Source of the DNA: Planosporangium thailandense
Lineage (GTDB): Bacteria > Actinomycetota > Actinomycetes > Mycobacteriales > Micromonosporaceae
Length of the DNA stretch: 64,000 bases
NCBI RefSeq assembly: GCF_011947195.1
Contig: NZ_JAATVY010000006.1
Span: 186,001-250,000 of the forward strand
Direction of reading: 5' to 3'
Part shown: piece by piece, positions 1-64,000 of the stretch
How positions within the stretch are numbered: position 1 is the stretch's first letter
How the letters are laid out: the number at the start of each line of letters is the position of its first letter
Notes under the pieces: generated by a model
Databases searched by the model: none
What the model saw: the letters and a program-made list of their open reading frames with translations, nothing else
Told to the model about the DNA's origin: nothing
Made by a program: the position numbers and the translations under genes

Positions 1-1607
1 GACGTCTGTCGCAGGCAGTCCAGCGCGTCCCGCGGGGTCTCCACCAGTGGGTCGCCCTTGCGGTTGAGGGACGTGTTCAGCAGCACCGGGCAGCCCGTGC
101 GCGCCGCGAAGGCGGTCAGCAGCGTGTACAGGAATGGGGTGTTGGCCTCCTCGACGGTCTGCAGGCGCGCGGTCCCGTCGATGTGCGTGATCGCCGGTAG
201 CGCGGCGCGGTAGGCGGGCCGGACCTCGGCCGCGTACTGCATGAACGGCGCCGGCCGGTCGACGTCGAAGATGGTCGCGGCGGCGTCGGCCAGCACGATC
301 GGCGCCAGCGGCCGGAACCACTCGCGGCCCTTGACCTGCGAGTTGATGAACCGCTGCAGCTCCGGGTGGCGGGCGTCGGCGAGGATGCTCCGATCGCCGA
401 GCGCGCGGGGTCCCGACTCGCTGCGGCCGGAGTGCAGCCCGACCACCCGGCCGGAGTCGAGCAGCCGCACGATCTCGTCGACGAGGTCGGCCGGCCGCTC
501 GACGACGAGGTCCGGTGGCGCGGCGCGCAGCGCGTCCTCCACCGCGCCCGGGTCCGGATCGGGACCGAGGAAGTCGTTGACCCAGCGGAACTCGCTGGGC
601 TGCTCGAGACACTCGATCATGCCGTAGAGGGCGCAGCCCAGCGCGGTGCCGCCGTCGTGGGGGCTGGGCGGGATGAAGACGTCGGTGAACCCGCTCTCGC
701 GCAGGAGCCGGCCGTTGGCCGAGCAGTTGAGCGCCGTTCCGCCGGCGAAGCAGAGGTTGGCCGCGCCGGTCTCGCGGTACACCCAGCCGGCGACCCTCAG
801 CAGGGCGGACTCGAACGCGCGCTGCCCCTCGGCGGCCAGGTTGGCGCAGTCTTCGAACGTGCCGGTGCCGGTTGCGAAGAACGCGAACCGGTCGCGGTCG
901 GCGAAGATCTCCAGCCACTCGTCGGGGATGTATACCCGGAACCCGTCGACCGGCAGGTCGGGTAGGCCGAGGGCGTGCGGCTGACCGAACGGGGCCAGGC
1001 CCATCACCTTCCCCTCGTTGCCCTCCCCGGGGAAGATCGTGCGGGTCAGCAGGTAGTAGAAGCAGCCGAGCCCGGCCGGATCGGCCCAGTCGCCGTGCCA
1101 GAGCTGCTTTCCGACGCACCCGACGCGGCCCCGCTCGCAGGTGTAGAACGACGCGACCTCCAGCAGGTCCGGCGCCGCCTCGGTGGAGGGAAACTCCTCG
1201 GTGAAGTCCTTCACGCGGCTGCCCTGCGCGTCCACGACCATCACGGCGGCCCGTGCGAACGGCGAGGGGTAGAAGGCGCTGTACAGGTGGGCGAGGTGGT
1301 GGGAAACGGTCGCCACCCGGCGGTCGTCACGGAAGGTCAGGCACTGCGCGATCTCCTCGCGGTACGCCGCCAGGTGCTCGATCTCGGGGTCGGAGGAGTA
1401 GCACTCCACGACCAGGTCGATCGGCCCGCGCAGGGCTGCCAGGGCCGGCACGTAGAGGTTGGCGAGGTCGCCGAGCCGCCCCCAGTGGTGCTTGCGCCGC
1501 GTCAGCCGCTCCTTCTGCAGGCTGTACACGGTCCCGGGGCCGGTGACCACGGCGACGGAGCCGTCCTGCGTCCGGTTGATGCCGACGACGGTAGGAGCGT
1601 CACTCAT
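1..1607 (-). CDS. Carbamoyltransferase, NodU/CmcH family (3' end missing)
   Basis: Enzymes of this family transfer a carbamoyl group from carbamoyl phosphate, through carbamoyl-adenylate, to a hydroxyl group of a sugar or antibiotic. The reading frame is open from an ATG at 1607 and runs off the window; about 535 codons are present, so only the extreme C-terminus is lost (family length about 540-600). Visible motifs are the N-terminal GINRTQDGSVA, a metal-type HHLAHLYSAF, GGTALNCSAN, SGPRALGDRSI of the Kae1-like carbamoyl/ATP core, and LNTSLNRKGDPL near the C-terminus. A GGAGG ribosome site lies seven bases before the ATG. No biosynthetic neighbours are seen in the window, so the acceptor is unknown. 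Confidence 0.93.
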   Translation of the reverse strand, partial: MSDAPTVVGINRTQDGSVAVVTGPGTVYSLQKERLTRRKHHWGRLGDLANLYVPALAALRGPIDLVVECYSSDPEIEHLAAYREEIAQCLTFRDDRRVATVSHHLAHLYSAFYPSPFARAAVMVVDAQGSRVKDFTEEFPSTEAAPDLLEVASFYTCERGRVGCVGKQLWHGDWADPAGLGCFYYLLTRTIFPGEGNEGKVMGLAPFGQPHALGLPDLPVDGFRVYIPDEWLEIFADRDRFAFFATGTGTFEDCANLAAEGQRAFESALLRVAGWVYRETGAANLCFAGGTALNCSANGRLLRESGFTDVFIPPSPHDGGTALGCALYGMIECLEQPSEFRWVNDFLGPDPDPGAVEDALRAAPPDLVVERPADLVDEIVRLLDSGRVVGLHSGRSESGPRALGDRSILADARHPELQRFINSQVKGREWFRPLAPIVLADAAATIFDVDRPAPFMQYAAEVRPAYRAALPAITHIDGTARLQTVEEANTPFLYTLLTAFAARTGCPVLLNTSLNRKGDPLVETPRDALDCLRQT

Positions 1608-1715
1608 GGCAAACGCCTCCTGACGGCGGAACAGTCGCGTACGGGCAGTCCGCGCGGCGCGAAGGTTCTCGTCCGCCGGTCCGGCGCGACCTACCCCACC
1701 GGTCCGCGCGCCAAA

Positions 1716-1789
1716 CCGGACCGCCTCAGGTGCGGTCGGACCGGACCGCCTCAGGTGCGGTCGGACCGGACCGCCTCAGGTGCGGTCGA
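1716..1789. repeat. Three tandem copies of a 25-bp unit over a gene's 3' end
   Basis: The unit begins CCGGACCGCCTCAGGTGCGG. It occurs at 1716-1740 and 1741-1765 without change, and again at 1766-1789 with its end altered. The third copy contains the stop codon (1776-1778, minus strand) of the AI-2E family gene, so each copy carries the same Thr-stop context read from the minus strand. It looks like a local slippage or duplication product. No strong terminator stem is formed. Confidence 0.9.
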
Positions 1790-3017
1790 GCCGGGGGTAG
1801 ACGACCTCGCGGAGCAGCAGCCGGATGCCGGCGGCCACCGGGATGGCCACCAGGGCGCCGACGAGCCCGAGGGCGGTTCCGCCGATCAGGACCGCCACGA
1901 CCGTGGCGGTCGCGGGCACCTCGACCGCGCGGCCCATGATGCGCGGCACGAGCACGTAGTCCTCGGTGAGCTTGTACCCGGCGTAGAAGATGCCGGTGAA
2001 GAGCGCGACCGGGAACGAGATCGTGAGCGCCACGAGCGTGACGATGAGTCCTGCCAGCGGCGAGCCGATCACCGGGATCAGGTCGAAGAGCGCAACCATG
2101 ATCGACAGCAGCAGCGGGTACGGGATGTGCCAGATCGCGAGCCAGACGAACGTGCCGACCCCGATGATCGCCGAGGTGATCAGGTTGCCCAGCACGTACC
2201 CGCCGACCTTGCCGAAGATCTCGTCGCCGAGCAGGATCGCGCGCGGCCGGCGGGTCCGGGGCACCAGGCGGTAGATCAGCCTCCGGATCCGGGGCATGTC
2301 GGCCAGCAGGTAGATGGTCAGTACCAGCACGGTGAACGCGGAGACGAAGGCGTCCACCACGATCATGCCGGCGCCGAGCAGGCCCCCGAACAGCTTCGCC
2401 CCGCCGGCGGCGGTGAACAGCTGGCTGACGCGTTCGCGTAGGTGATAGTGGGCTTCCAGCCGCCCCAGCGTCGAGCTGTGGTTGTTGAGCTGCTTCCAGT
2501 AGGTCGGCAGCTCCTTGACGAGCTGGGTGGTCTGCGCCGCCAGCGGCGGGATCGCCGCGGCGACGAAGCCCAGGACCGCGCCGACGATGACCAGGCTCAC
2601 CAGCGTCACCGCCGCCCAGCGCGGCAGCCCGCGGCGGATCAGCCACTGCACGGCGGGGTCGAGCCCGATGGCCAGGAACAGCGCGAGCACGATCAGGAGC
2701 AGTACGTTGCCGGCGCGCAGCACCAGTTCGAGCAGGATGTACGTGGTCGCGACACCGGCGGCGCCGAACATGCCCACGATGTACGGCGAGCGGCGGTTGA
2801 GCGGCGGGCCGGGCTTGCCCAGCTCGGGTCTGTCCCGGGTCAGCGCGCGCGCCTCGGCCTCGGCGGCCTCCTCGACGGCGACCTTCTCACTGGCGGGGCT
2901 GTCGCGCTCGCCCGCCGGCTGCGTCGTCTCGAACGGCCGGTCCGGGTCCCCGCTCTGTCCCTGCGGCTCCTTGCTCTGTCCTTGTCCTTGCTCGGTCGCG
3001 CCGTCGCGCAAAGGCAC
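1776..3017 (-). CDS. AI-2E family transporter (UPF0118-type permease)
   Basis: This is a multi-pass inner-membrane protein of the AI-2E/UPF0118 family. Members include exporters of quorum signals and Na+/H+ antiporters; the substrate here cannot be read. About 413 residues: a hydrophilic, Gln/Glu-rich N-terminal stretch of about 90 residues, then about eight hydrophobic segments, with the family's GLDPAVQWL and the C-terminal LIPVIGSPLAG and YAGYKLTEDYVLVPRI blocks. I chose the GTG at 3017 because GGAGG sits eight bases upstream. Longer starts up to 3227 would run into the divergent catalase gene. Its stop codon lies in a tandem repeat. Confidence 0.88.
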   Translation of the reverse strand: MPLRDGATEQGQGQSKEPQGQSGDPDRPFETTQPAGERDSPASEKVAVEEAAEAEARALTRDRPELGKPGPPLNRRSPYIVGMFGAAGVATTYILLELVLRAGNVLLLIVLALFLAIGLDPAVQWLIRRGLPRWAAVTLVSLVIVGAVLGFVAAAIPPLAAQTTQLVKELPTYWKQLNNHSSTLGRLEAHYHLRERVSQLFTAAGGAKLFGGLLGAGMIVVDAFVSAFTVLVLTIYLLADMPRIRRLIYRLVPRTRRPRAILLGDEIFGKVGGYVLGNLITSAIIGVGTFVWLAIWHIPYPLLLSIMVALFDLIPVIGSPLAGLIVTLVALTISFPVALFTGIFYAGYKLTEDYVLVPRIMGRAVEVPATATVVAVLIGGTALGLVGALVAIPVAAGIRLLLREVVYPRLDRT

Positions 3018-3196
3018 CGAACCCACCTCCAGGGGCCGCCGGCGCACGAGGCGTCCGGACGGCACCGCTGCTATACCCGGCGATCGAAGCCCGACACGTC
3101 GCGAGCCGATCCCGGCTATCGACGCAGGGTTGAACGGTTCCATTTGCGGTAGTAGGCGGTGACGCTTCTCCAAGCGAGCCTCTGAGGAGGTGGGCC

Positions 3197-5314
3197 ATGA
3201 CAACCCAGCGTCGCGACGACAACCCACCTACGTCGGTCAAGGACGAGCAGCTGCGCGCCCACGCGGTCGAGAAGCACGGCAGCTACCTCACCACCGACCA
3301 GGGCATCCCGGTCGAAGACACGGACAACTCGCTGAAAGTCGGCCAGCGCGGCGCGACCCTGCTGGAGGACTTCCACCTCCGGGAGAAGCTCACCCGGTTC
3401 GACCACGAGCGGATCCCGGAGCGCGTCGTGCACGCGCGCGGCTCGGGGGCGCACGGCTACTTCCAGGCGTACGACGATTCGCTTGCCGAGTACACGACCG
3501 CGGAGTTCCTCCGCGATCCGCTGGCGGAGACGCCGGTGTTCGTCCGCTTCTCGACCGTACAGGGGCCGCGGGGATCGGCGGACACGGTACGCGACGTGCG
3601 GGGCTTCGCGACGAAGTTCTACACGTCGCAGGGCAACTTCGACCTCGTCGGCAACAACATCCCGGTCTTCTTCATTCAGGACGGCATCAAGTTCCCCGAC
3701 TTCGTCCACGCGGTCAAGATGGAGCCGCACAACGAGATCCCGACCGGCGCGTCGGCCCACGACACGTTCTGGGACTTCGTCTCCCTCCAGCCCGAGACCA
3801 TGCACATGATCATGTGGCTGATGTCCGACCGGGCCATCCCGCGCAGCTTCGCCACGATGCAGGGCTTCGGTGTGCACAGCTTCCGGCTCATCAACGCCGA
3901 GGGCCGGTCGACCTTCGCCAAGTTCCACTGGACCCCCAAGCGTGGGGTGCAGTCCCTGGTCTGGGACGAGGCGCAGCAGATCGCCGGGCGGGATCCCGAC
4001 TTCAACCGGCGCGACCTGTGGGAGCTGATCGAGGCGGGCCGGTTCCCCGAGTACGAGCTCGGTCTTCAGCTGTTCACCGAGTCCGACGCCGAGCGGTTCG
4101 ACTTCGACGTGCTCGACCCGACGAAGATCGTGCCCGAGGAGCGGGTACCGGTGCGGCCGGTGGGCCGGCTGGTGCTCAACCGCAACCCGGACAACTTCTT
4201 CGCCGAGACCGAGCAGGTGGCGTTCTGCGTGCAGAACGTGGTGCCCGGCATCGGCTTCACCGACGACCCGCTGATGCAGGCCCGCCTGTTCTCGTACCTC
4301 GACACCCAGCTCACGCGCCTGGGCGGCCCGAACTTCGCCTCGATCCCGATCAACCGGCCGATCGCGCCCGTCGTCAACCACCAGCAGGACGGGTTCCACT
4401 ACGACGAGGTGCCGCGCCGGGAGGCCAACTACCACCCGAACTCGATCAGCGACGGGTACCCGAAGATCCCCGGCGAGAACGGGTACGTCCACTACCCGGA
4501 GTTGGAGGACGGGCGCAAGCTGCGCCGACGCCCGGAGAGCTTCGCCGACCACTACGGCCAGGCGACCCTGTTCTGGAACAGCATGTCGGCGTGGGAGAAG
4601 AAGCACATCGTCGAGGCGTACCGGTTCGAGCTGGGCCATGTCGAGCGCCGGTACATCCGCGAGCGCGTCGTCGACCATCTCAACCACGTCGACCACGACC
4701 TGGCCGTCGCCGTGGCGGCCGGTGTCGGCGTGGCCGAGCCGGCCAAGGCGGTCGACAACCACGGCCGCAGCTCGCCGGCGCTCAGCCAGACCAACAAGGG
4801 CGGCCGCGGCATCAAGGGGCTGCGGATCGCCTTCCTGGTCACCGACGGGGTCGACGCGGCGAGCGTGACGGCCCTGCGCGACGCGCTGCGGCGCGACGAC
4901 GCCGTACCCGAGCTGCTGGCGCCGGCCGACGGCACGGTGCGCACCACCGACGGCGCGAGCCTGCCGGTCGACCGGGCGATCAGCACCGTCGCCTCCGTGC
5001 TCTACGACGCCGTGGTGGTGCCGGACGGGACGGACGCCGCGGCGGCGCTGCGGTCGAACGCCCAGGCGCTGCACTTCCTCGCCGAGGCGTACAAGCACGC
5101 GAAGCCACTCGCCGCGCTCGGGGCGGGTACGTCGCTGTTCGAGACCGCGCACCTGCCGCCGTTCGCCAACGGCCTGGGCGGTGGCGGTGCGGCCGCGGGC
5201 GTCGTCGCCCGCGAGGAGTCCGGCGCCCCGGACGACGCGTTCGTCACGGCGTTCGTCACCGCGCTGGAGGCGCACCGCTTCTACGACCGGCCGCTGGAGA
5301 CCGTGGTCGCCTGA
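3197..5314 (+). CDS. katE: Large-subunit (clade 2) catalase, KatE/HPII type
   Basis: Haem catalase converting hydrogen peroxide to water and oxygen in the cytoplasm. At 705 residues it is the long HPII-like form. The core holds catalytic His about residue 79 ([11 protein letters not shown]), Asn about 153 ([11 protein letters not shown]) and the haem-ligand Tyr about 367 ([17 protein letters not shown]). After about residue 540 comes the flavodoxin/GATase1-like C-terminal domain ([13 protein letters not shown] onward) typical of this clade. AGGAGG precedes the ATG at 3197. It is transcribed divergently from the AI-2E gene across 179 bp. Confidence 0.97.
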
Positions 5315-5408
5315 GGCCACCGCGACGGCCCTGGGCGTCTACGCCGGCTGTGGGCCCGGCGTAGGCGTCCACGGCCGTCGCGGTGCGGCGGTGTGGCAAT
5401 GTTGCCCG

Positions 5409-5990
5409 GTGCCTAGCCTTGACCGGGCGCCCAGCCGCCCCTCCCCCGCCGACCTGGCCGCGGCCGCCGGGCGGACCATTCCCGACGTCATCGCCCCTGA
5501 CCTCGCCGTACTGTTCTGTGGCATCAATCCCGGCCTGTGGTCGGCGGCGACCGGGCACCACTTCGCACGACCCGGCAACCGGTTCTGGCCGGCGCTGCAC
5601 CGGGGCGGCTTCACCGCCCGCCAGCTGCGCCCCGACGAGCAGGAACAGCTCCTCGGGTACGGGCTGGGCATCACCAACCTCGTAGCGCGCGGCTCGGCGC
5701 GGGCCGACGAGCTCACCCGCGAGGAGCTGGTCGCCGGCGGCGCGGCGCTGACCGCGAAGATCGACGAGTACCGTCCGCGCTGGCTCGCGGTCCTGGGGGT
5801 CGGCGCGTACCGGACGGCGTTCGGCGACCGCGCGGCGGCGGTCGGCCCGCAGCCGACGAAGATCGCGGGGACGCCCGTATGGATCCTGCCCAACCCGAGC
5901 GGTCTCAACGCCCACTACACGCTGGAGCGGCTCGCCGAGGAGTTCGCGCGGCTGCGGGAGGCGGCTGCCCCTGGACCTCGGGGAGTTTGA
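5409..5990 (+). CDS. mug: Mug-type G/U(T) mismatch-specific DNA glycosylase
   Basis: Removes uracil or damaged pyrimidines opposite G by base flipping (uracil-DNA glycosylase superfamily, TDG/MUG branch). The 193-residue product aligns by eye with E. coli Mug: FCGINPGLWSA carries the catalytic Asn, followed by FARPGNRFWPAL and WILPNPSGLNAHY near the C-terminus. The start is uncertain. GTG at 5409 gives the short N-terminal arm common in actinobacterial members, but no clear ribosome site precedes it. The last codons and stop lie in the stem and loop of a palindrome shared with the convergent zinc-ribbon gene. Confidence 0.9.
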   Translation: MPSLDRAPSRPSPADLAAAAGRTIPDVIAPDLAVLFCGINPGLWSAATGHHFARPGNRFWPALHRGGFTARQLRPDEQEQLLGYGLGITNLVARGSARADELTREELVAGGAALTAKIDEYRPRWLAVLGVGAYRTAFGDRAAAVGPQPTKIAGTPVWILPNPSGLNAHYTLERLAEEFARLREAAAPGPRGV

Positions 5991-6017
5991 CACCGTATTC
6001 GAGTCAGGCTCCCCGAG
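5977..6017. repeat. Palindrome A; likely bidirectional terminator holding both stop codons
   Basis: Arms CTCGGGGAG (5977-5985) and CTCCCCGAG (6009-6017) are perfect complements around a 23-base loop. The stops of mug (5988-5990) and of the convergent zinc-ribbon gene (6004-6006) both sit in the loop, and both C-termini are encoded by the arms. The interior is related to palindrome B at 6365-6411, read in opposite orientation. Confidence 0.8.
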
Positions 6018-6339
6018 ATTCAGAGTGCCGGGCGGCGCGTTCCATGACCAGCTGGCCGAACAGGCCGTTGGGCCGCCGGCAGTCCAGGCACAGGAAGTTG
6101 TCATCCAGCCGCCGACCGCCGCAATGGTCACAGGTACCCCGGTCGCGCGGGTCGTGGTAGCCGCGCAACGCCTCGACCAGGGCGCGCGCGACCGGAGCAC
6201 GCAGTGTCAGCCGTACCTCGTCGTCGCCGTCGCGGATTTCGAGCGCACCGACCGTTCGGGCCTCAGGATCAAAGGCATCGATCCGGTCGACGAAATCCCG
6301 GAGAGCCCCGACAACGTCATGCGATCTCGCCTGCGTCAT
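6004..6339 (-). CDS. Small zinc-ribbon protein of unknown function
   Basis: A 111-residue soluble protein. Residues about 1-80 are a mixed alpha/beta stretch with no recognised family (VGALRDFVDRIDAF, DEVRLTLRAP). The C-terminal third has two Cys pairs (CDHCGGRR, then CLDCRRP) that would bind one zinc in a ribbon. Starting at ATG 6339, only a TACTGT box lies five bases upstream with no clear ribosome site, so the message may be leaderless. It is convergent with mug, divergent from the ankyrin gene, and bracketed by two related palindromes. Nucleic-acid binding is only a guess. Confidence 0.75.
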   Translation of the reverse strand: MTQARSHDVVGALRDFVDRIDAFDPEARTVGALEIRDGDDEVRLTLRAPVARALVEALRGYHDPRDRGTCDHCGGRRLDDNFLCLDCRRPNGLFGQLVMERAARHSESRGA

Positions 6340-6364
6340 GCCCGACAGTAGATCCCTATCGCCA

Positions 6365-6411
6365 ATCTTGGGGAGCCCGACACCCCCGTGCGATGTCAAA
6401 CTCCCCAAGAT
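6365..6411. repeat. Palindrome B, related to A but inverted
   Basis: Perfect 11-bp arms ATCTTGGGGAG (6365-6375) and CTCCCCAAGAT (6401-6411) enclose 25 bases. Read on the minus strand, the interior begins TTTGACATCG. Palindrome A on the plus strand begins TTTGACACCG, and both end GTC(A/G)GGCTCCCC-like. It lies between the divergent starts of the zinc-ribbon and ankyrin genes. Confidence 0.85.
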
Positions 6412-6442
6412 CCGTCGGCTCGCGGCGGCATACGCTGGACCG

Positions 6443-6850
6443 GTGGCCGACGAGTTGGACGAGGAGACCCTCGCGTACGCGCACCGCATGTTCGACCTCG
6501 CCCGCTCCGGGCACACCGAGGAGCTTGCCGCTCAGGTCGACGCCGGGCTACCGGTCAACCTCACCAACGGCAGCGGCGACACCCTGCTGATCCTCGCCGC
6601 CTACCACGCGCATCCCGACACCGTCGCCGCGCTGGTGCAGCGCGGAGCCGACGTCAACCGGGTCAACGACCGGGGCCAGACGGCGCTGGGCGCCGGGGTG
6701 TTCCGCCAGTCCCGGCCGATCGTGACGACGCTGCTCGCCGCGGGGGCCGACCCGACAGTTGGTCGCCAGTCCGCGGTCGCCACCGCCATGTTCTTCGACC
6801 TGCCGGAGATGCTGGCACTGCTGCGCGGCGACGCCGGAGCGGACTTCTAG
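6443..6850 (+). CDS. Ankyrin-repeat protein
   Basis: A 135-residue cytoplasmic protein built of about three ankyrin units after a short helix (LAYAHRMFDLARSG). Repeat signatures are GSGDTLLILAAYHAHPDTV, ALVQRGADVNRVNDRGQTAL and TLLAAGADPTVG. The fold mediates protein contacts; the partner is unknown. I start at GTG 6443 because TACGCT (6431-6436) lies six bases upstream, as in actinobacterial leaderless genes; an in-frame ATG at 6338 would add 35 poorly conserved-looking residues. Its TAG stop overlaps the stop of the convergent lipoprotein gene in the four bases CTAG. Confidence 0.88.
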   Translation: MADELDEETLAYAHRMFDLARSGHTEELAAQVDAGLPVNLTNGSGDTLLILAAYHAHPDTVAALVQRGADVNRVNDRGQTALGAGVFRQSRPIVTTLLAAGADPTVGRQSAVATAMFFDLPEMLALLRGDAGADF

Positions 6851-7368
6851 AGCCACGCCGCGACGCCGCCGTGGTGAGAGCAGGTACCCGAGCGGTGGGT
6901 GCTGTAGCTGTAGGTCCCGTCCTTGCACCTCGCCGTCGCGCCGGCCGGCGCGCCCGGACCGCTGGCCGGGCGGTGCACGCACACCCCGTCGGAGTTGCGG
7001 TAGTAGTCCTGACCACAGGCCGCGCTGCCACCCCCGGTGGCGCCCGAGCCGGACGTACCCGTGCGGGTCGGGCCGCCGCCCGTCGACCCGCCCTGCGCCG
7101 TGCCGCCCTGCGTAGTGCCGCCTTGAGCCGATCCGCCCGGCGCCGATCCGGTCTGGACAGCCGCCGTCGTCGGGGTGGCCGGCACCAGCGCGGCCAGTGA
7201 CGGGCTCGGCGACACGGGCACCTCGGACGGCGACGGGCTCGGCGACGCGTCAGGTGTCGCATCGACGACCGTCGACGTAACCGTCCCAACGTGCGAATCC
7301 GACTGGTCGGGTCCGCACGCCGCCAGCGTCAGGGCCGCGGCGGCCACGACGAACGCCCTCTTCCACAT
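6847..7368 (-). CDS. DUF3761-type secreted lipoprotein
   Basis: A 173-residue predicted lipoprotein. The signal peptide (MWKRAFVVAAAALTLAAC) ends in a lipobox with Cys at residue 18. A Pro/Ser/Thr-rich then Gly-rich linker with repeated QGGT units follows (residues about 40-120). The C-terminus is a Cys-containing module ending CKDGTYSYSTHRSGTCSHHGGV, which matches my memory of DUF3761. The function is unknown; the domain occurs on exported proteins. The ATG at 7368 has GGGGAGG five bases upstream, and that ribosome site can pair with CCTCCCC just before it. Confidence 0.85.
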   Translation of the reverse strand: MWKRAFVVAAAALTLAACGPDQSDSHVGTVTSTVVDATPDASPSPSPSEVPVSPSPSLAALVPATPTTAAVQTGSAPGGSAQGGTTQGGTAQGGSTGGGPTRTGTSGSGATGGGSAACGQDYYRNSDGVCVHRPASGPGAPAGATARCKDGTYSYSTHRSGTCSHHGGVAAWL

Positions 7369-7373
7369 TCGCG

Positions 7374-7399
7374 CCTCCCCAAGCGATGTCATGGGGAGG
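7374..7399 (-). promoter_or_regulatory. Hairpin masking the lipoprotein gene's ribosome-binding site
   Basis: Read on the minus strand, CCTCCCC (7399-7393) is followed by a 12-base loop and then GGGGAGG (7380-7374), a perfect 7-bp stem. The second arm is the Shine-Dalgarno sequence of the gene starting at 7368. This could limit its translation. Confidence 0.5.
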
Positions 7400-7655
7400 G
7401 AGCCTACGAGCGGTGAACGAATCGACACTTCCCGTTCTCGGCCGCTCCGAAAAGCACCACTGTGGACGAAGAACGTCCGGACGGCCGGCCGCCGTCATCC
7501 GATCAAGCGAGTACGAACGGATTGTCGGCGGTGGCCGCTAAGGTGGCGCCGACCTGGCACGCCCTCGACCACACCCGGAAGATCGAGGACCGCGACCCGA
7601 AGTGATCAACTTCGCTCGGCGTTTGCGAATTGCGGAATCGGGACATGTAGCCGCC

Positions 7656-9080
7656 ATGACCGACATCGAAAGACTCGTCCGCCAGGAGTGGGCCGCCGTG
7701 GACGGCGATCGGCGCATCACCGTCGTCGATCCGGCCGACGGTCGCGAACTCTTCGCCGCTCCGGTGTCCGCGCCCACCGAGGTCGAAGCGGCCGTCCACG
7801 CGGCCCGATCCGCCGCGGCGACCTGGGCTCGCACGCCCGCGGCCGAGCGCGCCGCCGCGGTCCACCGCGCCGCCGACGCCGTCGCCGCGCGCGCGGATGA
7901 TCTCGCCCGGCTGACCACCCTGGAGATGGGCAAGCCGCTCGGGGACGCGCGTGGCGGGGTCGACGCGGGCGTGGGCACGCTGCGCCAGTACGCGGAGCTC
8001 GGCCCGGTACACCGTGGTCGGTCACTCAACGGCGGAATCGCCGCCACCGACCTCATGGTGTACGAGCCGCGCGGCGTCGTCGCCGCGATCACCCCGTGGA
8101 ACGATCCGGTCGCGGTCTCCTGCGGACTGATCGGCGCCGCGTTGGTCACCGGCAACACCGTCGTGTACAAGCCGAGCGAGCGCACCCCGGCCACCGGTTG
8201 GCTGTTGGCGCGGATCCTGTCCGAGCACCTCCCCGAGGGCGTGCTCAACCTGCTGCTCGGTGCCGGCGAGACCGGGTCGCTGCTGGTCGGGCAGCCGGTC
8301 GATGTCGTCGCCCACGTCGGGTCCACGGCGACCGGCCGGGCGATCGCCCGCGCGGCCGCTGGCCGCCCCACCAAGGTGCTGCTGGAAAACGGCGGCAACG
8401 ATCCCCTCATCGTCGACGCCGACGTCGACCCCGAGTGGGCCGCGACGCAGGCGGCGCTCGGCTCGTTCGCCAACGCCGGGCAGATCTGCGTGGCGGTCGA
8501 ACGCATCTACGTCCATGAGGCGATCGCGGAACCGTTCCTCGAGGCGCTGGTCGCCAAGGCGCAGGCGCTGCGCACGGGACCGGGGCTGGCCCCGGAGACC
8601 CAGCTCGGCCCGCTGGTCGACCGGCGCATGCGCGACCACGTGCACGCGCACGTGGAGCAGGCGCTCGCCGGCGGCGCGAAACTGCTCGTCGGCGGCGAGG
8701 TGCCGCCGGGGCCGGGCTCCTTCTACCCGGCCACCGTCCTCAGCGGGTGCAATGACGACATGGCCGTCATGCGCGAGGAGACCTTCGGCCCGGTCGCCCC
8801 GGTCGCGGTGGTCGACACGTTCGACGAGGCGCTGGAGCGGGCGTGCGGCGGCGAGTACGGCCTGGCCGCGACGGTCCTCACCCGCGACCTGGCGCACGCC
8901 ACCCGGGCGTGGCGCGAGCTGCCCGCCGGCACCGTGAAGATCAACAACGTGTTCGGCGGTGCGCCGGGCGGCGCCGCGCATCCGCGCCGGGCGAGCGGCC
9001 AGGGGTACGGATACGGGCCGGAACTCCTCGATGAGATGACCCAGACGAAGGTGGTCCACCTCGGCACTCCGCCGCGCTGA
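7656..9080 (+). CDS. NAD(P)-dependent aldehyde dehydrogenase
   Basis: Oxidises an aldehyde to the acid with NAD(P)+. The 474-residue length fits the ALDH superfamily. Motifs: ITPWNDPVA and the cofactor-site KPSERTP, GSTATGRAIA, general-base Glu about 244 in LLENGGNDP, catalytic Cys about 278 in FANAGQICVAVE, and the late EETFGPVAPV. The LENGGNDP glutamate motif, in place of the common LELGGK, suggests a less usual subfamily; the substrate is not deducible. Start ATG 7656 gives the usual N-terminus; a GTG at 7602 is possible. The gene stands alone and ends at a hairpin. Confidence 0.93.
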   Translation: MTDIERLVRQEWAAVDGDRRITVVDPADGRELFAAPVSAPTEVEAAVHAARSAAATWARTPAAERAAAVHRAADAVAARADDLARLTTLEMGKPLGDARGGVDAGVGTLRQYAELGPVHRGRSLNGGIAATDLMVYEPRGVVAAITPWNDPVAVSCGLIGAALVTGNTVVYKPSERTPATGWLLARILSEHLPEGVLNLLLGAGETGSLLVGQPVDVVAHVGSTATGRAIARAAAGRPTKVLLENGGNDPLIVDADVDPEWAATQAALGSFANAGQICVAVERIYVHEAIAEPFLEALVAKAQALRTGPGLAPETQLGPLVDRRMRDHVHAHVEQALAGGAKLLVGGEVPPGPGSFYPATVLSGCNDDMAVMREETFGPVAPVAVVDTFDEALERACGGEYGLAATVLTRDLAHATRAWRELPAGTVKINNVFGGAPGGAAHPRRASGQGYGYGPELLDEMTQTKVVHLGTPPR

Positions 9081-9107
9081 GCGCCGTCACCGCCACGGCG
9101 GCAGACG

Positions 9108-9136
9108 TACGGGCGACGGTTCATCCGTCGCCCGTA
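9108..9136. terminator. Bidirectional terminator hairpin
   Basis: Perfect 12-bp arms TACGGGCGACGG and CCGTCGCCCGTA around a 5-base loop. It sits between the aldehyde dehydrogenase and the convergent small gene ending at 9160. No long T tract, as is common in high-GC genomes. Confidence 0.75.
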
Positions 9137-9159
9137 CCGTACGTCGCCCTCGCCGAGCT

Positions 9160-9411
9160 TCAGCCCTCGCGCATCCGCTGCGGGTCGATCTCCCGGTCGG
9201 GGAACCGGCGCAGGTACTCGCGTTCCAGCTCGGCGGTACGCCGGTCGTGGTGGGCCAGCGCGTCCTCGGAGCCGTGGCGGAACGTCAGGTGCCTGCTGTC
9301 GTGCAGGCTGCGCAGCTCACGCAGCAGGTCGTCGGTGGTCAACGCCGCCGGATCGACGCCGAGCCCGGGCCGGGCCACGTCGCCGGGCGTTTCGTGGTAC
9401 GTCACATCCAT
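9160..9411 (-). CDS. Small conserved actinobacterial protein (DUF6158-like)
   Basis: An 83-residue, highly charged soluble protein rich in helix-formers. Its core (DDLLRELRSLHDSRH, FRHGSEDALAHHDRRTAELE, YLRRFPDREIDP) matches the pattern I remember for DUF6158; that name is from memory. The function is unknown. ATG 9411 is preceded by GGGAGG. It is divergent from the holin-X/DUF3618/DUF4235 operon, with 119 bp between starts, so both may be co-regulated. Confidence 0.8.
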   Translation of the reverse strand: MDVTYHETPGDVARPGLGVDPAALTTDDLLRELRSLHDSRHLTFRHGSEDALAHHDRRTAELEREYLRRFPDREIDPQRMREG

Positions 9412-9530
9412 CACTGTCCTCCCGTCGCGGCAACTGACCCCCACGCATACCCCGCTCGGGCCACTGACATTCCGGGATTAGCACCTGCCACGACGGGGAA
9501 ATATCCGTTAGGGCCCCGAGAGGAGCGACA

Positions 9531-9968
9531 ATGACCGACTTGATCAACGAAGAACGGATCACGCAGCGGGTCGACCACCGCTCCACCGCTGATCTGGTGA
9601 AGCTCGCCTCCGAGCAGATCTCCCACCTGGTCCGCGACGAACTGCGGCTGGCTCAGCTCGAGCTCACCCGCAAGGGCAAGCAGGCCGGCATCGGCGCCGG
9701 CATGTTGGGCGGCGCGGGCGTGATGGCGCTCTACGGGGGCGGCGCCCTCGTGGCGACGGTCGTGCTTCTCCTCGCGATGGTGCTGCCCGCGTGGCTGTCC
9801 GCGCTCATCGTCGCGGTGCTGCTGTTCGCCATGGCCGGCGTGCTGGCGATGATCGGGCGCTCCCGGGTCAAGCGGGCGACCCCGCCCGTGCCCGAGCGGA
9901 CCGTCAGCAGCCTCAAGGAGGACATCGGCACCGTCACGGAGGCTGTGAAGGAGAGGGGATATCGATGA
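9531..9968 (+). CDS. Actinobacterial holin-X family membrane protein
   Basis: A 145-residue protein of the 'putative actinobacterial Holin-X' (phage holin 3_6/DUF1469) family. An amphipathic N-terminal half (LVKLASEQISHLVRDELRLAQ) is followed by two transmembrane helices (about residues 55-78 and 84-108) and a charged tail. Despite the name there is no phage context. These genes usually accompany DUF3618 and DUF4235 genes, as here, in cell-envelope or stress operons. Ribosome site AGAGGAG precedes the ATG. The stop overlaps the next start as ATGA. Confidence 0.9.
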   Translation: MTDLINEERITQRVDHRSTADLVKLASEQISHLVRDELRLAQLELTRKGKQAGIGAGMLGGAGVMALYGGGALVATVVLLLAMVLPAWLSALIVAVLLFAMAGVLAMIGRSRVKRATPPVPERTVSSLKEDIGTVTEAVKERGYR

Positions 9969-10360
9969 CGACGACGCCAGGCGCCTCAGACGGCTCAGCG
10001 GGATCGCGCGCCATCAGGCCTGAGCAGTACGCCCCACCAGCGGATGTGGACGAGCTGCGGGCCGACATCGCGCACACCCGCGCCGAGCTCGGCGAGACCG
10101 TGCAGGCGCTGGCGGCCAAGGTGGACGTCAAGGCCCGCCTGCAGGAGACCAGGCAGGAGGCCAAGGCGCGGGTACGGGAAGGGCTGCAGAACGCCGCCGA
10201 AGAGGCCCGGCTGGCCGCGGTCGAGGCGCCGGAGCGAGCCCAGGAGCTGGCGACTCGCACCGGCCGTGCGGTGCGCCGCAACCCGGTGCCCTTCGTCGTG
10301 GCGGCCGGCGCCGCGGCGCTGATCGTGCTGTTCGTGCGGTGGAGGAGGAGTCGGTGGTGA
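9965..10360 (+). CDS. DUF3618 membrane-anchored protein
   Basis: A 131-residue protein. After a disordered start it has the DUF3618 signature (ELRADIAHTRAELGETVQAL, AAKVDVKARL), a long charged helix likely to form a coiled coil, and a single C-terminal transmembrane helix (FVVAAGAAALIVLFV) followed by basic residues. The function is unknown; it probably sits peripherally at the membrane with its neighbours. It overlaps the upstream gene (ATGA) and the downstream gene (GTGA), implying translational coupling. Confidence 0.9.
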   Translation: MTTTPGASDGSAGSRAIRPEQYAPPADVDELRADIAHTRAELGETVQALAAKVDVKARLQETRQEAKARVREGLQNAAEEARLAAVEAPERAQELATRTGRAVRRNPVPFVVAAGAAALIVLFVRWRRSRW

Positions 10361-10617
10361 CCAAGGTGCTCTACAAGCCCCTCAGCCTCGCCTTCGGCGT
10401 GGCGGGGGGCGTCCTGGCCGGGGTGGTCTTCAAGCAGGTGTGGAAGGTGATCGCCGGTGAGGAGGAGGCGCCTGACGCCACCTCGGAGGAGTACAGCTGG
10501 GCCGAGGTCCTGGCCGCGGCCGCGCTGCAGGGCGCCATCTTCGCCGTGGTGAAGGCGGCGGTCGACCGGAGCGGTGCCGTCGGCGTGCGCCGGTTGACCG
10601 GCAAATGGCCCGACTGA
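10357..10617 (+). CDS. DUF4235 membrane protein
   Basis: An 86-residue protein with two hydrophobic segments (LSLAFGVAGGVLAGVVF and VLAAAALQGAIFAVVKAAV) and the family's FKQVWKVI and RRLTGKWP ends. I choose GTG 10357 because it overlaps the previous stop as GTGA and follows GGAGGAGG; the adjacent GTG 10354 is equally possible. Third gene of a coupled three-gene operon, closed by a strong terminator. The molecular function is unknown. Confidence 0.88.
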   Translation: MTKVLYKPLSLAFGVAGGVLAGVVFKQVWKVIAGEEEAPDATSEEYSWAEVLAAAALQGAIFAVVKAAVDRSGAVGVRRLTGKWPD

Positions 10618-10634
10618 CGATCCGTGGCGTGCCT

Positions 10635-10682
10635 GATCGGGGCGGTGAACCATCCGACGGTTCGCCGCCCCGATCGCGTTTT
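10635..10682 (+). terminator. Rho-independent terminator of the holin-X operon
   Basis: A 17-bp stem (10635-10651 with 10659-10675; one position is a U-G wobble), 7-base loop, then a TTTT run at 10679-10682. One of the most canonical terminators in the window. Confidence 0.9.
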
Positions 10683-10858
10683 GCCAGGTCACCGACCAGG
10701 TTCGGCCCGTTGCCCCGGAATACGCGCCCGCACGCTACCGTTGACCACGTCAGCGCGCAGCTTCCGCGACAGCTCCCGACCATCTCCACCGTCGGTGGTG
10801 TGCTGCGCATTTCCCCCCGGCACCTGCCGCAGACGACACATCCAGGACAATAAGACTT

Positions 10859-12721
10859 ATGCAGACCCGCTCCGACCTCCGCAACGTCGCCATCGTCGCC
10901 CACGTCGACCACGGCAAGACCACCCTGGTCGACGCCATGCTCCGGCAGTCTGGTGCCTGGCACTCCCGGGCCGAGATGGCCGACCGGGTCATGGACTCCA
11001 TGGACCTCGAGCGCGAGAAGGGCATCACGATCCTCGCGAAGAACACCGCGGTCCGGTACCACCGTCCTGATGGTGACGACGTCACCATCAACATCATCGA
11101 CACTCCCGGCCACGCCGACTTCGGCGGCGAGGTCGAGCGGGGGCTGACCATGGTCGACGGGGTCGTCCTGCTGGTCGACGCCAGCGAGGGCCCGCTCCCC
11201 CAGACCCGGTTCGTGCTGCGTAAGGCGCTCCGGGCGCGGCTGCCGATCATCCTCGTCATCAACAAGGTCGACCGTCCGGACGCCCGGATCAAAGAGGTCG
11301 TCGACGACACGTACGAGCTCTTCCTCGACCTCGACGCCGACGAGTCGCAGATCGACTTCCCCATCGTGTACGCCTGCGCCAGGGACGGGCGCGCCTCGCT
11401 CAACCAGCCGGACAACGGCGGCCAGCCGGACTCCGACACCCTCGAGCCGCTGTTCCAGACGCTGCTCGACACGATCCCGGCGCCGTCCTACAACGAAGGC
11501 GCCCCGCTGCAGGCCCACGTCACCAACCTCGACGCCTCGCCGTTCCTCGGACGGCTGGCGCTGTGCCGGGTCCACGAGGGCACCATCCGCAAGGGCCAGA
11601 CGGTGGCCTGGCTGCGCGAGGACGGCTCGACCGAGCGGGTACGCATCTCCGAGCTGCTCATGACCGAGGCGCTGGAGCGCAAGCCGGCCGAGGAGGCGGG
11701 GCCGGGCGACATCATCGCCGTCGCCGGCATCCCCGACATCATGATCGGTGACACGCTCGCCGACGCGGAGAACCCGCAGCCGCTGCCGCGCATCACCGTC
11801 GACGAGCCGGCCATCTCCATGACCATCGGCACCAACACCTCGCCGCTCGCCGGCCGGGTCAAGGGCGCGAAGGTGACCGCGCGGCTGGTCAAGGACCGGC
11901 TCGACCGGGAGCTCATCGGCAACGTGTCGCTGCGCGTCCTGCCGACCGAGCGTCCGGACGCCTGGGAGGTGCAGGGCCGCGGCGAGCTGGCCCTGGCCAT
12001 CCTCGTCGAGCAGATGCGCCGCGAGGGGTACGAGCTGACCGTCGGCAAGCCGCAGGTCGTCACCCGCGAGATCGACGGCAAGACCTGCGAGCCCGTCGAG
12101 CGGCTGACCATCGACGCGCCCGAGGAGTACCTCGGCGCGATCACGCAGCTGCTCGCCACCCGCAAGGGCCGCATGGAGCAGCTGATCAACCACGGCACCG
12201 GCTGGATCCGGATGGAGTGGCTGGTCCCGGCCCGCGGCCTGATCGGCTTCCGGACCGAGTTCCTCACCGACACCCGCGGCACCGGCATCCTGCACCACGT
12301 GTTCGAGTCGTACGAGCCGTGGTTCGGCGAGCTGCGCACCCGCGCGACCGGATCGCTGGTCGCCGACCGCGCCGGGGTGGCCACCCCGTTCGCGATGATG
12401 AACCTTCAGGAGCGCGGCACGCTGTTCGTCGAGCCGACCACCGAGGTGTACGAGGGCATGATCGTCGGGGAGAACTCCCGCGCCGACGACATGGACGTCA
12501 ACATCACCAAGGAGAAGAAGCTCACCAACATGCGCGCCTCGACCAGCGAGGAGACGGAGAAGCTGATCCCGCCGCGCAAGCTGTCGCTGGAGCAGGCCCT
12601 GGAGTTCTGCCGCGAGGACGAGTGCGTGGAGGTCACGCCGGAGACGGTGCGGATCCGCAAGGTCCACCTCGACCAGAAGGAGCGCGAGCGGATCTTCCGC
12701 CGCCGGGCGCACGCCAACTGA
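10859..12721 (+). CDS. typA: Translational GTPase TypA/BipA
   Basis: Ribosome-associated GTPase related to EF-G, involved in 50S assembly and stress adaptation. The 620 residues include the P-loop AHVDHGKTT (about 15-23), switch [17 protein letters not shown] at about 137-140, EF-G-like domains II and III, and the BipA-specific C-terminus with [14 protein letters not shown] and the KKLTNMRAS loop. The short AGGA before ATG 10859 is the likely ribosome site. It is monocistronic, flanked by hairpins on both sides. Confidence 0.98.
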
Positions 12722-12735
12722 CGCGTCGAGCAGAC

Positions 12736-12771
12736 GGCCGGCGTCACCCCTGCGACAGGGTGGCGCCGGCC
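12736..12771. terminator. Bidirectional terminator hairpin
   Basis: 14-bp stem GGCCGGCGTCACCC with GGGTGGCGCCGGCC (one wobble) and an 8-base loop, between typA and the convergent mannosyltransferase gene. No T tract. Confidence 0.75.
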
Positions 12772-12790
12772 GCCTCGCGCCGGCGGCGCG

Positions 12791-14248
12791 TCAGTCGGGC
12801 CGGGCACGTCTGCGCCGCGCTGCCCACACGGCGAGCGCGACCAGGGCGGCCACCTCGACGACCGCGCCCGGCCAGCGGGTGAGGATGGCGAGGTTGTGGC
12901 TGTCCGGAACGACGACGACGCTGAGCACCGCCACCGCCACGGCGGTGGCGCGCAGGAGCCGGGGGCCGGCCGCCGCCGCGAGCACCGCGGCCGGGGCCGC
13001 CGCGTACCAGGGGTAGACGACCGGCGCCAGCACTACCGTCACGGCCAGCGCCAGGCCCGCCGCGACGGTCACGGACCGGGTACCGCCGGAGCGCACGGCC
13101 CGCCACCAGAGCGCCACGAGCGTCACGGGCAGTACGACGTACAGGGCGCCCGCGCGCACCGCGTCCTCCGTCGCGGGGATCGCGCCGTGAACGCCGGCCA
13201 GCGACAGCGGCCCCGCGGCGACAGCGCCGAGCACGGCGCCGACGGCGCTGGGCGGTGACATCCATGACACCGGCTGGTGGGACACGGGCAGTGCGGTCAC
13301 CCACCCGGCGTCCAACCCGGCGACCACCGTGACGGCGGCGAAGACCGCCACCGCGGCGCCCCCGGCGGAGAGCACCGCTCGCGGCCACCGGCGGCCCGAC
13401 GCCACGGCGAGCAGCACGGCGAACGGCAGCGCGACGACGGCGGTCGCCTTGACCGCGACCGCGAGCCCCAGCAGGGCGCCGGCGGCGACGGCCCGGCCCC
13501 GCGCGGCGACCGCGAGGCCGCCGACGACGAGCCCGACGGTAAGCGCGTCGTGATGCGCGCCGCCGACCAGATGGACCAGCACGACCGGGTTGGCCAGGCC
13601 CAGCCAGAGCGCGACGGCCGGGTCCGCGCCGCAGCGCCGTGCGAGCGCCGGTACGCCGGCCGCGAGCCCGGCCAGGCCGGCGAGCGCGGCCAGGCGCAGC
13701 GCCGCGACGGTGGCCAGCAGCGAGCCGTGCGCAGCCGCGGCGCTGACGAGAACGGCGAGCGGACCGTACGGCGCGGGCTGGTCGCGCCAGATCGGCGGGA
13801 TCGCCGTCAGCCACCGGCACGGCAGGTCCGCCGGCCCCACCCGGTACGGGTCCGCACCGGCGAGGTAGATCTGGCCCTGGCAGGCGTAGGAGTAGACGTC
13901 GTGACTGGCCAGCGGAGCGGCGGCGAGCAGTGGTAGCGCCCACAGCACCGCGGTGACCAGCACGGCGCGTGGGGTGACCCGACCCTCGCGCGCCGCCCGG
14001 CCCACCGCCCACCAGGCGCCGATCAGGACGGCCGCCGCGGTCACCCACAGGGCGAGGCCGATCCCGTGCCAGACCGGCCCGGGCAGCAGGGGCGCCGCCG
14101 GCGTCAGCTGACCCGGATCCTGCCAGGGCAGCGCCCCGACGGTCCACGACAGCAGGGCCATGAGCGCCGTGGCGGCCAGTCCGGCGTACCGCGCCGACGT
14201 GGACCACCCCGTACTCGTCGCGACCGGAGTCGCCGTCGATGCGCTCAC
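12791..14248 (-). CDS. mptB: Polyprenol-phosphomannose-dependent alpha-1,6-mannosyltransferase, MptB-like
   Basis: GT-C fold integral membrane glycosyltransferase that would extend a lipid-linked mannan (lipomannan-type glycolipid) on the outer face, using polyprenyl-phosphate-mannose. The 485 residues hold about 12 hydrophobic segments. Family marks are SHDVYSYACQGQIYLAG (Asp-containing extracytoplasmic loop), DPYRVGPADL, DQPAPYGPL and VVYPWYAAAP. The GTG start at 14248 overlaps the stop of the upstream phosphatase as GTGA, so the two are probably translated together. The exact acceptor in this organism is unknown. Confidence 0.85.
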   Translation of the reverse strand: MSASTATPVATSTGWSTSARYAGLAATALMALLSWTVGALPWQDPGQLTPAAPLLPGPVWHGIGLALWVTAAAVLIGAWWAVGRAAREGRVTPRAVLVTAVLWALPLLAAAPLASHDVYSYACQGQIYLAGADPYRVGPADLPCRWLTAIPPIWRDQPAPYGPLAVLVSAAAAHGSLLATVAALRLAALAGLAGLAAGVPALARRCGADPAVALWLGLANPVVLVHLVGGAHHDALTVGLVVGGLAVAARGRAVAAGALLGLAVAVKATAVVALPFAVLLAVASGRRWPRAVLSAGGAAVAVFAAVTVVAGLDAGWVTALPVSHQPVSWMSPPSAVGAVLGAVAAGPLSLAGVHGAIPATEDAVRAGALYVVLPVTLVALWWRAVRSGGTRSVTVAAGLALAVTVVLAPVVYPWYAAAPAAVLAAAAGPRLLRATAVAVAVLSVVVVPDSHNLAILTRWPGAVVEVAALVALAVWAARRRRARPD

Positions 14249-15057
14249 GGCCGGTCGAGCAGCAGGTCCCGGAGCGCGTCGAGGATGTCGTCGGGGACGC
14301 CCAGGCCGTCGCGCACGTACCGGTCCATGCCGCCGTACCCGCGCTCGACCTCGGCGTACGCCGCCGCCAGGTACTCCGGACGCACCTCCAGCAGCGGCAG
14401 CAGGTGCTCCGGGTGCACCACCCGCCCCTTGGCCCGCATCGCGTTCATGATCGATACGTTGGTCGCCCGCGAGTAGTCGTTGGTCGCGAGGTAATCGGCG
14501 ACGATCGTGTCCCGGTCCACCCCGAGGACTTCGAACAGGATCGCCGTCAGCCAGCCGGTACGGTCCTTGCCGGCGCTGCAGTGGAACAACAGCGGCTCGC
14601 CGGCGGCCTCGCCGATCGTCCGCACCGCCGCACCGAACCCGGCCCTGGCCTGGGCGTCGTTGGCCATCCAGCGGTAGATCTCGACCATCGCACCGGGCGA
14701 GCCGTCGACCGAGGCGGCCGGCGCCGCCACCGCGACGTCGTGGCCCATGAGAACCGCCGACACGTACGTGAACACCGGGTGCTCCGGGTCGAACACCGGG
14801 ATGTGGCGGATGCGGGGCGCCGGGTCGGCGGGCAGGCGATCGGCCGGCGCCGCGTCGATCTCGCTGCGGTCCCGCAGGTCGACGACCCAGGCGAGCTTGC
14901 GCTCCGCCAACGTCGCCACGTCGCCGTCGGTGAGGCGGCCCAGCGCGGTGGAGCGGCTCAGCACGCCCGCGCGCACCCGCGCGCCGCCGGCGGTCACGAT
15001 ACCCCCCAGGTCGCGGGCGTTCGGCGCGCCGATCAGACCCAGTCCACGCTCGAGCAT
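14245..15057 (-). CDS. Tyrosine-protein phosphatase (DSP-like, Y_phosphatase3 type)
   Basis: Cys-dependent phosphatase of the type seen in MptpB/PtpB-like bacterial enzymes, which act on phosphotyrosine or phosphoinositides. The 270-residue product starts with the family's NARDLGGIVTAGG and has the P-loop HCSAGKDRTG with nucleophilic Cys about 160 and the Arg of CX5R six residues later. GGAGGTGGC precedes ATG 15057. No signal peptide is seen, so it is cytoplasmic or exported non-classically. It is coupled to the MptB-like gene, so a role near envelope glycolipid synthesis is inferred. Confidence 0.92.
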   Translation of the reverse strand: MLERGLGLIGAPNARDLGGIVTAGGARVRAGVLSRSTALGRLTDGDVATLAERKLAWVVDLRDRSEIDAAPADRLPADPAPRIRHIPVFDPEHPVFTYVSAVLMGHDVAVAAPAASVDGSPGAMVEIYRWMANDAQARAGFGAAVRTIGEAAGEPLLFHCSAGKDRTGWLTAILFEVLGVDRDTIVADYLATNDYSRATNVSIMNAMRAKGRVVHPEHLLPLLEVRPEYLAAAYAEVERGYGGMDRYVRDGLGVPDDILDALRDLLLDRP

Positions 15058-15173
15058 GCCACCTCCGTTACGTCGTTCCCGTGAGAGACAGCCTGCCTCA
15101 TGTGGCGCGCGACCGTGCGGCCGGCCGGATGTCCGCAGGCCGGCCGGGCCACCTCCGGCCGGCGCGGCGCCGG

Positions 15174-16214
15174 TCAGTCCGAGACCCGGTCCCGGCCGGG
15201 GGACGGGGGTTGCGGTGCGGCAGCCGGCCCGACGAGCTCCCGGCGAGCGACCCGGCGGGACTTGATGAGGCTGGCCACCGCGGTGATCGCGAGTGTACCG
15301 AGGATGGCGGCCAGCGAGAGCTCGATCGAGATCTCGGGCGCCCACGCCACCGGCTCCCCACCGTTGATGAACGGGACGTCGTTGTTGTGCAGTGCCTCCA
15401 GGAACAGCTTGACCCCGATGAAGCCGAGCACGACCGACAGCCCCGCCGACAGGTAGACCATTCGATTGAGAAGATCGCCGAGCAGGAAGTACAGCTGCCG
15501 CAGCCCCATCAGGGCGAACACGTTCGCCGTGAAGACGAGGTAGGGCTCCTGGGTGAGGCCGAAGATGGCGGGGATCGAGTCGAGAGCGAAGATCAGGTCG
15601 GTCGTACCGATCGCGATCATCACGACGAGCATCGGGGTCAGTAGCCGCCGACCGGCCACCACCATCGTCATGTGAGCGTTGTTGTAGCGGTCGGACAGCG
15701 GCAGCACCCGCCGGACCCACCGGATGAACGCGTTCTCCTTGAACTCCTCGTCGTCGCCGTCGCCACCCGCCGCGAGCCTGACGGCCGTGTACACGAGGAA
15801 CGCCCCGAACAGGTAGAACACCCACTCGAAGCGGCTGATCGCGGCCGCCCCGACGGCGATGAACGCGCCCCGCATCAGCAGCGCCAGCCCGATGCCCACC
15901 AGCAGCACCTTCTGCTGAGCGCTGCGGGGCACGGCGAAGCGGGCCATGATGATGACGAAGACGAAGAGGTTGTCCACCGAAAGGCTGTACTCGGTGATCC
16001 AGCCGGCGAAGAACTGGCCGGCGTACTCGCCGCCCTGGAACGCCAACAGGCCCATGCCGAACGCGACCGCCAGGCCCACGTAGAACAGGATCCAGAGCAC
16101 GCACTCGCGGATCGAGGGCTCGTGCGGACGGCGGCCGACGACAGCGAGGTCGAACAGCAGTAACGCGCAGAGGCCGACGAGACTGATCGCCCAGACCGAA
16201 CCCGCGACGTTCAT
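15174..16214 (-). CDS. terC: TerC family membrane protein (probable manganese efflux)
   Basis: Multi-pass membrane protein of the TerC/Alx family, whose members export Mn2+ or load it onto exoenzymes. The 346 residues contain about eight to nine transmembrane segments with the acidic family motifs YSLSVDNLFVF (about residues 70-80) and FALDSIPAIFG, which supply metal-binding Asp/Asn residues. GGAGG lies ahead of ATG 16214. The long leader carries an apparent yybP-ykoY riboswitch, which senses Mn2+ elsewhere; this supports a manganese role over the older tellurite label. Confidence 0.93.
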   Translation of the reverse strand: MNVAGSVWAISLVGLCALLLFDLAVVGRRPHEPSIRECVLWILFYVGLAVAFGMGLLAFQGGEYAGQFFAGWITEYSLSVDNLFVFVIIMARFAVPRSAQQKVLLVGIGLALLMRGAFIAVGAAAISRFEWVFYLFGAFLVYTAVRLAAGGDGDDEEFKENAFIRWVRRVLPLSDRYNNAHMTMVVAGRRLLTPMLVVMIAIGTTDLIFALDSIPAIFGLTQEPYLVFTANVFALMGLRQLYFLLGDLLNRMVYLSAGLSVVLGFIGVKLFLEALHNNDVPFINGGEPVAWAPEISIELSLAAILGTLAITAVASLIKSRRVARRELVGPAAAPQPPSPGRDRVSD

Positions 16215-16231
16215 ACAGAAATCCTCCGGTA

Positions 16232-16281
16232 GGCACGCCACACCGGCGGCACCGGGCAGCGCCCGGTGTGCGGCGGTGTGC
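16232..16281 (-). promoter_or_regulatory. Candidate expression platform of the terC leader
   Basis: Between aptamer and ribosome site the minus-strand transcript can fold a nested stem: the inner CACCGGGC-GCT-GCCCGGTG hairpin lies within outer GCACACC/GGTGTG pairing. It ends about 10 bases before the GGAGG of terC. No T tract is seen, so it may work on translation or by Rho rather than as a simple terminator. Confidence 0.5.
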
Positions 16282-16292
16282 AGTTGTGACTC

Positions 16293-16408
16293 CGGAGGTC
16301 TCTCCCGCCGCCGTTGGTCGGCGACCGGCGACGCCGGGCGACCGGTGGCCCGAAGGCCGAGGCAGCCGTGTTGACGACGTCGTCGCGAGGGAATACTCCC
16401 CTCCCTGC
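16293..16408 (-). ncRNA. yybP-ykoY (manganese) riboswitch
   Basis: Read on the minus strand, the leader shows the three conserved blocks of this aptamer in order: GGGGAGTA after a GGAGG stem strand (near 16404-16394), then GTCGTCAACA (16378-16369), and finally GAGACC (16302-16297) followed by CTCC closing the P1 stem with GGAG. GC-rich helices fill the middle. The class binds Mn2+ and turns on exporter genes. Its position directly upstream of terC is a common genomic context. Boundaries are approximate and no covariance model was run. Confidence 0.85.
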
Positions 16409-16576
16409 TTCACCCATTCTCCCCTATCGCCTTCCGCGTACGCGACCGGCCGGGTAGATCATGACGCGCGTGTCGCGTGTCGGCCGTCACCGACGGGTCC
16501 CGCCCGCCAACACCGCGCGCCGGACCGCATCACCCCGGCGCGGCGCGGCCGCCGTCGACGTGGCAGGCTGGCCGGC

Positions 16577-16870
16577 ATGGTGATCGAGGTGGCGTTGATC
16601 GACGTGCAAGAAGGTCGCGAAGACGATTTCGCAGCCGCTTACGCCAAGGCGAAGTCCCTGGTGGAGACCACGCCGGGCTGCCGTTCGGTGCGTATGACCC
16701 GGGGCGTGGAGACGCCCACCCGGTTCGTCCTGCTCGTCGAGTGGGACTCCGTCGAGGCCCATATCGACAACTTCCGCGCCTCCGACCGCTTCACCGAGTG
16801 GCGCGCGATGATCGGCCCCTACTTCGACGGCGCGCCCCGCGTGGAGCACTTCGTCGACCTGCCGGCCTGA
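16577..16870 (+). CDS. ABM-domain protein (antibiotic biosynthesis monooxygenase fold)
   Basis: A 97-residue ferredoxin-like dimeric alpha/beta barrel. The ABM pattern is visible: VIEVALIDVQEGREDDFAAAYA, a central GCRSVRMTRGVE, FVLLVEWDSVEAH and a C-terminal HFVDL. Members are quinol or haem monooxygenases or simple ligand binders, so a specific reaction is not claimed. ATG 16577 (or GTG 16580) lacks a ribosome site; CAGGCT just upstream may mark a leaderless transcript. Confidence 0.85.
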   Translation: MVIEVALIDVQEGREDDFAAAYAKAKSLVETTPGCRSVRMTRGVETPTRFVLLVEWDSVEAHIDNFRASDRFTEWRAMIGPYFDGAPRVEHFVDLPA

Positions 16871-16886
16871 TCGCCGGACCCTGGCC

Positions 16887-17495
16887 TCACATGGGCCCCG
16901 GGTAGGTTGCGACGATCGTGGCCATCTCCGGGGTCACCCGCACCTCGGACGCGAGAAGCTGGGGATGGCGCAGCCAGTGCAGCCGGGCCGCGTCGGGCTC
17001 GTCGCCGTAGCGCGGTGGCCAGCCGTCGATGGGCGTGAAGTCGTCGATGACGACCACACCGCCCGGGCGCAGCCACTCAGCCGGCTCCAGTGCCTGCCCG
17101 CCGCCCTTGCCCTGGCCGCCGCCGTCGAGCACCAGCAGGTCGAACGGGCCGAACCCGGCCAGGTCGGTCCAGTCGCCGGTGACGACCTCCACGTTGGGCG
17201 CGCCATCGAACACGGCGCGGGCGGCCGCGGCGGCCGTCGGATCGCGCTCCACGCTGACCAGGCGTGCGTCGGGGCCGGCCCCGCTGGCGAGCCACGCCAG
17301 GCCGACGCCGAAACCGGTACCGGTCTCGCCGATGACGCCCGGACCGACCCCGGCCGCCAGCAGTCGCAGCAGTTCGCCCTGCGCGGGCAGGCAGGACAGC
17401 GCGAAGCCGCTGTCCCGCGCGGCCGCGACGGCGGCAGCCACCAGCGGCGGAAGGTCCACCCGGCCGCCGTAGGCAGCGGTTCCATTTAGCGTCAT
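16887..17495 (-). CDS. SAM-dependent O-methyltransferase-like protein
   Basis: A 202-residue class I methyltransferase. Motif I appears as GVIGETGTGFGVGLAWLA (about 54-70), the acidic end of strand 2 as LVSVERDP, motif II as DLLVLDGGGQGKGGG, and a late strand as GVVVIDDF. Overall it resembles the catechol/caffeoyl-CoA O-methyltransferase branch, but the substrate is unknown. It lies 17 bp downstream of uvrB on the same strand? No: uvrB ends at 17513 and this gene starts at 17495, so it follows uvrB closely and is probably co-transcribed. Confidence 0.85.
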   Translation of the reverse strand: MTLNGTAAYGGRVDLPPLVAAAVAAARDSGFALSCLPAQGELLRLLAAGVGPGVIGETGTGFGVGLAWLASGAGPDARLVSVERDPTAAAAARAVFDGAPNVEVVTGDWTDLAGFGPFDLLVLDGGGQGKGGGQALEPAEWLRPGGVVVIDDFTPIDGWPPRYGDEPDAARLHWLRHPQLLASEVRVTPEMATIVATYPGPM

Positions 17496-17512
17496 GAATG
17501 CCAGTATCGCAG

Positions 17513-19612
17513 TCAGCGCACGCCGGCGACGTCCATGCCGCGCAGCTCCTTCTTCAGCTCGCTGATCTCGTCCCGGATGCGGGCGGCCAGCTCGAACTGA
17601 AGCTCCCGCGCGGCTCCCAGCATCTGCTCGTTCAGATCCTGGATCAGCTGGGCAAGGTCGGCCCGGGCCATGCCTTCCCGGGACGGAGTGGCGGCCTTGC
17701 GACGGGAGCGGGTCTCGGGCACCGGAGCCTTGCCCCGGCTCATCTGCCGGCCCGCGCCGCCAACCAGCTCTTCGGCCTCGTCGGCCTCGCGGTAGATGTC
17801 GTCGAGGATGTCGTGGATCTTCTTGCGCAGCGGCTGCGGATCAATGCCGTTGGCCTCGTTGTAGGCGATCTGCTTGGCCCGCCGCCGGTTGGTCTCGTCG
17901 ATCGCGTGCGCCATCGACGGAGTCACCTTGTCGGCGTACATGATCACCTGGCCGGAGACGTTACGGGCGGCGCGGCCGATCGTCTGCACGAGGCTGGTGC
18001 CGGAGCGCAGGAAGCCCTCCTTGTCGGCGTCGAGGATCGCCACCAGGCTCACCTCGGGCAGGTCGAGCCCCTCCCGGAGCAGGTTGATGCCGACGAGCAC
18101 GTCGTAGTCGCCGCGCCGCAGCTCCTTGAGCAGCTCGACGCGGCGCAGCGTGTCGACCTCGGAGTGCAGGTAACGCACCCGGATGCCGTGCTCGAGCAGG
18201 TAGTCGGTGAGGTCCTCAGCCATCTTCTTGGTCAGCGTCGTGACAAGGACCCGCTCGTCGCGCTCGGTGCGCACGCCGATCTCGTGCATCAGGTCGTCGA
18301 TCTGGCCCTTGGTGGGCTTCACGATCACCTCGGGGTCGACCAGTCCGGTCGGCCGGATCACCTGCTCGACGTACTCGCCCTGGGTCTTGCCCAGCTCGTA
18401 CGGCCCGGGCGTGGCCGACAGGTAGACCACCTGACCGACCCGGTCGGTGAACTCGTCGAAGCGCAGCGGACGGTTGTCCATCGCGCTGGGCAGCCGGAAA
18501 CCATGCTCGACCAGGGTCCGCTTGCGGGAGGCGTCGCCCTCGTACATGCCGCCGATCTGCGGCACGGTGTTGTGCGACTCGTCGATGACGGTCAGGAAGT
18601 CGTCGGGGAAGTAGTCGAGCAGGCAGTGCGGCGGGCTGCCGGCCTCACGCCCATCGATGTGCCGGGAGTAGTTTTCGATGCCGGAGCAGAACCCGACCTG
18701 GCGCATCATCTCGATGTCGTAGGTGGTGCGCATGCGCAGCCGCTGGGCCTCCAGCAGCTTGCCCTGCCGCTCCAGCTCCTCGAGCCGCTCGGCGAGCTCC
18801 GCCTCGATGTCGCGGATCGCCCGCTCCATCCGCTCCGGACCGGCCGCGTAGTGGGTCGCCGGGAAAATCAGAAGCTCGTCCGTCTCGCGGAGCTTCTCGC
18901 CGGTGAGCGGGTGCAGGTAGGACAGCTGCTCGATCTCGTCGCCGAAGAACTCGATCCGGATCGCGAGCTCCTCGTAGGCGGGGATGATCTCCAGGGTGTC
19001 GCCGCGGACCCGGAAGGTGCCCCGGTTGAACGCGATGTCGTTGCGGGCGTACTGCACGTCGACGAGGCGGCGGAGCAGCTTGTCGCGGTCCATCTCGTCG
19101 CCGACCCGCACCTTCACCGCCCGCTCGAGGTACTCCTGCGGCGTACCAAGACCGTAGATCGCGGACACCGTGGCCACGACGACGACGTCGCGGCGGGTGA
19201 GCAGGCTCATCGTCGCCGAGTGGCGCAGCCGCTCGACCTCCTCGTTGATCGAGGAGTCCTTCTCGATGTAGGTGTCGGTCTGCGGGATGTACGCCTCAGG
19301 CTGGTAGTAGTCGTAGTAGCTGACGAAGTACTCCACCGCGTTGTGCGGCATCAGCTCACGGAACTCCTTGGCCAGCTGTGCGCACAGGGTCTTGTTGGGC
19401 GCGAGGATCAGGGTCGGTCGCTGCAACCGCTCGACCAGCCACGCGGTCGTGGCGCTCTTGCCGGTGCCGGTGGCGCCCAGCAGCACCACGTGCCGGTCGC
19501 CCCGGCGCACGCGCTCGGCCAGCCCCTCGATGGCGGCCGGCTGGTCGCCGGAGGGCTGGTAGTCACTGACGACCTCGAAGCGACGGTCCAGGCGCGGAAT
19601 GGCGAGCGTCAT
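17513..19612 (-). CDS. uvrB: Excinuclease ABC subunit B
   Basis: DNA-damage recognition helicase of nucleotide excision repair; it receives DNA from UvrA and recruits UvrC. The 699 residues hold Walker [15 protein letters not shown] (about 45), the beta-hairpin region with [18 protein letters not shown] box, helicase motifs [13 protein letters not shown] and QTIGRAARN, and a C-terminal UVR motif ([19 protein letters not shown]) that binds UvrC. A 484-bp region without a convincing gene precedes it. Confidence 0.98.
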
Positions 19613-20096
19613 GGCACAACCGTACGCCGGACGTATGACAAGATCCGACGGTCGCTGTCCCCCGCCGGTGTGCCCGCACGAGTATCGACCCGCTATTGCG
19701 ATTGTGTGCCGAAGATCACCAGGTTACCGTCAATACGTAGGCCGCTCGCGGCGGCCGATCGGGACGCTGACGGATCCACATACCGGTCCGTCCCCCGACG
19801 CGCGGTTCGCAGCCCCGGCCCTAGCCGGTGAGCGCGCCGCAGCGGTCGCGCGCAGTGCGCTGACCGGCCGCCGCGAGCGCCGTACGCTTCCCGCCCTTCC
19901 GCAGGGCTTCCGCCCCGCCGCGACAGCCGCGACGATCGCGCCGTCGGCGCTGACGCGCGGCCCGTCCCGTGCTGCCGTCATGGCGCCGCAGGGCACGGGT
20001 CTCGATGACGAACGGAGATTCGGTGCTGGCGAATGCGGCCGTCGGCGCGGGGTCCGCGTCGTAGCGCCGTCGATCGTGACCTCGGCATGACAACTG
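19613..20096. other. Intergenic region between uvrB and coaE
   Basis: About 480 bp with open frames on both strands, but their Arg/Ala-rich translations show no domain, no ribosome site and no family likeness. It probably holds the uvrB promoter and the 3' end of the coaE transcript. I see no clear hairpin terminator, LexA-type box or RNA gene. Confidence 0.5.
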
Positions 20097-20690
20097 TCAT
20101 GCCGGCGCCAGGCGCTCCCGCCACACCTCGTCGACTCTGTGGTCCAACTCCTCAAGGGTGCCGTCGTTGACGATCACGATGTCGGCGGCGGCCCGCCGCT
20201 GCTCGTCGGTGGCCTGTGCGCGGATCCTGGCGACCGCCTCGTCCCGCGTCATCCCCCGGTCGCCCATCAGCCGGGCGATGCGCGTCTCCTCGTCGGCGAG
20301 CACGACGATGACGATCTCGTACGCCGGCGCGAGACCGCTCTCGACGAGCAGCGGTACGTCGTTGACCACGACGGCGTCCGGCGGCGCGGCCGCGACCAGT
20401 TCCGCGGTCCGCGCGCGTACCCGGGGGTGGATGATCGCTTCGAGGCGGCGGCGCGCGGCCTCGTCGTTGAACACCCGGCGCGCGAGTGCCGCCCGGTCGA
20501 GCGAGCCGTCCGCGGCCAGCACTTCCGGCCCGAACACGGCGACCACCTCGGCCAGCCCCGCAGAGCCGGCGGCGACGGCCTCCCGAGCCAGCCGGTCGGC
20601 GTCGATCACGACCGCGCCGAGCGTTGCGAGGCGGCCCGCGACCGCGCTCTTGCCGGCGCCTATCCCGCCGGTCAGTCCCACCATCAGCAC
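20097..20690 (-). CDS. coaE: Dephospho-CoA kinase
   Basis: Last step of coenzyme A synthesis: ATP-dependent phosphorylation of dephospho-CoA at the 3'-hydroxyl. The 197-residue product has the P-loop GLTGGIGAGKS (residues about 5-15), the DADRLARE substrate motif, HPRVRARTAEL, and VPLLVESGLA. GTG 20690 gives the family's usual V-L-x-V-G-L start; an ATG at 20684 is the alternative. No C-terminal UPF0157 extension, which some actinobacteria carry. It lies downstream of rpsA. Confidence 0.95.
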   Translation of the reverse strand: MLMVGLTGGIGAGKSAVAGRLATLGAVVIDADRLAREAVAAGSAGLAEVVAVFGPEVLAADGSLDRAALARRVFNDEAARRRLEAIIHPRVRARTAELVAAAPPDAVVVNDVPLLVESGLAPAYEIVIVVLADEETRIARLMGDRGMTRDEAVARIRAQATDEQRRAAADIVIVNDGTLEELDHRVDEVWRERLAPA

Positions 20691-20788
20691 GGGTCAGAGT
20701 CAACCGCACCGCAGAAGGTGCCGATCAACCGGGTACGCGTCCCGTTGTAGATCTCGGGGATTTTGACAGCAATGGACGGCTGACCACG

Positions 20789-20825
20789 AAGCGGCCCGCA
20801 CCGGCAGAGCCGGTGCGGGCCGCTT
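20789..20825 (-). terminator. Terminator of rpsA
   Basis: Perfect 17-bp stem (20789-20805 with 20809-20825) with a 3-base loop, 26 bp past the rpsA stop. Very stable, without a T tract. Confidence 0.85.
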
Positions 20826-20851
20826 CGGATAGTGCTGGTCGCCGACGAACG

Positions 20852-22348
20852 TCAGCTCTTGCCGCCAGCGAGCTTCTCGCGCAGCGCGGCGAGCGCCTCG
20901 TCGGTGGCGAGAGTGCCGCTCGGCTCCTCGGCTGCCCGAGCGGGCGACGGGGTCGACGAGGAGGTCGGGCCGGCGGGAGCCGCCTCGGCGCTGGCCTCGG
21001 CCGCACGGGCGGTCTGGACCTGCTTGGTGTGCGCCTCCCAGCGGGCACGGGCCTCCGCGTACTGCCGCTCCCACTCCTCGCGCTGCTTCTCGAAGCCCGG
21101 CAGCCACTCGCCGGTCTCCGGGTCGAAGCCCTCGGGGTAGATGTAGTTGCCCTGCTGGTCGTAGGTCGCGGCCATGCCGTAGAGGGTCGGGTCGAAGTGC
21201 TCCTCGCCCTCGACGAAGCCCTCGTTGGCCTGCTTGAGCGACAGCGAGATCCGCCGGCGCTCCAGGTCGATGTCGATGACCTTGACCATGACCTCGGAGC
21301 CGACCTGCACGACCTGCTCCGGGATCTCCACGTGGCGCTCGGCCAGCTCGGAGATGTGCACCAAGCCCTCGATGCCGTCGTCGACGCGCACGAACGCGCC
21401 GAACGGCACCAGCTTGGTGACCTTACCCGGGACGATCTGCTGGATCGCGTGGGTGCGCGCGAACTGGCGCCACGGGTCCTCCTGCGTCGCCTTCAGCGAC
21501 AGCGAGACCCGCTCGCGGTCCAGGTCGACGTCCAGGACCTCGACCTCGACCTCCTGGCCCACCTCGACGACCTCGGACGGGTGGTCGATGTGCTTCCAGG
21601 ACAGCTCGGAGACGTGCACCAGACCGTCGACGCCGCCGAGGTCCACGAACGCGCCGAAGTTGACGATCGAGGAGACGACGCCCTTGCGGACCTGGCCCTT
21701 CTGCAGCTTGTGCAGGAACTCGGTGCGCACCTCGGACTGGGTCTGCTCCAGGTAGGCGCGCCGGGACAGAACCACGTTGTTGCGGTTCTTGTCCAGCTCA
21801 ATGATCTTCGCCTCGAGCTCACGCCCCACGTACGGCTGAAGGTCGCGGACCCGGCGCATCTCCACCAGCGACGCGGGAAGGAAGCCCCGCAGGCCGATGT
21901 CGAGGATGAGGCCACCCTTGACCACCTCGATGACGGAGCCGCGGACGACGCCGTCCTCTTCCTTGATCTTCTCGATGGTGCCCCACGCCCGCTCGTACTG
22001 CGCGCGCTTCTTCGAGAGGATCAGCCGGCCCTCCTTGTCCTCCTTCTGGAGAACGAGAGCCTCGATGTGGTCACCGACCGACACAACCTCAGCGGGGTCG
22101 ACGTCGTGCTTGATCGACAACTCGCGCGAGGGGATGACGCCCTCGGTCTTGTAGCCGATGTCGAGCAGGACTTCGTCCCGATCGACCTTGACGACGGTGC
22201 CTTCGACAATGTCGCCGTCGTTAAAGTACTTGATGGTCTCGTCGATCGCGGCGAGGAAGGCTTCCTCCGTGCCGAGGTCGTCGACGGTGACCTTGCTGCC
22301 GCTGGTGGCGGCGGGTGCGCTCGAGGTGGCCTCGATGCTGCTCGTCAT
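20852..22348 (-). CDS. rpsA: 30S ribosomal protein S1
   Basis: RNA-binding ribosomal protein that helps mRNA docking in initiation. The 498 residues contain four S1 (OB-fold) repeats. Repeats 3 and 4 are recognisable by FGAFVDLGGVDGLVHVSELSW and FGAFVRVDDGIEGLVHISEL. The actinobacterial C-terminus is long and Ala/Glu-rich, and the protein begins with a short Ser/Ala-rich tail. Four repeats, not six as in E. coli, is normal for the phylum. It is followed by a strong hairpin. Confidence 0.98.
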   Translation of the reverse strand: MTSSIEATSSAPAATSGSKVTVDDLGTEEAFLAAIDETIKYFNDGDIVEGTVVKVDRDEVLLDIGYKTEGVIPSRELSIKHDVDPAEVVSVGDHIEALVLQKEDKEGRLILSKKRAQYERAWGTIEKIKEEDGVVRGSVIEVVKGGLILDIGLRGFLPASLVEMRRVRDLQPYVGRELEAKIIELDKNRNNVVLSRRAYLEQTQSEVRTEFLHKLQKGQVRKGVVSSIVNFGAFVDLGGVDGLVHVSELSWKHIDHPSEVVEVGQEVEVEVLDVDLDRERVSLSLKATQEDPWRQFARTHAIQQIVPGKVTKLVPFGAFVRVDDGIEGLVHISELAERHVEIPEQVVQVGSEVMVKVIDIDLERRRISLSLKQANEGFVEGEEHFDPTLYGMAATYDQQGNYIYPEGFDPETGEWLPGFEKQREEWERQYAEARARWEAHTKQVQTARAAEASAEAAPAGPTSSSTPSPARAAEEPSGTLATDEALAALREKLAGGKS

Positions 22349-22612
22349 GTGGGTTGTTGCTCCGGTCGGATGGATGTCAGGCGTGACCTGTAACGCTCTC
22401 GAGGACTCGTCACCACCCCTACCCCGTCGTCCCGAGCGGACACCGGGGCGTGCTGGCGACTAGCGGGTCTGCTCCCTGCCGAGACACGCGCCCACGAGTG
22501 CATCGAACAGCCTACCGTGCGCAATACCACACGGTCCAACGATCCCCCGCAACCGGACGGATTATCTGCCTGATCTTTTTGTGGAATGTGACTGACCGTA
22601 CCGTTGTCGCTC

Positions 22613-23452
22613 GTGAGTGACGCAGGAGTTACCCGTAGACACGTGACCTCAGCGGAGAACCGACGGGCCAGTCGCGGCTGGTGGGACGCTGACGCGGACG
22701 CGTACCAGGCCGAACACGGCGACTTCCTGGGCGACGTCGACTTCGTGTGGTGCCCCGAAGGCCTGCGCGAGGCCGACGCGCGACTGCTAGGCGAGGTCAC
22801 CGGCCGGCGGGTGCTCGAGATCGGGTGCGGCGCGGCGGCGTCGGCGCGGTGGCTGGCCACCCAGGGCGCGCACGCCGTAGCCGCGGACCTGTCGGCCGGG
22901 ATGCTCCGGCACGCCCGGCAGGCCGCCGCGCGGTCGGGCGTACACGTGCCGCTCGTGCAGTGCGACGCCCTCGCCCTCCCGTTCACAACTGGGCAGTTCG
23001 ACACCGTCTGTACCGCTTTCGGTGCCGTGCCGTTCGTCGAGGACTCGGCGCGGATGATGTGCGAGGTGTTCCGGGTACTCCGCCCCGGCGGCCGCTGGGT
23101 CTTCGCCGTCACCCACCCCATGCGCTGGATCTTTCTCGACGACCCGGGCGAGGGCGGCCTGGTGGCGACCCACTCCTACTTCGACCGCACTCCGTACGTG
23201 GAGTACGACGAGACCGGTGCCGCGACGTACGTCGAACACCACCGCACGCTGGGCGACCGGATCCGCGAACTGGTCGCCGCCGGGTTCGTCCTGACCGACC
23301 TGGTCGAGCCGGAGTGGCCGGAGGGTCACGTGCAGATCTGGGGTCAGTGGAGCCCGCTGCGGGGCCGGATCTTCCCGGGTACGGCGATCTTCGTGGCCGA
23401 AAAGCCGGTTAGTTCTGGCCCCTCCCCGGACGCCGGTTCCCGGGTAGCGTGA
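22613..23452 (+). CDS. Class I SAM-dependent methyltransferase (next to rpsA)
   Basis: A 279-residue methyltransferase with N-terminal ENRRASRGWWDADADAYQ, motif I VLEIGCGAAASARWL, and post-motif LRPGGRWVFAVTHPM. It belongs to the group found beside rpsA in many actinobacteria; the substrate is unknown. GTG 22613 is chosen because it is followed by the conserved N-terminus and has TACCGT eight bases upstream; a TTG at 22604 is possible. Divergent from rpsA over 264 bp. It overlaps the next gene as GTGA. Confidence 0.9.
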   Translation: MSDAGVTRRHVTSAENRRASRGWWDADADAYQAEHGDFLGDVDFVWCPEGLREADARLLGEVTGRRVLEIGCGAAASARWLATQGAHAVAADLSAGMLRHARQAAARSGVHVPLVQCDALALPFTTGQFDTVCTAFGAVPFVEDSARMMCEVFRVLRPGGRWVFAVTHPMRWIFLDDPGEGGLVATHSYFDRTPYVEYDETGAATYVEHHRTLGDRIRELVAAGFVLTDLVEPEWPEGHVQIWGQWSPLRGRIFPGTAIFVAEKPVSSGPSPDAGSRVA

Positions 23453-24039
23453 CCATCGTGACCGCAGAGTCCATCGACCCCACCGCGCGGCCTTGGTCTC
23501 CCGACCCAGTCCGGCAGCGGTTGGCCAACCACACGATCGAAGACGTGCTCGCCCTCCCGGACGACGCCCCCCGCGTCGAACTCGTCGACGGAGTGATGGT
23601 CGTGGTCCCCTCCCCCACCGTCGGGCACCAGGGCATCGCCAACCTGCTGTGGGCATGGCTCCACGCCCACTGCCCGGCCCATCTCACCGCCGGCACCGCG
23701 CTCGGCGTCGCGGTCGGTGCCAACAGCACCTGTGAACCCGACGTCCTGCTGTTCTCGCCTGAGGTGAGTCAGGACAACCACTACTTGATGCCGCACCAGG
23801 TCATGCTGGTGGTCGAGGTCGTCTCGCCGAGCACCCGACGCCGCGATCGGCTAGAAAAGCCCGCCGTGTACGCCGACGCCGGCATCCCCTACTTCTGGCG
23901 GGTCGAGCAGAACCCGGTCCAGGTGCACGCCTACAAGCTGACCGACGGCATCTACAAGGAGCAGGCGACCAGCGCCGACGAGTTCGTCGTCGCCGAGCCG
24001 TTCCCGATCCGGCTGCCGATCCGCGAGATCACTCCGTAG
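23449..24039 (+). CDS. Uma2 family protein (restriction-endonuclease-like fold)
   Basis: A 196-residue protein of the Uma2 (DUF820) family, PD-(D/E)XK-like. The fold's pieces are visible: ELVDGVMVVVPSPTVGHQ, the catalytic-type CEPDVLLFSPE, VVEVVSPSTRRRDRLEKPAVYADAGIPYFW. Such genes are often single, mobile-looking and of unknown role. Possible starts are GTG 23449 (GTGA overlap with the upstream methyltransferase) and GTG 23458. The end overlaps the convergent methyltransferase by 11 bp. Confidence 0.9.
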   Translation: MTIVTAESIDPTARPWSPDPVRQRLANHTIEDVLALPDDAPRVELVDGVMVVVPSPTVGHQGIANLLWAWLHAHCPAHLTAGTALGVAVGANSTCEPDVLLFSPEVSQDNHYLMPHQVMLVVEVVSPSTRRRDRLEKPAVYADAGIPYFWRVEQNPVQVHAYKLTDGIYKEQATSADEFVVAEPFPIRLPIREITP

Positions 24040-24811
24040 ACCGGCGGGCGACGGTCAGGAGGTGGCCGCTCGCCCCGTACAGGCTCGGCTCGGTCTCCAC
24101 CTGACGCAGCCGGGCGAGCACCTCCGGCTCCCAGTCCGGGTCCCCGACCAGGCCACGCACCAGCCCCAGCGGACCCTCGACGGAGACGATCCGGTCCAGT
24201 TCCAGGTCGGCCTCGGCCACCTCGCCGGGTAGCTCATCCGGGTGGTGGAAGTACGCGGTCGTGAACCAGCGCCCCTCCGGCGGCCTGTGCTCGCCGGTGG
24301 CCAGCACCCGGTCGACCACCGGCCCGAACTCCGGCTCGGCGAGGTAGCCCTTCACGAAGCCGTCCAGCAGCGACGCGAACCGGGTGATCGTGGCGGCCAC
24401 GACGACGCCGCCGGGCCGCACCACGCGGGCCGCCTCCCGCCAGGCCCGGATCCGGTCGGCGCGGTCGAGCAGGTGGTACAGCGGGCCGAACAGCAGCACC
24501 GCGTCGACACTCGCGGCATCGGCCGGCAGCGCCCGGGCGTCCCCCACCTCGGCGGTCACGCCCGGCCACTCCGCCGCTGCGGCAACGTGCTCGGCGACGG
24601 CGTCCACGACGCGCACCGTGTAGCCGACGTCCGTCAGGGGCGCGGCGTAGACGCCGGTGGCGCCGCCCACGTCGAGCACCCGAGCGGGCGGCGCCGGCAG
24701 TACCCGCCCGAGCACGTCCCAGGTACGGAGGAACTCGAGCCGGCCAGCGCCGTCGGTCAGCCGGGCCGTCTCCCCACCCCGGCGGTAGTACGCGAAAATC
24801 TCGGCACGCAT
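24029..24811 (-). CDS. Class I SAM-dependent methyltransferase
   Basis: A 260-residue methyltransferase, probably of the ubiE/small-molecule type. Motif I is VLDVGGATGVYAAPL, motif II region VDAVLLFGPLYHLLDRADR, post-motif VVRPGGVVVAATITRFASLLDG. N-terminal FAYYRRGGETARL is typical of this branch. The substrate is unknown. It is downstream of polA, separated by 80 bp that hold a tandem repeat, and convergent with the Uma2 gene with an 11-bp overlap. Confidence 0.88.
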   Translation of the reverse strand: MRAEIFAYYRRGGETARLTDGAGRLEFLRTWDVLGRVLPAPPARVLDVGGATGVYAAPLTDVGYTVRVVDAVAEHVAAAAEWPGVTAEVGDARALPADAASVDAVLLFGPLYHLLDRADRIRAWREAARVVRPGGVVVAATITRFASLLDGFVKGYLAEPEFGPVVDRVLATGEHRPPEGRWFTTAYFHHPDELPGEVAEADLELDRIVSVEGPLGLVRGLVGDPDWEPEVLARLRQVETEPSLYGASGHLLTVARRSTE

Positions 24812-24851
24812 CCGGCGATGCTCGCGAACGGCCGGGAACTCGGCAACCGGT

Positions 24852-24910
24852 TTCGGTGCCCGGCGGCGTCTTCGGTGCTCGGCGGCGTCCTTCAGTGCTC
24901 GGCGGCGTCC
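24852..24910. repeat. Three tandem copies of a 19-20-bp unit over the polA 3' end
   Basis: Units TTCGGTGCCCGGCGGCGTC (24852-24870), TTCGGTGCTCGGCGGCGTCC (24871-24890) and TTCAGTGCTCGGCGGCGTCC (24891-24910). On the minus strand the last unit encodes the C-terminal Asp-Ala-Ala-Glu-His plus stop of PolA. The two others repeat the same codons after the stop, with the stop changed to a sense codon. Confidence 0.9.
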
Positions 24911-27603
24911 CAGTCGCGGCCCGCGCCGACGGAGACCTCCAGCGGCACGTCCAGCGGGTAGGCCGCGCCCATCTGGGTGCGTACGACCTCCTCCAGCGCC
25001 TCCCGCTCCCCCGGTGCGACCTCGAACACCAGCTCGTCGTGCACCTGCAGGAGCATCCGCGACCGCATGCCCGCCTTCTGGAGCGCCGCATCGACCCGCA
25101 GCATCGCCACCTTGATGATGTCGGCGGCCGACCCCTGGATGGGGGCGTTGAGGGCCATCCGCTCCGACATCTCGCGCCGCTGCCGGTTGTCGCTGTTGAG
25201 ATCGGGCAGGTAGCGCCGCCGGCCGAGCACCGTCTCGGTGTACCCGTCACGGCGGGCCTGGTCGACCAGGGCGTGCAGATAGTCGCGAACCCCACCGAAG
25301 CGCTGGAAGTACTCCTCCATGAGCACGCTCGCCTCGCCGGGGGTGATGCCGAGCTGCTGGGAGAGGCCGTACGGGGACAGCCCGTACGCCAGGCCGTAGT
25401 TCATCGCCTTGATCTTGCGACGCTGGTCGGGGGTCACCTGGTCGACCGGCACGGAGAACACCGACGACGCGGTGGCCGCGTGGAAGTCGAACCCCGAGTT
25501 GAACGCGTCGATGAGCGCCTGGTCCTTGGACAGGTGAGCCATGATCCGCATCTCGATCTGGCTGTAGTCGGCTGACAGCAGCGTCTCGAACTCCACGCCG
25601 TCGGCGGAGCCCACGACGAAGGCGCGCCGGATGCGCCGCCCCTCCTGGGTCCGGATCGGGATGTTCTGAAGGTTGGGGTCGGTGCTCGACAGCCGGCCGG
25701 TCGCCGCGACGGTCTGGTTGAACGTGGTGTGGATCCGCCCGTCGTCGCTGACCGACTTGAGCAGGCCGTCGACCGTCGACTTCAGCTTGGCCACGTCCCG
25801 GTGGCGCAACAGGTGCTCCAGCAGGGGGTGCTGGGTCTGCGCGAACAGCCACTGGAGCGCGTCCGCGTCGGTCGTGTACCCCGTCTTGATCTTCTTGGTC
25901 TTCGGCAGCCCGAGCTCGTTGAACAGGATCTCCTGCAACTGCTTGGGCGAGCCCAGGTTGAACTCCCGGCCGACCACCGCGTACGCCGCCTGCGCCGCCG
26001 CCTTGACCTCGCCGGCGAAGTGGGACTCCAGCTCCGACAGGTAGTGGGTGTCGGCCGCGATACCGGCGCGCTCCATCCGCGCCAGGACCTCCGACAGCGG
26101 CAGCTCGACCTCGGCGAGTAGGCGTTGGTGGTGGTCGCCGCCGCGCAGCGGGTCGGCGGCGATCGCGTCGGCCAGGTCGAGCGTGGCGCGCGCCCGCAGC
26201 ATCAGGCCGCGCTCGACCTCCCCCTCGTCGCCGAGGCCGTCGAGGGTGAGCTGGCCGTCGTCGGGCTGCTCGACCCGCAGCTCGCGCTGCAGGTAGCGCA
26301 GCGCCAGGTCGGTCAGGTCGTAGGACCGCTGGTCAGGCTTGGCCAGGTAGGCCGCCAGCGCCGTGTCGGTGACCACACCGCGAAGCTCCCAGCCGCGCGC
26401 GGCAGCGGCCAGCAGCGCGGGCTTCACGTCGTGCAGCACCTTCGGCCGCTCCGGGTCGGCGAGCCACAGGGCGACCGCCGGCTCGTCGGAGTCGTCGAGC
26501 CCGGCCGGGTCGAACCAGGCCGCCGGCCCCTCGGCGGTCGCGAGCGCCACGCCCGTCAGCTCACCCGTGCCGCGACCGAACGTGCCCGAGACAGCCACGC
26601 CGATACGGGTGCCCACCCCCGCGTGCTCCTCCAGCCAGGCCTTCACCGAGCCGGGCGCCAGCACCGTGCCGGCCAGGTCGAACCCGGCGTCGGCCTCGGG
26701 CTCGACGGCCTCCAGGTACTGGTAGAGCCGGTCGCGCAGGATCCGGAACTCGAGGGTGTCGAACAGCCGGTGCACTGCCTCCCGGTCCCACCCACGCCAG
26801 TGCAGGTCGTCGGGGCCGACCGGCAGCTCGAGGTCGTCGACCAGCTTGTTGAGCTCGTAGTTGCGCATGACGTCGGCCAGGTGGGCGCGGAGGTTCTCCC
26901 CCGCCTTGCCCTTGATCTGATCGACCTGCTCGATGATGCCGTCGAGGTTGCCGTACTGCCCGATCCACTTCGCGGCGGTCTTAGGGCCCACGCCGGGCAC
27001 GCCGATGAGGTTGTCGCTGGTCTCGCCGACGATCGCCGCCAGGTCCCGGTAGCAGTCGGGGCCCACCCCGTACCGCTCGCTGACCTTCTCGGCCGTCATC
27101 CGGTCCATCTCGGAGACACCGCGCTTGAGGTAGAGCACGGTGATGGCGTCCTCGACGAGTTGGAACGCGTCCCGGTCACCGGTGACGACTCCGACCTCCA
27201 TGCCGGCGTCGCGGCCCCGGCGGGCCAGCGTCGCGATCACGTCGTCGGCCTCGTAGCCGGGCTTCTCCACATAGCGGATGCCCAGCGCGTCGAGGACCTC
27301 CCGGATCAGGCCCACCTGTCCCGGGAAACTGTCGGGGGTCTTGGCCCGGCCGGCCTTGTACTCGGCGTACTGCTCGGCGCGGAACGACTGCCGCGACACG
27401 TCGAAGGCGACACCGATGTGCGTCGGCTTCTCGTCGCGCAGCATGTTGATCAGCATGGAGGTGAAGCCGAACACCGCGTTGGTCGTCTGACCGCTCCTGG
27501 TCGCGAAGTTCTCCGCGGGCAGCGCGTAGAACGCCCGGTACGCCAGCGAGTGGCCATCGAGCAGAAGGAGTCGCGGTGTGGTTTCAGCCGACGAAGGTGT
27601 CAC
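24892..27603 (-). CDS. polA: DNA polymerase I
   Basis: Repair and Okazaki-processing polymerase. About 903 residues: 5'-nuclease domain (LLLLDGHSLAYRAFYALP onward, with YEADDVIATLA and GVPGVGPKTAAKW), a degenerate 3'-5' exonuclease-like domain in which I see no DxE catalytic pair, and a complete A-family polymerase domain with DYSQIEMRIMAHLS, the O-helix RRKIKAMNYGLAYGLS and LLQVHDELVFEV. Loss of proofreading residues is usual in actinobacterial PolA. GTG 27603 fits the family's short N-terminus; ATG 27639 would add 12 residues. Its 3' end is in a tandem repeat. Confidence 0.97.
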   Translation of the reverse strand: MTPSSAETTPRLLLLDGHSLAYRAFYALPAENFATRSGQTTNAVFGFTSMLINMLRDEKPTHIGVAFDVSRQSFRAEQYAEYKAGRAKTPDSFPGQVGLIREVLDALGIRYVEKPGYEADDVIATLARRGRDAGMEVGVVTGDRDAFQLVEDAITVLYLKRGVSEMDRMTAEKVSERYGVGPDCYRDLAAIVGETSDNLIGVPGVGPKTAAKWIGQYGNLDGIIEQVDQIKGKAGENLRAHLADVMRNYELNKLVDDLELPVGPDDLHWRGWDREAVHRLFDTLEFRILRDRLYQYLEAVEPEADAGFDLAGTVLAPGSVKAWLEEHAGVGTRIGVAVSGTFGRGTGELTGVALATAEGPAAWFDPAGLDDSDEPAVALWLADPERPKVLHDVKPALLAAAARGWELRGVVTDTALAAYLAKPDQRSYDLTDLALRYLQRELRVEQPDDGQLTLDGLGDEGEVERGLMLRARATLDLADAIAADPLRGGDHHQRLLAEVELPLSEVLARMERAGIAADTHYLSELESHFAGEVKAAAQAAYAVVGREFNLGSPKQLQEILFNELGLPKTKKIKTGYTTDADALQWLFAQTQHPLLEHLLRHRDVAKLKSTVDGLLKSVSDDGRIHTTFNQTVAATGRLSSTDPNLQNIPIRTQEGRRIRRAFVVGSADGVEFETLLSADYSQIEMRIMAHLSKDQALIDAFNSGFDFHAATASSVFSVPVDQVTPDQRRKIKAMNYGLAYGLSPYGLSQQLGITPGEASVLMEEYFQRFGGVRDYLHALVDQARRDGYTETVLGRRRYLPDLNSDNRQRREMSERMALNAPIQGSAADIIKVAMLRVDAALQKAGMRSRMLLQVHDELVFEVAPGEREALEEVVRTQMGAAYPLDVPLEVSVGAGRDWDAAEH

Positions 27604-27662
27604 GCCTGGCGACTCTAGTCGGCACCACCGACAGGACATGTGTGCGGCACGGCATTGTCGCC

Positions 27663-28232
27663 TCAGCGACGTTCGCCGGTGACCCTCAGATCGCCCGGGC
27701 GGGGCAGCGACCGCCGTTGCAGCAGCGGCTGCAGGTACCAGACAAATGCCAGCCAGAGCCCCAGGGCGCCGGCGACAACGCCCGCGAGCGCCGCCCCGGC
27801 GACCACAGAGAAGATCAGGTACACCGCTCCGACCACCGCGATGAGAAGCAACGCCAGCCCGACCAGAGCGAGCCGGTTCGCCTCGTCGACGAGCTGCGGC
27901 TTGCGCCGGCGGCGGAAGAGGATGCGGTGGTGGCTGACCGGGGCGATGAGGCACGAGGTGGCCAGCGCGGTCGCGATGAGCGTCGCCAGGTACACCACCC
28001 GCTGCTGCGTGGAGACCCTCCCGAAGCCCTGTGTGAACGGCAGCGTGAGCAGGAAGGCGAACAGGATCTGGACGCCCGTCTGCGCGACCCGCAACTCCTG
28101 GAGCAGCTCGGTGAAGTTCCGGTCGGCGCGCTCGGCGGACGTCTCCTGACGTCCGTCGACCGCCGCGTCGCGGTCCGTGGCGTCGTCCACGGCCGCCACC
28201 TCCTCGCCGGTGCGCACAACGCTGATCGCCAT
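27663..28232 (-). CDS. DUF6328 family membrane protein
   Basis: A 189-residue membrane protein. A soluble N-terminus is followed by the signature ERADRNFTELLQELRVAQTG, then about four hydrophobic helices in two pairs separated by a basic loop (HHRILFRRRRKPQL), ending in a polar tail. The DUF6328 name is from memory of this signature; the function is unknown. ATG 28232 has no good ribosome site. It lies 59 bp upstream of polA on the same strand. Confidence 0.82.
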   Translation of the reverse strand: MAISVVRTGEEVAAVDDATDRDAAVDGRQETSAERADRNFTELLQELRVAQTGVQILFAFLLTLPFTQGFGRVSTQQRVVYLATLIATALATSCLIAPVSHHRILFRRRRKPQLVDEANRLALVGLALLLIAVVGAVYLIFSVVAGAALAGVVAGALGLWLAFVWYLQPLLQRRSLPRPGDLRVTGERR

Positions 28233-28274
28233 TGATTGCCCAGGCGGGTGCGCGGCAAAACGCGGAAGGCCGGC

Positions 28275-28348
28275 GCGGGCGGCACCGCGGTACCTGGCGG
28301 TCACGGGGGACGTGGGCGGCACCGCGGTACCTGGCGGTCGCGGGCGAC
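28275..28348. repeat. 37-bp tandem duplication
   Basis: Two adjacent 37-bp copies (28275-28311 and 28312-28348) differ at three positions and share GGCACCGCGGTACCTGGCGG. Upstream of the DUF6328 gene. Confidence 0.88.
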
Positions 28349-28686
28349 GCGGGCGCGCACCTGCGCGGGGGCGCCCGCGCCGGGCACCGTCGGCGGAACC
28401 TCCCCTACCTCAGTTCCGCCGACGGCGGCATCGGTCGCCGGTTCACGTATCGATCGACGGCCACTGACGCCGAAAACGAGGGTACGGTGCGGAGCCCCGG
28501 GCGGCGGTACCCCCGGGCGTACCGCCGCGCCGACCACATAGAGGCCGATCGTTCGACGTTCGGCTTCAAGCGGCTCCCTGTCCGGCTCCTTTCCGGCCCC
28601 CGCCGGCCGGCACCGCCCACGGTGGACACGGACTCATGACCAACCCGCAACCTGCGCTGTTCCTATTGATGCGCGGCTTGCGGGTA

Positions 28687-28722
28687 CGGCCGGAAGCTGC
28701 GGGAGCCCGCTGCTTCCGGCCG
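28687..28722 (-). terminator. Terminator of the amino-acid ABC operon
   Basis: Perfect 11-bp arms CGGCCGGAAGC and GCTTCCGGCCG around a 14-base loop that itself contains GCGGG/CCCGC. It begins 18 bp past the stop at 28741 on the minus strand. Confidence 0.75.
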
Positions 28723-28740
28723 CCTCACACGACCGTCGGC

Positions 28741-29508
28741 TCAGAGAACCTTGGCGAGAAACGCCTGGGTACGCTCGTGCTGCGGGTTGGCGATCACGTC
28801 GCGCGGCGCACCGGCCTCGACCACCACGCCGCCGTCCATGAAGATCAGCGAGTCGCCGACCTCCCGGGCGAACCCGATCTCATGGGTGACGACGACCATC
28901 GTCATCCCGTCGGCGGCCAGGTTCTTCATGACGTCGAGCACCTCGCCCACCAGTTCGGGGTCGAGTGCGCTGGTCGGCTCGTCGAAGAGCATCAACTTGG
29001 GCCTCATCGCCAGCGCCCGCGCGATCGCGACCCGCTGCTGCTGCCCGCCGGAGCACTGCCCCGGGTACGTGTCGACCTTGTTGGCCAGACCCACCCGGTC
29101 GAGCAGCTCGATCGCCCGCTCGCGGACCTGCGCCTTCGACTCGCGGCGCACCCGCAGCGGCGCCTCCATCACGTTCTCCAGCACCGTCATGTGCGGGAAC
29201 AGGTTGAACCGCTGGAACACCATGCCGATCGACCGGCGCTGCGCGGCAACCTCCTTCGCCTGCATCTCGTGCAGCTTGCCGCCACGCTCCCGGTAGCCGA
29301 TCAGATCGCCGTCGACCCAGATCCGACCGGCATTGATCTTCTCCAGGTGGTTGATGCAGCGCAGGAACGTGGACTTGCCGGAGCCGGAGGGCCCGATGAC
29401 ACAGCAGACCTCGCCGTGGCGTACCTCCAGGTCGATGCCCTTGAGGACCTCCAAGTGGCCGAACGACTTGTGCACGTTCTCGGCGCGCACCATCGGCTGG
29501 TCGCTCAC
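28741..29508 (-). CDS. Amino-acid ABC transporter ATP-binding protein (GlnQ/HisP type)
   Basis: ATPase of a polar amino-acid importer. The 255-residue product has Walker [11 protein letters not shown]-loop [13 protein letters not shown], signature [15 protein letters not shown] (first residue Cys where Leu is usual), Walker [15 protein letters not shown] and the H-loop VVVTHE. GTG 29508 overlaps the permease stop as GTGA. Last gene of the SBP-permease-ATPase operon, which has a single permease, so the permease probably acts as a homodimer. Confidence 0.95.
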
Positions 29509-30482
29509 GTCGCGATCCCCTCTCCCCCGCCACCCTGCTCGGCGGCGAGCCCGCGCAGCCTCATCCTCGCCCTGGCCTGCTGGCCATAGCCGCGGGAGAA
29601 GTGCCGTTCGATGAAGTACTGGCCAACGAGCAGCAGGCTGGACAGGACCAGGTACCACAGGCAGGCGGCGACGTACATGGGGAACGGGTCGAACTTCTTG
29701 TGGCCGATCGCGTCGAGCTGGAAGAACAGTTCGTACGTGACCGGCACGGCGATCAGCAGCGAGGTGTCCTTGAGCATCGCCATCGTCTCGTTGCCGGTCG
29801 GCGGCACGATCACCCGCATCGCCTGCGGGAGGATGATCCGCCGCAGCGTCTGCCCGCGGGTCAGGCCCAGCGCCTCAGCGGCCTCCCCCTGGCCCGGATC
29901 GACCGACTGGATGCCGGCGCGCACGATCTCGGCCATGTACGCCGCCTCGGACAGCGCCAGCCCGAGCAGGCCCGCGAAGAAGCCCGTGAAGACGTCCCGC
30001 GAGGTGAACCCGCCGATGCGCAGATGCAGGGCGGAGATGCCGAACAGCTTGCCCAACTGGGTGTCGAAGGGCACGCCGAACTCCACCCGGCTCCACAGAA
30101 TGCCCAGGTTGCCGCAGATGGTGAGCAGCACCAGCCGCGGCACGGACCGGAAGAACCAGGTGTACGCCCAGGCAACCGATCGCAGGATCGGGTTGTCCGA
30201 CAGCCGCATGACCGCGATGACCGCACCGAGCGCAACGCCGACCACCATCGCGCAGAGGGTCATCAGCAGCGTGCCCCGCAGCAGCCCGTCAACGACCGGC
30301 GGCCGGAACATGCTCTCTTTCAGGAACCGCCAGTGGAACGCGGAGTTCGTCAGGAGCACATGCACGAACATCGCGATCAACACGGCGAGAACGGCGATGG
30401 ACACCCAGCGACCGGGGTGCCGCACGGGCACGGCCTTGATCGGTTCAGGCCGTGCCCGCACGTCGGTGACGTCGGTACTCAT
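29505..30482 (-). CDS. Amino-acid ABC transporter permease (HisMQ/GlnP type)
   Basis: Membrane subunit of the importer. 325 residues with about five to six transmembrane helices. The His/Glu/Gln/Arg-opine signature is present ([20 protein letters not shown]), and the EAA loop [22 protein letters not shown] contacts the ATPase. A large insert between helices ([17 protein letters not shown]) and a long N-terminal tail make it longer than GlnP. It follows the binding-protein gene by two bases and is coupled to the ATPase gene. Confidence 0.94.
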
Positions 30483-30484
30483 CG

Positions 30485-31450
30485 TCAGGCGCTAGGGCTG
30501 GCGCTCGGGCTGGCGTCGCCGCCCTGGCTCGGGTTCAGTTCAGGGTTGTCGATCGCGCCGGCCTGCACGCCCCACTTCTCGAGGATCTTCTTGTACGTGC
30601 CGTCGGCGATGAGCGCCTTCACCGCGTCGCGGACCGCCTCGGCGAAGGCCGTCTGGTCCTTCTTGATGGCGTACCCGTACGGCGCCGAGTCGTAGATCTC
30701 GCCCAGCGTCTCGAGCTGACCGTTGGTCTGCTTCACGGCGTATGCGATGACCGGCGAGTCGGCCAGCATCGCGTCGTCCTTGCCGGTCACCACGGCGTTC
30801 GTGGCGGTGTCCTGGCCCGGGTACGGGTCGACGGTGATCGCCGGCTTGCCCGCCTCGGTGCACTTCTTGGAGCGGGCGCCGATGTCGTCGACCTGGACCG
30901 TGTCCTTCTGGACGGCGATCTTCTTGCCGCACGCGTCGTCCGGCTTGATCCCCGCCGGGTTGCCCTTCTTGGTCGCCCACTGCGTGCCGGCCGAGTAGTA
31001 GGTCACCATGTTGGCCTGGGCCAGCCGCTCCGGGTTGACGGTGAACGACGAGACGCCGATCTCGTACTTACCCGACTCGGTGACACCCGGAATGATGTCG
31101 CCGAAGGTGGCAGTCTGGAACTCGGCCTTGAGGCCCAGCTTGGCGGCGACGGCGCCGAACAGGTCGACGTCGAACCCCTCGGCGGTCTTGCCGTCGTCGG
31201 CGAGGAACTCACTCGGCGCGTATGTCGTGTCGCTGCCGACCAGGATCTTGCCGTCGGCCTTGATGGCGGCGGGCACCTTGTCGGCCAGGGCCTTGTCCAC
31301 GCTGACGCTCGGGGCGGCGCTGGACCCGGTGCCGCTGGACCCGCTGTCGGAGTCCGACTTGCTGCCGCACGCCGCGAGGGAGAGGGCCATCGCGGCGGCC
31401 GCGGTCAGACCGACCGCGGCTCGCTTCCCTGGGGTGGTGGTCAGAAACAT
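30485..31450 (-). CDS. Amino-acid ABC transporter substrate-binding lipoprotein
   Basis: Extracytoplasmic binding protein (SBP_bac_3). The 321 residues start with a lipoprotein signal ending LAAC, then a Ser/Gly linker, then the two-lobe domain: LVGSDTTYAPSEFLADDGK, GFDVDLFGAVAAKLG, and YGYAIKKDQTAFAEAV near the end. A Ser/Pro tail follows. Glutamine/glutamate-type ligands are likely but not proven. AGGAGG lies 11 bases before ATG 31450; a TTG three codons earlier is possible. First gene of a three-gene operon. Confidence 0.93.
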   Translation of the reverse strand: MFLTTTPGKRAAVGLTAAAAMALSLAACGSKSDSDSGSSGTGSSAAPSVSVDKALADKVPAAIKADGKILVGSDTTYAPSEFLADDGKTAEGFDVDLFGAVAAKLGLKAEFQTATFGDIIPGVTESGKYEIGVSSFTVNPERLAQANMVTYYSAGTQWATKKGNPAGIKPDDACGKKIAVQKDTVQVDDIGARSKKCTEAGKPAITVDPYPGQDTATNAVVTGKDDAMLADSPVIAYAVKQTNGQLETLGEIYDSAPYGYAIKKDQTAFAEAVRDAVKALIADGTYKKILEKWGVQAGAIDNPELNPSQGGDASPSASPSA

Positions 31451-31521
31451 CGTTGCCAAATCCTCCTGAGGAGTTGTACTCGCACGGTAACGGGCACGGT
31501 GGAGCCGAACGCAGCCGGCTC

Positions 31522-32232
31522 CTAGGCCACACCCAGGTACGCCTCTTTCACCGCGGGGTCATGCAGCAGCTCCGCACCGGTGCCGGAGCGCACGATGTTC
31601 CCCGTTTCGAGCACATACCCGCGGTGTGCGCGGGACAGCGCCTGTTGGGCGTTCTGTTCGACCAGGAGGATCGTGGTGCCCTGCTGGTTGATCTCGGTAA
31701 TGATCTCAAAAATCTTCTGGATCAGCATCGGGGCCAGGCCCATCGACGGCTCGTCGAGCAGCAGCAGCTTGGGCCGGCTCATCAGGGCGCGCCCGATCGC
31801 CAGCATCTGCTGCTCACCGCCGGACAGGGTGCCGCCCAGCTGCTTGGCCCGCTCCTTCAGGCGCGGAAAGAGGGTCAGCACCCGTTCGAGGTCGGCGGCG
31901 ATGCCGTTCCGATCCTTGCGGGTGTAGGCACCCATGTCGAGGTTCTCGAGCACCGTCATGCCCGGGAAGATCCCCCGACCCTCGGGCGCCTGGCACACAC
32001 CCCGTACCACCCGCAGGTCGGCGCGTAGCCGGGTGATGTCCTCGCCGTTGAAGCGGATCGAGCCCGACGCGACCGGACGCAGGCCGGAGATGGCCCGCAT
32101 GGTGGTGGACTTGCCCGCGCCGTTGGCCCCGATGAGCGCCACGATCTCGCCCTCGTCGACGGTCAGGCTGATGCCGTGCAGCGCCTGGATCCGCCCGTAC
32201 TGCAGGGTCACGTTCTCCAGCTCAAGCAGCAT
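31522..32232 (-). CDS. livF: Branched-chain amino-acid ABC transporter ATPase LivF
   Basis: One of two ATPases of the HAAT-type importer for Leu/Ile/Val. 236 residues with Walker A GANGAGKST, signature LSGGEQQMLAIGRAL, Walker B LLLLDEPSMGLAP, and the LivF-type C-terminus without the LivG extension. Its start overlaps the livG end by 11 bp, and it closes the livHMGF run. Confidence 0.96.
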   Translation of the reverse strand: MLLELENVTLQYGRIQALHGISLTVDEGEIVALIGANGAGKSTTMRAISGLRPVASGSIRFNGEDITRLRADLRVVRGVCQAPEGRGIFPGMTVLENLDMGAYTRKDRNGIAADLERVLTLFPRLKERAKQLGGTLSGGEQQMLAIGRALMSRPKLLLLDEPSMGLAPMLIQKIFEIITEINQQGTTILLVEQNAQQALSRAHRGYVLETGNIVRSGTGAELLHDPAVKEAYLGVA

Positions 32233-33133
32233 CTGCCGGCACCCCCAGGTAGGCCGCGATCACCTTGGGGTCGTCCCGGACCTCGGCCGGCGTACCTTCA
32301 GCGATCTTCTTGCCGAACTCCAACACCACGATCCGGTCGGTGACGCCCATGACCAGCCGCATGTCGTGCTCGATGAGCAGGACCGTGACGCCGGTGTCCC
32401 GGATGTCACGGATCAGTTGGAGCAGCTCCTCCTTCTCCGCCGGGTTGAACCCGGCGGCCGGCTCGTCGAGGCACAGCAGCTTCGGGTCGGTCGCAAGCGC
32501 CCGGGCGATCTCGAGCCGGCGCTGTTCGCCGTACGAGAGGTTGCGGGCGACGTGGCCGGCCCGGTGCCGGATGCCGACGAACTCGAGTAGCCGCAGCGAC
32601 TTCTCCCGTCCCTCGGCCTCCTCGCGCCGGTAGCGCGGCAGCCGGAACAGCGCGCTCAGCACGCTCGACCGGTGGTGCGCGTCGGCGCCGACCATGACGT
32701 TCTCCAGCGCCGTCATCTCCGGGAACAGCCGGATGTTCTGGAAGGTCCGGGCGACGCCCATGCAGGTGATCTCGTGCTTGCGTAGGCCCGTCACCCGCTG
32801 ACCGCCGAACCGGATCTCTCCGGACGTAGGCCGGTAGATCCCGGTCATCGCGTTGAAGCAGGTGGTCTTGCCCGCTCCGTTGGGACCGATCAGGCCGAAG
32901 ATCTCGCCTTCGCCGATGGTGAAGCTCACCCCGTCCAGCGCGACGACGCCGCCGAACCGGAGGGTGACGTCGTCAACCTCCAGCAGCGGAGCGCCCGCCG
33001 TGGGACGGTCGGGGCGGGCGTCCGCCGACGCCTCCTCGTGCGGTTCCCCGATGGTCGTGCGGATCGGCTCGTCGACCCGCTGCCGCGCCATCTCGTCTTC
33101 CCATTCCGTCGATTCGACATGAGGCTCGCTCAC
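32222..33133 (-). CDS. livG: Branched-chain amino-acid ABC transporter ATPase LivG
   Basis: Second ATPase of the importer. 303 residues. An acidic N-terminal extension of about 50 residues precedes the domain and is longer than in E. coli LivG. Then come Walker A GPNGAGKTT, signature NLSYGEQRRLEIARAL, Walker B LLCLDEPAAGFNP and the LivG C-terminal strand FGKKIAEGTPAEV. GTG 33133 overlaps the livM stop as GTGA and has AGGAGG nine bases upstream. Confidence 0.95.
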   Translation of the reverse strand: MSEPHVESTEWEDEMARQRVDEPIRTTIGEPHEEASADARPDRPTAGAPLLEVDDVTLRFGGVVALDGVSFTIGEGEIFGLIGPNGAGKTTCFNAMTGIYRPTSGEIRFGGQRVTGLRKHEITCMGVARTFQNIRLFPEMTALENVMVGADAHHRSSVLSALFRLPRYRREEAEGREKSLRLLEFVGIRHRAGHVARNLSYGEQRRLEIARALATDPKLLCLDEPAAGFNPAEKEELLQLIRDIRDTGVTVLLIEHDMRLVMGVTDRIVVLEFGKKIAEGTPAEVRDDPKVIAAYLGVPADAA

Positions 33134-34272
33134 TGCGGTGCCACCTCCTTGGCGCGGTCCTTGAGCTCCAGCGCGCGGCGCCGGCTGGGGATGAGCCCCT
33201 GCGGACGGAAGATCATGATGAGGATGATGATCACACCGAAGATCAGGTACCGGTACTCGTACGCGTCGGTACCCAGGATCTTCGTTCCGCGCAGCCGGTC
33301 CGGAATGTACGAGATCAAAGCGCCGCCGAGGATCGCGCCGGCCATGTTGCCGGAGCCGCCCATGACCACGGCGGCGAGCACCAGGATCGACAGCTGCAGC
33401 TGGAACATCGCCGAGTTGACGAAGCCGTTCTCGCCGGCGAACAGCACGCCGCCGAGGCCGCCGACGCAGGCGCCGATGGCGAACGCCCACAGCTTGTACT
33501 TGATGGTGCGCACGCCCATCACCTCGGCGGCCTCCTCGTCCTCCCGGATGGCCAGCCAGCTTCGCCCGACCCGGCTGCGCTCAAGGTTCCGCAGCGCGAG
33601 CACGACGATGATGATGACGGTCACGCCCAGCCAGAAGTACGGGGTCGCGTCCCGGACCCCGAAGATCGGGGTACCGTCGGCGTGCTTGCCCGGCGGGTGC
33701 GGGATGCCCGCGAAGCCCTGGTCACCACGCAGAAAATGAGGTGTGTTGTCCGCCGTGATCCGGATGATCTCGGCGAAGCCGAGCGTGACGATGGCGAGGT
33801 AGTCGCCCCGCAGCCGCAGCGTCGGCCAGCCGAGGATCAGCCCGCTGAGCATCGCGATCGCGATCGCGACCGGGATGGTGGCCAGCCAGACCCACTTCGT
33901 GCCGAAACTGCTGTCGCCGGAGGCGAGCAACGCGACCGTGTAGGCGCCGACGGCGTAGAAGCCGACGTACCCGAGGTCGAGCAGCCCGGCGAAGCCGACG
34001 ACGACGTTGAGGCCGAGGGCCAGCAGGACGTAGTAGGAGATGTTGAACAGCGCGGTCGGCCAGTCGATCCCCTGCGTCACCACCTGGGGACCGATGATCG
34101 GCACGTCTCCGGCGTACGGCAGCAGATACGCGACGGCCAGCACCAGCACGATCAACGCCCAGCGCGCCGGCGTCGGCAGGTTGTCCAGCCGCCCGCGCAG
34201 GCCACCGCCCCGCTTGCCCTGGGGCGGGGCCGCCTTCTGCGGCTTCGAAGGAGTGTCCGCGGTGGTCGTCAT
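33130..34272 (-). CDS. livM: Branched-chain amino-acid ABC transporter permease LivM
   Basis: Membrane subunit, 380 residues with about ten hydrophobic segments. Family marks: LALGLNVVVGFAGLLDLGYVGFYAVGAY, TLGFAEIIRI, the cytoplasmic loop ERSRVGRSWLAIREDEEAAE that docks with the ATPase, and IFRPQGLIPSRRR at the C-terminus. It overlaps livH (ATGA) and livG (GTGA). Confidence 0.96.
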   Translation of the reverse strand: MTTTADTPSKPQKAAPPQGKRGGGLRGRLDNLPTPARWALIVLVLAVAYLLPYAGDVPIIGPQVVTQGIDWPTALFNISYYVLLALGLNVVVGFAGLLDLGYVGFYAVGAYTVALLASGDSSFGTKWVWLATIPVAIAIAMLSGLILGWPTLRLRGDYLAIVTLGFAEIIRITADNTPHFLRGDQGFAGIPHPPGKHADGTPIFGVRDATPYFWLGVTVIIIVVLALRNLERSRVGRSWLAIREDEEAAEVMGVRTIKYKLWAFAIGACVGGLGGVLFAGENGFVNSAMFQLQLSILVLAAVVMGGSGNMAGAILGGALISYIPDRLRGTKILGTDAYEYRYLIFGVIIILIMIFRPQGLIPSRRRALELKDRAKEVAPQ

Positions 34273-35219
34273 GCCCTCGCCCTTCCGAGAGACTCGCCCA
34301 GCAGGCCGGTCGGCCGGAACATCAGCAACGCCACAAGGAGGACGAACGCGCCGACGCTGTGCCAGTTCGTTGCGAACAGTCCCGCCACGTAGTTTTCGAA
34401 CAGGCCGAGGACGATCCCGCCCAGCAGTGCTCCCCGCAGGTTGCCGATGCCGCCGAGTACCGCGGCGGCGAACGCCTCGACTCCCAGGTACAGGCCGTTG
34501 TCGTAGCGAACGTTGCCGATCTTCAGCAGGTACATGATGGCGGCGACCCCGGCCATCAGGCCGCCCAGCAGGAAGACCAGCGAGATGACCCGGTTCTTGT
34601 TGACGCCCATCAGCGCGGCGCTGTCGGGGTTCTGCGAGACGGCGCGGATGCCCCGGCCGAGGCGCGTGCGGTTGATGAACAGGTCCAGCCCCACCATCAT
34701 CACCAATGCGACGACGACGATGAAGATCTGCAGGTCGGTGACCTTGCCGTCCAGGAACGGGAAGACCTCCTCCTGCTTGATCAGGCGCGGCACGCCCTTG
34801 TTGTTGCGGTGGGTGAGCACGCCGACGAACTCCGAAATGGCGATGGAGGCGCCGATCGCGGTGATCAGGAAGGCCAGCGGCGGGGCGTTGCGACGGCGCA
34901 GCGGCCGGTACGCGACCAGTTCGATCACTAAAGCGGTGACCGCCGAGGCCGCCATCGCCGCCACCAGCCCGATCAGCAGGTAGCCGACGAACCCGCCCAG
35001 CCCGGGGGTTGGCGAGTCCTGGTTGAGCCCGAAGCCGCCCCAGACGATGACAGCGGTGAACGCGCCCACGGTGAACACCTCGGAGTGGGCGAAGTTGATC
35101 AGTCGAAGTACGCCGTAGACCAGGGTGTACCCGAGGGCGAAGAGCGCGATGATCGCGCCCTGCGCCAGCCCGGTCACGGTCAGCTCGCCGAACTGGTGGA
35201 AAAGGTTAGAGAAGTGCAA
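34269..35219 (-). CDS. livH: Branched-chain amino-acid ABC transporter permease LivH
   Basis: Membrane subunit pairing with LivM. About 316 residues, eight or so transmembrane segments, with GLAQGAIIALFALGYTLVYG near the start, the ATPase-contact loop GRGIRAVSQNPDSAALMGVN and GGIGNLRGALLGG. I select TTG 35219, which has GGAG six bases upstream and gives the family's short N-terminus; longer frames upstream start without a ribosome site. A hairpin separates it from the binding-protein gene. Confidence 0.93.
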   Translation of the reverse strand: MHFSNLFHQFGELTVTGLAQGAIIALFALGYTLVYGVLRLINFAHSEVFTVGAFTAVIVWGGFGLNQDSPTPGLGGFVGYLLIGLVAAMAASAVTALVIELVAYRPLRRRNAPPLAFLITAIGASIAISEFVGVLTHRNNKGVPRLIKQEEVFPFLDGKVTDLQIFIVVVALVMMVGLDLFINRTRLGRGIRAVSQNPDSAALMGVNKNRVISLVFLLGGLMAGVAAIMYLLKIGNVRYDNGLYLGVEAFAAAVLGGIGNLRGALLGGIVLGLFENYVAGLFATNWHSVGAFVLLVALLMFRPTGLLGESLGRARA

Positions 35220-35247
35220 GGGGTGCTCCAAGGTACGGATAAGGAGC

Positions 35248-35277
35248 GGTGCGGCCGGGAGCCTCCCCGACCGCACC
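35248..35277 (-). terminator. Intercistronic hairpin between livK and livH
   Basis: On the minus transcript a 12-bp stem (one U-G) with a 6-base loop lies 43 bp after the binding-protein stop and 29 bp before livH. Without a T tract it may act as a partial terminator or 3'-end stabiliser, raising binding protein over permease. Confidence 0.65.
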
Positions 35278-35320
35278 GATCCGTCGACTCATGTCCTTGC
35301 TCGTACCGGCGAAGAGCCGA

Positions 35321-36490
35321 TCACGCCTTGGGCGCCGCCTGGTCCGGGACGACCTCGCCATTGTTGACCTTGAACGCCCACACCACGATCTGGGTCGGGT
35401 CGAGCTCCCCGGTGTCGGTGAACTTGTAGGTGTTCGCCACGCCGGTGTAGTTGACCGACTTCAGGTAGTCGTTCAGCTTCTCCGGGGTGGTGTTGCCCTT
35501 GCTGATGCCCTCCAGGAAGATGTTGGCCGCGTCGTAGGCCACATCGCTGTAGGTACCCGCGTCGACCTTCCACCGCGTCTTGTAGTCGGTGACGAAGCTG
35601 CCCTTGGCCTTCGACGCCGGCGCGCACGGGCAGGTCAGGATCGTGCCCTCGGCGGCGTCCTTGCCGGCGGCCTCGATGTAGCCCTTGTCGTTGACGCCGT
35701 CGCCGGCGACCAGGACGCCCTTCCACCCGGCGGCGGTGAGCTGCTTACGGAACACTCCCGCGTTCTGGTAGTAGCCGCCGTAGAACAGCGCGGTCGCGCC
35801 GCTGGCGACGACCTTGGTGACGGTGGCGGAGAAGTCGGTCTGCTTGCCCTCACCGCCGACCTTGTCGCTGTCGACGACCGCCGACCCGAGGGTGGCCTTG
35901 ACCTGGTCGGCCAGGCCCGCGCCGTACGCCGACTGGTCGTCGACCACGAAGGCCTTCTCCGCCTTCAGCACGTTCTTGATGTACGCGCCGGCGGCCGGGC
36001 CCTGAGCGCTGTCGTTGGCGACGGCCCGGTGGAAGTACTTCCAGCCCTTGGTCGACAGCACCGGGTTGGTGGCCGACGGCGTGATGTTGGGGATCTGGGC
36101 GTCGTTCAGAATCGGGTTGGCCGCCTGCGACTCGCCCGAGAACGGCAGGCCTACGACACCGAGGATCTTCTTGTCCGCGACGAGCTGGCGGGCAAGGCCG
36201 GGCGCGACATCCGCGCTGCCCTGCGAGTCGAACTTCTTGATGACGATGCAGTTGGCGCCGTTCTTCTTGTTGTACTGCTCGACGGCGAGCTCCGCGCCCT
36301 GCTCGATGTTCACGCCGAGATTGGCCGACGGGCCGGTCAATGCGCCCAGGTACGCAATCTCGTACCCGCAGTTCTTACCCTCGGCCGCGTTTCCGCTGCC
36401 GCCACTGCTGCTCTTATTGCACGCCGCTAGCCCGGCGGCGAGCGCCACAATGGCCACCCCGCCCAACGCACGCGTGAGTCCCTGCCTCAA
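35321..36490 (-). CDS. livK: Branched-chain amino-acid substrate-binding lipoprotein (LivK/LivJ type)
   Basis: Periplasmic-binding-protein type 1 subunit of the importer. 389 residues: lipoprotein signal ending GLAAC, Ser/Gly linker, then IAYLGALTGPSANLGVNIEQG, VGLPFSGESQAANPI, AFVVDDQSAYG and FYGGYYQNAG, which line the ligand cleft. TTG 36490 is chosen because GGAGGAGGGG lies eight bases upstream; no ATG or GTG fits. First gene of livK-H-M-G-F. Confidence 0.93.
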   Translation of the reverse strand: MRQGLTRALGGVAIVALAAGLAACNKSSSGGSGNAAEGKNCGYEIAYLGALTGPSANLGVNIEQGAELAVEQYNKKNGANCIVIKKFDSQGSADVAPGLARQLVADKKILGVVGLPFSGESQAANPILNDAQIPNITPSATNPVLSTKGWKYFHRAVANDSAQGPAAGAYIKNVLKAEKAFVVDDQSAYGAGLADQVKATLGSAVVDSDKVGGEGKQTDFSATVTKVVASGATALFYGGYYQNAGVFRKQLTAAGWKGVLVAGDGVNDKGYIEAAGKDAAEGTILTCPCAPASKAKGSFVTDYKTRWKVDAGTYSDVAYDAANIFLEGISKGNTTPEKLNDYLKSVNYTGVANTYKFTDTGELDPTQIVVWAFKVNNGEVVPDQAAPKA

Positions 36491-36676
36491 GGCCTTGACC
36501 CCTCCTCCATCCGGTGGATCCCGCCCGACGTCGCGTGAGCTGCGACGATGTGACGAGGATCCCAATTTCGCGGTCCGGTCTGGGGCGGGACTCTATTGCA
36601 CGGAACGAGCAGACCGTAAGTCTCCGCGAACGGCTTTGACTGAACCGTTACATGAGGTCGCGTTCTTGGGGTGTGA

Positions 36677-36689
36677 GGTGTAATACACC
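36677..36689. promoter_or_regulatory. 13-bp palindrome downstream of pdtaR's gap with livK
   Basis: GGTGTAATACACC is an inverted repeat of 6+1+6 bases, six bases beyond the pdtaR stop and about 190 bp upstream of livK. It could be an operator for livK or part of a 3'-end structure. Confidence 0.4.
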
Positions 36690-36694
36690 GGCCT

Positions 36695-37300
36695 CTATGC
36701 CGGCTTCGCGGAAGGCTTCGTGGGAGCTTCAGCGAGTATCCGGTCGGCTACTTCCCGCATTGTCATCCGGTGATCCATGGCGGTGCGCTGGATCCATTTG
36801 AAGGCTTCCGGCTCGTTCATGTCATATGCCGTCATCAACATGCCCTTGGCACGCTCGATCGCCTTGCGCGTCTCCAAACGCTCCTGCAGGTTGGCGACCT
36901 CGTCCTCGAGCGCCGCCATTTCCGAGAACCGGGACAGTGCGATCTCGATCGCCGGCACCAGGTCGCTCTTCTGGAACGGCTTGACCAGGTAGGCCATAGC
37001 TCCCGCCGCGCGCGCCCGCTCCACCAGTTCGCGCTGGCTGAACGCGGTCAGAATGACGACCGGGGCGATCCGGCCCGCCGCGATCTTCTCCGCCGCGGCG
37101 AGACCGTCCATGATCGGCATCTTGATGTCGAGAATGACGAGGTCGGGACGCAGGTCCTCGGCCAGTCGTACGGCCGTCTCGCCGTCGGCCGCCTCGCCGA
37201 CGACGTCGTAACCCTCCTCGACCAGCATCTCGCGCAGGTCCAGACGGATCAGCGCCTCGTCCTCCGCGATGAGCACCCGACGGCTCGGTACGTCAGCCAC
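36695..37300 (-). CDS. pdtaR: ANTAR response regulator PdtaR
   Basis: Response regulator whose output is RNA binding and antitermination, as for Rv1626 of the PdtaS/PdtaR system. About 201 residues: receiver domain with acidic pair in LIAEDEALIR, phospho-acceptor Asp in LVILDIKMPIMDG and Lys in YLVKPFQK, then an ANTAR domain (LQERLETRKAIERAKGMLM, EAFKWIQRTAMDHRMTMREVA). The cognate PdtaS-type kinase is not in the window. GTG 37300 gives the conserved N-terminus. Divergent from a tRNA gene and just downstream (in map order) of the liv operon. Confidence 0.95.
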   Translation of the reverse strand: MADVPSRRVLIAEDEALIRLDLREMLVEEGYDVVGEAADGETAVRLAEDLRPDLVILDIKMPIMDGLAAAEKIAAGRIAPVVILTAFSQRELVERARAAGAMAYLVKPFQKSDLVPAIEIALSRFSEMAALEDEVANLQERLETRKAIERAKGMLMTAYDMNEPEAFKWIQRTAMDHRMTMREVADRILAEAPTKPSAKPA

Positions 37301-37383
37301 TCGCGACACTCCGATCGACCTCGAAACTCCGACGGCGGTTACCGCCCCGCTCAGAGTAGTCGGTACCCTATGACGGCGTGTCG

Positions 37384-37457
37384 GTCCCCGTATCCCAACC
37401 GGCAGAGGAACGGAGCTCAAACCTCCGACAGTGTGGGTTCGAATCCCACCGGGGGCA
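37384..37457 (+). tRNA. tRNA with CAA (Leu) anticodon and short variable arm
   Basis: A 74-base cloverleaf: acceptor GTCCCCG/CGGGGGC, a D arm TCCC-loop-GGA containing the GG pair, anticodon arm CGGAG-CTCAAAC-CTCCG with anticodon CAA, a 5-base variable loop ACAGT, T arm GTGGG-TTCGAAT-CCCAC and discriminator A. CCA is not encoded. Bacterial tRNA-Leu normally has a long variable arm, so the isotype is uncertain. A TACCCT box upstream (near 37362) may be the -10 element. Lies 83 bp from the divergent pdtaR start. Confidence 0.82.
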
Positions 37458-37528
37458 CACAGAAAAGGACAAGTGCCGCATCCGTCGTCGATCCCTCCCG
37501 GCGGCGGGCTCGTCGAGAGCCGCTGGCG

Positions 37529-38410
37529 TCAGCTTCCGCGGGTGACCCGGGCGGTCACGGTGACCGCGTCCGCCGCGGCGCCGGGCGACGCCGAGGAGCC
37601 GGTCCATCGGCCGTCCTTGACCGTCCACGTCCGTCCGGCGACGCGCACCTGTTCGACGCCGCACTCCGCGGCGTGCGACACCATCCAATAGGCGTACCGC
37701 CAACCGGTCTGGGCATCCGCCGCCCGAACGGTCACCTCACCGCCGTCCGAGCCGGTCACCGCCGCGTCGGCGCCCCAGTCGGCGCGCAGCCCGGCCACCA
37801 CGGCCTGGGCCGCCGCCGCTCCCCGCGGCGCCGGGCCGGCACCCGATCCGGAGCCGAGCGTGCACGTGACGGCCTGCTCGGCCCCACCCGTGAGCGCGCG
37901 GGCCAGCACGTCGGCCCGGTCGCTCCACTGCGCGTACGCCTCCGGATAGGCGCTGTGCTGGACCGCCTGCGCCGCGTCACCGACGTCCATCGTCTGCCAG
38001 TCGGGGACCTTGACGAGCGCGGCGTAGAACGCGGCGGACGCGAAGCGCTCGTCCATCAGCTGCTGCGGGTTCCCCCAGCCCTGGCTCGGCCGCTGCTGGA
38101 ACAGCCCCACCGAGTCGCGGTCGCCGCCGGACAGGTTGAGCAGCTTGGACTCCTGCATCGCCGTCGCGAGCGCCACCTGAACGGCCCGTACCGGCAGGTG
38201 CCGGCGCACTCCGACGGCGGCGATGGTCGCCGCGCTGGCCATCTGCTCGGGCTCGAGCGCCGCCGTGCCGCCCGCCCGCGCCACGCACTCCCGCGGTGGC
38301 GGCAGCGGCTTGAGCGCCGCCGGCATGAGCACCCGCCACGCGCCGTAACAGGTCAAGCCGACAACGGCGACGACAACCAGCAGCGCCACCGCAACCGTGC
38401 GGAACCGCAA
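37529..38410 (-). CDS. Membrane-anchored protein with a lysozyme-like (transglycosylase) domain
   Basis: A 293-residue exported protein: one N-terminal transmembrane anchor (VALLVVVAVVGLTCYGAW), then a lysozyme-like fold with a candidate catalytic Glu in ALATAMQESKLLNL and SVGLFQQRPSQGWG, and a C-terminal alpha/beta domain of about 80 residues (WRYAYWMVSHAAECGVEQV). Similar proteins in this family are often mislabelled as heavy-metal transporters. Likely role: peptidoglycan binding or cleavage. TTG 38410 has GGAGG five bases upstream; GTG 38416 is too close to it. Confidence 0.72.
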   Translation of the reverse strand: MRFRTVAVALLVVVAVVGLTCYGAWRVLMPAALKPLPPPRECVARAGGTAALEPEQMASAATIAAVGVRRHLPVRAVQVALATAMQESKLLNLSGGDRDSVGLFQQRPSQGWGNPQQLMDERFASAAFYAALVKVPDWQTMDVGDAAQAVQHSAYPEAYAQWSDRADVLARALTGGAEQAVTCTLGSGSGAGPAPRGAAAAQAVVAGLRADWGADAAVTGSDGGEVTVRAADAQTGWRYAYWMVSHAAECGVEQVRVAGRTWTVKDGRWTGSSASPGAAADAVTVTARVTRGS

Positions 38411-38519
38411 GCCCACCTCCCGACGCGACGGCGCGGACGGCTACGCCATCCGCGCCCGCTCAGCGTACGGGTATCCCGCCAACCCGGCCGAAACCGGACG
38501 GCGGGCCGTGGCCGACGGT

Positions 38520-38894
38520 TTACCGCACCCCGAGCAGGTCGACGACGAAGATGAGGGTCTCGCCGGGCTTGATGACGTTGCCGGCGCCGCGGTCGCCGTA
38601 CCCGAGGTGCGGCGGGATGGTCAGCCGCCGACGCCCGCCGACCCGCATGCCCTGGACGCCCTGGTCCCAGCCGCCGATGACGCGGCCGGCGCCGAGCGGG
38701 AACGTGAACGGCGCGCCCCTGTTCCAGGAGGCGTCGAACTCCTCGCCGGTGGAGTGGGCCACCCCGACGTAGTGCACGACCACGTCGTGTCCGGCCGTGG
38801 CCTCCGGCCCGTCACCGACGACGAGGTCGTCGATCTGCAGCTCGGTGGGGGGCTCGCCGTCGGGACGGTCGATCGTCGGTCTGCTCGTCGTCAT
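38520..38894 (-). CDS. FKBP-type peptidyl-prolyl isomerase
   Basis: Cytoplasmic prolyl cis-trans isomerase, 124 residues, one FKBP domain: ELQIDDLVVGDGPEA, VVVHYVGVAHSTGEEFDASW, VIGGWDQGVQGMRVGGRR (active-site Trp), and HLGYGDRGAG. TAGGCT (minus strand, 38907-38902) lies seven bases before ATG 38894 and no ribosome site is seen, so the transcript is probably leaderless. Confidence 0.95.
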   Translation of the reverse strand: MTTSRPTIDRPDGEPPTELQIDDLVVGDGPEATAGHDVVVHYVGVAHSTGEEFDASWNRGAPFTFPLGAGRVIGGWDQGVQGMRVGGRRRLTIPPHLGYGDRGAGNVIKPGETLIFVVDLLGVR

Positions 38895-38982
38895 ACCGCT
38901 CAGCCTAGGTGGCGGGCCGGCGGGCGGCCGGGCCGCGCTCCTCCGGTTGCCGGCGCAGGCCGCCGGGCGCACGCTCGTAGAC

Positions 38983-39240
38983 ATGGCCGTTTGCGAAGTT
39001 TGCAACAACGACTACTGGATGTCGTTCGAGATCCACACCGCCGGCGATGTCCACGTGTTCGACTCGTTCGAGTGCGCCATCCAGCGCCTCGCTCCGGTCT
39101 GCGAACAGTGCCAAGTCAAGATCGTCGGGCATGGGGTGGAGGTCGACGGCCGGTTCTTCTGCTGTGCGAACTGTGCCCGCAACAGCGGTATGGACAAGGG
39201 CGTCCAGGTCCGCGACACGGTCGGAGCCCATCCGGGCTGA
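38983..39240 (+). CDS. Small Cys-rich metal-binding protein
   Basis: An 85-residue protein with three CxxC-type pairs: CEVCNNDYWM, then CEQCQVKIVGHG and CCANCAR, plus a single Cys in FDSFECAIQRL. The layout resembles treble-clef or TRASH/MYM-like zinc fingers of small metal-binding proteins. The function is unknown. ATG 38983 starts directly after GTAGAC. Divergent from the FKBP gene across 88 bp. Confidence 0.82.
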   Translation: MAVCEVCNNDYWMSFEIHTAGDVHVFDSFECAIQRLAPVCEQCQVKIVGHGVEVDGRFFCCANCARNSGMDKGVQVRDTVGAHPG

Positions 39241-39245
39241 GCCGG

Positions 39246-39509
39246 TCAGCCGAACAGCGAGTGGCTGTCGGTACGGGTGACGCGTGCGCGCCGGCGCCGT
39301 AGCTGGATCACGACGAGGTCGACCAGCGCGACCGCGGCGAGCACGGCGGCGACCGCCGCGAAGGCCGGGTGACCGGTCCACACCAGCGCCAGCGCCAGCA
39401 GCGCGCAGGCGACCAGGCCGAAGCCGGCGAGCACCAGTCGCAGGTTCAGCGCGCTGTACGGGTGCCCGACGGTCCCCCGGGCGCCCTTGGGCTGAGCACC
39501 GATACGCAT
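39246..39509 (-). CDS. Small membrane protein (DUF6343-like)
   Basis: An 87-residue protein with two transmembrane helices (LVLAGFGLVACALLALALVW and AFAAVAAVLAAVALVDLVVI) and a basic C-terminus (QLRRRRARV). SALNLRLVLAGFG matches my memory of DUF6343. The function is unknown. ATG 39509 has no evident ribosome site. Convergent with the Cys-rich gene, with stops five bases apart. Confidence 0.75.
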   Translation of the reverse strand: MRIGAQPKGARGTVGHPYSALNLRLVLAGFGLVACALLALALVWTGHPAFAAVAAVLAAVALVDLVVIQLRRRRARVTRTDSHSLFG

Positions 39510-39583
39510 ATGGTCCCGGTACCCCGTGAGCGCGCCGCTGACGCACCCGCGGGGTACCGGGGTTCCCTTCTTCCGTTACCGCG

Positions 39584-42124
39584 TTACTCCGTTACGACGG
39601 CCCGCAGGATGTCGACCCGGGCGGCTCGGCGCGCCGGGACGATCGCGGCGACGACGCCGGCGAGGGCCGCGATCACCGCGCAGACGAGCGGCTGTCCGAT
39701 CGGCACGTCGACGGTGACGATGCCGATGGAGGCGAGGGCCCGCGAGAAGGCCGCGCCGAACGCCAGCCCCAGGACCAGGCCGAGGACCGCGCCGACGGCC
39801 GCGATCAGCAGCGCCTCCCAGCGGACCGCCGCGCGGACCTGCCGGCGGGTCATGCCGACCGCCCGCAGCAGGCCCAGCTCACGGGTCCGCTCCAGCACCG
39901 ACAGCGCCAGCGTGTTCACCACGCCGAGCAGCGCGATCACCACGGCCAGCAGGAGCATCACGTACACCATGCCGAGTAGCTGGTCCACGCTCTTGCTCTG
40001 GGTTTCCTTGAGATCGTTGGCATCCGAGATCGCGACGTTCGGGTACTCGGCCAGCGCCGTCGTTGCCACCTGCTTGACCTGCGCGGTGCTGACGCCCTGG
40101 CGGGCAGCCACCAGCACGGCGATGTCGAGCCGGTCTGAGAAGTTGGCGTTGTAGGTGTCCAGGCTGACCACGTAGCCGGTACCGATCAGGGTGGTGTCGG
40201 TGAACGTGCCGATCACGCGCAGCTTCCGGTCGCCGGTCTGGGCGAACTTCACCGTCAGCGGGGAGCCGACGCGCAGCCCCTTCGCCTTGGCGATGTCGGC
40301 CGACAGCAGGATTCCGTCCCGGCCGAGCGCGCCGACCGAGCCGGAGGCCATGCCGAGGTTGGCGACCCGGTCGACGGTGGCCGGGTCGAGTCCGGCCACC
40401 GGTGTCGTCGCACCGTCGACCTGCGCCATGCCCCAGCGCATCTCCGAGACCGTGCCGACCTCCGGCTGCGTGCGCAGCTTGTCGGCCACGCCCGTCGGGA
40501 TGCCGGCCGCGAACTGGCTGCTGGCTTTGAGGATCAGGTCGGCCTTGTTCGCGCGGTCCAGCACGTCCCCCACCGACGCCTTGATCGACGATGCCACGAC
40601 GGTCACGGCCACGACGAGCGCGAGCCCGACGACGAGCGCGGTAGCGGTGGAGGCGGTACGGCGCGGGGAGCGCGCCGCGTTGAGCCGGCCCATGCCACCG
40701 GTGACGCTCCGGGAGATCGGCGCCCCCAGGACGCGTACCAGCGGCCGGACCGCAACCGGAGCCAGCATCATGACGCCCAGGAAGGTCGCCAGCGTGCCGA
40801 GGCCCGCCGCGGCCGTCTGCGAGTCCGCGCTGATCGCCCGGACCAGCCCCGCCACGCCCCCGACGAGCAGCAGGGCGCCGACGACGAGCCGCCACCGGGC
40901 GACCCCCTTGGCCGGCGCGGCCGCCTCGCGCAGCGCCGCGATCGGCGGGATCCGGGTGGCCCGCCACGCCGGCGCGAGGGCCGCGACCAGCGTCACGAGC
41001 ACGCCGACGGCGAAGGCGGCGATCACGGTACGGGCGTGCAGTTGCAGCGCCGCGCTCGGCAGCTCCATGCCGACCGCGCCCAGCAGCCCGCGCAGGCCAC
41101 TGGCGACTGCCAGCCCGAGCCCGAGGCCGAGGACGGAGGCGACCAGGCCGACGGCGACCGCCTCGGCGAGGACGCTGCCCAGGATCTGCCGGCGCCCGGC
41201 ACCGATCGCACGCAGCAGGGCGTGCTCGCGGCCGCGCTGGGCGACCAGGATCGAGAACGTGTTCCAGATCATGAACGAGCCGACCAGCAGCGAGACCGCC
41301 GCGAAGCCCAGGAAGATCTTGGTGAACATGCTGAGCGCGCTCTGGATCGACTTGCTGGCCTCGCTGGAGACCGTCGCGCTCGTCACCGCCTCCGTCCCGG
41401 CCGGCAGGACGCGCGCGATCCGCCCCCGCAGCTGGTCGGGGGTCACCCCGGCCCGGCCGCGCACGTCGATCGCGTCGAACTGCCCGACCTTGCCGAGCAA
41501 CTGCTGTGCGGTCGACATCTGGAACGTGGCCAGGGTCGCGCCGGCCAGGTTGTCGGCCTGACCGAAGCCGGCGATGCCGACGACGGTGAACCGCCGCTGC
41601 CCGCCGGACTCGAAGATGATGCCGATGGTGTCGCCGGGGCGGTACGAGTACTTGCGGGCGGTGGCCGCGTCCACGATCACCTCGTCGGCGGCCCGGGGTC
41701 CGCGCCCGCTACGCAGGCTGAAACCGCCCGCCAGCTCGCGGTCGGTCACGTAGCCCGCGCCGAGGGTCGGCGCGCCACCGGGCTGGATCGGCTTGCCCGT
41801 CTTGTCGAGCATCAGGGCGTACCCGGTGATCGAGCCCTCGGCGGACGCCACACCGTCCACCCGGCGGACGGTGTCGACGAGGGTCGCCGGCACCGGCTTG
41901 GTCGACTGCAGCGTGCTGGTGTCGGTGAACGCCGACTTGGACCGCACGGTCACGTCCGTGCCCTTGGTCAGCCCGGCGTACAGCTGGTCGAAGGCCGCCT
42001 TCACGGTGTCGGTGAGCACCAGCGTGCCGCTCACGAACGCGACGCCCAGCATGACGGAGATCGCCGTGAGGAACAGCCGTACCTTACGGGCGAACAGCCC
42101 CTTGAGGGTGAGCGCGAACATCAC
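39584..42124 (-). CDS. MacB/FtsX-type ABC transporter permease
   Basis: Type VII ABC permease of 846 residues. An N-terminal helix, a large extracytoplasmic MacB core domain (about 45-260), three helices with FtsX motif (SFMIWNTFSILVAQRGREHALLRAIGAGRRQILG), a second pair of helices, a second extracytoplasmic domain (about 480-690) and a final FtsX unit (LALSVLERTRELGLLRAVGMTRRQV). Such systems transduce force or export lipids, peptides or drugs; the cargo is unknown. Coupled to the ATPase gene by an ATGA overlap. Confidence 0.94.
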   Translation of the reverse strand: MMFALTLKGLFARKVRLFLTAISVMLGVAFVSGTLVLTDTVKAAFDQLYAGLTKGTDVTVRSKSAFTDTSTLQSTKPVPATLVDTVRRVDGVASAEGSITGYALMLDKTGKPIQPGGAPTLGAGYVTDRELAGGFSLRSGRGPRAADEVIVDAATARKYSYRPGDTIGIIFESGGQRRFTVVGIAGFGQADNLAGATLATFQMSTAQQLLGKVGQFDAIDVRGRAGVTPDQLRGRIARVLPAGTEAVTSATVSSEASKSIQSALSMFTKIFLGFAAVSLLVGSFMIWNTFSILVAQRGREHALLRAIGAGRRQILGSVLAEAVAVGLVASVLGLGLGLAVASGLRGLLGAVGMELPSAALQLHARTVIAAFAVGVLVTLVAALAPAWRATRIPPIAALREAAAPAKGVARWRLVVGALLLVGGVAGLVRAISADSQTAAAGLGTLATFLGVMMLAPVAVRPLVRVLGAPISRSVTGGMGRLNAARSPRRTASTATALVVGLALVVAVTVVASSIKASVGDVLDRANKADLILKASSQFAAGIPTGVADKLRTQPEVGTVSEMRWGMAQVDGATTPVAGLDPATVDRVANLGMASGSVGALGRDGILLSADIAKAKGLRVGSPLTVKFAQTGDRKLRVIGTFTDTTLIGTGYVVSLDTYNANFSDRLDIAVLVAARQGVSTAQVKQVATTALAEYPNVAISDANDLKETQSKSVDQLLGMVYVMLLLAVVIALLGVVNTLALSVLERTRELGLLRAVGMTRRQVRAAVRWEALLIAAVGAVLGLVLGLAFGAAFSRALASIGIVTVDVPIGQPLVCAVIAALAGVVAAIVPARRAARVDILRAVVTE

Positions 42125-42873
42125 TCACCGAGGCCCTTCATGGCGTCGAGGATCCGGTCGGCGGTCGGCTCGCGCATCTCGTCGACCACCCGGCCGTCGC
42201 GCAGGAAGAGCACCCGGTCGGCGTAGCTGGCGGCGGTGGCGTCGTGGGTGACCATGACGGTGGTCTGGCCGTACTCGTCGACCGCGTGCCGAAGGAAGCG
42301 CAGCAGCTCGCCGCTGGAGCGCGAGTCGAGCGCGCCGGTCGGCTCGTCGGCGAAGACGATCTCCGGCTGGGTGATGAGCGCGCGGGCCGCCGCGACCCGC
42401 TGCTGCTGGCCGCCGGACAGCTCGGCGGGGGTGTGCTTCAGGCGGTTGGCCAGGCCGACGGCGGCGACGACCTGCGCCAGCCAGGCCGGGTCGGCCTTGC
42501 GTCCGCCGAGGCGCAGCGGGAGGACGATGTTCTCCTCCGCCGTCAGCGTCGGGACCAGGTTGTAGGTCTGGAAGATGAAGCCGAGGCGGTTGCGGCGCAG
42601 CAGGGTCAGGTCGGCGTCGGACAGCCCGGAGACGTCGGTGTCGCCGATGAACACCCGGCCCGCCGTGAGCGTGTCCAGCCCGGCCAGGCAGTGCAGCAGG
42701 GTGGACTTGCCGGAGCCGGACGGGCCCATGATGGCGGTGAAGGCCCCCGCGGGGAAATCCACGCTCACGTTGTCGAGAGCCTGGACCGCTGAGTCTCCTC
42801 GACCGTAGAGCTTCGTGGCGCCGACCACCCGGGCCGCGGTGCGAACACCGGCCGGGGACTTGACCATGGACAT
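42121..42873 (-). CDS. ABC transporter ATP-binding protein (MacB/LolD type)
   Basis: ATPase partner of the FtsX-type permease. 250 residues: Walker [11 protein letters not shown]-loop FIFQTYNLVPTLTA, signature [15 protein letters not shown], Walker B IVFADEPTGALDS and the H-loop VMVTHD. ATG 42873 is preceded by GAAGGG; a TTG at 42891 would also work. Divergent from a TetR regulator with a symmetric operator candidate between the two. Confidence 0.96.
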   Translation of the reverse strand: MSMVKSPAGVRTAARVVGATKLYGRGDSAVQALDNVSVDFPAGAFTAIMGPSGSGKSTLLHCLAGLDTLTAGRVFIGDTDVSGLSDADLTLLRRNRLGFIFQTYNLVPTLTAEENIVLPLRLGGRKADPAWLAQVVAAVGLANRLKHTPAELSGGQQQRVAAARALITQPEIVFADEPTGALDSRSSGELLRFLRHAVDEYGQTTVMVTHDATAASYADRVLFLRDGRVVDEMREPTADRILDAMKGLGE

Positions 42874-42895
42874 TTGAGCGCTACCCTTCAATGAT

Positions 42896-42920
42896 GTACG
42901 TCGTTACAGTATAAACGTAC
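42896..42920. promoter_or_regulatory. Candidate TetR operator
   Basis: GTACGT (42896-42901) and ACGTAC (42915-42920) are inverted half-sites with a 13-base spacer that contains TATAAA-like bases. They lie 22 bp from the ABC ATPase start and 58 bp from the tetR start, a position suited to control of both. Confidence 0.65.
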
Positions 42921-42978
42921 GGCGTAAAGAATAACGAGCAGCGACATCGGGAGACGTGGTCCGAACGGAGCGTGAGAG

Positions 42979-43620
42979 GTGCCCAGAAAGGCACGACTGA
43001 ACGAACGGGCGATCGCCGAGGCCGCCCTCGCCGTCCTCGATGCCGAGGGCATCGAGGCGCTCACCATGCGCCACCTGGCCGAGAAGCTCTCCACCTCGGC
43101 GATGGCGCTGTACAACCACTTTCCGGACAAGGACGCCGTCCTCGAGGCGGTCGCCCAGCTCCTGCTCGCCGAGATCGAAGCGCCACCGCCGGGAATCGGC
43201 TGGCAGGAGACGGCGCGCCGCATCATGCGCTCGGCCCGCACGGTCACCCTGCGGCACCCGCACGCCGCGCCGCTGATCGCCCGGTTCCCGCCGCGCACCC
43301 CGGACGCCCTCGCCTTCGTCGAGGCCGGGTTCCGGTCGTTCCGCGCCGCCGGGTTCGACCCGCACAGCACCGCCCGGGCGTACCGGGCGCTGGTCGCCTA
43401 CTCGCTCGGCACCCTGGAGGTCGAGCTGGGCGCCTACTTCGCCGCCCACCCCGCCGCGCAGGCACCGGCGGGCTCGCTGGACCAGCCGTCGGTCGGTCGG
43501 CTGCTGCCCACGGTCGACGAGGTCGGGCCGGAGCTCGCCGCCTCCGATCCGCAGGCGGAGTTCGAGTTCGGGCTGAACGTACTGATCACCGGCCTCGAGG
43601 CGCTGCTACCTCACCGGTGA
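42979..43620 (+). CDS. TetR family transcriptional regulator
   Basis: 213-residue repressor-like protein. The N-terminal helix-turn-helix is AEAALAVLDAEGIEALTMRHLAEKLSTSAMALYNHFPDKDAVL in outline; the C-terminal part resembles the TetR_C tetracycline-repressor ligand domain. GTG 42979 has GGAG eight bases upstream. It probably represses the divergent ABC exporter genes; the ligand is unknown. The stop codon lies in the loop of a hairpin. Confidence 0.93.
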   Translation: MPRKARLNERAIAEAALAVLDAEGIEALTMRHLAEKLSTSAMALYNHFPDKDAVLEAVAQLLLAEIEAPPPGIGWQETARRIMRSARTVTLRHPHAAPLIARFPPRTPDALAFVEAGFRSFRAAGFDPHSTARAYRALVAYSLGTLEVELGAYFAAHPAAQAPAGSLDQPSVGRLLPTVDEVGPELAASDPQAEFEFGLNVLITGLEALLPHR

Positions 43621-43640
43621 GCGGGTGAGGTAGCAGCGCC
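43599..43640. terminator. Bidirectional terminator overlapping the tetR stop
   Basis: A perfect 17-bp stem (43599-43615 with 43624-43640) with an 8-base loop; the tetR stop (43618-43620) is in the loop. Serves tetR and the convergent GH9 gene, which ends at 43693. Confidence 0.85.
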
Positions 43641-43692
43641 CCGGTGGTGACGCTCGGTCAGCAGGCGGGTGGGACCGCCCCGCCGCTGCGGG

Positions 43693-45633
43693 TCACCGGC
43701 GCACCGGGTTGGTCACCTGAGCCGGAGCCGGCTCACGGACGCCCCCGTCGCGCTGGTCCGAGATGAACGCCGACACCCAGGCCAGTGGGGCGTTCCAGTT
43801 GATGGTCAGTTCGTTGCCCGCGAAGGCCATCACGTCGTCGACGTAGCAGTACTGCGGCGCGCAGCCGGCCAGCTTGGCCTTTGCCACGTCGTCCTCGTTT
43901 CCGGAGTTGGCGCCACCGGCGAGCGCACCCTTCGGCGGGGCGGGCAGCCGCTTGTCGAGCGAGTGGGCGTACCAGCGGGAGTGCTGGTTGTGGGAGTAGT
44001 TCGTGCCGTACCCGGTCACGTACGACCGGTCCAGCACGTTGCGGCCGAGGACGTAGTCCATGCCCTGCAGCACCCCGTCGCGGTACTTCGCGTCGCCGGT
44101 GAGGTCGTACGCGGTCGCGATGACGACCAGGTTGTTGAGCACCATGCTGTTGGAGCCCCAGTCGTACCGGTTGTCCGACGGGGCGTAGGGCGTGCCGTAC
44201 GGGTTGGCCCGCAGCGTCGCCAGGTACCGGTCGGCGCCCTGCACGACCGACCGGCGGACCGCGTCCCGGTCGGGCAGGTTGTTCGGCACGGTGGCCAGGT
44301 CGAGCCGGCCCAGCGCGGCGACGTGGTCCCAGCCGAACCCGCGCTCGCTCCAGATGTCGGCCGTGTGCTGGGGCGAGGCGTGCAGGAAGTCGGCGTACTG
44401 CTGCTCGCCGGTGGTCAGGTACAGCTCCGCGGCCGCCCAGTAGAACTCGTCGGAGACGTCGGTGTCGCCGTACCCGCCACCGCCCGAGCCGCTGTCGCCG
44501 GAGGCGTACATCGAGGGGTGCGCCTTGGCCGCGGCCCACGCCGCCTTCGCGGCCGCCAGGTTCCGCTCCGCGAAGGCGCGGTCGTACGGGGCGAACACGC
44601 GGGCCGCCTGCGCCGCGGTCGCGGCGAGGTTGAGCGTCGCCGCCGTGGACGGCGGGTACAGCACCCGCTTCTTCGTGTCCTGGTCGGGCCGCGTCGGCAG
44701 GGTGGTCCAGCTGTCGTCCTGGACCTTGTGGTGGGCCATGCCGGCCAGCGGCTTACCGGCCGGTACCTGCATCCTGAGCAGGAACTCCTGCTCCCAGCGC
44801 GCCTCGTCCAGGATGTCCGGCACGCCGTTGTGGCTCTCCGGGATGGCCAGCGCGCCGTCACCGAGCTTCGCGGCGCCGCCCGTCGGCGCGGTCCTGCTGC
44901 GCTCGAACTCGTTCATCAGCTGGTACACGGAGATGCCGCCGTTGACCACGTACTTGCCCTGGTCGCCGGCGTCGTACCAGCCGCCGGCGACGTTCAGCGT
45001 GTAGTCGCACCCGTTGTTGACGCAGGGCACGGCGCGGTCGCCGGTCTCCCCCGCCGAGACGTGACCGGCGGGCCGGCCGTACCCGGGCCGCAGCCTGTCG
45101 TCGATGGCGATGCCGCTGCGCTGGGTATAGTAGAACTTCAGCGCGTCCTGCCGCAGCCCGTCGTACACGTCGGCCCCGATGGCGAACGGGTGGCTCGCCT
45201 CGCCGCCGACCACCAGCCGGTACCCCTTGCCGGGGGTGGTGTACGCGCTGAAGTCGATGGCGTGGACCGACTGCGCCGAGGCGGCGTCCATGCCCCGCGG
45301 CGTGGTGAGGCCGCTGGCCACCGTCTTGCCGGCGGCGTTGCGGAGCTGCCAGGGCACGCCGGTGCCCGCGTCGCTGGCGACGGTGGCGTTCTTCGGGCCG
45401 TCCGGCAGGTACCCGACCTGGTTGACACGCACCTCCGGGCCGGTGCCCGACCGGTACATCTCGGGCACGGCGCCGCTCGGCGCGGCGGCGCTGACGCCGG
45501 CCGGTTCGGCGGCGTCCGCGTACGCGGCGGTCGCGCCCGGCGCGACGGCGAGGAGTCCGGTGGCGGTGAGCGCGGTCGCGGCGGTGACCGCCGCGCGCAT
45601 CCGAGCTGACCAGTGGCGCCGACTGAGGATCAC
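43693..45633 (-). CDS. Secreted glycoside hydrolase family 9 (cellulase)
   Basis: Inverting beta-1,4-glucanase. 646 residues: signal peptide (about 1-40, ending near ATAAYA), an N-terminal Ig-like CelD_N domain ([18 protein letters not shown]), then the (alpha/alpha)6 GH9 barrel. Catalytic Asp 221 and 224 lie in [13 protein letters not shown], the substrate-binding His in [12 protein letters not shown], and the proton-donor Glu about 608 in [13 protein letters not shown]. No carbohydrate-binding module or dockerin is seen. Acts outside the cell on cellulose or mixed-link glucan. Confidence 0.95.
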
Positions 45634-45751
45634 GTGCTCTCCCGGGGGTCGATTCGGGCCGCCATGCTAGCCAGATGCGTTACGAATCGACCACGGAGAG
45701 CGATATTTCCTGACGTTCGGCAGGAGTTTGGGTGGTTTTACCCGTGAGACC

Positions 45752-45770
45752 TGGGTCACCCGTAACGGGT
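45752..45770. promoter_or_regulatory. Palindrome between GH9 and polX
   Basis: TCACCCGT-A-ACGGGTGA is an 8+1+8 inverted repeat (approximately 45755-45771) in the 191-bp divergent gap between the GH9 cellulase and polX. Possible operator; no known regulator's site is recognised. Confidence 0.4.
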
Positions 45771-45824
45771 GAGCCGGCCTGGCGCCACCCCGTCCACGCC
45801 AGGTGTCCGCCTAGACTGGGCCGT

Positions 45825-47597
45825 ATGGGCCGGCCGAACGAGGCCGTCGAGGCGCTCCTGCAGGAGTTCGCCGACCTGCTCGCGATCACCAACGGCGAGC
45901 CCTACAAGATCCGCGCCTACGAGAACGCGGCCCGGACCGTCGCCGGCTACCCCGTCGACGTGTCCGGCCTCGACCTGCGCGGCCTCCGCGAGATCCCCAA
46001 CGTGGGGAAGTCGATCGCCGAAAAGATCATCGAGTACTTCGCCACCGGCCACGTCGCCGCGCTCGACCAGCTACGCGAGGAGATCCCGGCCGGCGTACGG
46101 GAGCTGGTGACCATCCCCACGCTCGGTCCGCGCAAGGCGATGATCCTCTACTCCCAGCTGGGGATCGCCTCGGTGGACCAGCTGGAGGACGCGATCCACT
46201 CCGGCCTGCTCGAAGAGCAGCACGGATTCGGCCCCAAGACGGCCGCCAACCTCCTGCACGGCATCGAACTGCTCGCGCGCAGCAGCGGACGGGTCCTCCT
46301 CGACGAGGCCATGGCGGTCGCCGAGGAGGTCACCCGGGCGCTGTCGGCCCATCCCGCCTGCCTCACGTGCGCGTACGCCGGATCGCTGCGCCGGATGCGC
46401 GAGACCGTCGGTGACGTCGACCTGCTCGCCGCCTCGACCGACTCCGGCCCGGTGATGGAGGCGCTCACCCACCTGCCCCTCGTCGGCGAGGTCATCGCGC
46501 ACGGCCCGACCAAGACCTCGGTGCGCACCACCACCGGACTCCAGGTCGATCTGCGCGTCGTCACGCCGCAGTCGTGGGGCGCGGCGCTGCAGTACTTCAC
46601 CGGCTCCAAGGAGCACAACATCCGGGTACGTGAGATCGCCGTGCGCAAGGGGCTCAAGCTGTCCGAGTACGGGCTGTTCCGCATCGACGACGACGCGCTC
46701 GTGGTCTCGGAGACCGAGGAGGCGGTCTACGCGAAGCTCGACCTGGCCTGGATCCCGCCGACGCTGCGCGAAGACCGCGGCGAGATCGAGGCGGCCCGGA
46801 CCGGGCGCCTCCCCGATCTGGTCACGATCGCCGACATCCGGGGTGACCTGCACACCCACACGGACCTCACGGACGGAACGGCGTCGCTGACGGACATGCT
46901 GGCGGCGGCGAGCGCGCGCGGGTTCCACTACTACGCGGTGACCGACCACGCCAAGAGCCTGCCCATGCAGCGGATGACCGACGAGAAGATGCTGGCCCAG
47001 CGGGACCGGCTGCGCATGCTCGCCGACACCACGGACCTGGAACTGCTGCACGGCACGGAGCTCAACATCGACCCGGACGGCGAGGTCGACTGGGACGGCG
47101 ACTTCCTGGCCGGGTTCGACATCCGGGTCGCCTCGATCCACTCACGCTTCGGCCAGCCGCGCAAGGCGATGACCCGCCGGCTGGTACGCGCCTGCGAGAA
47201 CCCGTACGTCAACGTCATCGGCCATCCGACCACCCGGAAGCTCAATCAGCGGCCGCCGGTCAACGCCGACTTCGACGCCGTGTTCGAGGCCGCCGCGGCC
47301 ACCGGTACCGCAATGGAGATCAACAGCTGCCCCGACCGGCTGGACCTGCCCGACGACCTGATCCTGCGGGCGCGGCAGCACGGCGTGAAGTTCGCGATCG
47401 ACACGGACGCGCACGCGGTCGCGCACCTGGACAACCTGCGGTACGGGGTGGGCACCGCGCAGCGCGGCTGGCTGAGCGCCGACGAGGTCATCAACGCCTG
47501 GCCGCTGGACCGGCTGCGGGAGTTCATCGCGGCGAAGGTGGCCCGCCTCGCGCCGGTCGGCGCGGGAGCGCGCCGCGCCCGTCAGGGGCGGCACTAG
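45825..47597 (+). CDS. polX: DNA polymerase/3'-5' exonuclease PolX
   Basis: Family X repair polymerase fused to a PHP nuclease, for gap filling and end processing. 590 residues: helix-hairpin-helix 8-kDa-like region (YKIRAYENAARTVAGY, IPNVGKSIAEKI), nucleotidyltransferase palm with AGSLRRMRETVGDVDLL (catalytic Asp pair), and C-terminal PHP domain with DLHTHTDLTDG, YAVTDHA and IDTDAHAV. TAGACT lies seven bases before ATG 45825, implying a leaderless transcript. Its stop shares CTAG with the stop of the convergent gene. Confidence 0.96.
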   Translation: MGRPNEAVEALLQEFADLLAITNGEPYKIRAYENAARTVAGYPVDVSGLDLRGLREIPNVGKSIAEKIIEYFATGHVAALDQLREEIPAGVRELVTIPTLGPRKAMILYSQLGIASVDQLEDAIHSGLLEEQHGFGPKTAANLLHGIELLARSSGRVLLDEAMAVAEEVTRALSAHPACLTCAYAGSLRRMRETVGDVDLLAASTDSGPVMEALTHLPLVGEVIAHGPTKTSVRTTTGLQVDLRVVTPQSWGAALQYFTGSKEHNIRVREIAVRKGLKLSEYGLFRIDDDALVVSETEEAVYAKLDLAWIPPTLREDRGEIEAARTGRLPDLVTIADIRGDLHTHTDLTDGTASLTDMLAAASARGFHYYAVTDHAKSLPMQRMTDEKMLAQRDRLRMLADTTDLELLHGTELNIDPDGEVDWDGDFLAGFDIRVASIHSRFGQPRKAMTRRLVRACENPYVNVIGHPTTRKLNQRPPVNADFDAVFEAAAATGTAMEINSCPDRLDLPDDLILRARQHGVKFAIDTDAHAVAHLDNLRYGVGTAQRGWLSADEVINAWPLDRLREFIAAKVARLAPVGAGARRARQGRH

Positions 47598-49066
47598 CCC
47601 GGCCCACCACCGCCGCCCTCGCCGGCGTCGGAACCGGCCGTCTCGGTGCCCCCGGTCCGACCGGCACCCCCGGGCCGACCGGCACCCCCGGGCCGACCGC
47701 CGCCGGTCTCGGTGCCGGCGCCACGGCGGCCGTTGCCGAGGCGCAACCGGGGCAGCCGGCCGATCGTCCGGCGGACGAAGCGGTACCGGCGGTGGGCGTC
47801 CTCGTCCGGCACGGGCGACACCCGCCGCGGTGCGGGCAGCATCGGTCGCAGGTCCTCGGCGGCCTGCGACGCGGCGTCGATGACCAGCCGGGCCGCCTGC
47901 CGCTGGCGCTCGACCCCCAGCGGGGACCGCCACGGCGCCCGCGGCGGCCGGACGGCGGCCTCGATCTCCACCCGGATCCGGTCGATCGCCGCCAGCAGCG
48001 CGCCGTGCTGCTGCCACGCCCCCTGGTCGGTCTGGGGATCGACCAGCAGCAGTTCGCTGAGCCGGTGACGCCGCTCGTACAGGTGCGACAGGTGCTGCTC
48101 GACGCAGCCGCGCGCCTCGTCGAGGCGGTCGCCGCCGCAGGCGACCTGGACGACGGCGGCCAGCGCGTCGGCGGCGCAGTCGAGGATGTCGGCGAGGATC
48201 TCGCGTACCTGCGGCGAGTACGCCTCCGCCTCGTCGCCGACGGTGAGGGTGTGGTCGTACAGCGCCCTGGCGACGTGGCGCACCGACACGTAGCAGTGTT
48301 CGAGACCGGTGAGGGCGGTGCGCAGCCGCGGCTGGGCCTCCCGCGCCCGGGCGCCGCGCGGGTTGAGCCGCGCGCTCTGCTCGGCGCGCCCGAGCTGCTG
48401 GTCGGCGCGCAACACCTCGCGCCCCAGCGTGCGGGCCTCGGCCAGCCAGTGTTCGGACGCGTCCCGCGACCACTCGGTGCGCAGTTGATTCGCCAGCCCC
48501 CGCAGGTAATCGGCCATCCGCCCGGCGAGCTCGCCGATGGCCTGGCTGGCCGGCTGAACGTGCAGTGGCGGCGCGATCACGGCGTTCACCACGATGCCGA
48601 CGGCGGCGCCGATCAGCGTCTCGGACACCCGGCCGACGGCCGCCGACTCGACACCGCCGACGGCGAGGATCAGCATCGCGGTGATCGGTACTTCCAGCAG
48701 ATGCGGCCCCAGTCGCACCAGCTCACCGACGACGAGCGCCACCGCGATGATTCCACCGAGGCTCCACCAGGTCAGCCCCACGAACGACGCCACCGCGACC
48801 GCGACCAGCACCCCCGCGACGACGCTCAGGATCCGCTCCAGGCCGTGCTCGACGGTTTCGTACATCGTCAGCTGGACGACCAGCAGTGAGGTCAGGGGTG
48901 CGAGCACCGGCTGAGCGCTGGTGTGCAGGCGCTCGGCGATCACGAACGAGAGGATCGCAGCCAGGGTGATCTTGGCGGTGCGCACGCCGAACCCGCGACC
49001 TCTGCGCAGCAGCTCCGCGGACGGTTCGCGACCCAGACGGAGCCGTAGCCGACGTGTCAGGCTCAT
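47594..49066 (-). CDS. Aromatic acid exporter-like (FUSC/ArAE family) membrane protein
   Basis: 490 residues. An N-terminal half with about six transmembrane helices (AKITLAAILSFVIAERL, SLLVVQLTMYETVEHGLER is the family mark) is followed by a long cytoplasmic helical region and a Gly/Pro/Arg-rich tail containing an imperfect GGAGRP repeat. The family exports aromatic carboxylic acids; substrate unproven. ATG 49066. The TAG stop overlaps the polX stop. Confidence 0.88.
   Translation of the reverse strand: MSLTRRLRLRLGREPSAELLRRGRGFGVRTAKITLAAILSFVIAERLHTSAQPVLAPLTSLLVVQLTMYETVEHGLERILSVVAGVLVAVAVASFVGLTWWSLGGIIAVALVVGELVRLGPHLLEVPITAMLILAVGGVESAAVGRVSETLIGAAVGIVVNAVIAPPLHVQPASQAIGELAGRMADYLRGLANQLRTEWSRDASEHWLAEARTLGREVLRADQQLGRAEQSARLNPRGARAREAQPRLRTALTGLEHCYVSVRHVARALYDHTLTVGDEAEAYSPQVREILADILDCAADALAAVVQVACGGDRLDEARGCVEQHLSHLYERRHRLSELLLVDPQTDQGAWQQHGALLAAIDRIRVEIEAAVRPPRAPWRSPLGVERQRQAARLVIDAASQAAEDLRPMLPAPRRVSPVPDEDAHRRYRFVRRTIGRLPRLRLGNGRRGAGTETGGGRPGGAGRPGGAGRTGGTETAGSDAGEGGGGGPG
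47657..47692. repeat. Exact 2 x 18-bp tandem repeat in the exporter tail
   Basis: CCGACCGGCACCCCCGGG occurs twice in tandem (47657-47674 and 47675-47692), encoding Pro-Gly-Gly-Ala-Gly-Arg units of the disordered C-terminus. Confidence 0.85.
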
Positions 49067-49259
49067 TCCGCTGGTACCCGATACCCGGGTGCCGGTGCCA
49101 TCTAACGACCGAAGTCACACCGGACAGACATCCGTGCAGGCCGGCCGGCGACGAGCGCCGTTTAGACATCGACGGCCACTGGGTATCACGGTGCCACCCG
49201 CCGGCGGAGCCCACAACCGCCGGCGGCCCCTCACCAATTTCTCGAGCTCGGAGGCGGCC

Positions 49260-49466
49260 GTGCGCACGGGAGGTATAGGCGGCGTCATCATCCTCATCTG
49301 GCTGATCATCGGCGCCGTGGCGGCGGGTCAGCGTGGCTATTTCAACAGCTCCAACGACAACTGCGCGAAAGCGGGCACCACGGTGGTCACCGTCCTCGCC
49401 GGGCCGTTGAACTACCTGGGCGTCAACCCGAAGGTCAACTGCAAGGTGCCGCAGCCGTCCCAGTGA
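49260..49466 (+). CDS. Small single-pass membrane protein, unknown
   Basis: A 68-residue protein: short start, one transmembrane helix (GVIILIWLIIGAVAAGQ), then an outside-type segment with two Cys (NDNCAKAGTTVV, NPKVNCKVPQPSQ) that could pair as a disulfide. GTG 49260 has GGAGG five bases upstream. No family recognised. Followed by a short hairpin. Confidence 0.75.
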   Translation: MRTGGIGGVIILIWLIIGAVAAGQRGYFNSSNDNCAKAGTTVVTVLAGPLNYLGVNPKVNCKVPQPSQ

Positions 49467-49476
49467 CCGGCGAGGA

Positions 49477-49497
49477 GGCACCCTCCTTCAGGGTGCC
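49477..49497 (+). terminator. Short terminator-like hairpin
   Basis: GGCACCCT and AGGGTGCC form an 8-bp stem with a 5-base loop, 10 bp past the small membrane gene. Confidence 0.6.
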
Positions 49498-49620
49498 CTT
49501 CCGCCCGGCCGGATCGAACCCGGGCGACGGCGGACGCATGATCATCTAGCCGTACTTTCAGCCATTTCCCGGTGTCACGTCCGTCGCAAGCCCAACAGTT
49601 CACCAGATCTTGACTTCTGA

Positions 49621-49633
49621 CCTGTTAGACAGG
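49621..49633. promoter_or_regulatory. Small palindrome upstream of the L,D-transpeptidase
   Basis: CCTGT-TAG-ACAGG, preceded by TTGACT (49611-49616). Possible operator over a promoter, 29 bp before the start codon. Confidence 0.35.
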
Positions 49634-49661
49634 AGCTGGGCTAGACGCGGACGAGGAGATC

Positions 49662-50924
49662 ATGAAACGACAACGGCGGGCGGTACTGCTCACGGCACTG
49701 GCGGCGACGCTCGCGCTCAGCGGCTGCGGCGGCACGGCCAACAGGTTCGTCAAGCCGGGCGCCAGCGCCTCGCCCACCCCGGCCCTGCACGTCAACCCGG
49801 CGGACAACGCCACCGACATCCCCGTCTCAGCCGAGGTCGGGCTCCAGGACGCCGGCGACAAGCTGACCGCCGTCCAGCTCGCCGACGCGGGCGGCAAGTC
49901 CATCTCCGGCAAGCTCCGCGACGACGCCAGCTCCTGGGTACCGGACGAGCCCCTCGACTACGCCACCACCTACACGGCGAAGGTCACCGCCACGTCGACC
50001 AGCGGCAAGAGCGTCACGGGCACCAGCAGGTTCACCACCATGCAGCGGCCCACCAGCCGCATGGACGCCCACCTCTACATGTCCGACAACGCCGTGTACG
50101 GGCAGGCCATGCCGATCGTCGTCGAGTTCAAGCAGGGCGGGGTGGCCCCTGCCGACCGCGCCGCGGTCGAGCGCCGGCTGTTCGTCACCAGCGATCCACC
50201 GCAGCCGGGCGTCTGGCACTGGGACAGCAACACCCAGGTCGAGTACCGGCCGAAGGACTTCTGGCAGCCCAGTACCAAGATTCACGGCCGGTTCGCGCTC
50301 GGCGGCCTGCCGGTCGGCGGCGGCCGCTACGGCCAGCAGGACATCACGATCGACGCCTCGATCGACACGGTACGGAGGCAGATCGAGGTCGACAACGCGA
50401 CCAAGCAGCTGACGGCCAAGCAGGACGGCGCGGTGGTCAAGACGATGGCGGTCAGCCTCGGCAGCCCGCAGCACCCCTCCTTCTACGGCACCATGCCGAT
50501 CATGGAGAAGTACGACAAGACGACGTTCGACTCGTCGACCTACGGCACGCCGGTCAACTCCCCCGAGGGCTACCGCACCGACGTCCAGTACGCCGAGCGG
50601 CTGACCTGGGACGGCCAGTTCATCCACGCAGCGCCGTGGTCGGTGGCGCAGCAGGGCCACACCAACGTGTCGCACGGCTGCGTCAACGTCTCCACCGACA
50701 ACGGCCAGTGGATCTACGACTGGGTGAAGGTGGGCGACCCGGTCATCGTCAAAGGCACCGAGGTACCGCTCGGCCAGGGCAATGGCTGGACGGCGTGGAA
50801 CCTGCCCTGGGACCAGTACGTGAAGGGCAGCGCGCTGGCCGACGTCGGTCAGTCCACCGGAGCGACGCCCGCGCCGTCGGCGACCGACGCCGCCGACGCG
50901 CAGCCGAACCCGTCGGCCTCCTGA
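49662..50924 (+). CDS. L,D-transpeptidase lipoprotein (Ldt type)
   Basis: Makes 3-3 crosslinks in peptidoglycan, using carbapenem-sensitive Cys chemistry. 420 residues: lipoprotein signal with lipobox LSGC at about 22, two Ig-like domains (about 40-260; Big_5-type HVNPADNATDIPVSAEVG first), then the YkuD catalytic domain with the active-site motif HTNVSHGCVNVS, Cys about 340, and a Pro/Ala/Ser tail. This architecture matches mycobacterial LdtMt2-like enzymes. GAGGAG precedes the ATG. Confidence 0.95.
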   Translation: MKRQRRAVLLTALAATLALSGCGGTANRFVKPGASASPTPALHVNPADNATDIPVSAEVGLQDAGDKLTAVQLADAGGKSISGKLRDDASSWVPDEPLDYATTYTAKVTATSTSGKSVTGTSRFTTMQRPTSRMDAHLYMSDNAVYGQAMPIVVEFKQGGVAPADRAAVERRLFVTSDPPQPGVWHWDSNTQVEYRPKDFWQPSTKIHGRFALGGLPVGGGRYGQQDITIDASIDTVRRQIEVDNATKQLTAKQDGAVVKTMAVSLGSPQHPSFYGTMPIMEKYDKTTFDSSTYGTPVNSPEGYRTDVQYAERLTWDGQFIHAAPWSVAQQGHTNVSHGCVNVSTDNGQWIYDWVKVGDPVIVKGTEVPLGQGNGWTAWNLPWDQYVKGSALADVGQSTGATPAPSATDAADAQPNPSAS

Positions 50925-51029
50925 GTCGGACAGCGGCGGCGGTCACCTCCTGCGACCGCCGGTGGCGCCGCGGTGCCCGTCCCGGCACACTGACCCCGAT
51001 CAGGTTGACGGGCGGAAGGTGGGCGTGAG

Positions 51030-52202
51030 ATGCGCATGACAGGCCGTGACGGCCGGTGCGGCGATCCCGACGCACGGGCGACGACCCCGTCGTCGCGCGG
51101 GAACCGGATCCTCGCCGCGGTGGCGACCACCGCCGTCGTCGCCACCGCAGCCGTGGCGCTGCGCACCGTCCGCGACGCGCTCGGCGCGGCCCCGACGGGC
51201 GAGCGGGCGGCCCGGATACGGCGCTCGCCGCAGTTCCGCGACGGAGCCTTCCGCAACCCGGTACCCGCCCACGTGATGCCCCCGGGCTCCGCCGCACAGA
51301 CGCTGCGCGACCTGTTGACCGACCGGCACCGGCGCCGGCCGTCGGGCGCCGTGCCGCTGGTCGCCCCCGCCGTCGACGACCCGCCGCCCGCCGACGGCCT
51401 GCACGTCACCTGGTACGGCCACTCCTCCGCCCTGGTCGAGATCGACGGCCGGCGGGTGCTGTTCGACCCGGTCTGGAGTGACCGCTGCTCCCCCTCACCC
51501 TGGGTAGGGCCGCGCCGGCTGCACCGGCCGCCGGTGCCCCTGGACCGGCTGCCGCAGGTCGACGCGATCGTCATCTCCCACGACCACTACGACCACCTCG
51601 ACATGGCGACCGTCCGGGCGCTGACCCGCACCCGGTCGGCGCCGTTCGTGGTACCTCTCGGCGTCGGCGCGCACCTCGCCCACTGGCAGGTGCCGGCGGA
51701 CCGGATCATCGAACTGGACTGGGACGAGTCCGTCTCCGTCGCCGGGCTGCGCCTGACCGCGACCGCCGCCCGGCACTTCTCCGGGCGCGCGTTCGCCCGG
51801 GACAACACCCTGTGGGCGTCGTGGGCGGTGACCGGACCGACCCGCCGGGTCTTCTACAGCGGGGACTCCGGGTACTTCGACGGCTACGCCGCCATCGGGG
51901 CCGCGTACGGCCCCTTCGACGCGACCCTCATCCAGATCGGCGCGTACGCCAGCACCTGGCCGGACATCCACATGACGCCCGAGGAAGGCGTCGCCGCCCA
52001 CCTCGACCTGCGCGGCGGGCTGCTCATCCCGCTGCACTGGGGCACGTTCAACCTGGCGTTCCACGATTGGAGCGAGCCGGTCGACCGGGTGTGGCGCGAG
52101 GCGAAGGCCCGCGACGTCACGCTGGCCGTGCCCCGGCCCGGCGAGCGCGTCGACGTCGACGACCCGCCGCCGGTGGACGGCTGGTGGCAACCGATCGCCT
52201 GA
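51030..52202 (+). CDS. MBL-fold metallo-hydrolase (UlaG/NAPE-PLD-like)
   Basis: 390 residues: N-terminal transmembrane or signal-anchor segment (AAVATTAVVATAAVAL), then a metallo-beta-lactamase fold with WYGHSSALVEIDGRRVLFDP, metal site HDHYDHLD (about 184-191), ARHFSGRAF, FYSGDSGY and LLIPLHWGTF. Relatives include NAPE-hydrolysing phospholipase D and lactonase UlaG, so a lipid or phosphodiester substrate is possible. ATG 51030 or 51036. No operon partner visible. Confidence 0.9.
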   Translation: MRMTGRDGRCGDPDARATTPSSRGNRILAAVATTAVVATAAVALRTVRDALGAAPTGERAARIRRSPQFRDGAFRNPVPAHVMPPGSAAQTLRDLLTDRHRRRPSGAVPLVAPAVDDPPPADGLHVTWYGHSSALVEIDGRRVLFDPVWSDRCSPSPWVGPRRLHRPPVPLDRLPQVDAIVISHDHYDHLDMATVRALTRTRSAPFVVPLGVGAHLAHWQVPADRIIELDWDESVSVAGLRLTATAARHFSGRAFARDNTLWASWAVTGPTRRVFYSGDSGYFDGYAAIGAAYGPFDATLIQIGAYASTWPDIHMTPEEGVAAHLDLRGGLLIPLHWGTFNLAFHDWSEPVDRVWREAKARDVTLAVPRPGERVDVDDPPPVDGWWQPIA

Positions 52203-52213
52203 CGTCGATCCCA

Positions 52214-52265
52214 TTGACATTGGAGAATGTGGATGGTTGTCTCCATCTGACAGGAAGGTTGCCTA
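52214..52265 (+). promoter_or_regulatory. Chitosanase promoter region with imperfect dyad
   Basis: TTGACA at 52214-52219 is a good -35 box; no clear -10 follows at 17 bp. Between it and the start lies AGGAAGGTTGCCTA (52252-52265), an imperfect inverted repeat that may be a repressor site for substrate induction. Confidence 0.45.
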
Positions 52266-52290
52266 TCAATTCCTGAACCGGAGGCGATCC

Positions 52291-53106
52291 GTGCGAATTC
52301 GAGGCAGGTTCATCGGCATTGCCGCTGTCGTGGCGCTCGCGGCGGCCGTCCCGCTCGTGCTCAACCACGCGGCGGGAGCCAGCACCGCGCGCGGTGCGAA
52401 ATCAGGGGTCGACCTGACCGACCCCCACAAGAAGGACATCGCGATGCAGTTGGTGTCCAGCGCGGAGAACTCGTCACTGGACTGGAAGGCGCAGTACAAG
52501 TACATCGAGGACATCGGCGACGGGCGCGGCTACACCGCCGGGATCATCGGGTTCTGCTCCGGCACCGGAGACATGCTCGACCTCGTCCAGCTGTACACCA
52601 ACCGAAAGCCGGGCAACGTCCTGGCCAAGTACCTGCCGGCGCTGCGGAAGGTCAACGGGACCGACTCGCACGCCGGGCTCGACCCGACCTTCACCCGGGA
52701 CTGGGTCACCGCCGCCAAGGATCCGGCCTTCCAGCAGGCCCAGAACGACGAACGCGACCGCGTGTACTTCAACCCGGCCGTGTCGCAGGCGAAGAAGGAC
52801 GGCCTGCGCGCGCTCGGCCAGTTCGCCTACTACGACGCGGCGGTCATGCACGGCCCCGACGGGCTCGGCGCGATCCGTTCGAACGCGCTGAAGAAGGCGA
52901 AGCCACCCGCCCAGGGCGGCGACGAGGTGAAGTACCTGAACGCGTTCCTCGACGCCCGCGTCGTGGAGATGAAGAAGGAGGAGGCCCACTCCGACACCAG
53001 CCGCGTCGACACCGAGCAGCGGGTGTTCCTCAGGAACGGCAACCTCGACCTCGATCCGCCGCTGTCGTGGAAGGTCTACGGCGACCCGTACACGATCCCC
53101 AGGTAG
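52291..53106 (+). CDS. csn: Secreted chitosanase, glycoside hydrolase family 46
   Basis: Endo-acting enzyme that cleaves beta-1,4 bonds of chitosan with inversion. 271 residues: signal peptide (about 1-37, VALAAAVPLVLNHAAGAST), then a GH46 domain. The catalytic pair is Glu 59 in SSAENSSLDWKAQYKYIEDI and Asp 77 in IGDGRGYTAG, 18 residues apart as in the Streptomyces N174 enzyme. GIIGFCSGTGDML follows. GTG 52291 has GGAGG upstream. A 15-bp gap leads to an EEP gene. Confidence 0.97.
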   Translation: MRIRGRFIGIAAVVALAAAVPLVLNHAAGASTARGAKSGVDLTDPHKKDIAMQLVSSAENSSLDWKAQYKYIEDIGDGRGYTAGIIGFCSGTGDMLDLVQLYTNRKPGNVLAKYLPALRKVNGTDSHAGLDPTFTRDWVTAAKDPAFQQAQNDERDRVYFNPAVSQAKKDGLRALGQFAYYDAAVMHGPDGLGAIRSNALKKAKPPAQGGDEVKYLNAFLDARVVEMKKEEAHSDTSRVDTEQRVFLRNGNLDLDPPLSWKVYGDPYTIPR

Positions 53107-53120
53107 GCGAGACTGCACCT

Positions 53121-53939
53121 ATGGCGCTGACCGTGATGACCTACAACATCAAGTACGGCGGCCGGGACGGCCGGCTTGATTCGATCATCCGGGTCATCAC
53201 GGCGCAGCGGCCCGACGTGCTGGCTCTCGAGGAGCTCGCGGGCTTTCCCCGGGACGGCGGACGCCTGATGCGTCGGGTCGCCGACGCCACCGGGATGCGT
53301 GCCTTTCTCGCCCGGTCGCGGCTCGGAGGCCAGCCGGTCGCCGTCCTGGTCCGGCAGCCGGCCGCGGTGCGGTCCGCCGGCTCGATCCGGCGGCCGTTCC
53401 ACCACGCCGCCGCCGAGGTGACGGTGGCGACCGACCGCGGACCGCTCACGGTCATCGGCACCCACCTGTACCCGTTCTCCGGTGGCCGGCGAGGGTGGGA
53501 GGCCGGGTGGCTCGCCAGCCGCGCCGATCCCGGGCGCATGGTGCTGGTCATGGGCGACCTGAACACCCTCGACCCGTGGACCGACCACACCGACCAGCTA
53601 CGTACGCTCGCGCCGCACTACCGGTCCCGGCACCTCACCCGCTCCGGCGAGGTCGACACCCGGGCGGTGCGGCGACTCGCCGACGCCGGCTTCGTCGACC
53701 TGTTCCGCGCGGTCGGCGACCGGCCGGGCGCGCAGCGCCACACGGTGCCGACCGCGCACGGGGGCGGCCAGGAGTTCGCCCGCATGCGGCTGGACTACAT
53801 CCTCGGTACCCCGCCGGTCGCCCGCCTGGCCCGGTCGTGCCGGGTCGTCTCCGGCGCCGACTGCGGCGACTGCGAGACCGCCTCCGACCACTACCCCCTC
53901 GTTGCTACCGTGGACCTCACGCTCGTCGAGCCGGGGTAG
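53121..53939 (+). CDS. Endonuclease/exonuclease/phosphatase family protein
   Basis: 272-residue DNase I-like Mg2+-dependent phosphoesterase. All core motifs are visible: MTYNIKYG (Asn), LALEELAG (Glu), GTHLYPF (His), VMGDLNTL (Asp/Asn), RLDYILG and the catalytic SDHYPLVATV. No signal peptide. Substrates in the family range from DNA to phosphoinositides and sphingomyelin, so none is assigned. ATG 53121 lies 15 bp after csn and could be co-transcribed. Confidence 0.92.
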   Translation: MALTVMTYNIKYGGRDGRLDSIIRVITAQRPDVLALEELAGFPRDGGRLMRRVADATGMRAFLARSRLGGQPVAVLVRQPAAVRSAGSIRRPFHHAAAEVTVATDRGPLTVIGTHLYPFSGGRRGWEAGWLASRADPGRMVLVMGDLNTLDPWTDHTDQLRTLAPHYRSRHLTRSGEVDTRAVRRLADAGFVDLFRAVGDRPGAQRHTVPTAHGGGQEFARMRLDYILGTPPVARLARSCRVVSGADCGDCETASDHYPLVATVDLTLVEPG

Positions 53940-53948
53940 GGTCGGATC

Positions 53949-55499
53949 ATGGACGTGCCGGAAGATCAGCGCGCCCGGCGTCTCTTCGGCGGAGGCGCGA
54001 TGGCGCCGGGCAATCTCGCCGCGAGCCCGTTCCGGGTCGACCGGGACCGCATCGTCAGCTCACCCCACTTCGCGCGGCTCGGTGGCGTCACCCAGGTGAT
54101 CAGCCCGGGCGGATCGGGCCTGCTGGTGCACAACCGGCTGACGCACAGCCTGAAGGTCGCCCAGGTGGCCCGGGCCATCACGGAACGGCTGACCGCCGAT
54201 CCCCGGTACCGCGACCTTCTCGGCAAGCTCGGCGGGTGCGACGCCGACGTGGTCGAGGCCGCCGCGCTCGCCCACGACCTCGGGCACCCCCCGTTCGGCC
54301 ACCTCGGCGAGCGGATCCTCGACACCGTCGCCCGGCAGCGGTTCTCCTTGCCGGACGGGTTCGAGGGCAACGCGCAGTCGTACCGGATCGTCACCAGCAC
54401 CGAGATCCGCGGCGAGACCATCGGCCTGGACCTCACAGCCGCCGTCCGGGCGGCGATGCTCAAGTACCCGTGGACCCGCCACACCTACCCGCAGCCGCAC
54501 GTGCGCTTCCTCGATCCCCCGCCGCGCGGCGCCTCTCCCCCGCCCGGTGACCCGACCCGGGGATCGGCCAAGTTCGGCGCGTACGTGACGGAGCTGAACG
54601 ACCTGCGACAGGCTCGAGAGCCGTTCAGGGGCCGGCTCGCCGACTGGCAGCAGACCGTGGAGGCGTCGGTGATGGACACCGCCGACGACATCGCGTACGC
54701 CATCCACGACGTGGAGGACTTCCACCGGGTGGGCGTGCTCCAGCAGGGATCGGTCGCCACCGAGCTGATGGCGTGGCAGCGCGACGCCGACGAACTGCGG
54801 GCGCTGCCGGACGCGACCGTCGACGCGACCGCCCGGCGGCCGGGCCGCTCGGTCGAGCAGCTTCGCCGCACCCTGCGGCGCAAGGACAGCTGGATCGCGT
54901 GCGACGACGCGTTCCGCGCGGCCGTGGAGCACGTACGGCTCGAGCTGGTCGACGGGCTGCTGGCGGCGCCGTTCGACGGGTCGATCGAGGCCGAACAGGG
55001 CGTGGCGCGCTTCTCCGCACGCTGGACGCGCCGGCTCATCGACGCGATCGAGGTACGGCCGGACCCGCCGGTACGCTCCGGCCACGTGCTGCTGGGCCAG
55101 GCGCAGTGGCACGAGGTCCAGGTACTGAAGTTCGTGCATCACCGGTTCGTACTGGCCCGGCCGGACCTGGCCCTGCACCAGCGCGGCCAGGCCCGGTCGA
55201 TCGAGCTGCTGGTGGAGGCGCTGCACGACTGGCTGGTCGATCCGGAGGAGACGGCGCGGCTGCCGCGCCGGATCCACGACCTGGTCGAGCTGTCGGAGGC
55301 AGAGATGGCCGGGCTGGTCGACGACCCGGCCACGCTCGGTCTGATCACCCGCCCGACCCGCGCCGAGCTCACCGCGATGGCCCGCGGCCGGGCGATCATC
55401 GACTTCGTCGCGTCGCTGACCGACGGCCAGGCGGTGGCGCTGCTCGACGCGCTTTCTGGACGGTCGCGCCAGTTGTGGACCGACTCGTTCGTCCTCTGA
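53949..55499 (+). CDS. dgt: Deoxyguanosinetriphosphate triphosphohydrolase-like protein
   Basis: HD-domain enzyme that cleaves dNTPs to deoxynucleoside and triphosphate. 516 residues with N-terminal RLFGGGAMAPGNLAASPFRVDRDRI, LGGVTQV, TRLTHSLKVAQVAR-like HNRLTHSLKVAQVARA, the HD motif AALAHDLGHPPFGHLGE (His-Asp about 109-110), YPWTRH and TADDIAYAIHDVEDF. TAGGGT (53937-53942) six bases before ATG 53949 is a leaderless-type -10 box, and its TAG is the stop codon of the previous gene. Confidence 0.95.
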   Translation: MDVPEDQRARRLFGGGAMAPGNLAASPFRVDRDRIVSSPHFARLGGVTQVISPGGSGLLVHNRLTHSLKVAQVARAITERLTADPRYRDLLGKLGGCDADVVEAAALAHDLGHPPFGHLGERILDTVARQRFSLPDGFEGNAQSYRIVTSTEIRGETIGLDLTAAVRAAMLKYPWTRHTYPQPHVRFLDPPPRGASPPPGDPTRGSAKFGAYVTELNDLRQAREPFRGRLADWQQTVEASVMDTADDIAYAIHDVEDFHRVGVLQQGSVATELMAWQRDADELRALPDATVDATARRPGRSVEQLRRTLRRKDSWIACDDAFRAAVEHVRLELVDGLLAAPFDGSIEAEQGVARFSARWTRRLIDAIEVRPDPPVRSGHVLLGQAQWHEVQVLKFVHHRFVLARPDLALHQRGQARSIELLVEALHDWLVDPEETARLPRRIHDLVELSEAEMAGLVDDPATLGLITRPTRAELTAMARGRAIIDFVASLTDGQAVALLDALSGRSRQLWTDSFVL

Positions 55500-55587
55500 C
55501 CGCGGGGTTCGTCACGGAGATGGCTCCTGATGCCGTTACCGCCAGATCCGCTCCCCGTCACCGGTGGTGCGCATCGCGGGGGTCCGC

Positions 55588-56073
55588 TCAGACGTCCGTG
55601 GCCGATGCAAACCGTAGGTGGTCTTTCGCCCACGATGCGGCCGCGGTGACCAACGCCGGCAGCTCCGCCGGCGTGTCCAGTTCGACCACGTCGTCGACCG
55701 ACACCCACCGCACGCCGGCGACCTCGTCGAGTTGCGCGGTCAGCTCGCCGGGCAGCGCGCGCAGCACGTAGACCAGGTCGATGTGACGGTGCGGCCCGAC
55801 CTTCTGGTCGGCGACGTCCATCTCGACAATCGTGTACGGCGCGGCATGCGTGGTTACGGCCGGATGGGTGAACAGCGCGTTGCCGACCACTTCGGTGCGC
55901 ACCCCGGTCTCCTCCAGAACTTCCCGCCGGGCAGCCTGGGCCGGGTCCTCGTTGGGGTCGATGTGACCGCCGGGATAGAGCCAGCAGCCGAGCTTGTTGT
56001 GGTGCACCAGCAGCACCCGCCCCTGATTGTCGAAGACGATCGCGGAGGCGGTGAAGTGGCGGATCCCGGTCAT
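55588..56073 (-). CDS. NUDIX hydrolase
   Basis: 161-residue pyrophosphohydrolase. The Nudix box reads GGHIDPNEDPAQAARREVLEETG with the metal-binding RExxEE pattern at about 45-60. The substrate is unknown (nucleotide, cofactor or sugar diphosphate). ATG 56073 has AGGAG upstream. Divergent from the XRE regulator (188 bp) and convergent with dgt. Confidence 0.93.
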   Translation of the reverse strand: MTGIRHFTASAIVFDNQGRVLLVHHNKLGCWLYPGGHIDPNEDPAQAARREVLEETGVRTEVVGNALFTHPAVTTHAAPYTIVEMDVADQKVGPHRHIDLVYVLRALPGELTAQLDEVAGVRWVSVDDVVELDTPAELPALVTAAASWAKDHLRFASATDV

Positions 56074-56261
56074 GCGGCTTCTCCTGCGCGGGCGAGGGCG
56101 GCGACACGGTCGGCCATCCACTCTACGGTCGCATCCGCCGCCCTCGGCGTGGTGCTGCCGCCGATCCCTCCACAGTGCTCCATCGCCGCGTACCGTGGAT
56201 GCCACGGCGGGTGCGCCGGGGAGACCGTCCGCCCGCACCTGTCCTCTACCAGGGGATCACC

Positions 56262-57419
56262 GTGCCGCCACGTAACCGTGCCGCTGTCGACCCGCGCTTC
56301 CCTGCGGAACTGCGCCGCCTGCGATTAGCCCGCGGCCTGTCGCTGCGAGCCCTCGCCGCGCTCGTCTACCAGGGAAAGAGCCTCGTGCACGAGCTGGAGA
56401 CCGGGCAGGCGCAGCCCACCGTGGACATCACTGGCCGGCTCGACGCGGCGCTCGGGGCTGGCGGTGCACTGAACCGGCTCGTACAGGCCGGACCAGAGAT
56501 TTCCGCAGACGATCAAGACCGGCTCGACTACGTCGCGCGGTGCCCGCGACGCGCCGACACGGCCACCATCGACGCCCTGGAGACGCTGCTCGCGGGCCAG
56601 CGCCGACTCGAGGATTCGATCGGCGCCGCCGCCGTACTCCCGGCGGTACGTGCCGAACTGGACCTGCTGACCGACCTGGTCGACGAAGCCCGCGAGCCGA
56701 TACGTCTCCGGCTGGTCGACCTGAGCGGGCAGTGGGCTCAGTTTCTGGGCTGGCTGCACATCGCCACCGGCGAACCGGCCGCCGCGCGGGCGTGGCTCGG
56801 CCAGGCGCTGGAGTGGGCGACCGAGGCTTACAACAAGGACATGATCGGCACCGTACTGTCGTTCCGCGGCTACCTGGCCGAGGAGCAGGGACAGATGGGC
56901 TCGGCGATCGGCCTCACGCGGGTCAGTCTCCGCGACCCGCACGTATTCGTTGGGCAACGCGCCTACGACCAATACCAGCTGGCCCGGGCATTGGCCCGGG
57001 TCGGCGACCGGACGGACGCGGTTGAAGCCCTCGCCGCCGGCGACGACCTGGCGCAGGCTGCCGCTGCGTACGACGGGGTGATGCCGCCGTGGCACTACTA
57101 CCGCAGCCCGGCGTTCTTCGCGCTCGAGGGCGGTGTCGTGTACCGCCTCCTCGGCCAGCAGCAGCCGGACCGCAGCGTCCAGGCGGTGGAGCTGCTCACC
57201 TCGGGTATCGAGGGGCTGCCGGCCGATGCGCAGGGCGCCGATTGGGCCGGGGTGTACCTGTGTCACCTCGCCGCCGCGCATGGCCAGCTCGGTGACGTGC
57301 GGACAGCAGAGGAAGTACTGGAGCGGGTTCGAGCCATCGCCCGCGCGACGCGGTCTGCTCGGCTGACGGCTCGGGTGTCCACCACTGCCCGCCGGCTCGG
57401 CTTGTCCGCGGACACGTAG
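56262..57419 (+). CDS. XRE family regulator with TPR-like domain
   Basis: 385-residue DNA-binding regulator. N-terminal helix-turn-helix: ELRRLRLARGLSLRALAALVYQGKSLVHELETGQ. The remainder (about 100-385) is all-helical and TPR-like (WAQFLGWLHIATGEPAAARAWLGQAL, DQYQLARALARVGDRTDAVEAL), which commonly binds peptides or partners. GTG 56262 has AGGGG upstream. In actinobacteria such regulators often sit beside a tiny partner gene, as here. Confidence 0.92.
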   Translation: MPPRNRAAVDPRFPAELRRLRLARGLSLRALAALVYQGKSLVHELETGQAQPTVDITGRLDAALGAGGALNRLVQAGPEISADDQDRLDYVARCPRRADTATIDALETLLAGQRRLEDSIGAAAVLPAVRAELDLLTDLVDEAREPIRLRLVDLSGQWAQFLGWLHIATGEPAAARAWLGQALEWATEAYNKDMIGTVLSFRGYLAEEQGQMGSAIGLTRVSLRDPHVFVGQRAYDQYQLARALARVGDRTDAVEALAAGDDLAQAAAAYDGVMPPWHYYRSPAFFALEGGVVYRLLGQQQPDRSVQAVELLTSGIEGLPADAQGADWAGVYLCHLAAAHGQLGDVRTAEEVLERVRAIARATRSARLTARVSTTARRLGLSADT

Positions 57420-57493
57420 CGGACACGCGGCCCCTATCTCGTCACCGTGCGCTCACCGGACGCTAGGGGTGGGTGCGGCGGTTGGAGGCCAGC

Positions 57494-57673
57494 GTGGATC
57501 GCGACGAGATCGCCATAACCAAGGTTCTGCACCGTTCGGACGTGTACTGGCGCAACTGTGAGGTGTTCGCCGGCTGTTCCTGCGGGACCCCGTACCACCC
57601 GTGCGACAAGCTACGGGCGGCGCTTGAGGGCGAGCGTCGGATGGACGTCTCGACCCGCAACGTCGGCCGGTGA
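57494..57673 (+). CDS. Tiny Cys-containing protein downstream of the XRE regulator
   Basis: 59 residues: DRDEIAITKVLHRSDVYW, then CEVFAGCSCGTPYHPCDKLRAAL with four Cys, then a basic tail. GTG 57494 follows GGAGGCCAGC. No family recognised; not a DUF397-type partner. The Cys cluster could bind a metal. The stop is followed within 60 bases by another tiny gene. Confidence 0.65.
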   Translation: MDRDEIAITKVLHRSDVYWRNCEVFAGCSCGTPYHPCDKLRAALEGERRMDVSTRNVGR

Positions 57674-57728
57674 GCTATACGACCGGTTCCTCGAGTGGTT
57701 GACGGACTATCCCAAGGAGGGTCAACAC

Positions 57729-57908
57729 TTGCCGGCGTACGTTGCCATTCCCCTATTGGTCGGCGTTGCGTTCCTAGGCTGGGTCGCAGGAATGCTGACT
57801 TTCAAGCGCTCGCTTTCGTGGTGCAAGAAATGCGGCCGGGTACTGGTCTGTGCGACCTGTTCCGTTGACCTACCGAGTGCGGACATCTTCCGAAGCAGCC
57901 CGAAATGA
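57729..57908 (+). CDS. Tiny membrane protein with zinc-ribbon-like tail
   Basis: 59 residues: one transmembrane helix (YVAIPLLVGVAFLGWVAGMLTF) followed by a CKKCGRVLVCATC pair of CxxC motifs facing, by the positive-inside rule, the cytoplasm. TTG 57729 has AAGGAGG eight bases upstream, the strongest start signal here. No family recognised. Probably expressed with the upstream tiny gene. Confidence 0.68.
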   Translation: MPAYVAIPLLVGVAFLGWVAGMLTFKRSLSWCKKCGRVLVCATCSVDLPSADIFRSSPK

Positions 57909-57994
57909 TGGCGCGGAGCAGCGCGAGTGGCCTTCAGGTGACGTACCGTCAACTGCCCGGCCGGTACCAACCAACACTCGTCTAGGCTGCGGGG

Positions 57995-58447
57995 ATGACT
58001 CAGGGCGACGATGATCCGCGCCTGTTGCGCCGCGAGGACTTCCCCGTCCTGCGCGAGCAGCCCACCCGCTGGTCGGACGAGGACGTCTACGGTCACGTCA
58101 ACAACGTGGTCCACTACCTGATGTTCGACACGGCCGTCAACGGCTGGCTCATGGAGGCGACCGGCACCGACATCCGGCGGTTGCCGGCGATCGGCCTGGT
58201 CGTCGAGACCTCCTGCCGGTACTTCGCCGAGCTGCGCTTCCCCGAAGTGGTCACGGCCGGGATCGGTCTGGAGCGGCTCGGCACGTCGAGCGTGGTCTAC
58301 CGGCTGGCGCTGTTCGGGCAGCACTCGCAAGCGCCGGCCGCGGTCGGGCGCTTCGTGCACGTGTACGTCGACGCCCGGGACCGCCGCCCGGTCGGAGTGC
58401 CCGACGAGATCCGCAAGGCCCTGCGAACGCTGGAGGGGACGGCATGA
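57995..58447 (+). CDS. Acyl-CoA thioesterase, 4HBT hot-dog fold
   Basis: 150 residues of a 4-hydroxybenzoyl-CoA thioesterase-like hot-dog fold: TRWSDEDVYGHVNNVVHYLMFDTAVN (the catalytic-type Asp/Glu near YGHVNN), SCRYFAELRFPE, and FVHVYVDARDRRPV. Hydrolyses an acyl-CoA. TAGGCT (57983-57988) six bases before ATG 57995 marks a leaderless start. Overlaps the next gene as ATGA, so they are coupled. Confidence 0.9.
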   Translation: MTQGDDDPRLLRREDFPVLREQPTRWSDEDVYGHVNNVVHYLMFDTAVNGWLMEATGTDIRRLPAIGLVVETSCRYFAELRFPEVVTAGIGLERLGTSSVVYRLALFGQHSQAPAAVGRFVHVYVDARDRRPVGVPDEIRKALRTLEGTA

Positions 58448-59712
58448 GTACCGAGACCGTGTTCACGTACGGTACGCCCGAGCTGAAGTTCGGCGCCGGC
58501 GCCGCCGACGAGATCGGCTTCGACCTGAGCCGGTACGGGGTGCGCCGGGTCCTCGTCGTCACCGATGCCGGCGTCGCCGCCACCGGCTCGCCGCAGCGGG
58601 TGGCCGACGCGATGCGCGGGTACGGCATCGAGGCCGAGGTCTTCGCGGAGGCGCACGTCGAGCCGACCGACGCCTCGCTGCGCCACGCCGTCGACTGGGC
58701 GCGGGCCAACGGCCCCTGGGACGCGTTCGTGGCCGTCGGCGGCGGGTCCAGCATCGACACCGCGAAGGCGGTCAACCTGCTGACCACCAACCCCGGCGAG
58801 CTGATGGACTACGTCAACGCGCCGGTCGGCGCCGGCCGCGCCCCGTCGCAGCCGCTCAAGCCGCTGGTCGCCGTGCCGACCACGACCGGCACCGGTTCGG
58901 AGAGCACCACGATCTGCGTGCTCGACGTGCTCGACCTCAAGGTGAAGACGGGCATCAGCCATGCCCGGCTGCGGCCGACCCTCGCGGTGGTCGACCCGCT
59001 GCTGACGATGACGCAGCCGGCCGCCGTGACCGCCGCCTGCGGCATGGACATCCTCTGCCACGCGCTGGAGAGCTACACGGCCAAGCCGTACACCGCCTTC
59101 GCGCGCAAGAAGCCGGAAGAGCGGGTGCCGTACTGCGGCGCGAACCCGGTCTCGGACATGTGGTCGGAGAAGGCGCTCGAACTGCTGGCGCGGTCGCTGC
59201 GCGCCGCCGTCGCCGACGGCGACGACCTGCGGGCGCGGACCGACATGGCGCTCGCCGCCACGTTCGCCGGCATGGGCTTCGGCAACGCCGGGGTGCACAT
59301 CCCGCACGCCAACGCGTATCCGATCGCCGGCGGCGTGCGGGAGTACCGTCCGGCGGGTTACCCGGACGACGAACCGCTGGTGCCGCACGGGATGGCTGTC
59401 GCGCTCACCGCGCCGGCGGCGTTCGGCTTCACCTTCCCGGCGTGCCCGGACCGGCACGTGAAAGCGGCCGGGCTGCTGGCGCCCGACGCAGCAGCCCGCG
59501 ACCCGGCACGGCTGCTGCCGGCCGCGCTGACCGCTCTCATGCGCGACATCGGAATCCCGAACGGTATCGGCGAGGTCGGCTACACGGAGTCCGATGTGGA
59601 CACACTGGTCGCCGGGTCGATGAAGCAGCAGCGGCTGCTGGCGACCGCGCCCCGGCCGGTGGGCCCCGACGACCTCGCCGAGATCTTCGTACGCTCGATC
59701 ACCTTGTCGTGA
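58444..59712 (+). CDS. Hydroxyacid-oxoacid transhydrogenase-like Fe-alcohol dehydrogenase
   Basis: 422-residue group III iron-dependent alcohol dehydrogenase. It carries the long insert after YTAKPYTA (RKKPEERVPYCGANPVSD) that marks hydroxyacid-oxoacid transhydrogenase (ADHFE1-like), which passes hydride from 4-hydroxybutyrate to 2-oxoglutarate. Other marks: GGGSSIDTAKAVNLL and the metal-ligand His in GMDILCHALESY and PHANAYPI. GGAGGGG precedes ATG 58444. Coupled to the thioesterase; the end overlaps the convergent Zn-ADH gene by 14 bp. Confidence 0.92.
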   Translation: MSTETVFTYGTPELKFGAGAADEIGFDLSRYGVRRVLVVTDAGVAATGSPQRVADAMRGYGIEAEVFAEAHVEPTDASLRHAVDWARANGPWDAFVAVGGGSSIDTAKAVNLLTTNPGELMDYVNAPVGAGRAPSQPLKPLVAVPTTTGTGSESTTICVLDVLDLKVKTGISHARLRPTLAVVDPLLTMTQPAAVTAACGMDILCHALESYTAKPYTAFARKKPEERVPYCGANPVSDMWSEKALELLARSLRAAVADGDDLRARTDMALAATFAGMGFGNAGVHIPHANAYPIAGGVREYRPAGYPDDEPLVPHGMAVALTAPAAFGFTFPACPDRHVKAAGLLAPDAAARDPARLLPAALTALMRDIGIPNGIGEVGYTESDVDTLVAGSMKQQRLLATAPRPVGPDDLAEIFVRSITLS

Positions 59713-60901
59713 ACCGGCCGTCCCCGTTCGGCGAGAACACGGCCCGTACGCAGCCGTCCCTCTTGTGCTTGAACAGGTCGTAGCCGCGCGCGCCCTCGGA
59801 CAGCGGCATCGGGTGCGTCATGAGGTAGGCGGTCTTGAACTCGCCACGCGACATCCGCTCCAGCAGCATCGGGATGTACCGCTCACCGTGCTGCTGGGCC
59901 GAGCGCATCGTAAGGCCCTTGTTCATCAGCGCGCCCATCGGGAAGTCGTCGATCCACCCCGCGAACACGCCCAGCACGTACACCATGCCGCCCTTGCGGC
60001 AGGACATGATCGCCTGGCGCAGCGCGTGCGGCCGGTCGGTCTCCATGACGCGGGTCTGCTGCTTGACCTGCTCCCAGCGGTACGCCACCGTGTGCGGGCT
60101 GTGCGCCTCCATGCCGACGGCCTCGATGCAGACGTCCGGGCCCCGCCCGTCGGTGCGCTCGCGCAGCTCGCCGTCGATGTCGGTCTCCTCGTAGTTGAGC
60201 GTGTCCACACCGAGGTGGTGGGCGGCCATGTCGAGGCGGTAGTCGAACCGGTCGATGACGATCACCCGGGACGCGCCGAGCACCTGCGCCGCCTGGGCGG
60301 CCATCTGGCCCACTCCCCCGGCGCCCCACACCGCCACCACGTCACCGGCCTTGACCTCGCCGAGGTCGGCACCCATCCAGCCGGTGGGCGCGGCGTCGGA
60401 CGCGAACAGGGCATCCACGTCGTCGACGCCCTCGGGGACGGTGAAGGCGACCCGGTCGGCGTACGGCACCCGGACGTACTGTGCGTGGCTGCCCTTGAAA
60501 CCGCCCATGGCGTGCGAGTACCCGAAGATGCCGGCCGGGCTCTGGCCCCACATCATCTCCGGGATGCCGGGGTTGGTGTTGCCGTTGTCGCAGCACGAGT
60601 AGAGGCCCTGCTCGCAGAACCAGCAGCGGCCGCAGGCGATGACCGAGCAGACGACCACGCGGTCGCCGACGTGATGGCGGCGGACCTCCGGACCGGTCTC
60701 GACGACCTCGCCGAGGAACTCGTGGCCGATCACGTCACCGGCGCGCATGGCGGGAATGTACCCGTCCAGCAGGTGCAGGTCGGACCCGCAGACCGAGCTG
60801 AGGCGCACCTTGATGATCATGTCCTGGTTGTTGAGGATCTGTGGATCGGGTACCTCCTCGACCCCCAGCTCGTTCACGCCTTCCCAGCAGAGCGCCTTCA
60901 C
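59699..60901 (-). CDS. Zinc-dependent alcohol dehydrogenase (formaldehyde-dehydrogenase-like)
   Basis: 400-residue MDR-family enzyme: catalytic zinc Cys in SVCGSDLHLLDGY, GHEFLGEV, structural zinc Cys run in CGRCWFCEQGLYSCC, and NAD(P) Rossmann motif GAGGVGQMAA. The later insert (YRWEQVKQQTRVMETDRPHAL) is typical of glutathione-independent formaldehyde dehydrogenase-like enzymes. Substrate unproven. GTG 60901 overlaps the upstream stop as GTGA and follows GAGGGG. Confidence 0.93.
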   Translation of the reverse strand: MKALCWEGVNELGVEEVPDPQILNNQDMIIKVRLSSVCGSDLHLLDGYIPAMRAGDVIGHEFLGEVVETGPEVRRHHVGDRVVVCSVIACGRCWFCEQGLYSCCDNGNTNPGIPEMMWGQSPAGIFGYSHAMGGFKGSHAQYVRVPYADRVAFTVPEGVDDVDALFASDAAPTGWMGADLGEVKAGDVVAVWGAGGVGQMAAQAAQVLGASRVIVIDRFDYRLDMAAHHLGVDTLNYEETDIDGELRERTDGRGPDVCIEAVGMEAHSPHTVAYRWEQVKQQTRVMETDRPHALRQAIMSCRKGGMVYVLGVFAGWIDDFPMGALMNKGLTMRSAQQHGERYIPMLLERMSRGEFKTAYLMTHPMPLSEGARGYDLFKHKRDGCVRAVFSPNGDGRFTTR

Positions 60902-61386
60902 AGCCGCCCCTCCCCTCGGGCCCGGCTGATCGCGAGGTCGAGGGGCCGGCCGGTGATGGTGTGCTTCGCCGTGCCGGGCTTGTCGGCCTGAAGGATCTCC
61001 CCGGTCTCCAGCAGCATCTTCGACTCGCGCAGCGCGGCCCGGACGGCCTGGAGCGGATCGCTGCCGGCGAGCCGCGAGGCGGCACCGGTGATCCCGGACG
61101 GCTCGCGGCGCAGCCGCGCCGCCAGCGCCGTGCCCCGGTCACCGACCGCCCGGTTGACCTGGACCTCCACCTCGTCGCCGAGCTTCGCTATCGGCTCCGG
61201 CAGCCGGCCTCCCGGTGCGACCTCGTCCGGCGGGCGGTTGATCGTGACAACGTGCCAGCGCGGTCTGCGGCGGTCCTGCGCGCGCGTGGACATCGGCCAT
61301 TTGCGCTGGCGCGCCGACAGGAACCGGGTGGCGACGGCTCCGGCGACCACCGATCCGACGACGGCGCCCATCGTGGTCCGCTTCAT
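60898..61386 (-). CDS. Conserved protein coupled to Zn-ADH
   Basis: 162 residues: N-terminal transmembrane-like stretch (GAVVGSVVAGAVATRFL), then WHVVTINRPPDEVAPGGRLPEP and VEVQVNRAVGDRGTALAARL. The middle resembles a SRPBCC/cyclase-like pattern, followed by a helical tail (VRAALRESKMLLETGEIL). The function is unknown; it commonly precedes such dehydrogenases, in my memory. AGGTGAG before ATG 61386. Translationally coupled to Zn-ADH. Confidence 0.78.
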   Translation of the reverse strand: MKRTTMGAVVGSVVAGAVATRFLSARQRKWPMSTRAQDRRRPRWHVVTINRPPDEVAPGGRLPEPIAKLGDEVEVQVNRAVGDRGTALAARLRREPSGITGAASRLAGSDPLQAVRAALRESKMLLETGEILQADKPGTAKHTITGRPLDLAISRARGEGRL

Positions 61387-61504
61387 GGCTCACCTGCTTC
61401 GTGAGGTGGGGATATCCGGCGAGGCATGGACCTTCCCGGCAGCACGAGGCTCAAACCGGCACCTGGTCCCCGCCGGGAGCCCGTTTCCGGCATGATCTCC
61501 AACC

Positions 61505-62734
61505 ATGCGCTTCACCACCGTGATGGCCGATCCGTCGCTGTTGGAGCTGCCGTGGGAGGTCCCGCTGGAGCAGTGGCCGGTCGACCACCTCGTCACGCTC
61601 CCCCGGGGTATCTCTCGGCACGTGGTGCGGTTCGTCCGCATCGACAACGACGTGTACGCGGTCAAGGAGATAGCCGAGCAGGTGGCCGGGCGCGAGTACG
61701 AGCTGCTGCGCACCCTGGAGCGGCTGGACGCGCCGGCCGTGGAGGCGGTGGGCGTCGTCTCCGACCGGACCACCCCCGACGGGGAGCCGCTGGAAGCGGC
61801 CCTGGTCACCAAGCACCTGCGGTTCTCGCTGCCCTACCGGGCGCTGTTCTCGCGCACGCTGCGGCCCGACACCCTCAACCGGCTGCTCGACGCGCTCGCG
61901 GTGCTGCTGGTACGGCTGCACCTGCACGGCTTCTTCTGGGGTGACTGCTCGCTGTCGAACACGCTGTTCCGGCGCGACGCGGGTGCGTTCGCCGCGTACC
62001 TGGTCGACGCCGAGACCGGCGTGCTGCGGCCGCGCCTGTCCCCCGGTCAGCGGGCGGAGGACCTGGAGCTGGCCCGGGTCAACATCTTCGGGGAGACGCT
62101 CGACCTGGAGGCCGGCGGATACCTCCATCCGTCGATCGACCCGTACCAGGTGTGCGACGAGGTCGTGACCCGGTACGAGCGGCTGTGGCACGAGCTGACC
62201 CATGAGCAGGTCGTGGAGCGCGGCTCCCGGCACGAGCTGGAGCACCGGATGCGGCGGCTCAACGAGCTCGGTTTCGACGTCGCCGAACTGGCGGTGTCCC
62301 TGGTGGACGGTGGCGAGCGGTACGTGGTACGCCCCAAGGTGGTCGACGCCGGCCACCACAGCCGCCGGCTGCTGCGCCTGACCGGCCTGGACGCGGAGGA
62401 GAACCAGGCGCGCCGGCTGTTGAACGACCTCGACGCCTTCCGGGTCGCCCACCAGCTCTCCGAGTCCGACGAGGAGATCGTGGCGCACCGCTGGCTGACC
62501 AGGGCGTTCGAGCCGGTCGTGGCGGCGATCCCGGCCGACCTGCGCGGCAAGCTCGAACCCGCCGAGCTGTACCACCAGCTGCTCGACCACCGGTGGTACC
62601 TGTCGGAGGCCGCCGGCCGCGATGTGGGTACGGCGGCGGCGCTGGAGTCGTACCTGCGTACGGTGCTCGCCCACCGGCCGGACGAGAGCGCCGTGCTCGA
62701 CCCTCCGGACGAGGGCGCGGATCCGGTTCCTTGA
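61505..62734 (+). CDS. DUF4032 protein with kinase-like (RIO/lipopolysaccharide kinase) fold
   Basis: 409 residues. The catalytic-loop-like segment LHLHGFFWGDCSLSNTLF and the DFG-equivalent YLVDAETG match a protein-kinase-like fold; ISRHVVRFVRIDNDVYAVKEI holds the Lys-bearing strand. The C-terminal half (VVERGSRHELEHRMRRLNELG onward) is helical. DUF4032 is assigned from memory. CATGAT eight bases before ATG 61505 may be a leaderless promoter. No operon partner. Confidence 0.85.
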   Translation: MRFTTVMADPSLLELPWEVPLEQWPVDHLVTLPRGISRHVVRFVRIDNDVYAVKEIAEQVAGREYELLRTLERLDAPAVEAVGVVSDRTTPDGEPLEAALVTKHLRFSLPYRALFSRTLRPDTLNRLLDALAVLLVRLHLHGFFWGDCSLSNTLFRRDAGAFAAYLVDAETGVLRPRLSPGQRAEDLELARVNIFGETLDLEAGGYLHPSIDPYQVCDEVVTRYERLWHELTHEQVVERGSRHELEHRMRRLNELGFDVAELAVSLVDGGERYVVRPKVVDAGHHSRRLLRLTGLDAEENQARRLLNDLDAFRVAHQLSESDEEIVAHRWLTRAFEPVVAAIPADLRGKLEPAELYHQLLDHRWYLSEAAGRDVGTAAALESYLRTVLAHRPDESAVLDPPDEGADPVP

Positions 62735-62843
62735 GCCAGCTCACAGCTCGTTCTGGGTCAACTCTCATCCTCCCGGCCGATTGTTAGCAGTAGGCAACTG
62801 CTTGGCCGGCCAGCGCCCGCCGGGGTGACGCCGAGGAGGAACA

Positions 62844-63356
62844 GTGACGACCGTTGTGACGAACCCGAGCAGTACGGCCGCGTCCGGTGGCGTCGTCATC
62901 ACCGACGAGCAGCTCCGGCGGATGAGCGTGGCGGAGCGTCGCGCGCTCGCGCGCCGGCTCGCCCGCCTGACCGGCGGGGGCCCCACGCCGTTCCAGCGCA
63001 GAATGTTCGTCCTCGCTGTCGGCGCGGCGTGCGCGGCCCTGGCCGGGTGGATGTTCGAGCTGGCGCAGACGCTGCCGGCGCGGTACCTCGTCGGTCACTG
63101 GGACGCGGCGTGGATCGGGTTCGACTCCATGCTGCTGGTCGGCCTCGCCGCCGTCGGGTGGACGGGCTGGCGGGGGCTCGAAGTGTTCTCGGCGCTCGCC
63201 CTCGCCACCGCGGTGCTCCTGGTCTGCGACGCCTGGTTCGACGTGATGACGACGACCGGAGGCGCCGACACCGTCGTCAGCATCCTGTCGGCCGTACTCG
63301 TCGAGCTGCCCCTCGCCGCGAGCCTGACCTACCTGGCGTACCGCCGGCGCACATGA
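62844..63356 (+). CDS. Membrane protein of unknown function
   Basis: 170 residues: a soluble N-terminus with a basic helix (RRMSVAERRALARRLARL), then four transmembrane helices (about 56-76, 88-108, 113-134 and 143-163) and a basic end. Possibly a small-molecule permease-like helper; no family recognised. GTG 62844 follows GAGGAGG. The stop lies within a palindrome. Confidence 0.8.
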   Translation: MTTVVTNPSSTAASGGVVITDEQLRRMSVAERRALARRLARLTGGGPTPFQRRMFVLAVGAACAALAGWMFELAQTLPARYLVGHWDAAWIGFDSMLLVGLAAVGWTGWRGLEVFSALALATAVLLVCDAWFDVMTTTGGADTVVSILSAVLVELPLAASLTYLAYRRRT

Positions 63357-63405
63357 TCGCGGAGACTTTTCCGTGCCGGGGCACGGAAAAGTCTCCGCGA
63401 TCATG
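63352..63405. repeat. Perfect 25-bp palindrome; terminator or repeat element
   Basis: CATGATCGCGGAGACTTTTC leads the left arm (63352-63376), which is exactly repeated as inverse complement at 63381-63405 with a 4-base centre. Arms contain TTTT and AAAA runs, so either strand could end transcription. The stop of the membrane-protein gene (63354-63356) is inside the left arm. Confidence 0.9.
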
Positions 63406-63416
63406 AATACAGGCGG

Positions 63417-63572
63417 CTACCAATAATGGCGTCGTCCGCCGACCGGGTGGCCGATCGAGCCCATGATGAACAGCACAGCGCCGATCACGAGCACGATCAC
63501 ACCGATGGTCGTCAGGATGGAGACCTTCAGAAAGATCCCCAGTAGCAGAAGGATGAGACCTAAGATCAACAT
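63417..63572 (-). CDS. Small membrane protein (DUF6131-like)
   Basis: 51 residues: two tightly packed hydrophobic helices (LILGLILLLLGIFLKVSIL and TIGVIVLVIGAVLFIMGSIG) ending HPVGGRRHYW, which matches my memory of DUF6131. The function is unknown; such proteins are common as single genes in actinobacteria. Start ATG 63572. Confidence 0.82.
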   Translation of the reverse strand: MLILGLILLLLGIFLKVSILTTIGVIVLVIGAVLFIMGSIGHPVGGRRHYW

Positions 63573-63666
63573 CGCGCGCTCCCGGATGTCGCATCGAGGG
63601 GTGTGACAGCGACCTCCTCGTACCCAAAGCCCACCGATGTCAATCATGGCGACGTCCGACGACGGC

Positions 63667-63700
63667 GAAGCCCCCGCAGCCGTGCGGCTGCGGGGGCTTC
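63667..63700 (-). terminator. Terminator hairpin 1 downstream of the GH5 gene
   Basis: Perfect 15-bp stem GAAGCCCCCGCAGCC/GGCTGCGGGGGCTTC with a 4-base loop. Confidence 0.8.
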
Positions 63701-63718
63701 GCTGCTGTCCGGGGTGAG

Positions 63719-63752
63719 GTCCTGGGGACCGCCGGCCGGCGGTCCCCAGGAC
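63719..63752 (-). terminator. Terminator hairpin 2 downstream of the GH5 gene
   Basis: Perfect palindrome of 17+17 bases (63719-63752), beginning GTCCTGGGGACCGCCGG, 20 bp past the GH5 stop. Together with hairpin 1 it forms a double terminator. Confidence 0.8.
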
Positions 63753-63771
63753 CCTTATCGGGGGGAGGGAA

Positions 63772-64000
63772 TCAAGCTGGGTTGTTGCCGGGCTTGGCCG
63801 CCATCGGGGCCTGGTAGCTCTTCAGCATGTCCATCTTGGCCTTGTCGATCGTGTTCCAGTCCTCGGTCAGCACACCACCGGTGTCGCCCGAGTCCGGGTT
63901 CCAGCACCAGTAGGTGTAGCTGAGCCCGTTCTGCTTCAGGTAGTCGATCAGCGCGTGCTGCCAGACACCCTCGGTCTCCTTCTGGTCGACCGTCTTGCCG
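63772..64000 (-). CDS. Glycoside hydrolase family 5 cellulase, C-terminal end
   Basis: Only the last 75 codons are in the window; the gene runs in from beyond 64000. The visible end reads QKETEGVWQHALIDYLKQNG, SYTYWCWNPDSGDTGGVL and TEDWNTIDKAKMDML, which is the closing barrel strand and tail of GH5 endoglucanases, with the WCWNPDSGDTGG substrate-binding Trp. Likely a secreted cellulase, like the GH9 gene 18 kb away. The catalytic Glu residues are outside the window or not visible. Confidence 0.85.
   Translation of the reverse strand, partial: GKTVDQKETEGVWQHALIDYLKQNGLSYTYWCWNPDSGDTGGVLTEDWNTIDKAKMDMLKSYQAPMAAKPGNNPA

What the first reader, a model, noticed from the sequence alone, without database searches (positions are those of the whole stretch)
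16232..16408. Manganese riboswitch of terC with an unusual expression platform
The terC leader carries the GGGGAGTA, GTCGTCA and GAGACC blocks of the yybP-ykoY aptamer in correct order with a closing P1 stem, followed by a nested GC-rich hairpin that ends just before the ribosome site. If real, this TerC is a Mn2+-responsive exporter in this lineage, and the platform lacks a T tract, so the switch may be translational or Rho-dependent.
Basis: partly seen in the sequence, partly recalled or inferred. Interest (0 to 1): 0.72.

Follow-up and report, generated by a model that had tools for sequence, protein, structure and literature searches.

The report
Manganese riboswitch ahead of terC
The stretch of RNA in front of this bacterium's terC gene is very probably a manganese sensor of a known kind that uncovers the ribosome's landing site when manganese is plentiful; the standard RNA-family model misses it, but related bacteria carry it widely.

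Summary
The terC leader (window 16405-16214, minus) has the yybP-ykoY (Mn2+) core: P1.1, loop L1, P1.2, P3.1, loop L3 with the invariant adenosine, P3.2, P4. Rfam RF00080 finds nothing here, but it also misses the E. coli alx leader and scores E. coli mntP below its own cut-off, so its silence refutes little. A covariance model built only from other families finds the leader at 73 bits (E 1.4e-11 in the genome) and E. coli alx at 30.1 bits. In 96 distinct rows 26 of 31 pairs change on both sides. In a phylum sample, 57 of 64 elements precede cation-exporter families (TerC, P-type ATPase, GDT1, CaCA). The platform is a strand swap: the P1.1 3' strand CCUCCGG can pair instead with the Shine-Dalgarno CCGGAGG, and terC relatives keep this by compensatory change. 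Translational ON control by Mn2+ is the best reading; no ligand was tested. Helix P2 is absent, as in 126 of 130 aligned relatives and E. coli alx. Verdict: a new member of a known riboswitch family, in a subgroup that Rfam's current model overlooks; the platform is not unusual among terC relatives. A second copy precedes a cation-exchanger gene elsewhere in the genome.

The parts
15174..16214 (-). terC: TerC/Alx family metal-homeostasis membrane protein, 346 aa, ATG at 16214
   Evidence: PF03741 165.9 bits; TIGR03718 R_switched_Alx 371.8 bits, cut-off 246.4; the only PF03741 match in the genome at E <= 0.001
16294..16404 (-). Mn2+ riboswitch aptamer, P1.1 to P1.1', three-way junction without P2
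   Evidence: R1 88.7 bits (the window is in R1's training set); held-out model R2 73 bits, matching 16292-16405; covariation
16400..16404 (-). P1.1 5' strand GGAGG
   Evidence: invariant in the 17 of A1; 4 of 5 pairs change on both sides over 96 distinct rows
16394..16399 (-). loop L1 5' side GGAGUA (3' side GAGA 16302-16299)
   Evidence: GGAGUA in 127 of 130 model-aligned rows, GCAGUA in 3
16390..16393 (-). P1.2 5' strand UUCC, pairs with GGGA 16306-16303
   Evidence: 3 of 4 pairs with changes on both sides
16375..16385 (-). P3.1 5' strand, pairs with 16336-16326
   Evidence: 9 of 11 pairs with changes on both sides, 97.4% of cells paired
16368..16376 (-). loop L3 core CGUCAACAC (its first two bases also counted in P3.1); A16372 is the proposed counterpart of the Mn-sensing adenosine (A41 of L. 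lactis, A48 of X. oryzae)
   Evidence: that A is present in 129 of 129 readable rows of 130; role by analogy with PMC6754395 and PMC9190785 (passages)
16307..16325 (-). P4 hairpin
   Evidence: 7 of 7 pairs with changes on both sides
16292..16298 (-). switch strand CCUCCGG: P1.1 3' strand and, alternatively, anti-Shine-Dalgarno
   Evidence: fold with the SD paired to it at probability 1.0 per base; own pairing beats permuted pairing, 0 of 5000 permutations as good
16239..16280 (-). nested GC-rich hairpin between the switch strand and the SD
   Evidence: folds; seen in four distinct leaders of the lineage, with weak covariation: 3 of the 29 pairs of the whole platform change on both sides
16223..16229 (-). 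CCGGAGG: Shine-Dalgarno and partner of the switch strand, 8 nt before ATG
   Evidence: pairing
16411..16426 (-). tentative -10 region (TAGGGGAGAATGGGTG) just upstream of P1.1
   Evidence: a similar block (GGGGAGAATGG, GGGGACAATGG) in L001, L002, L003 and GAGAATGG in L018, by eye; the sigma-70-type scan lists no promoter here; not tested as a promoter

Best explanation
The terC leader is a Mn2+-sensing yybP-ykoY riboswitch that turns terC ON at the level of translation. Inferred steps: as the leader is transcribed the aptamer folds; Mn2+ bound between L1 and L3 (contacting A16372) stabilises P1.1, which holds CCUCC 16298-16294 on GGAGG 16404-16400; the Shine-Dalgarno made about 65 nt later stays free and TerC, a likely Mn2+ exporter, is made. 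Without Mn2+, P1.1 gives way and the same strand (CCUCCGG 16298-16292) pairs with CCGGAGG 16229-16223, hiding the ribosome site; the nested hairpin 16280-16239 brings the two strands together. Because the hidden form is much more stable on paper (17.6 kcal/mol), the choice is probably made during transcription rather than at equilibrium. Shown here: the aptamer anatomy, its conservation and covariation, homology to E. coli alx, the cation-export character of the downstream genes in relatives, and conserved P1.1-strand/SD complementarity in terC leaders. Not shown: Mn2+ binding, and any effect on expression.
For: Held-out model R2 (11 leaders, none from the window's family) finds the window, 73 bits, E 1.4e-11 genome-wide, and the E. 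coli alx leader, 30.1 bits, E 4.2e-4; R1 finds alx at 33.8 bits, E 1.5e-5. Covariation: 15 of 29 pairs with both sides changed in 17 leaders aligned without a structure; 26 of 31 in 96 distinct rows, 96.2% paired against 75.1% in shuffles and 37-51% when slid (that alignment is fitted to the model). L1 and the L3 adenosine are near-invariant. Of 64 R1 hits in 296 genomes of the phylum, 57 precede TerC (42), P-type ATPase (11), GDT1 (3) or CaCA exchanger (1), and one more a CaCA match below its cut-off. Compensatory changes between the P1.1 3' strand and the SD: CCUUCGG/CCGAAGG, CCUCGAAC/GUUCGAGG, CCUCAGG/CCUGAGG, CCUCCAGC/GCUGGAGG; own pairing -15.08 kcal/mol against -12.62 permuted, 0 of 5000 permutations as good, over 76 distinct TerC leaders. 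Seven or more contiguous pairs before a start codon: 56 of 86 TerC leaders, against 9.4 of 86 on average with shuffled tails. The SD is sequestered in the predicted fold of 71 of 73 leaders chosen for having the complementarity. No terminator-like site.
Against: RF00080 finds nothing. R1 does not find E. coli mntP at E <= 1; of the 11 RF00080 hits in the phylum sample it finds one at 34.3 bits, eight at only 15.8-24.7 bits and misses two. The hidden form is 17.6 kcal/mol below the P1.1 form, so equilibrium switching looks impossible; secondary-structure energies leave out L1/L3 docking and Mn2+. Even with P1.1 forced, the SD is only partly free. 30 of 86 TerC leaders lack 7 contiguous pairs, and 5 of 7 P-type, 6 of 6 GDT1 and 5 of 5 CaCA leaders do too, the genome's own second copy included. 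The leaders in the permutation test are related. Nested-hairpin covariation is weak and the covariation term there is nil. R1 searches recover mostly what resembles its training set, all of it from terC leaders.
Confidence: 0.8

Rival explanations
1. Same Mn2+ aptamer, but the output is transcriptional: when P1.1 does not form, the untranslated leader is open to Rho-dependent termination, or a pause-dependent event decides elongation; SD pairing is secondary.
For: No terminator-like site, so Rho is open; the GDT1 and CaCA copies examined lack the SD swap (0 of 6 and 0 of 5), so the aptamer works with other platforms in the same lineage.
Against: The anti-SD/SD complementarity is kept by compensatory change in terC leaders, which Rho control alone would not demand.
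Confidence: 0.12
2. The leader senses something else first of all: pH, as first reported for E. coli alx, or another divalent ion such as Ca2+.
For: The E. coli alx leader, which both models find, was described as a pH-responsive element acting through RNA polymerase pausing (PMC3874183, passages). A review says the S. pneumoniae mgtA member forms with Ca2+ or Mn2+ (PMC9495176, passage).
Against: The Mn-site residues are kept (L1 GGAGUA, the L3 adenosine), and GDT1/MneA and TerC proteins are reported as Mn exporters, Mn-induced, in Vibrio (PMC13274385, abstract and passages).
Confidence: 0.07
3. Not a riboswitch: chance similarity in GC-rich sequence, or a coding constraint (a 722-aa open frame spans 16413-14245).
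For: GC-rich shuffles fold well too (131-nt piece z = -1.08); an open frame covers the leader.
Against: Compensatory covariation, genome-wide E of 1.4e-11 with a held-out model and synteny with exporter genes; the length differences between leaders are not multiples of three (for example 113, 112, 107 and 98 nt).
Confidence: 0.01

Closest known systems
E. coli alx leader (pH-responsive element / Mn2+ riboswitch), TerC-family gene Alx
   Same: GGGGAGUA, CGUCAUUAC and GAGACC blocks, only 5 nt between P1.2 and P3.1 in the model alignment, so no P2; gene annotated as Mn(2+) exporter Alx. Reported as translational control with an inactive form and an active form that exposes the ribosome site, chosen during transcription (PMC3874183, passages)
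   Different: Sequence mostly diverged (33.8 bits with R1); alx switching is described through hairpins S, C and D and pausing, whereas here a direct P1.1 3'-strand/SD swap is read from sequence
RF00080 Mn2+ riboswitch (yybP-ykoY), four-way junction type (L. lactis yoaB, X. oryzae)
   Same: P1.1, SRL-like L1, P1.2, P3.1, L3 with sensing adenosine, P3.2; ON switch through stabilised P1.1 (PMC6754395, PMC9190785, passages)
   Different: No P2, so a three-way junction; translational rather than antitermination platform; not found by the Rfam model
C. glutamicum terC (cg2157) leader, listed as RF00080 with an observed 5' UTR
   Same: Actinobacterial terC under yybP-ykoY, bit score 49.13 taken by its authors from Rfam (PMC3890552, passage)
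   Different: Another genus; I did not fetch its sequence, so its junction type was not compared
S. pneumoniae mgtA yybP-ykoY riboswitch
   Same: Described as having a three-way junction (PMC9495176, passage)
   Different: Described as acting on transcription and as binding Ca2+ more tightly than Mn2+; the primary paper is not held

Membership tests
yybP-ykoY Mn2+ riboswitch (RF00080) | score above the Rfam gathering threshold (45 bits) | tested here: not met
   No hit in the window at gathering, at E <= 10 on 16200-16430 or genome-wide at E <= 0.001. The yardstick also fails on E. coli alx and mntP (41.6 < 45), so I treat this as a limit of the model and not as a defining feature of the RNA
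yybP-ykoY Mn2+ riboswitch (RF00080) | P1.1 with L1 GGAGUA opposite GAGA | tested here: met
   16404-16394 and 16302-16294; L1 in 127 of 130 rows; P1.1 covaries
yybP-ykoY Mn2+ riboswitch (RF00080) | P3.1 closed by a C-G pair next to L3, with [U/A]-C-A carrying the sensing adenosine | tested here: met
   C16376-G16375-U16374-C16373-A16372; the A in 129 of 129 readable rows of 130. Register set by covariation of P3.1; equivalence to A41/A48 by analogy
yybP-ykoY Mn2+ riboswitch (RF00080) | four-way junction with P2 | tested here: not met
   Junction of 4 nt between P1.2 and P3.1; a 15-17 nt hairpin there in only 4 of 130 rows (the search model itself has no P2). The 11 RF00080 hits have 24-37 nt in the stretch parsed between L1 and L3; ten fold a hairpin there at -9 kcal/mol or better, L029 only -2.2. 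E. coli alx lacks P2 as well and a three-way member is in print, so I do not take P2 as defining
yybP-ykoY Mn2+ riboswitch (RF00080) | upstream of Mn/metal exporter genes | tested here: met
   terC here; TerC, P-type ATPase, GDT1 or CaCA behind 57 of 64 hits in the phylum sample, 58 with one match below cut-off
yybP-ykoY Mn2+ riboswitch (RF00080) | binds Mn2+ and changes expression | not testable with these tools
   needs probing and reporters
translational ON switch by SD release | mutually exclusive pairing of the P1.1 3' strand with the P1.1 5' strand or the SD, kept by compensatory change | tested here: met
   (terC copies; not seen in the GDT1 or CaCA copies examined)
transcription-terminator platform | GC-rich hairpin followed by T tract | tested here: not met
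   0 terminator-like sites in 15900-17000

The most novel reading that the evidence does not exclude
Actinomycetota carry a large, P2-less three-way-junction subclass of Mn2+ riboswitches that the current Rfam model overlooks. Its terC members switch by a direct swap of one P1.1 strand between aptamer and Shine-Dalgarno, under kinetic control, and its regulon reaches beyond exporters to M50-CBS membrane proteases and unnamed small membrane proteins that may be new Mn2+-stress factors.
Probability: 0.45. Interest if true: 0.45.

Novelty: new member of a known kind. Interest (0 to 1): 0.32.

Why it matters
It puts TerC of this lineage among the probably Mn2+-controlled exporters and shows a practical gap: in a sample of 296 genomes of the phylum the current RF00080 model finds matches in 10 (E <= 0.001, one over its cut-off), while a model built from these leaders finds matches in 55 others (E <= 0.01). 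A reseeded family would annotate many Mn2+ regulons in actinomycetes and point to unnamed proteins within them.

Tried and rejected
RF00080 as the judge: rejected after it failed on E. coli alx and mntP. Reading GUCGUCA so that its second GUC closes P3.1 (as the RF00080 consensus would suggest): rejected because the base before UCG covaries with the base after CGG (columns 47/104: GC 9, GU 4, CG 2, AU 2), which fixes the first UC as part of P3.1. Third R1 hit in the genome (23.8 bits, E 0.21): its surroundings read as coding sequence by eye, taken as noise. Window 20424-20496 plus strand, 14.1 bits, E 1: noise. RF00080 hits in the family (6 of 101 at E <= 1, none over cut-off): the sequences shown (L019-L025) did not look like leaders by eye; not pursued. 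RF02975 at 17.3 bits against 37.8: taken as chance. For the three small proteins and for the protein behind L052, Pfam gave nothing; the genes behind L104, L116 and L118 were not identified. Paper searches. Those on actinobacterial or three-way Mn2+ riboswitches gave the C. glutamicum listing and the mgtA passage; those pairing 'manganese riboswitch' with 'actinobacteria' and 'Mn2+ riboswitch' with 'Actinomycetota' each returned one paper, on C. difficile, of which I saw the listing only. Subscription journals are largely absent from this library.

Full report
What is there. On the minus strand the region before terC reads GGAGG-GGAGUA ... CGUCAACAC ... GAGA-CCUCCGG, then a GC-rich hairpin, CCGGAGG and, 8 nt on, ATG at 16214. 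The gene is TerC (PF03741; TIGR03718) and is the only PF03741 match at E <= 0.001 in the 7.0 Mb genome.

The Rfam test and why it does not decide. RF00080 gives no match at its gathering score over the window, none at E <= 10 on 16200-16430 and none in the genome at E <= 0.001. As controls I ran two E. coli leaders reported as Mn2+ riboswitches (PMC9603457, start of the abstract in the listing): mntP scores 41.6, below the cut-off of 45, and alx is not found at E <= 10. In the alignment printed the model's structure line pairs nothing in P1. Its silence is therefore weak evidence against membership.

Relatives. A protein search returned 18 terC loci. Of these, 16 have the full pattern directly before terC; L008 has the element before an upstream terC (71.5 bits); in L004 it was not found. 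RNAalifold on the window and the 16, aligned without structure, gives P1.1, P1.2, P3.1, P3.2 and P4, 29 pairs, 15 with changes on both sides. The model R1 built from these 17 finds E. coli alx at 33.8 bits (E 1.5e-5). Of the 11 RF00080 hits in the phylum sample (L029-L039) it finds L029, the one over Rfam's cut-off, at 34.3 bits, eight more at 15.8-24.7 bits (E 0.0024 to 0.37) and misses L034 and L037; it does not find mntP at E <= 1. A model without the window's family, R2 (11 leaders; L018 also left out), finds the window at 73 bits, E 1.4e-11 in the genome, alx at 30.1 and L029 at 29.4 bits.

Spread. R1 matches 88 of 101 genomes of the family and 55 of 296 of the phylum at E <= 0.01. RF00080 matches 10 of the 296 at E <= 0.001, one over the cut-off; comparing the two lists, no genome is in both. 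In 98 R1 hits (96 distinct rows: the loci given by the two searches plus 40 further places that I chose, mostly second copies; the window included) 26 of 31 pairs change on both sides and 96.2% of cells pair, against 75.1% in shuffles and 37-51% in slid versions. That alignment is fitted to the model, so the unfitted one search is the fairer evidence.

Regulon. I had the sequence behind all 64 hits listed by the phylum search (30 loci, two, 32). By BLAST against four reference proteins and three small ones, 42 precede TerC, 11 a P-type ATPase, 2 GDT1 and 1 a CaCA exchanger; 8 were unassigned. Pfam then made one of these GDT1 (L163, 113.6 bits), one a Na_Ca_ex match below its cut-off (L169, 20.7 against 24.9) and two M50 peptidases with CBS domains (L141, L152); three have little sequence left before a contig end (L040, L060, L154: 20, 8 and 195 nt); the protein behind L052 has no Pfam match. 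GDT1/MneA and TerC are reported as Mn exporters behind predicted yybP-ykoY riboswitches in Vibrio, induced by Mn (PMC13274385, abstract and passages). The window's genome has a second copy at C50:37770-37865 (54.1 bits) before a CaCA exchanger (PF01699).

Core residues and junction. Over 130 model-aligned rows L1 is GGAGUA in 127 and GCAGUA in 3; L3 carries xG[U/A/C]CA in 129 of 129 readable rows. By analogy with A41 of L. lactis and A48 of X. oryzae (passages) A16372 is the proposed Mn-sensing adenosine. The base two before it sorts by gene: A in 15 of 15 rows before GDT1 or CaCA, U in 101 of 101 before TerC or P-type ATPase. The stretch between P1.2 and P3.1 is 2-10 nt in 126 rows and 15-17 nt, a P2-like hairpin, in 4. 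All rows were found with a P2-less model, so this is no census. Of the 11 RF00080 hits, ten fold a clear hairpin between L1 and L3 (-9 kcal/mol or better) and L029 a weak one (-2.2). E. coli alx leaves 5 nt between P1.2 and P3.1, and a review describes the S. pneumoniae mgtA member as a three-way junction (PMC9495176, passage), so a missing P2 is not new.

Expression platform. In the fold of the whole leader the SD CCGGAGG 16229-16223 pairs fully with CCUCCGG 16298-16292, the P1.1 3' strand. When P1.1 is forced, the SD bases become only partly free (unpaired probabilities 0.03-0.52); the rest of the freeing is assumed. Across relatives the two strands change together: CCUUCGG/CCGAAGG in L048 (P-type ATPase) and L061, CCUCGAAC/GUUCGAGG in L105, L125 and L127, CCUCAGG/CCUGAGG in L113, CCUCCAGC/GCUGGAGG in L053. 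With SD windows placed by TerC start codons and not by pairing, own pairing averages -15.08 kcal/mol against -12.62 permuted, 0 of 5000 permutations as good, 76 distinct leaders; related leaders make this less than independent, and some start sites were probably misplaced (for example L105, L106, L125, L127). Contiguous pairing of 7 or more (G-U allowed) before a start codon is seen in 56 of 86 TerC leaders, 55 of them within 130 nt, against 9.4 of 86 on average with shuffled tails; in 2 of 7 P-type, 0 of 6 GDT1 and 0 of 5 CaCA leaders. The swap belongs to terC copies and not to every user of the aptamer.

The nested hairpin. Among 73 TerC leaders kept for having the complementarity, the SD ends more than 45 nt after the aptamer in 28, all of them from the window's family, and 35 nt or less in 43. 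In the window the hidden form is 17.6 kcal/mol better than the P1.1 form, the largest gap of the 73 (median 10.2). If the switch works, the decision must fall while the RNA is being made, as reported for alx (PMC3874183, passages).

Verdict. A Mn2+ riboswitch of the yybP-ykoY kind controlling terC, most likely by translation. It is a new member of a known kind. Mn2+ binding and the sign of the response are inferred.

Noticed in passing
L070 (28 nt after the aptamer), L096 (69 nt), L135 (92 nt): R1-type leaders with the SD complementarity (9, 9 and 11 contiguous pairs) precede small proteins of 68-89 aa with one apparent membrane segment (by eye) and a shared LRGT/LRDT-KPSERA-like stretch; Pfam finds no family. 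Possibly unnamed Mn2+-stress proteins.
   Followed up: partly
L141 and L152: R1-type leaders precede M50 membrane peptidases with CBS domains, a gene type other than the exporter families behind most hits.
   Followed up: partly
G000:C50:37770-37865 (L098 1871-1966 minus): Second copy of the element in the window's genome, before a Na+/Ca2+-exchanger-family gene (PF01699), without an evident SD swap.
   Followed up: yes
rows of A3 and A4: The L3 base two before the sensing adenosine sorts perfectly by downstream gene: A in 15 of 15 GDT1/CaCA rows (X. oryzae-like), U in 101 of 101 TerC/P-type rows (L. lactis-like), suggesting two aptamer lineages or tunings.
   Followed up: partly
L008 284-388 and 1501-2376: Two terC genes in tandem in Xylanimonas; R1 finds the element only before the first.
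   Followed up: partly
Rfam RF00080, release 15: The 177-position model pairs nothing in P1 in its printed structure line, does not find E. coli alx at E <= 10 and scores E. coli mntP below its own cut-off.
   Followed up: yes
window 14245-16413 minus: A 722-aa open frame runs through the leader and across terC in another frame; its first part looks like a GC-rich chance frame, its last part resembles a tyrosine-phosphatase-like protein by eye.
   Followed up: no
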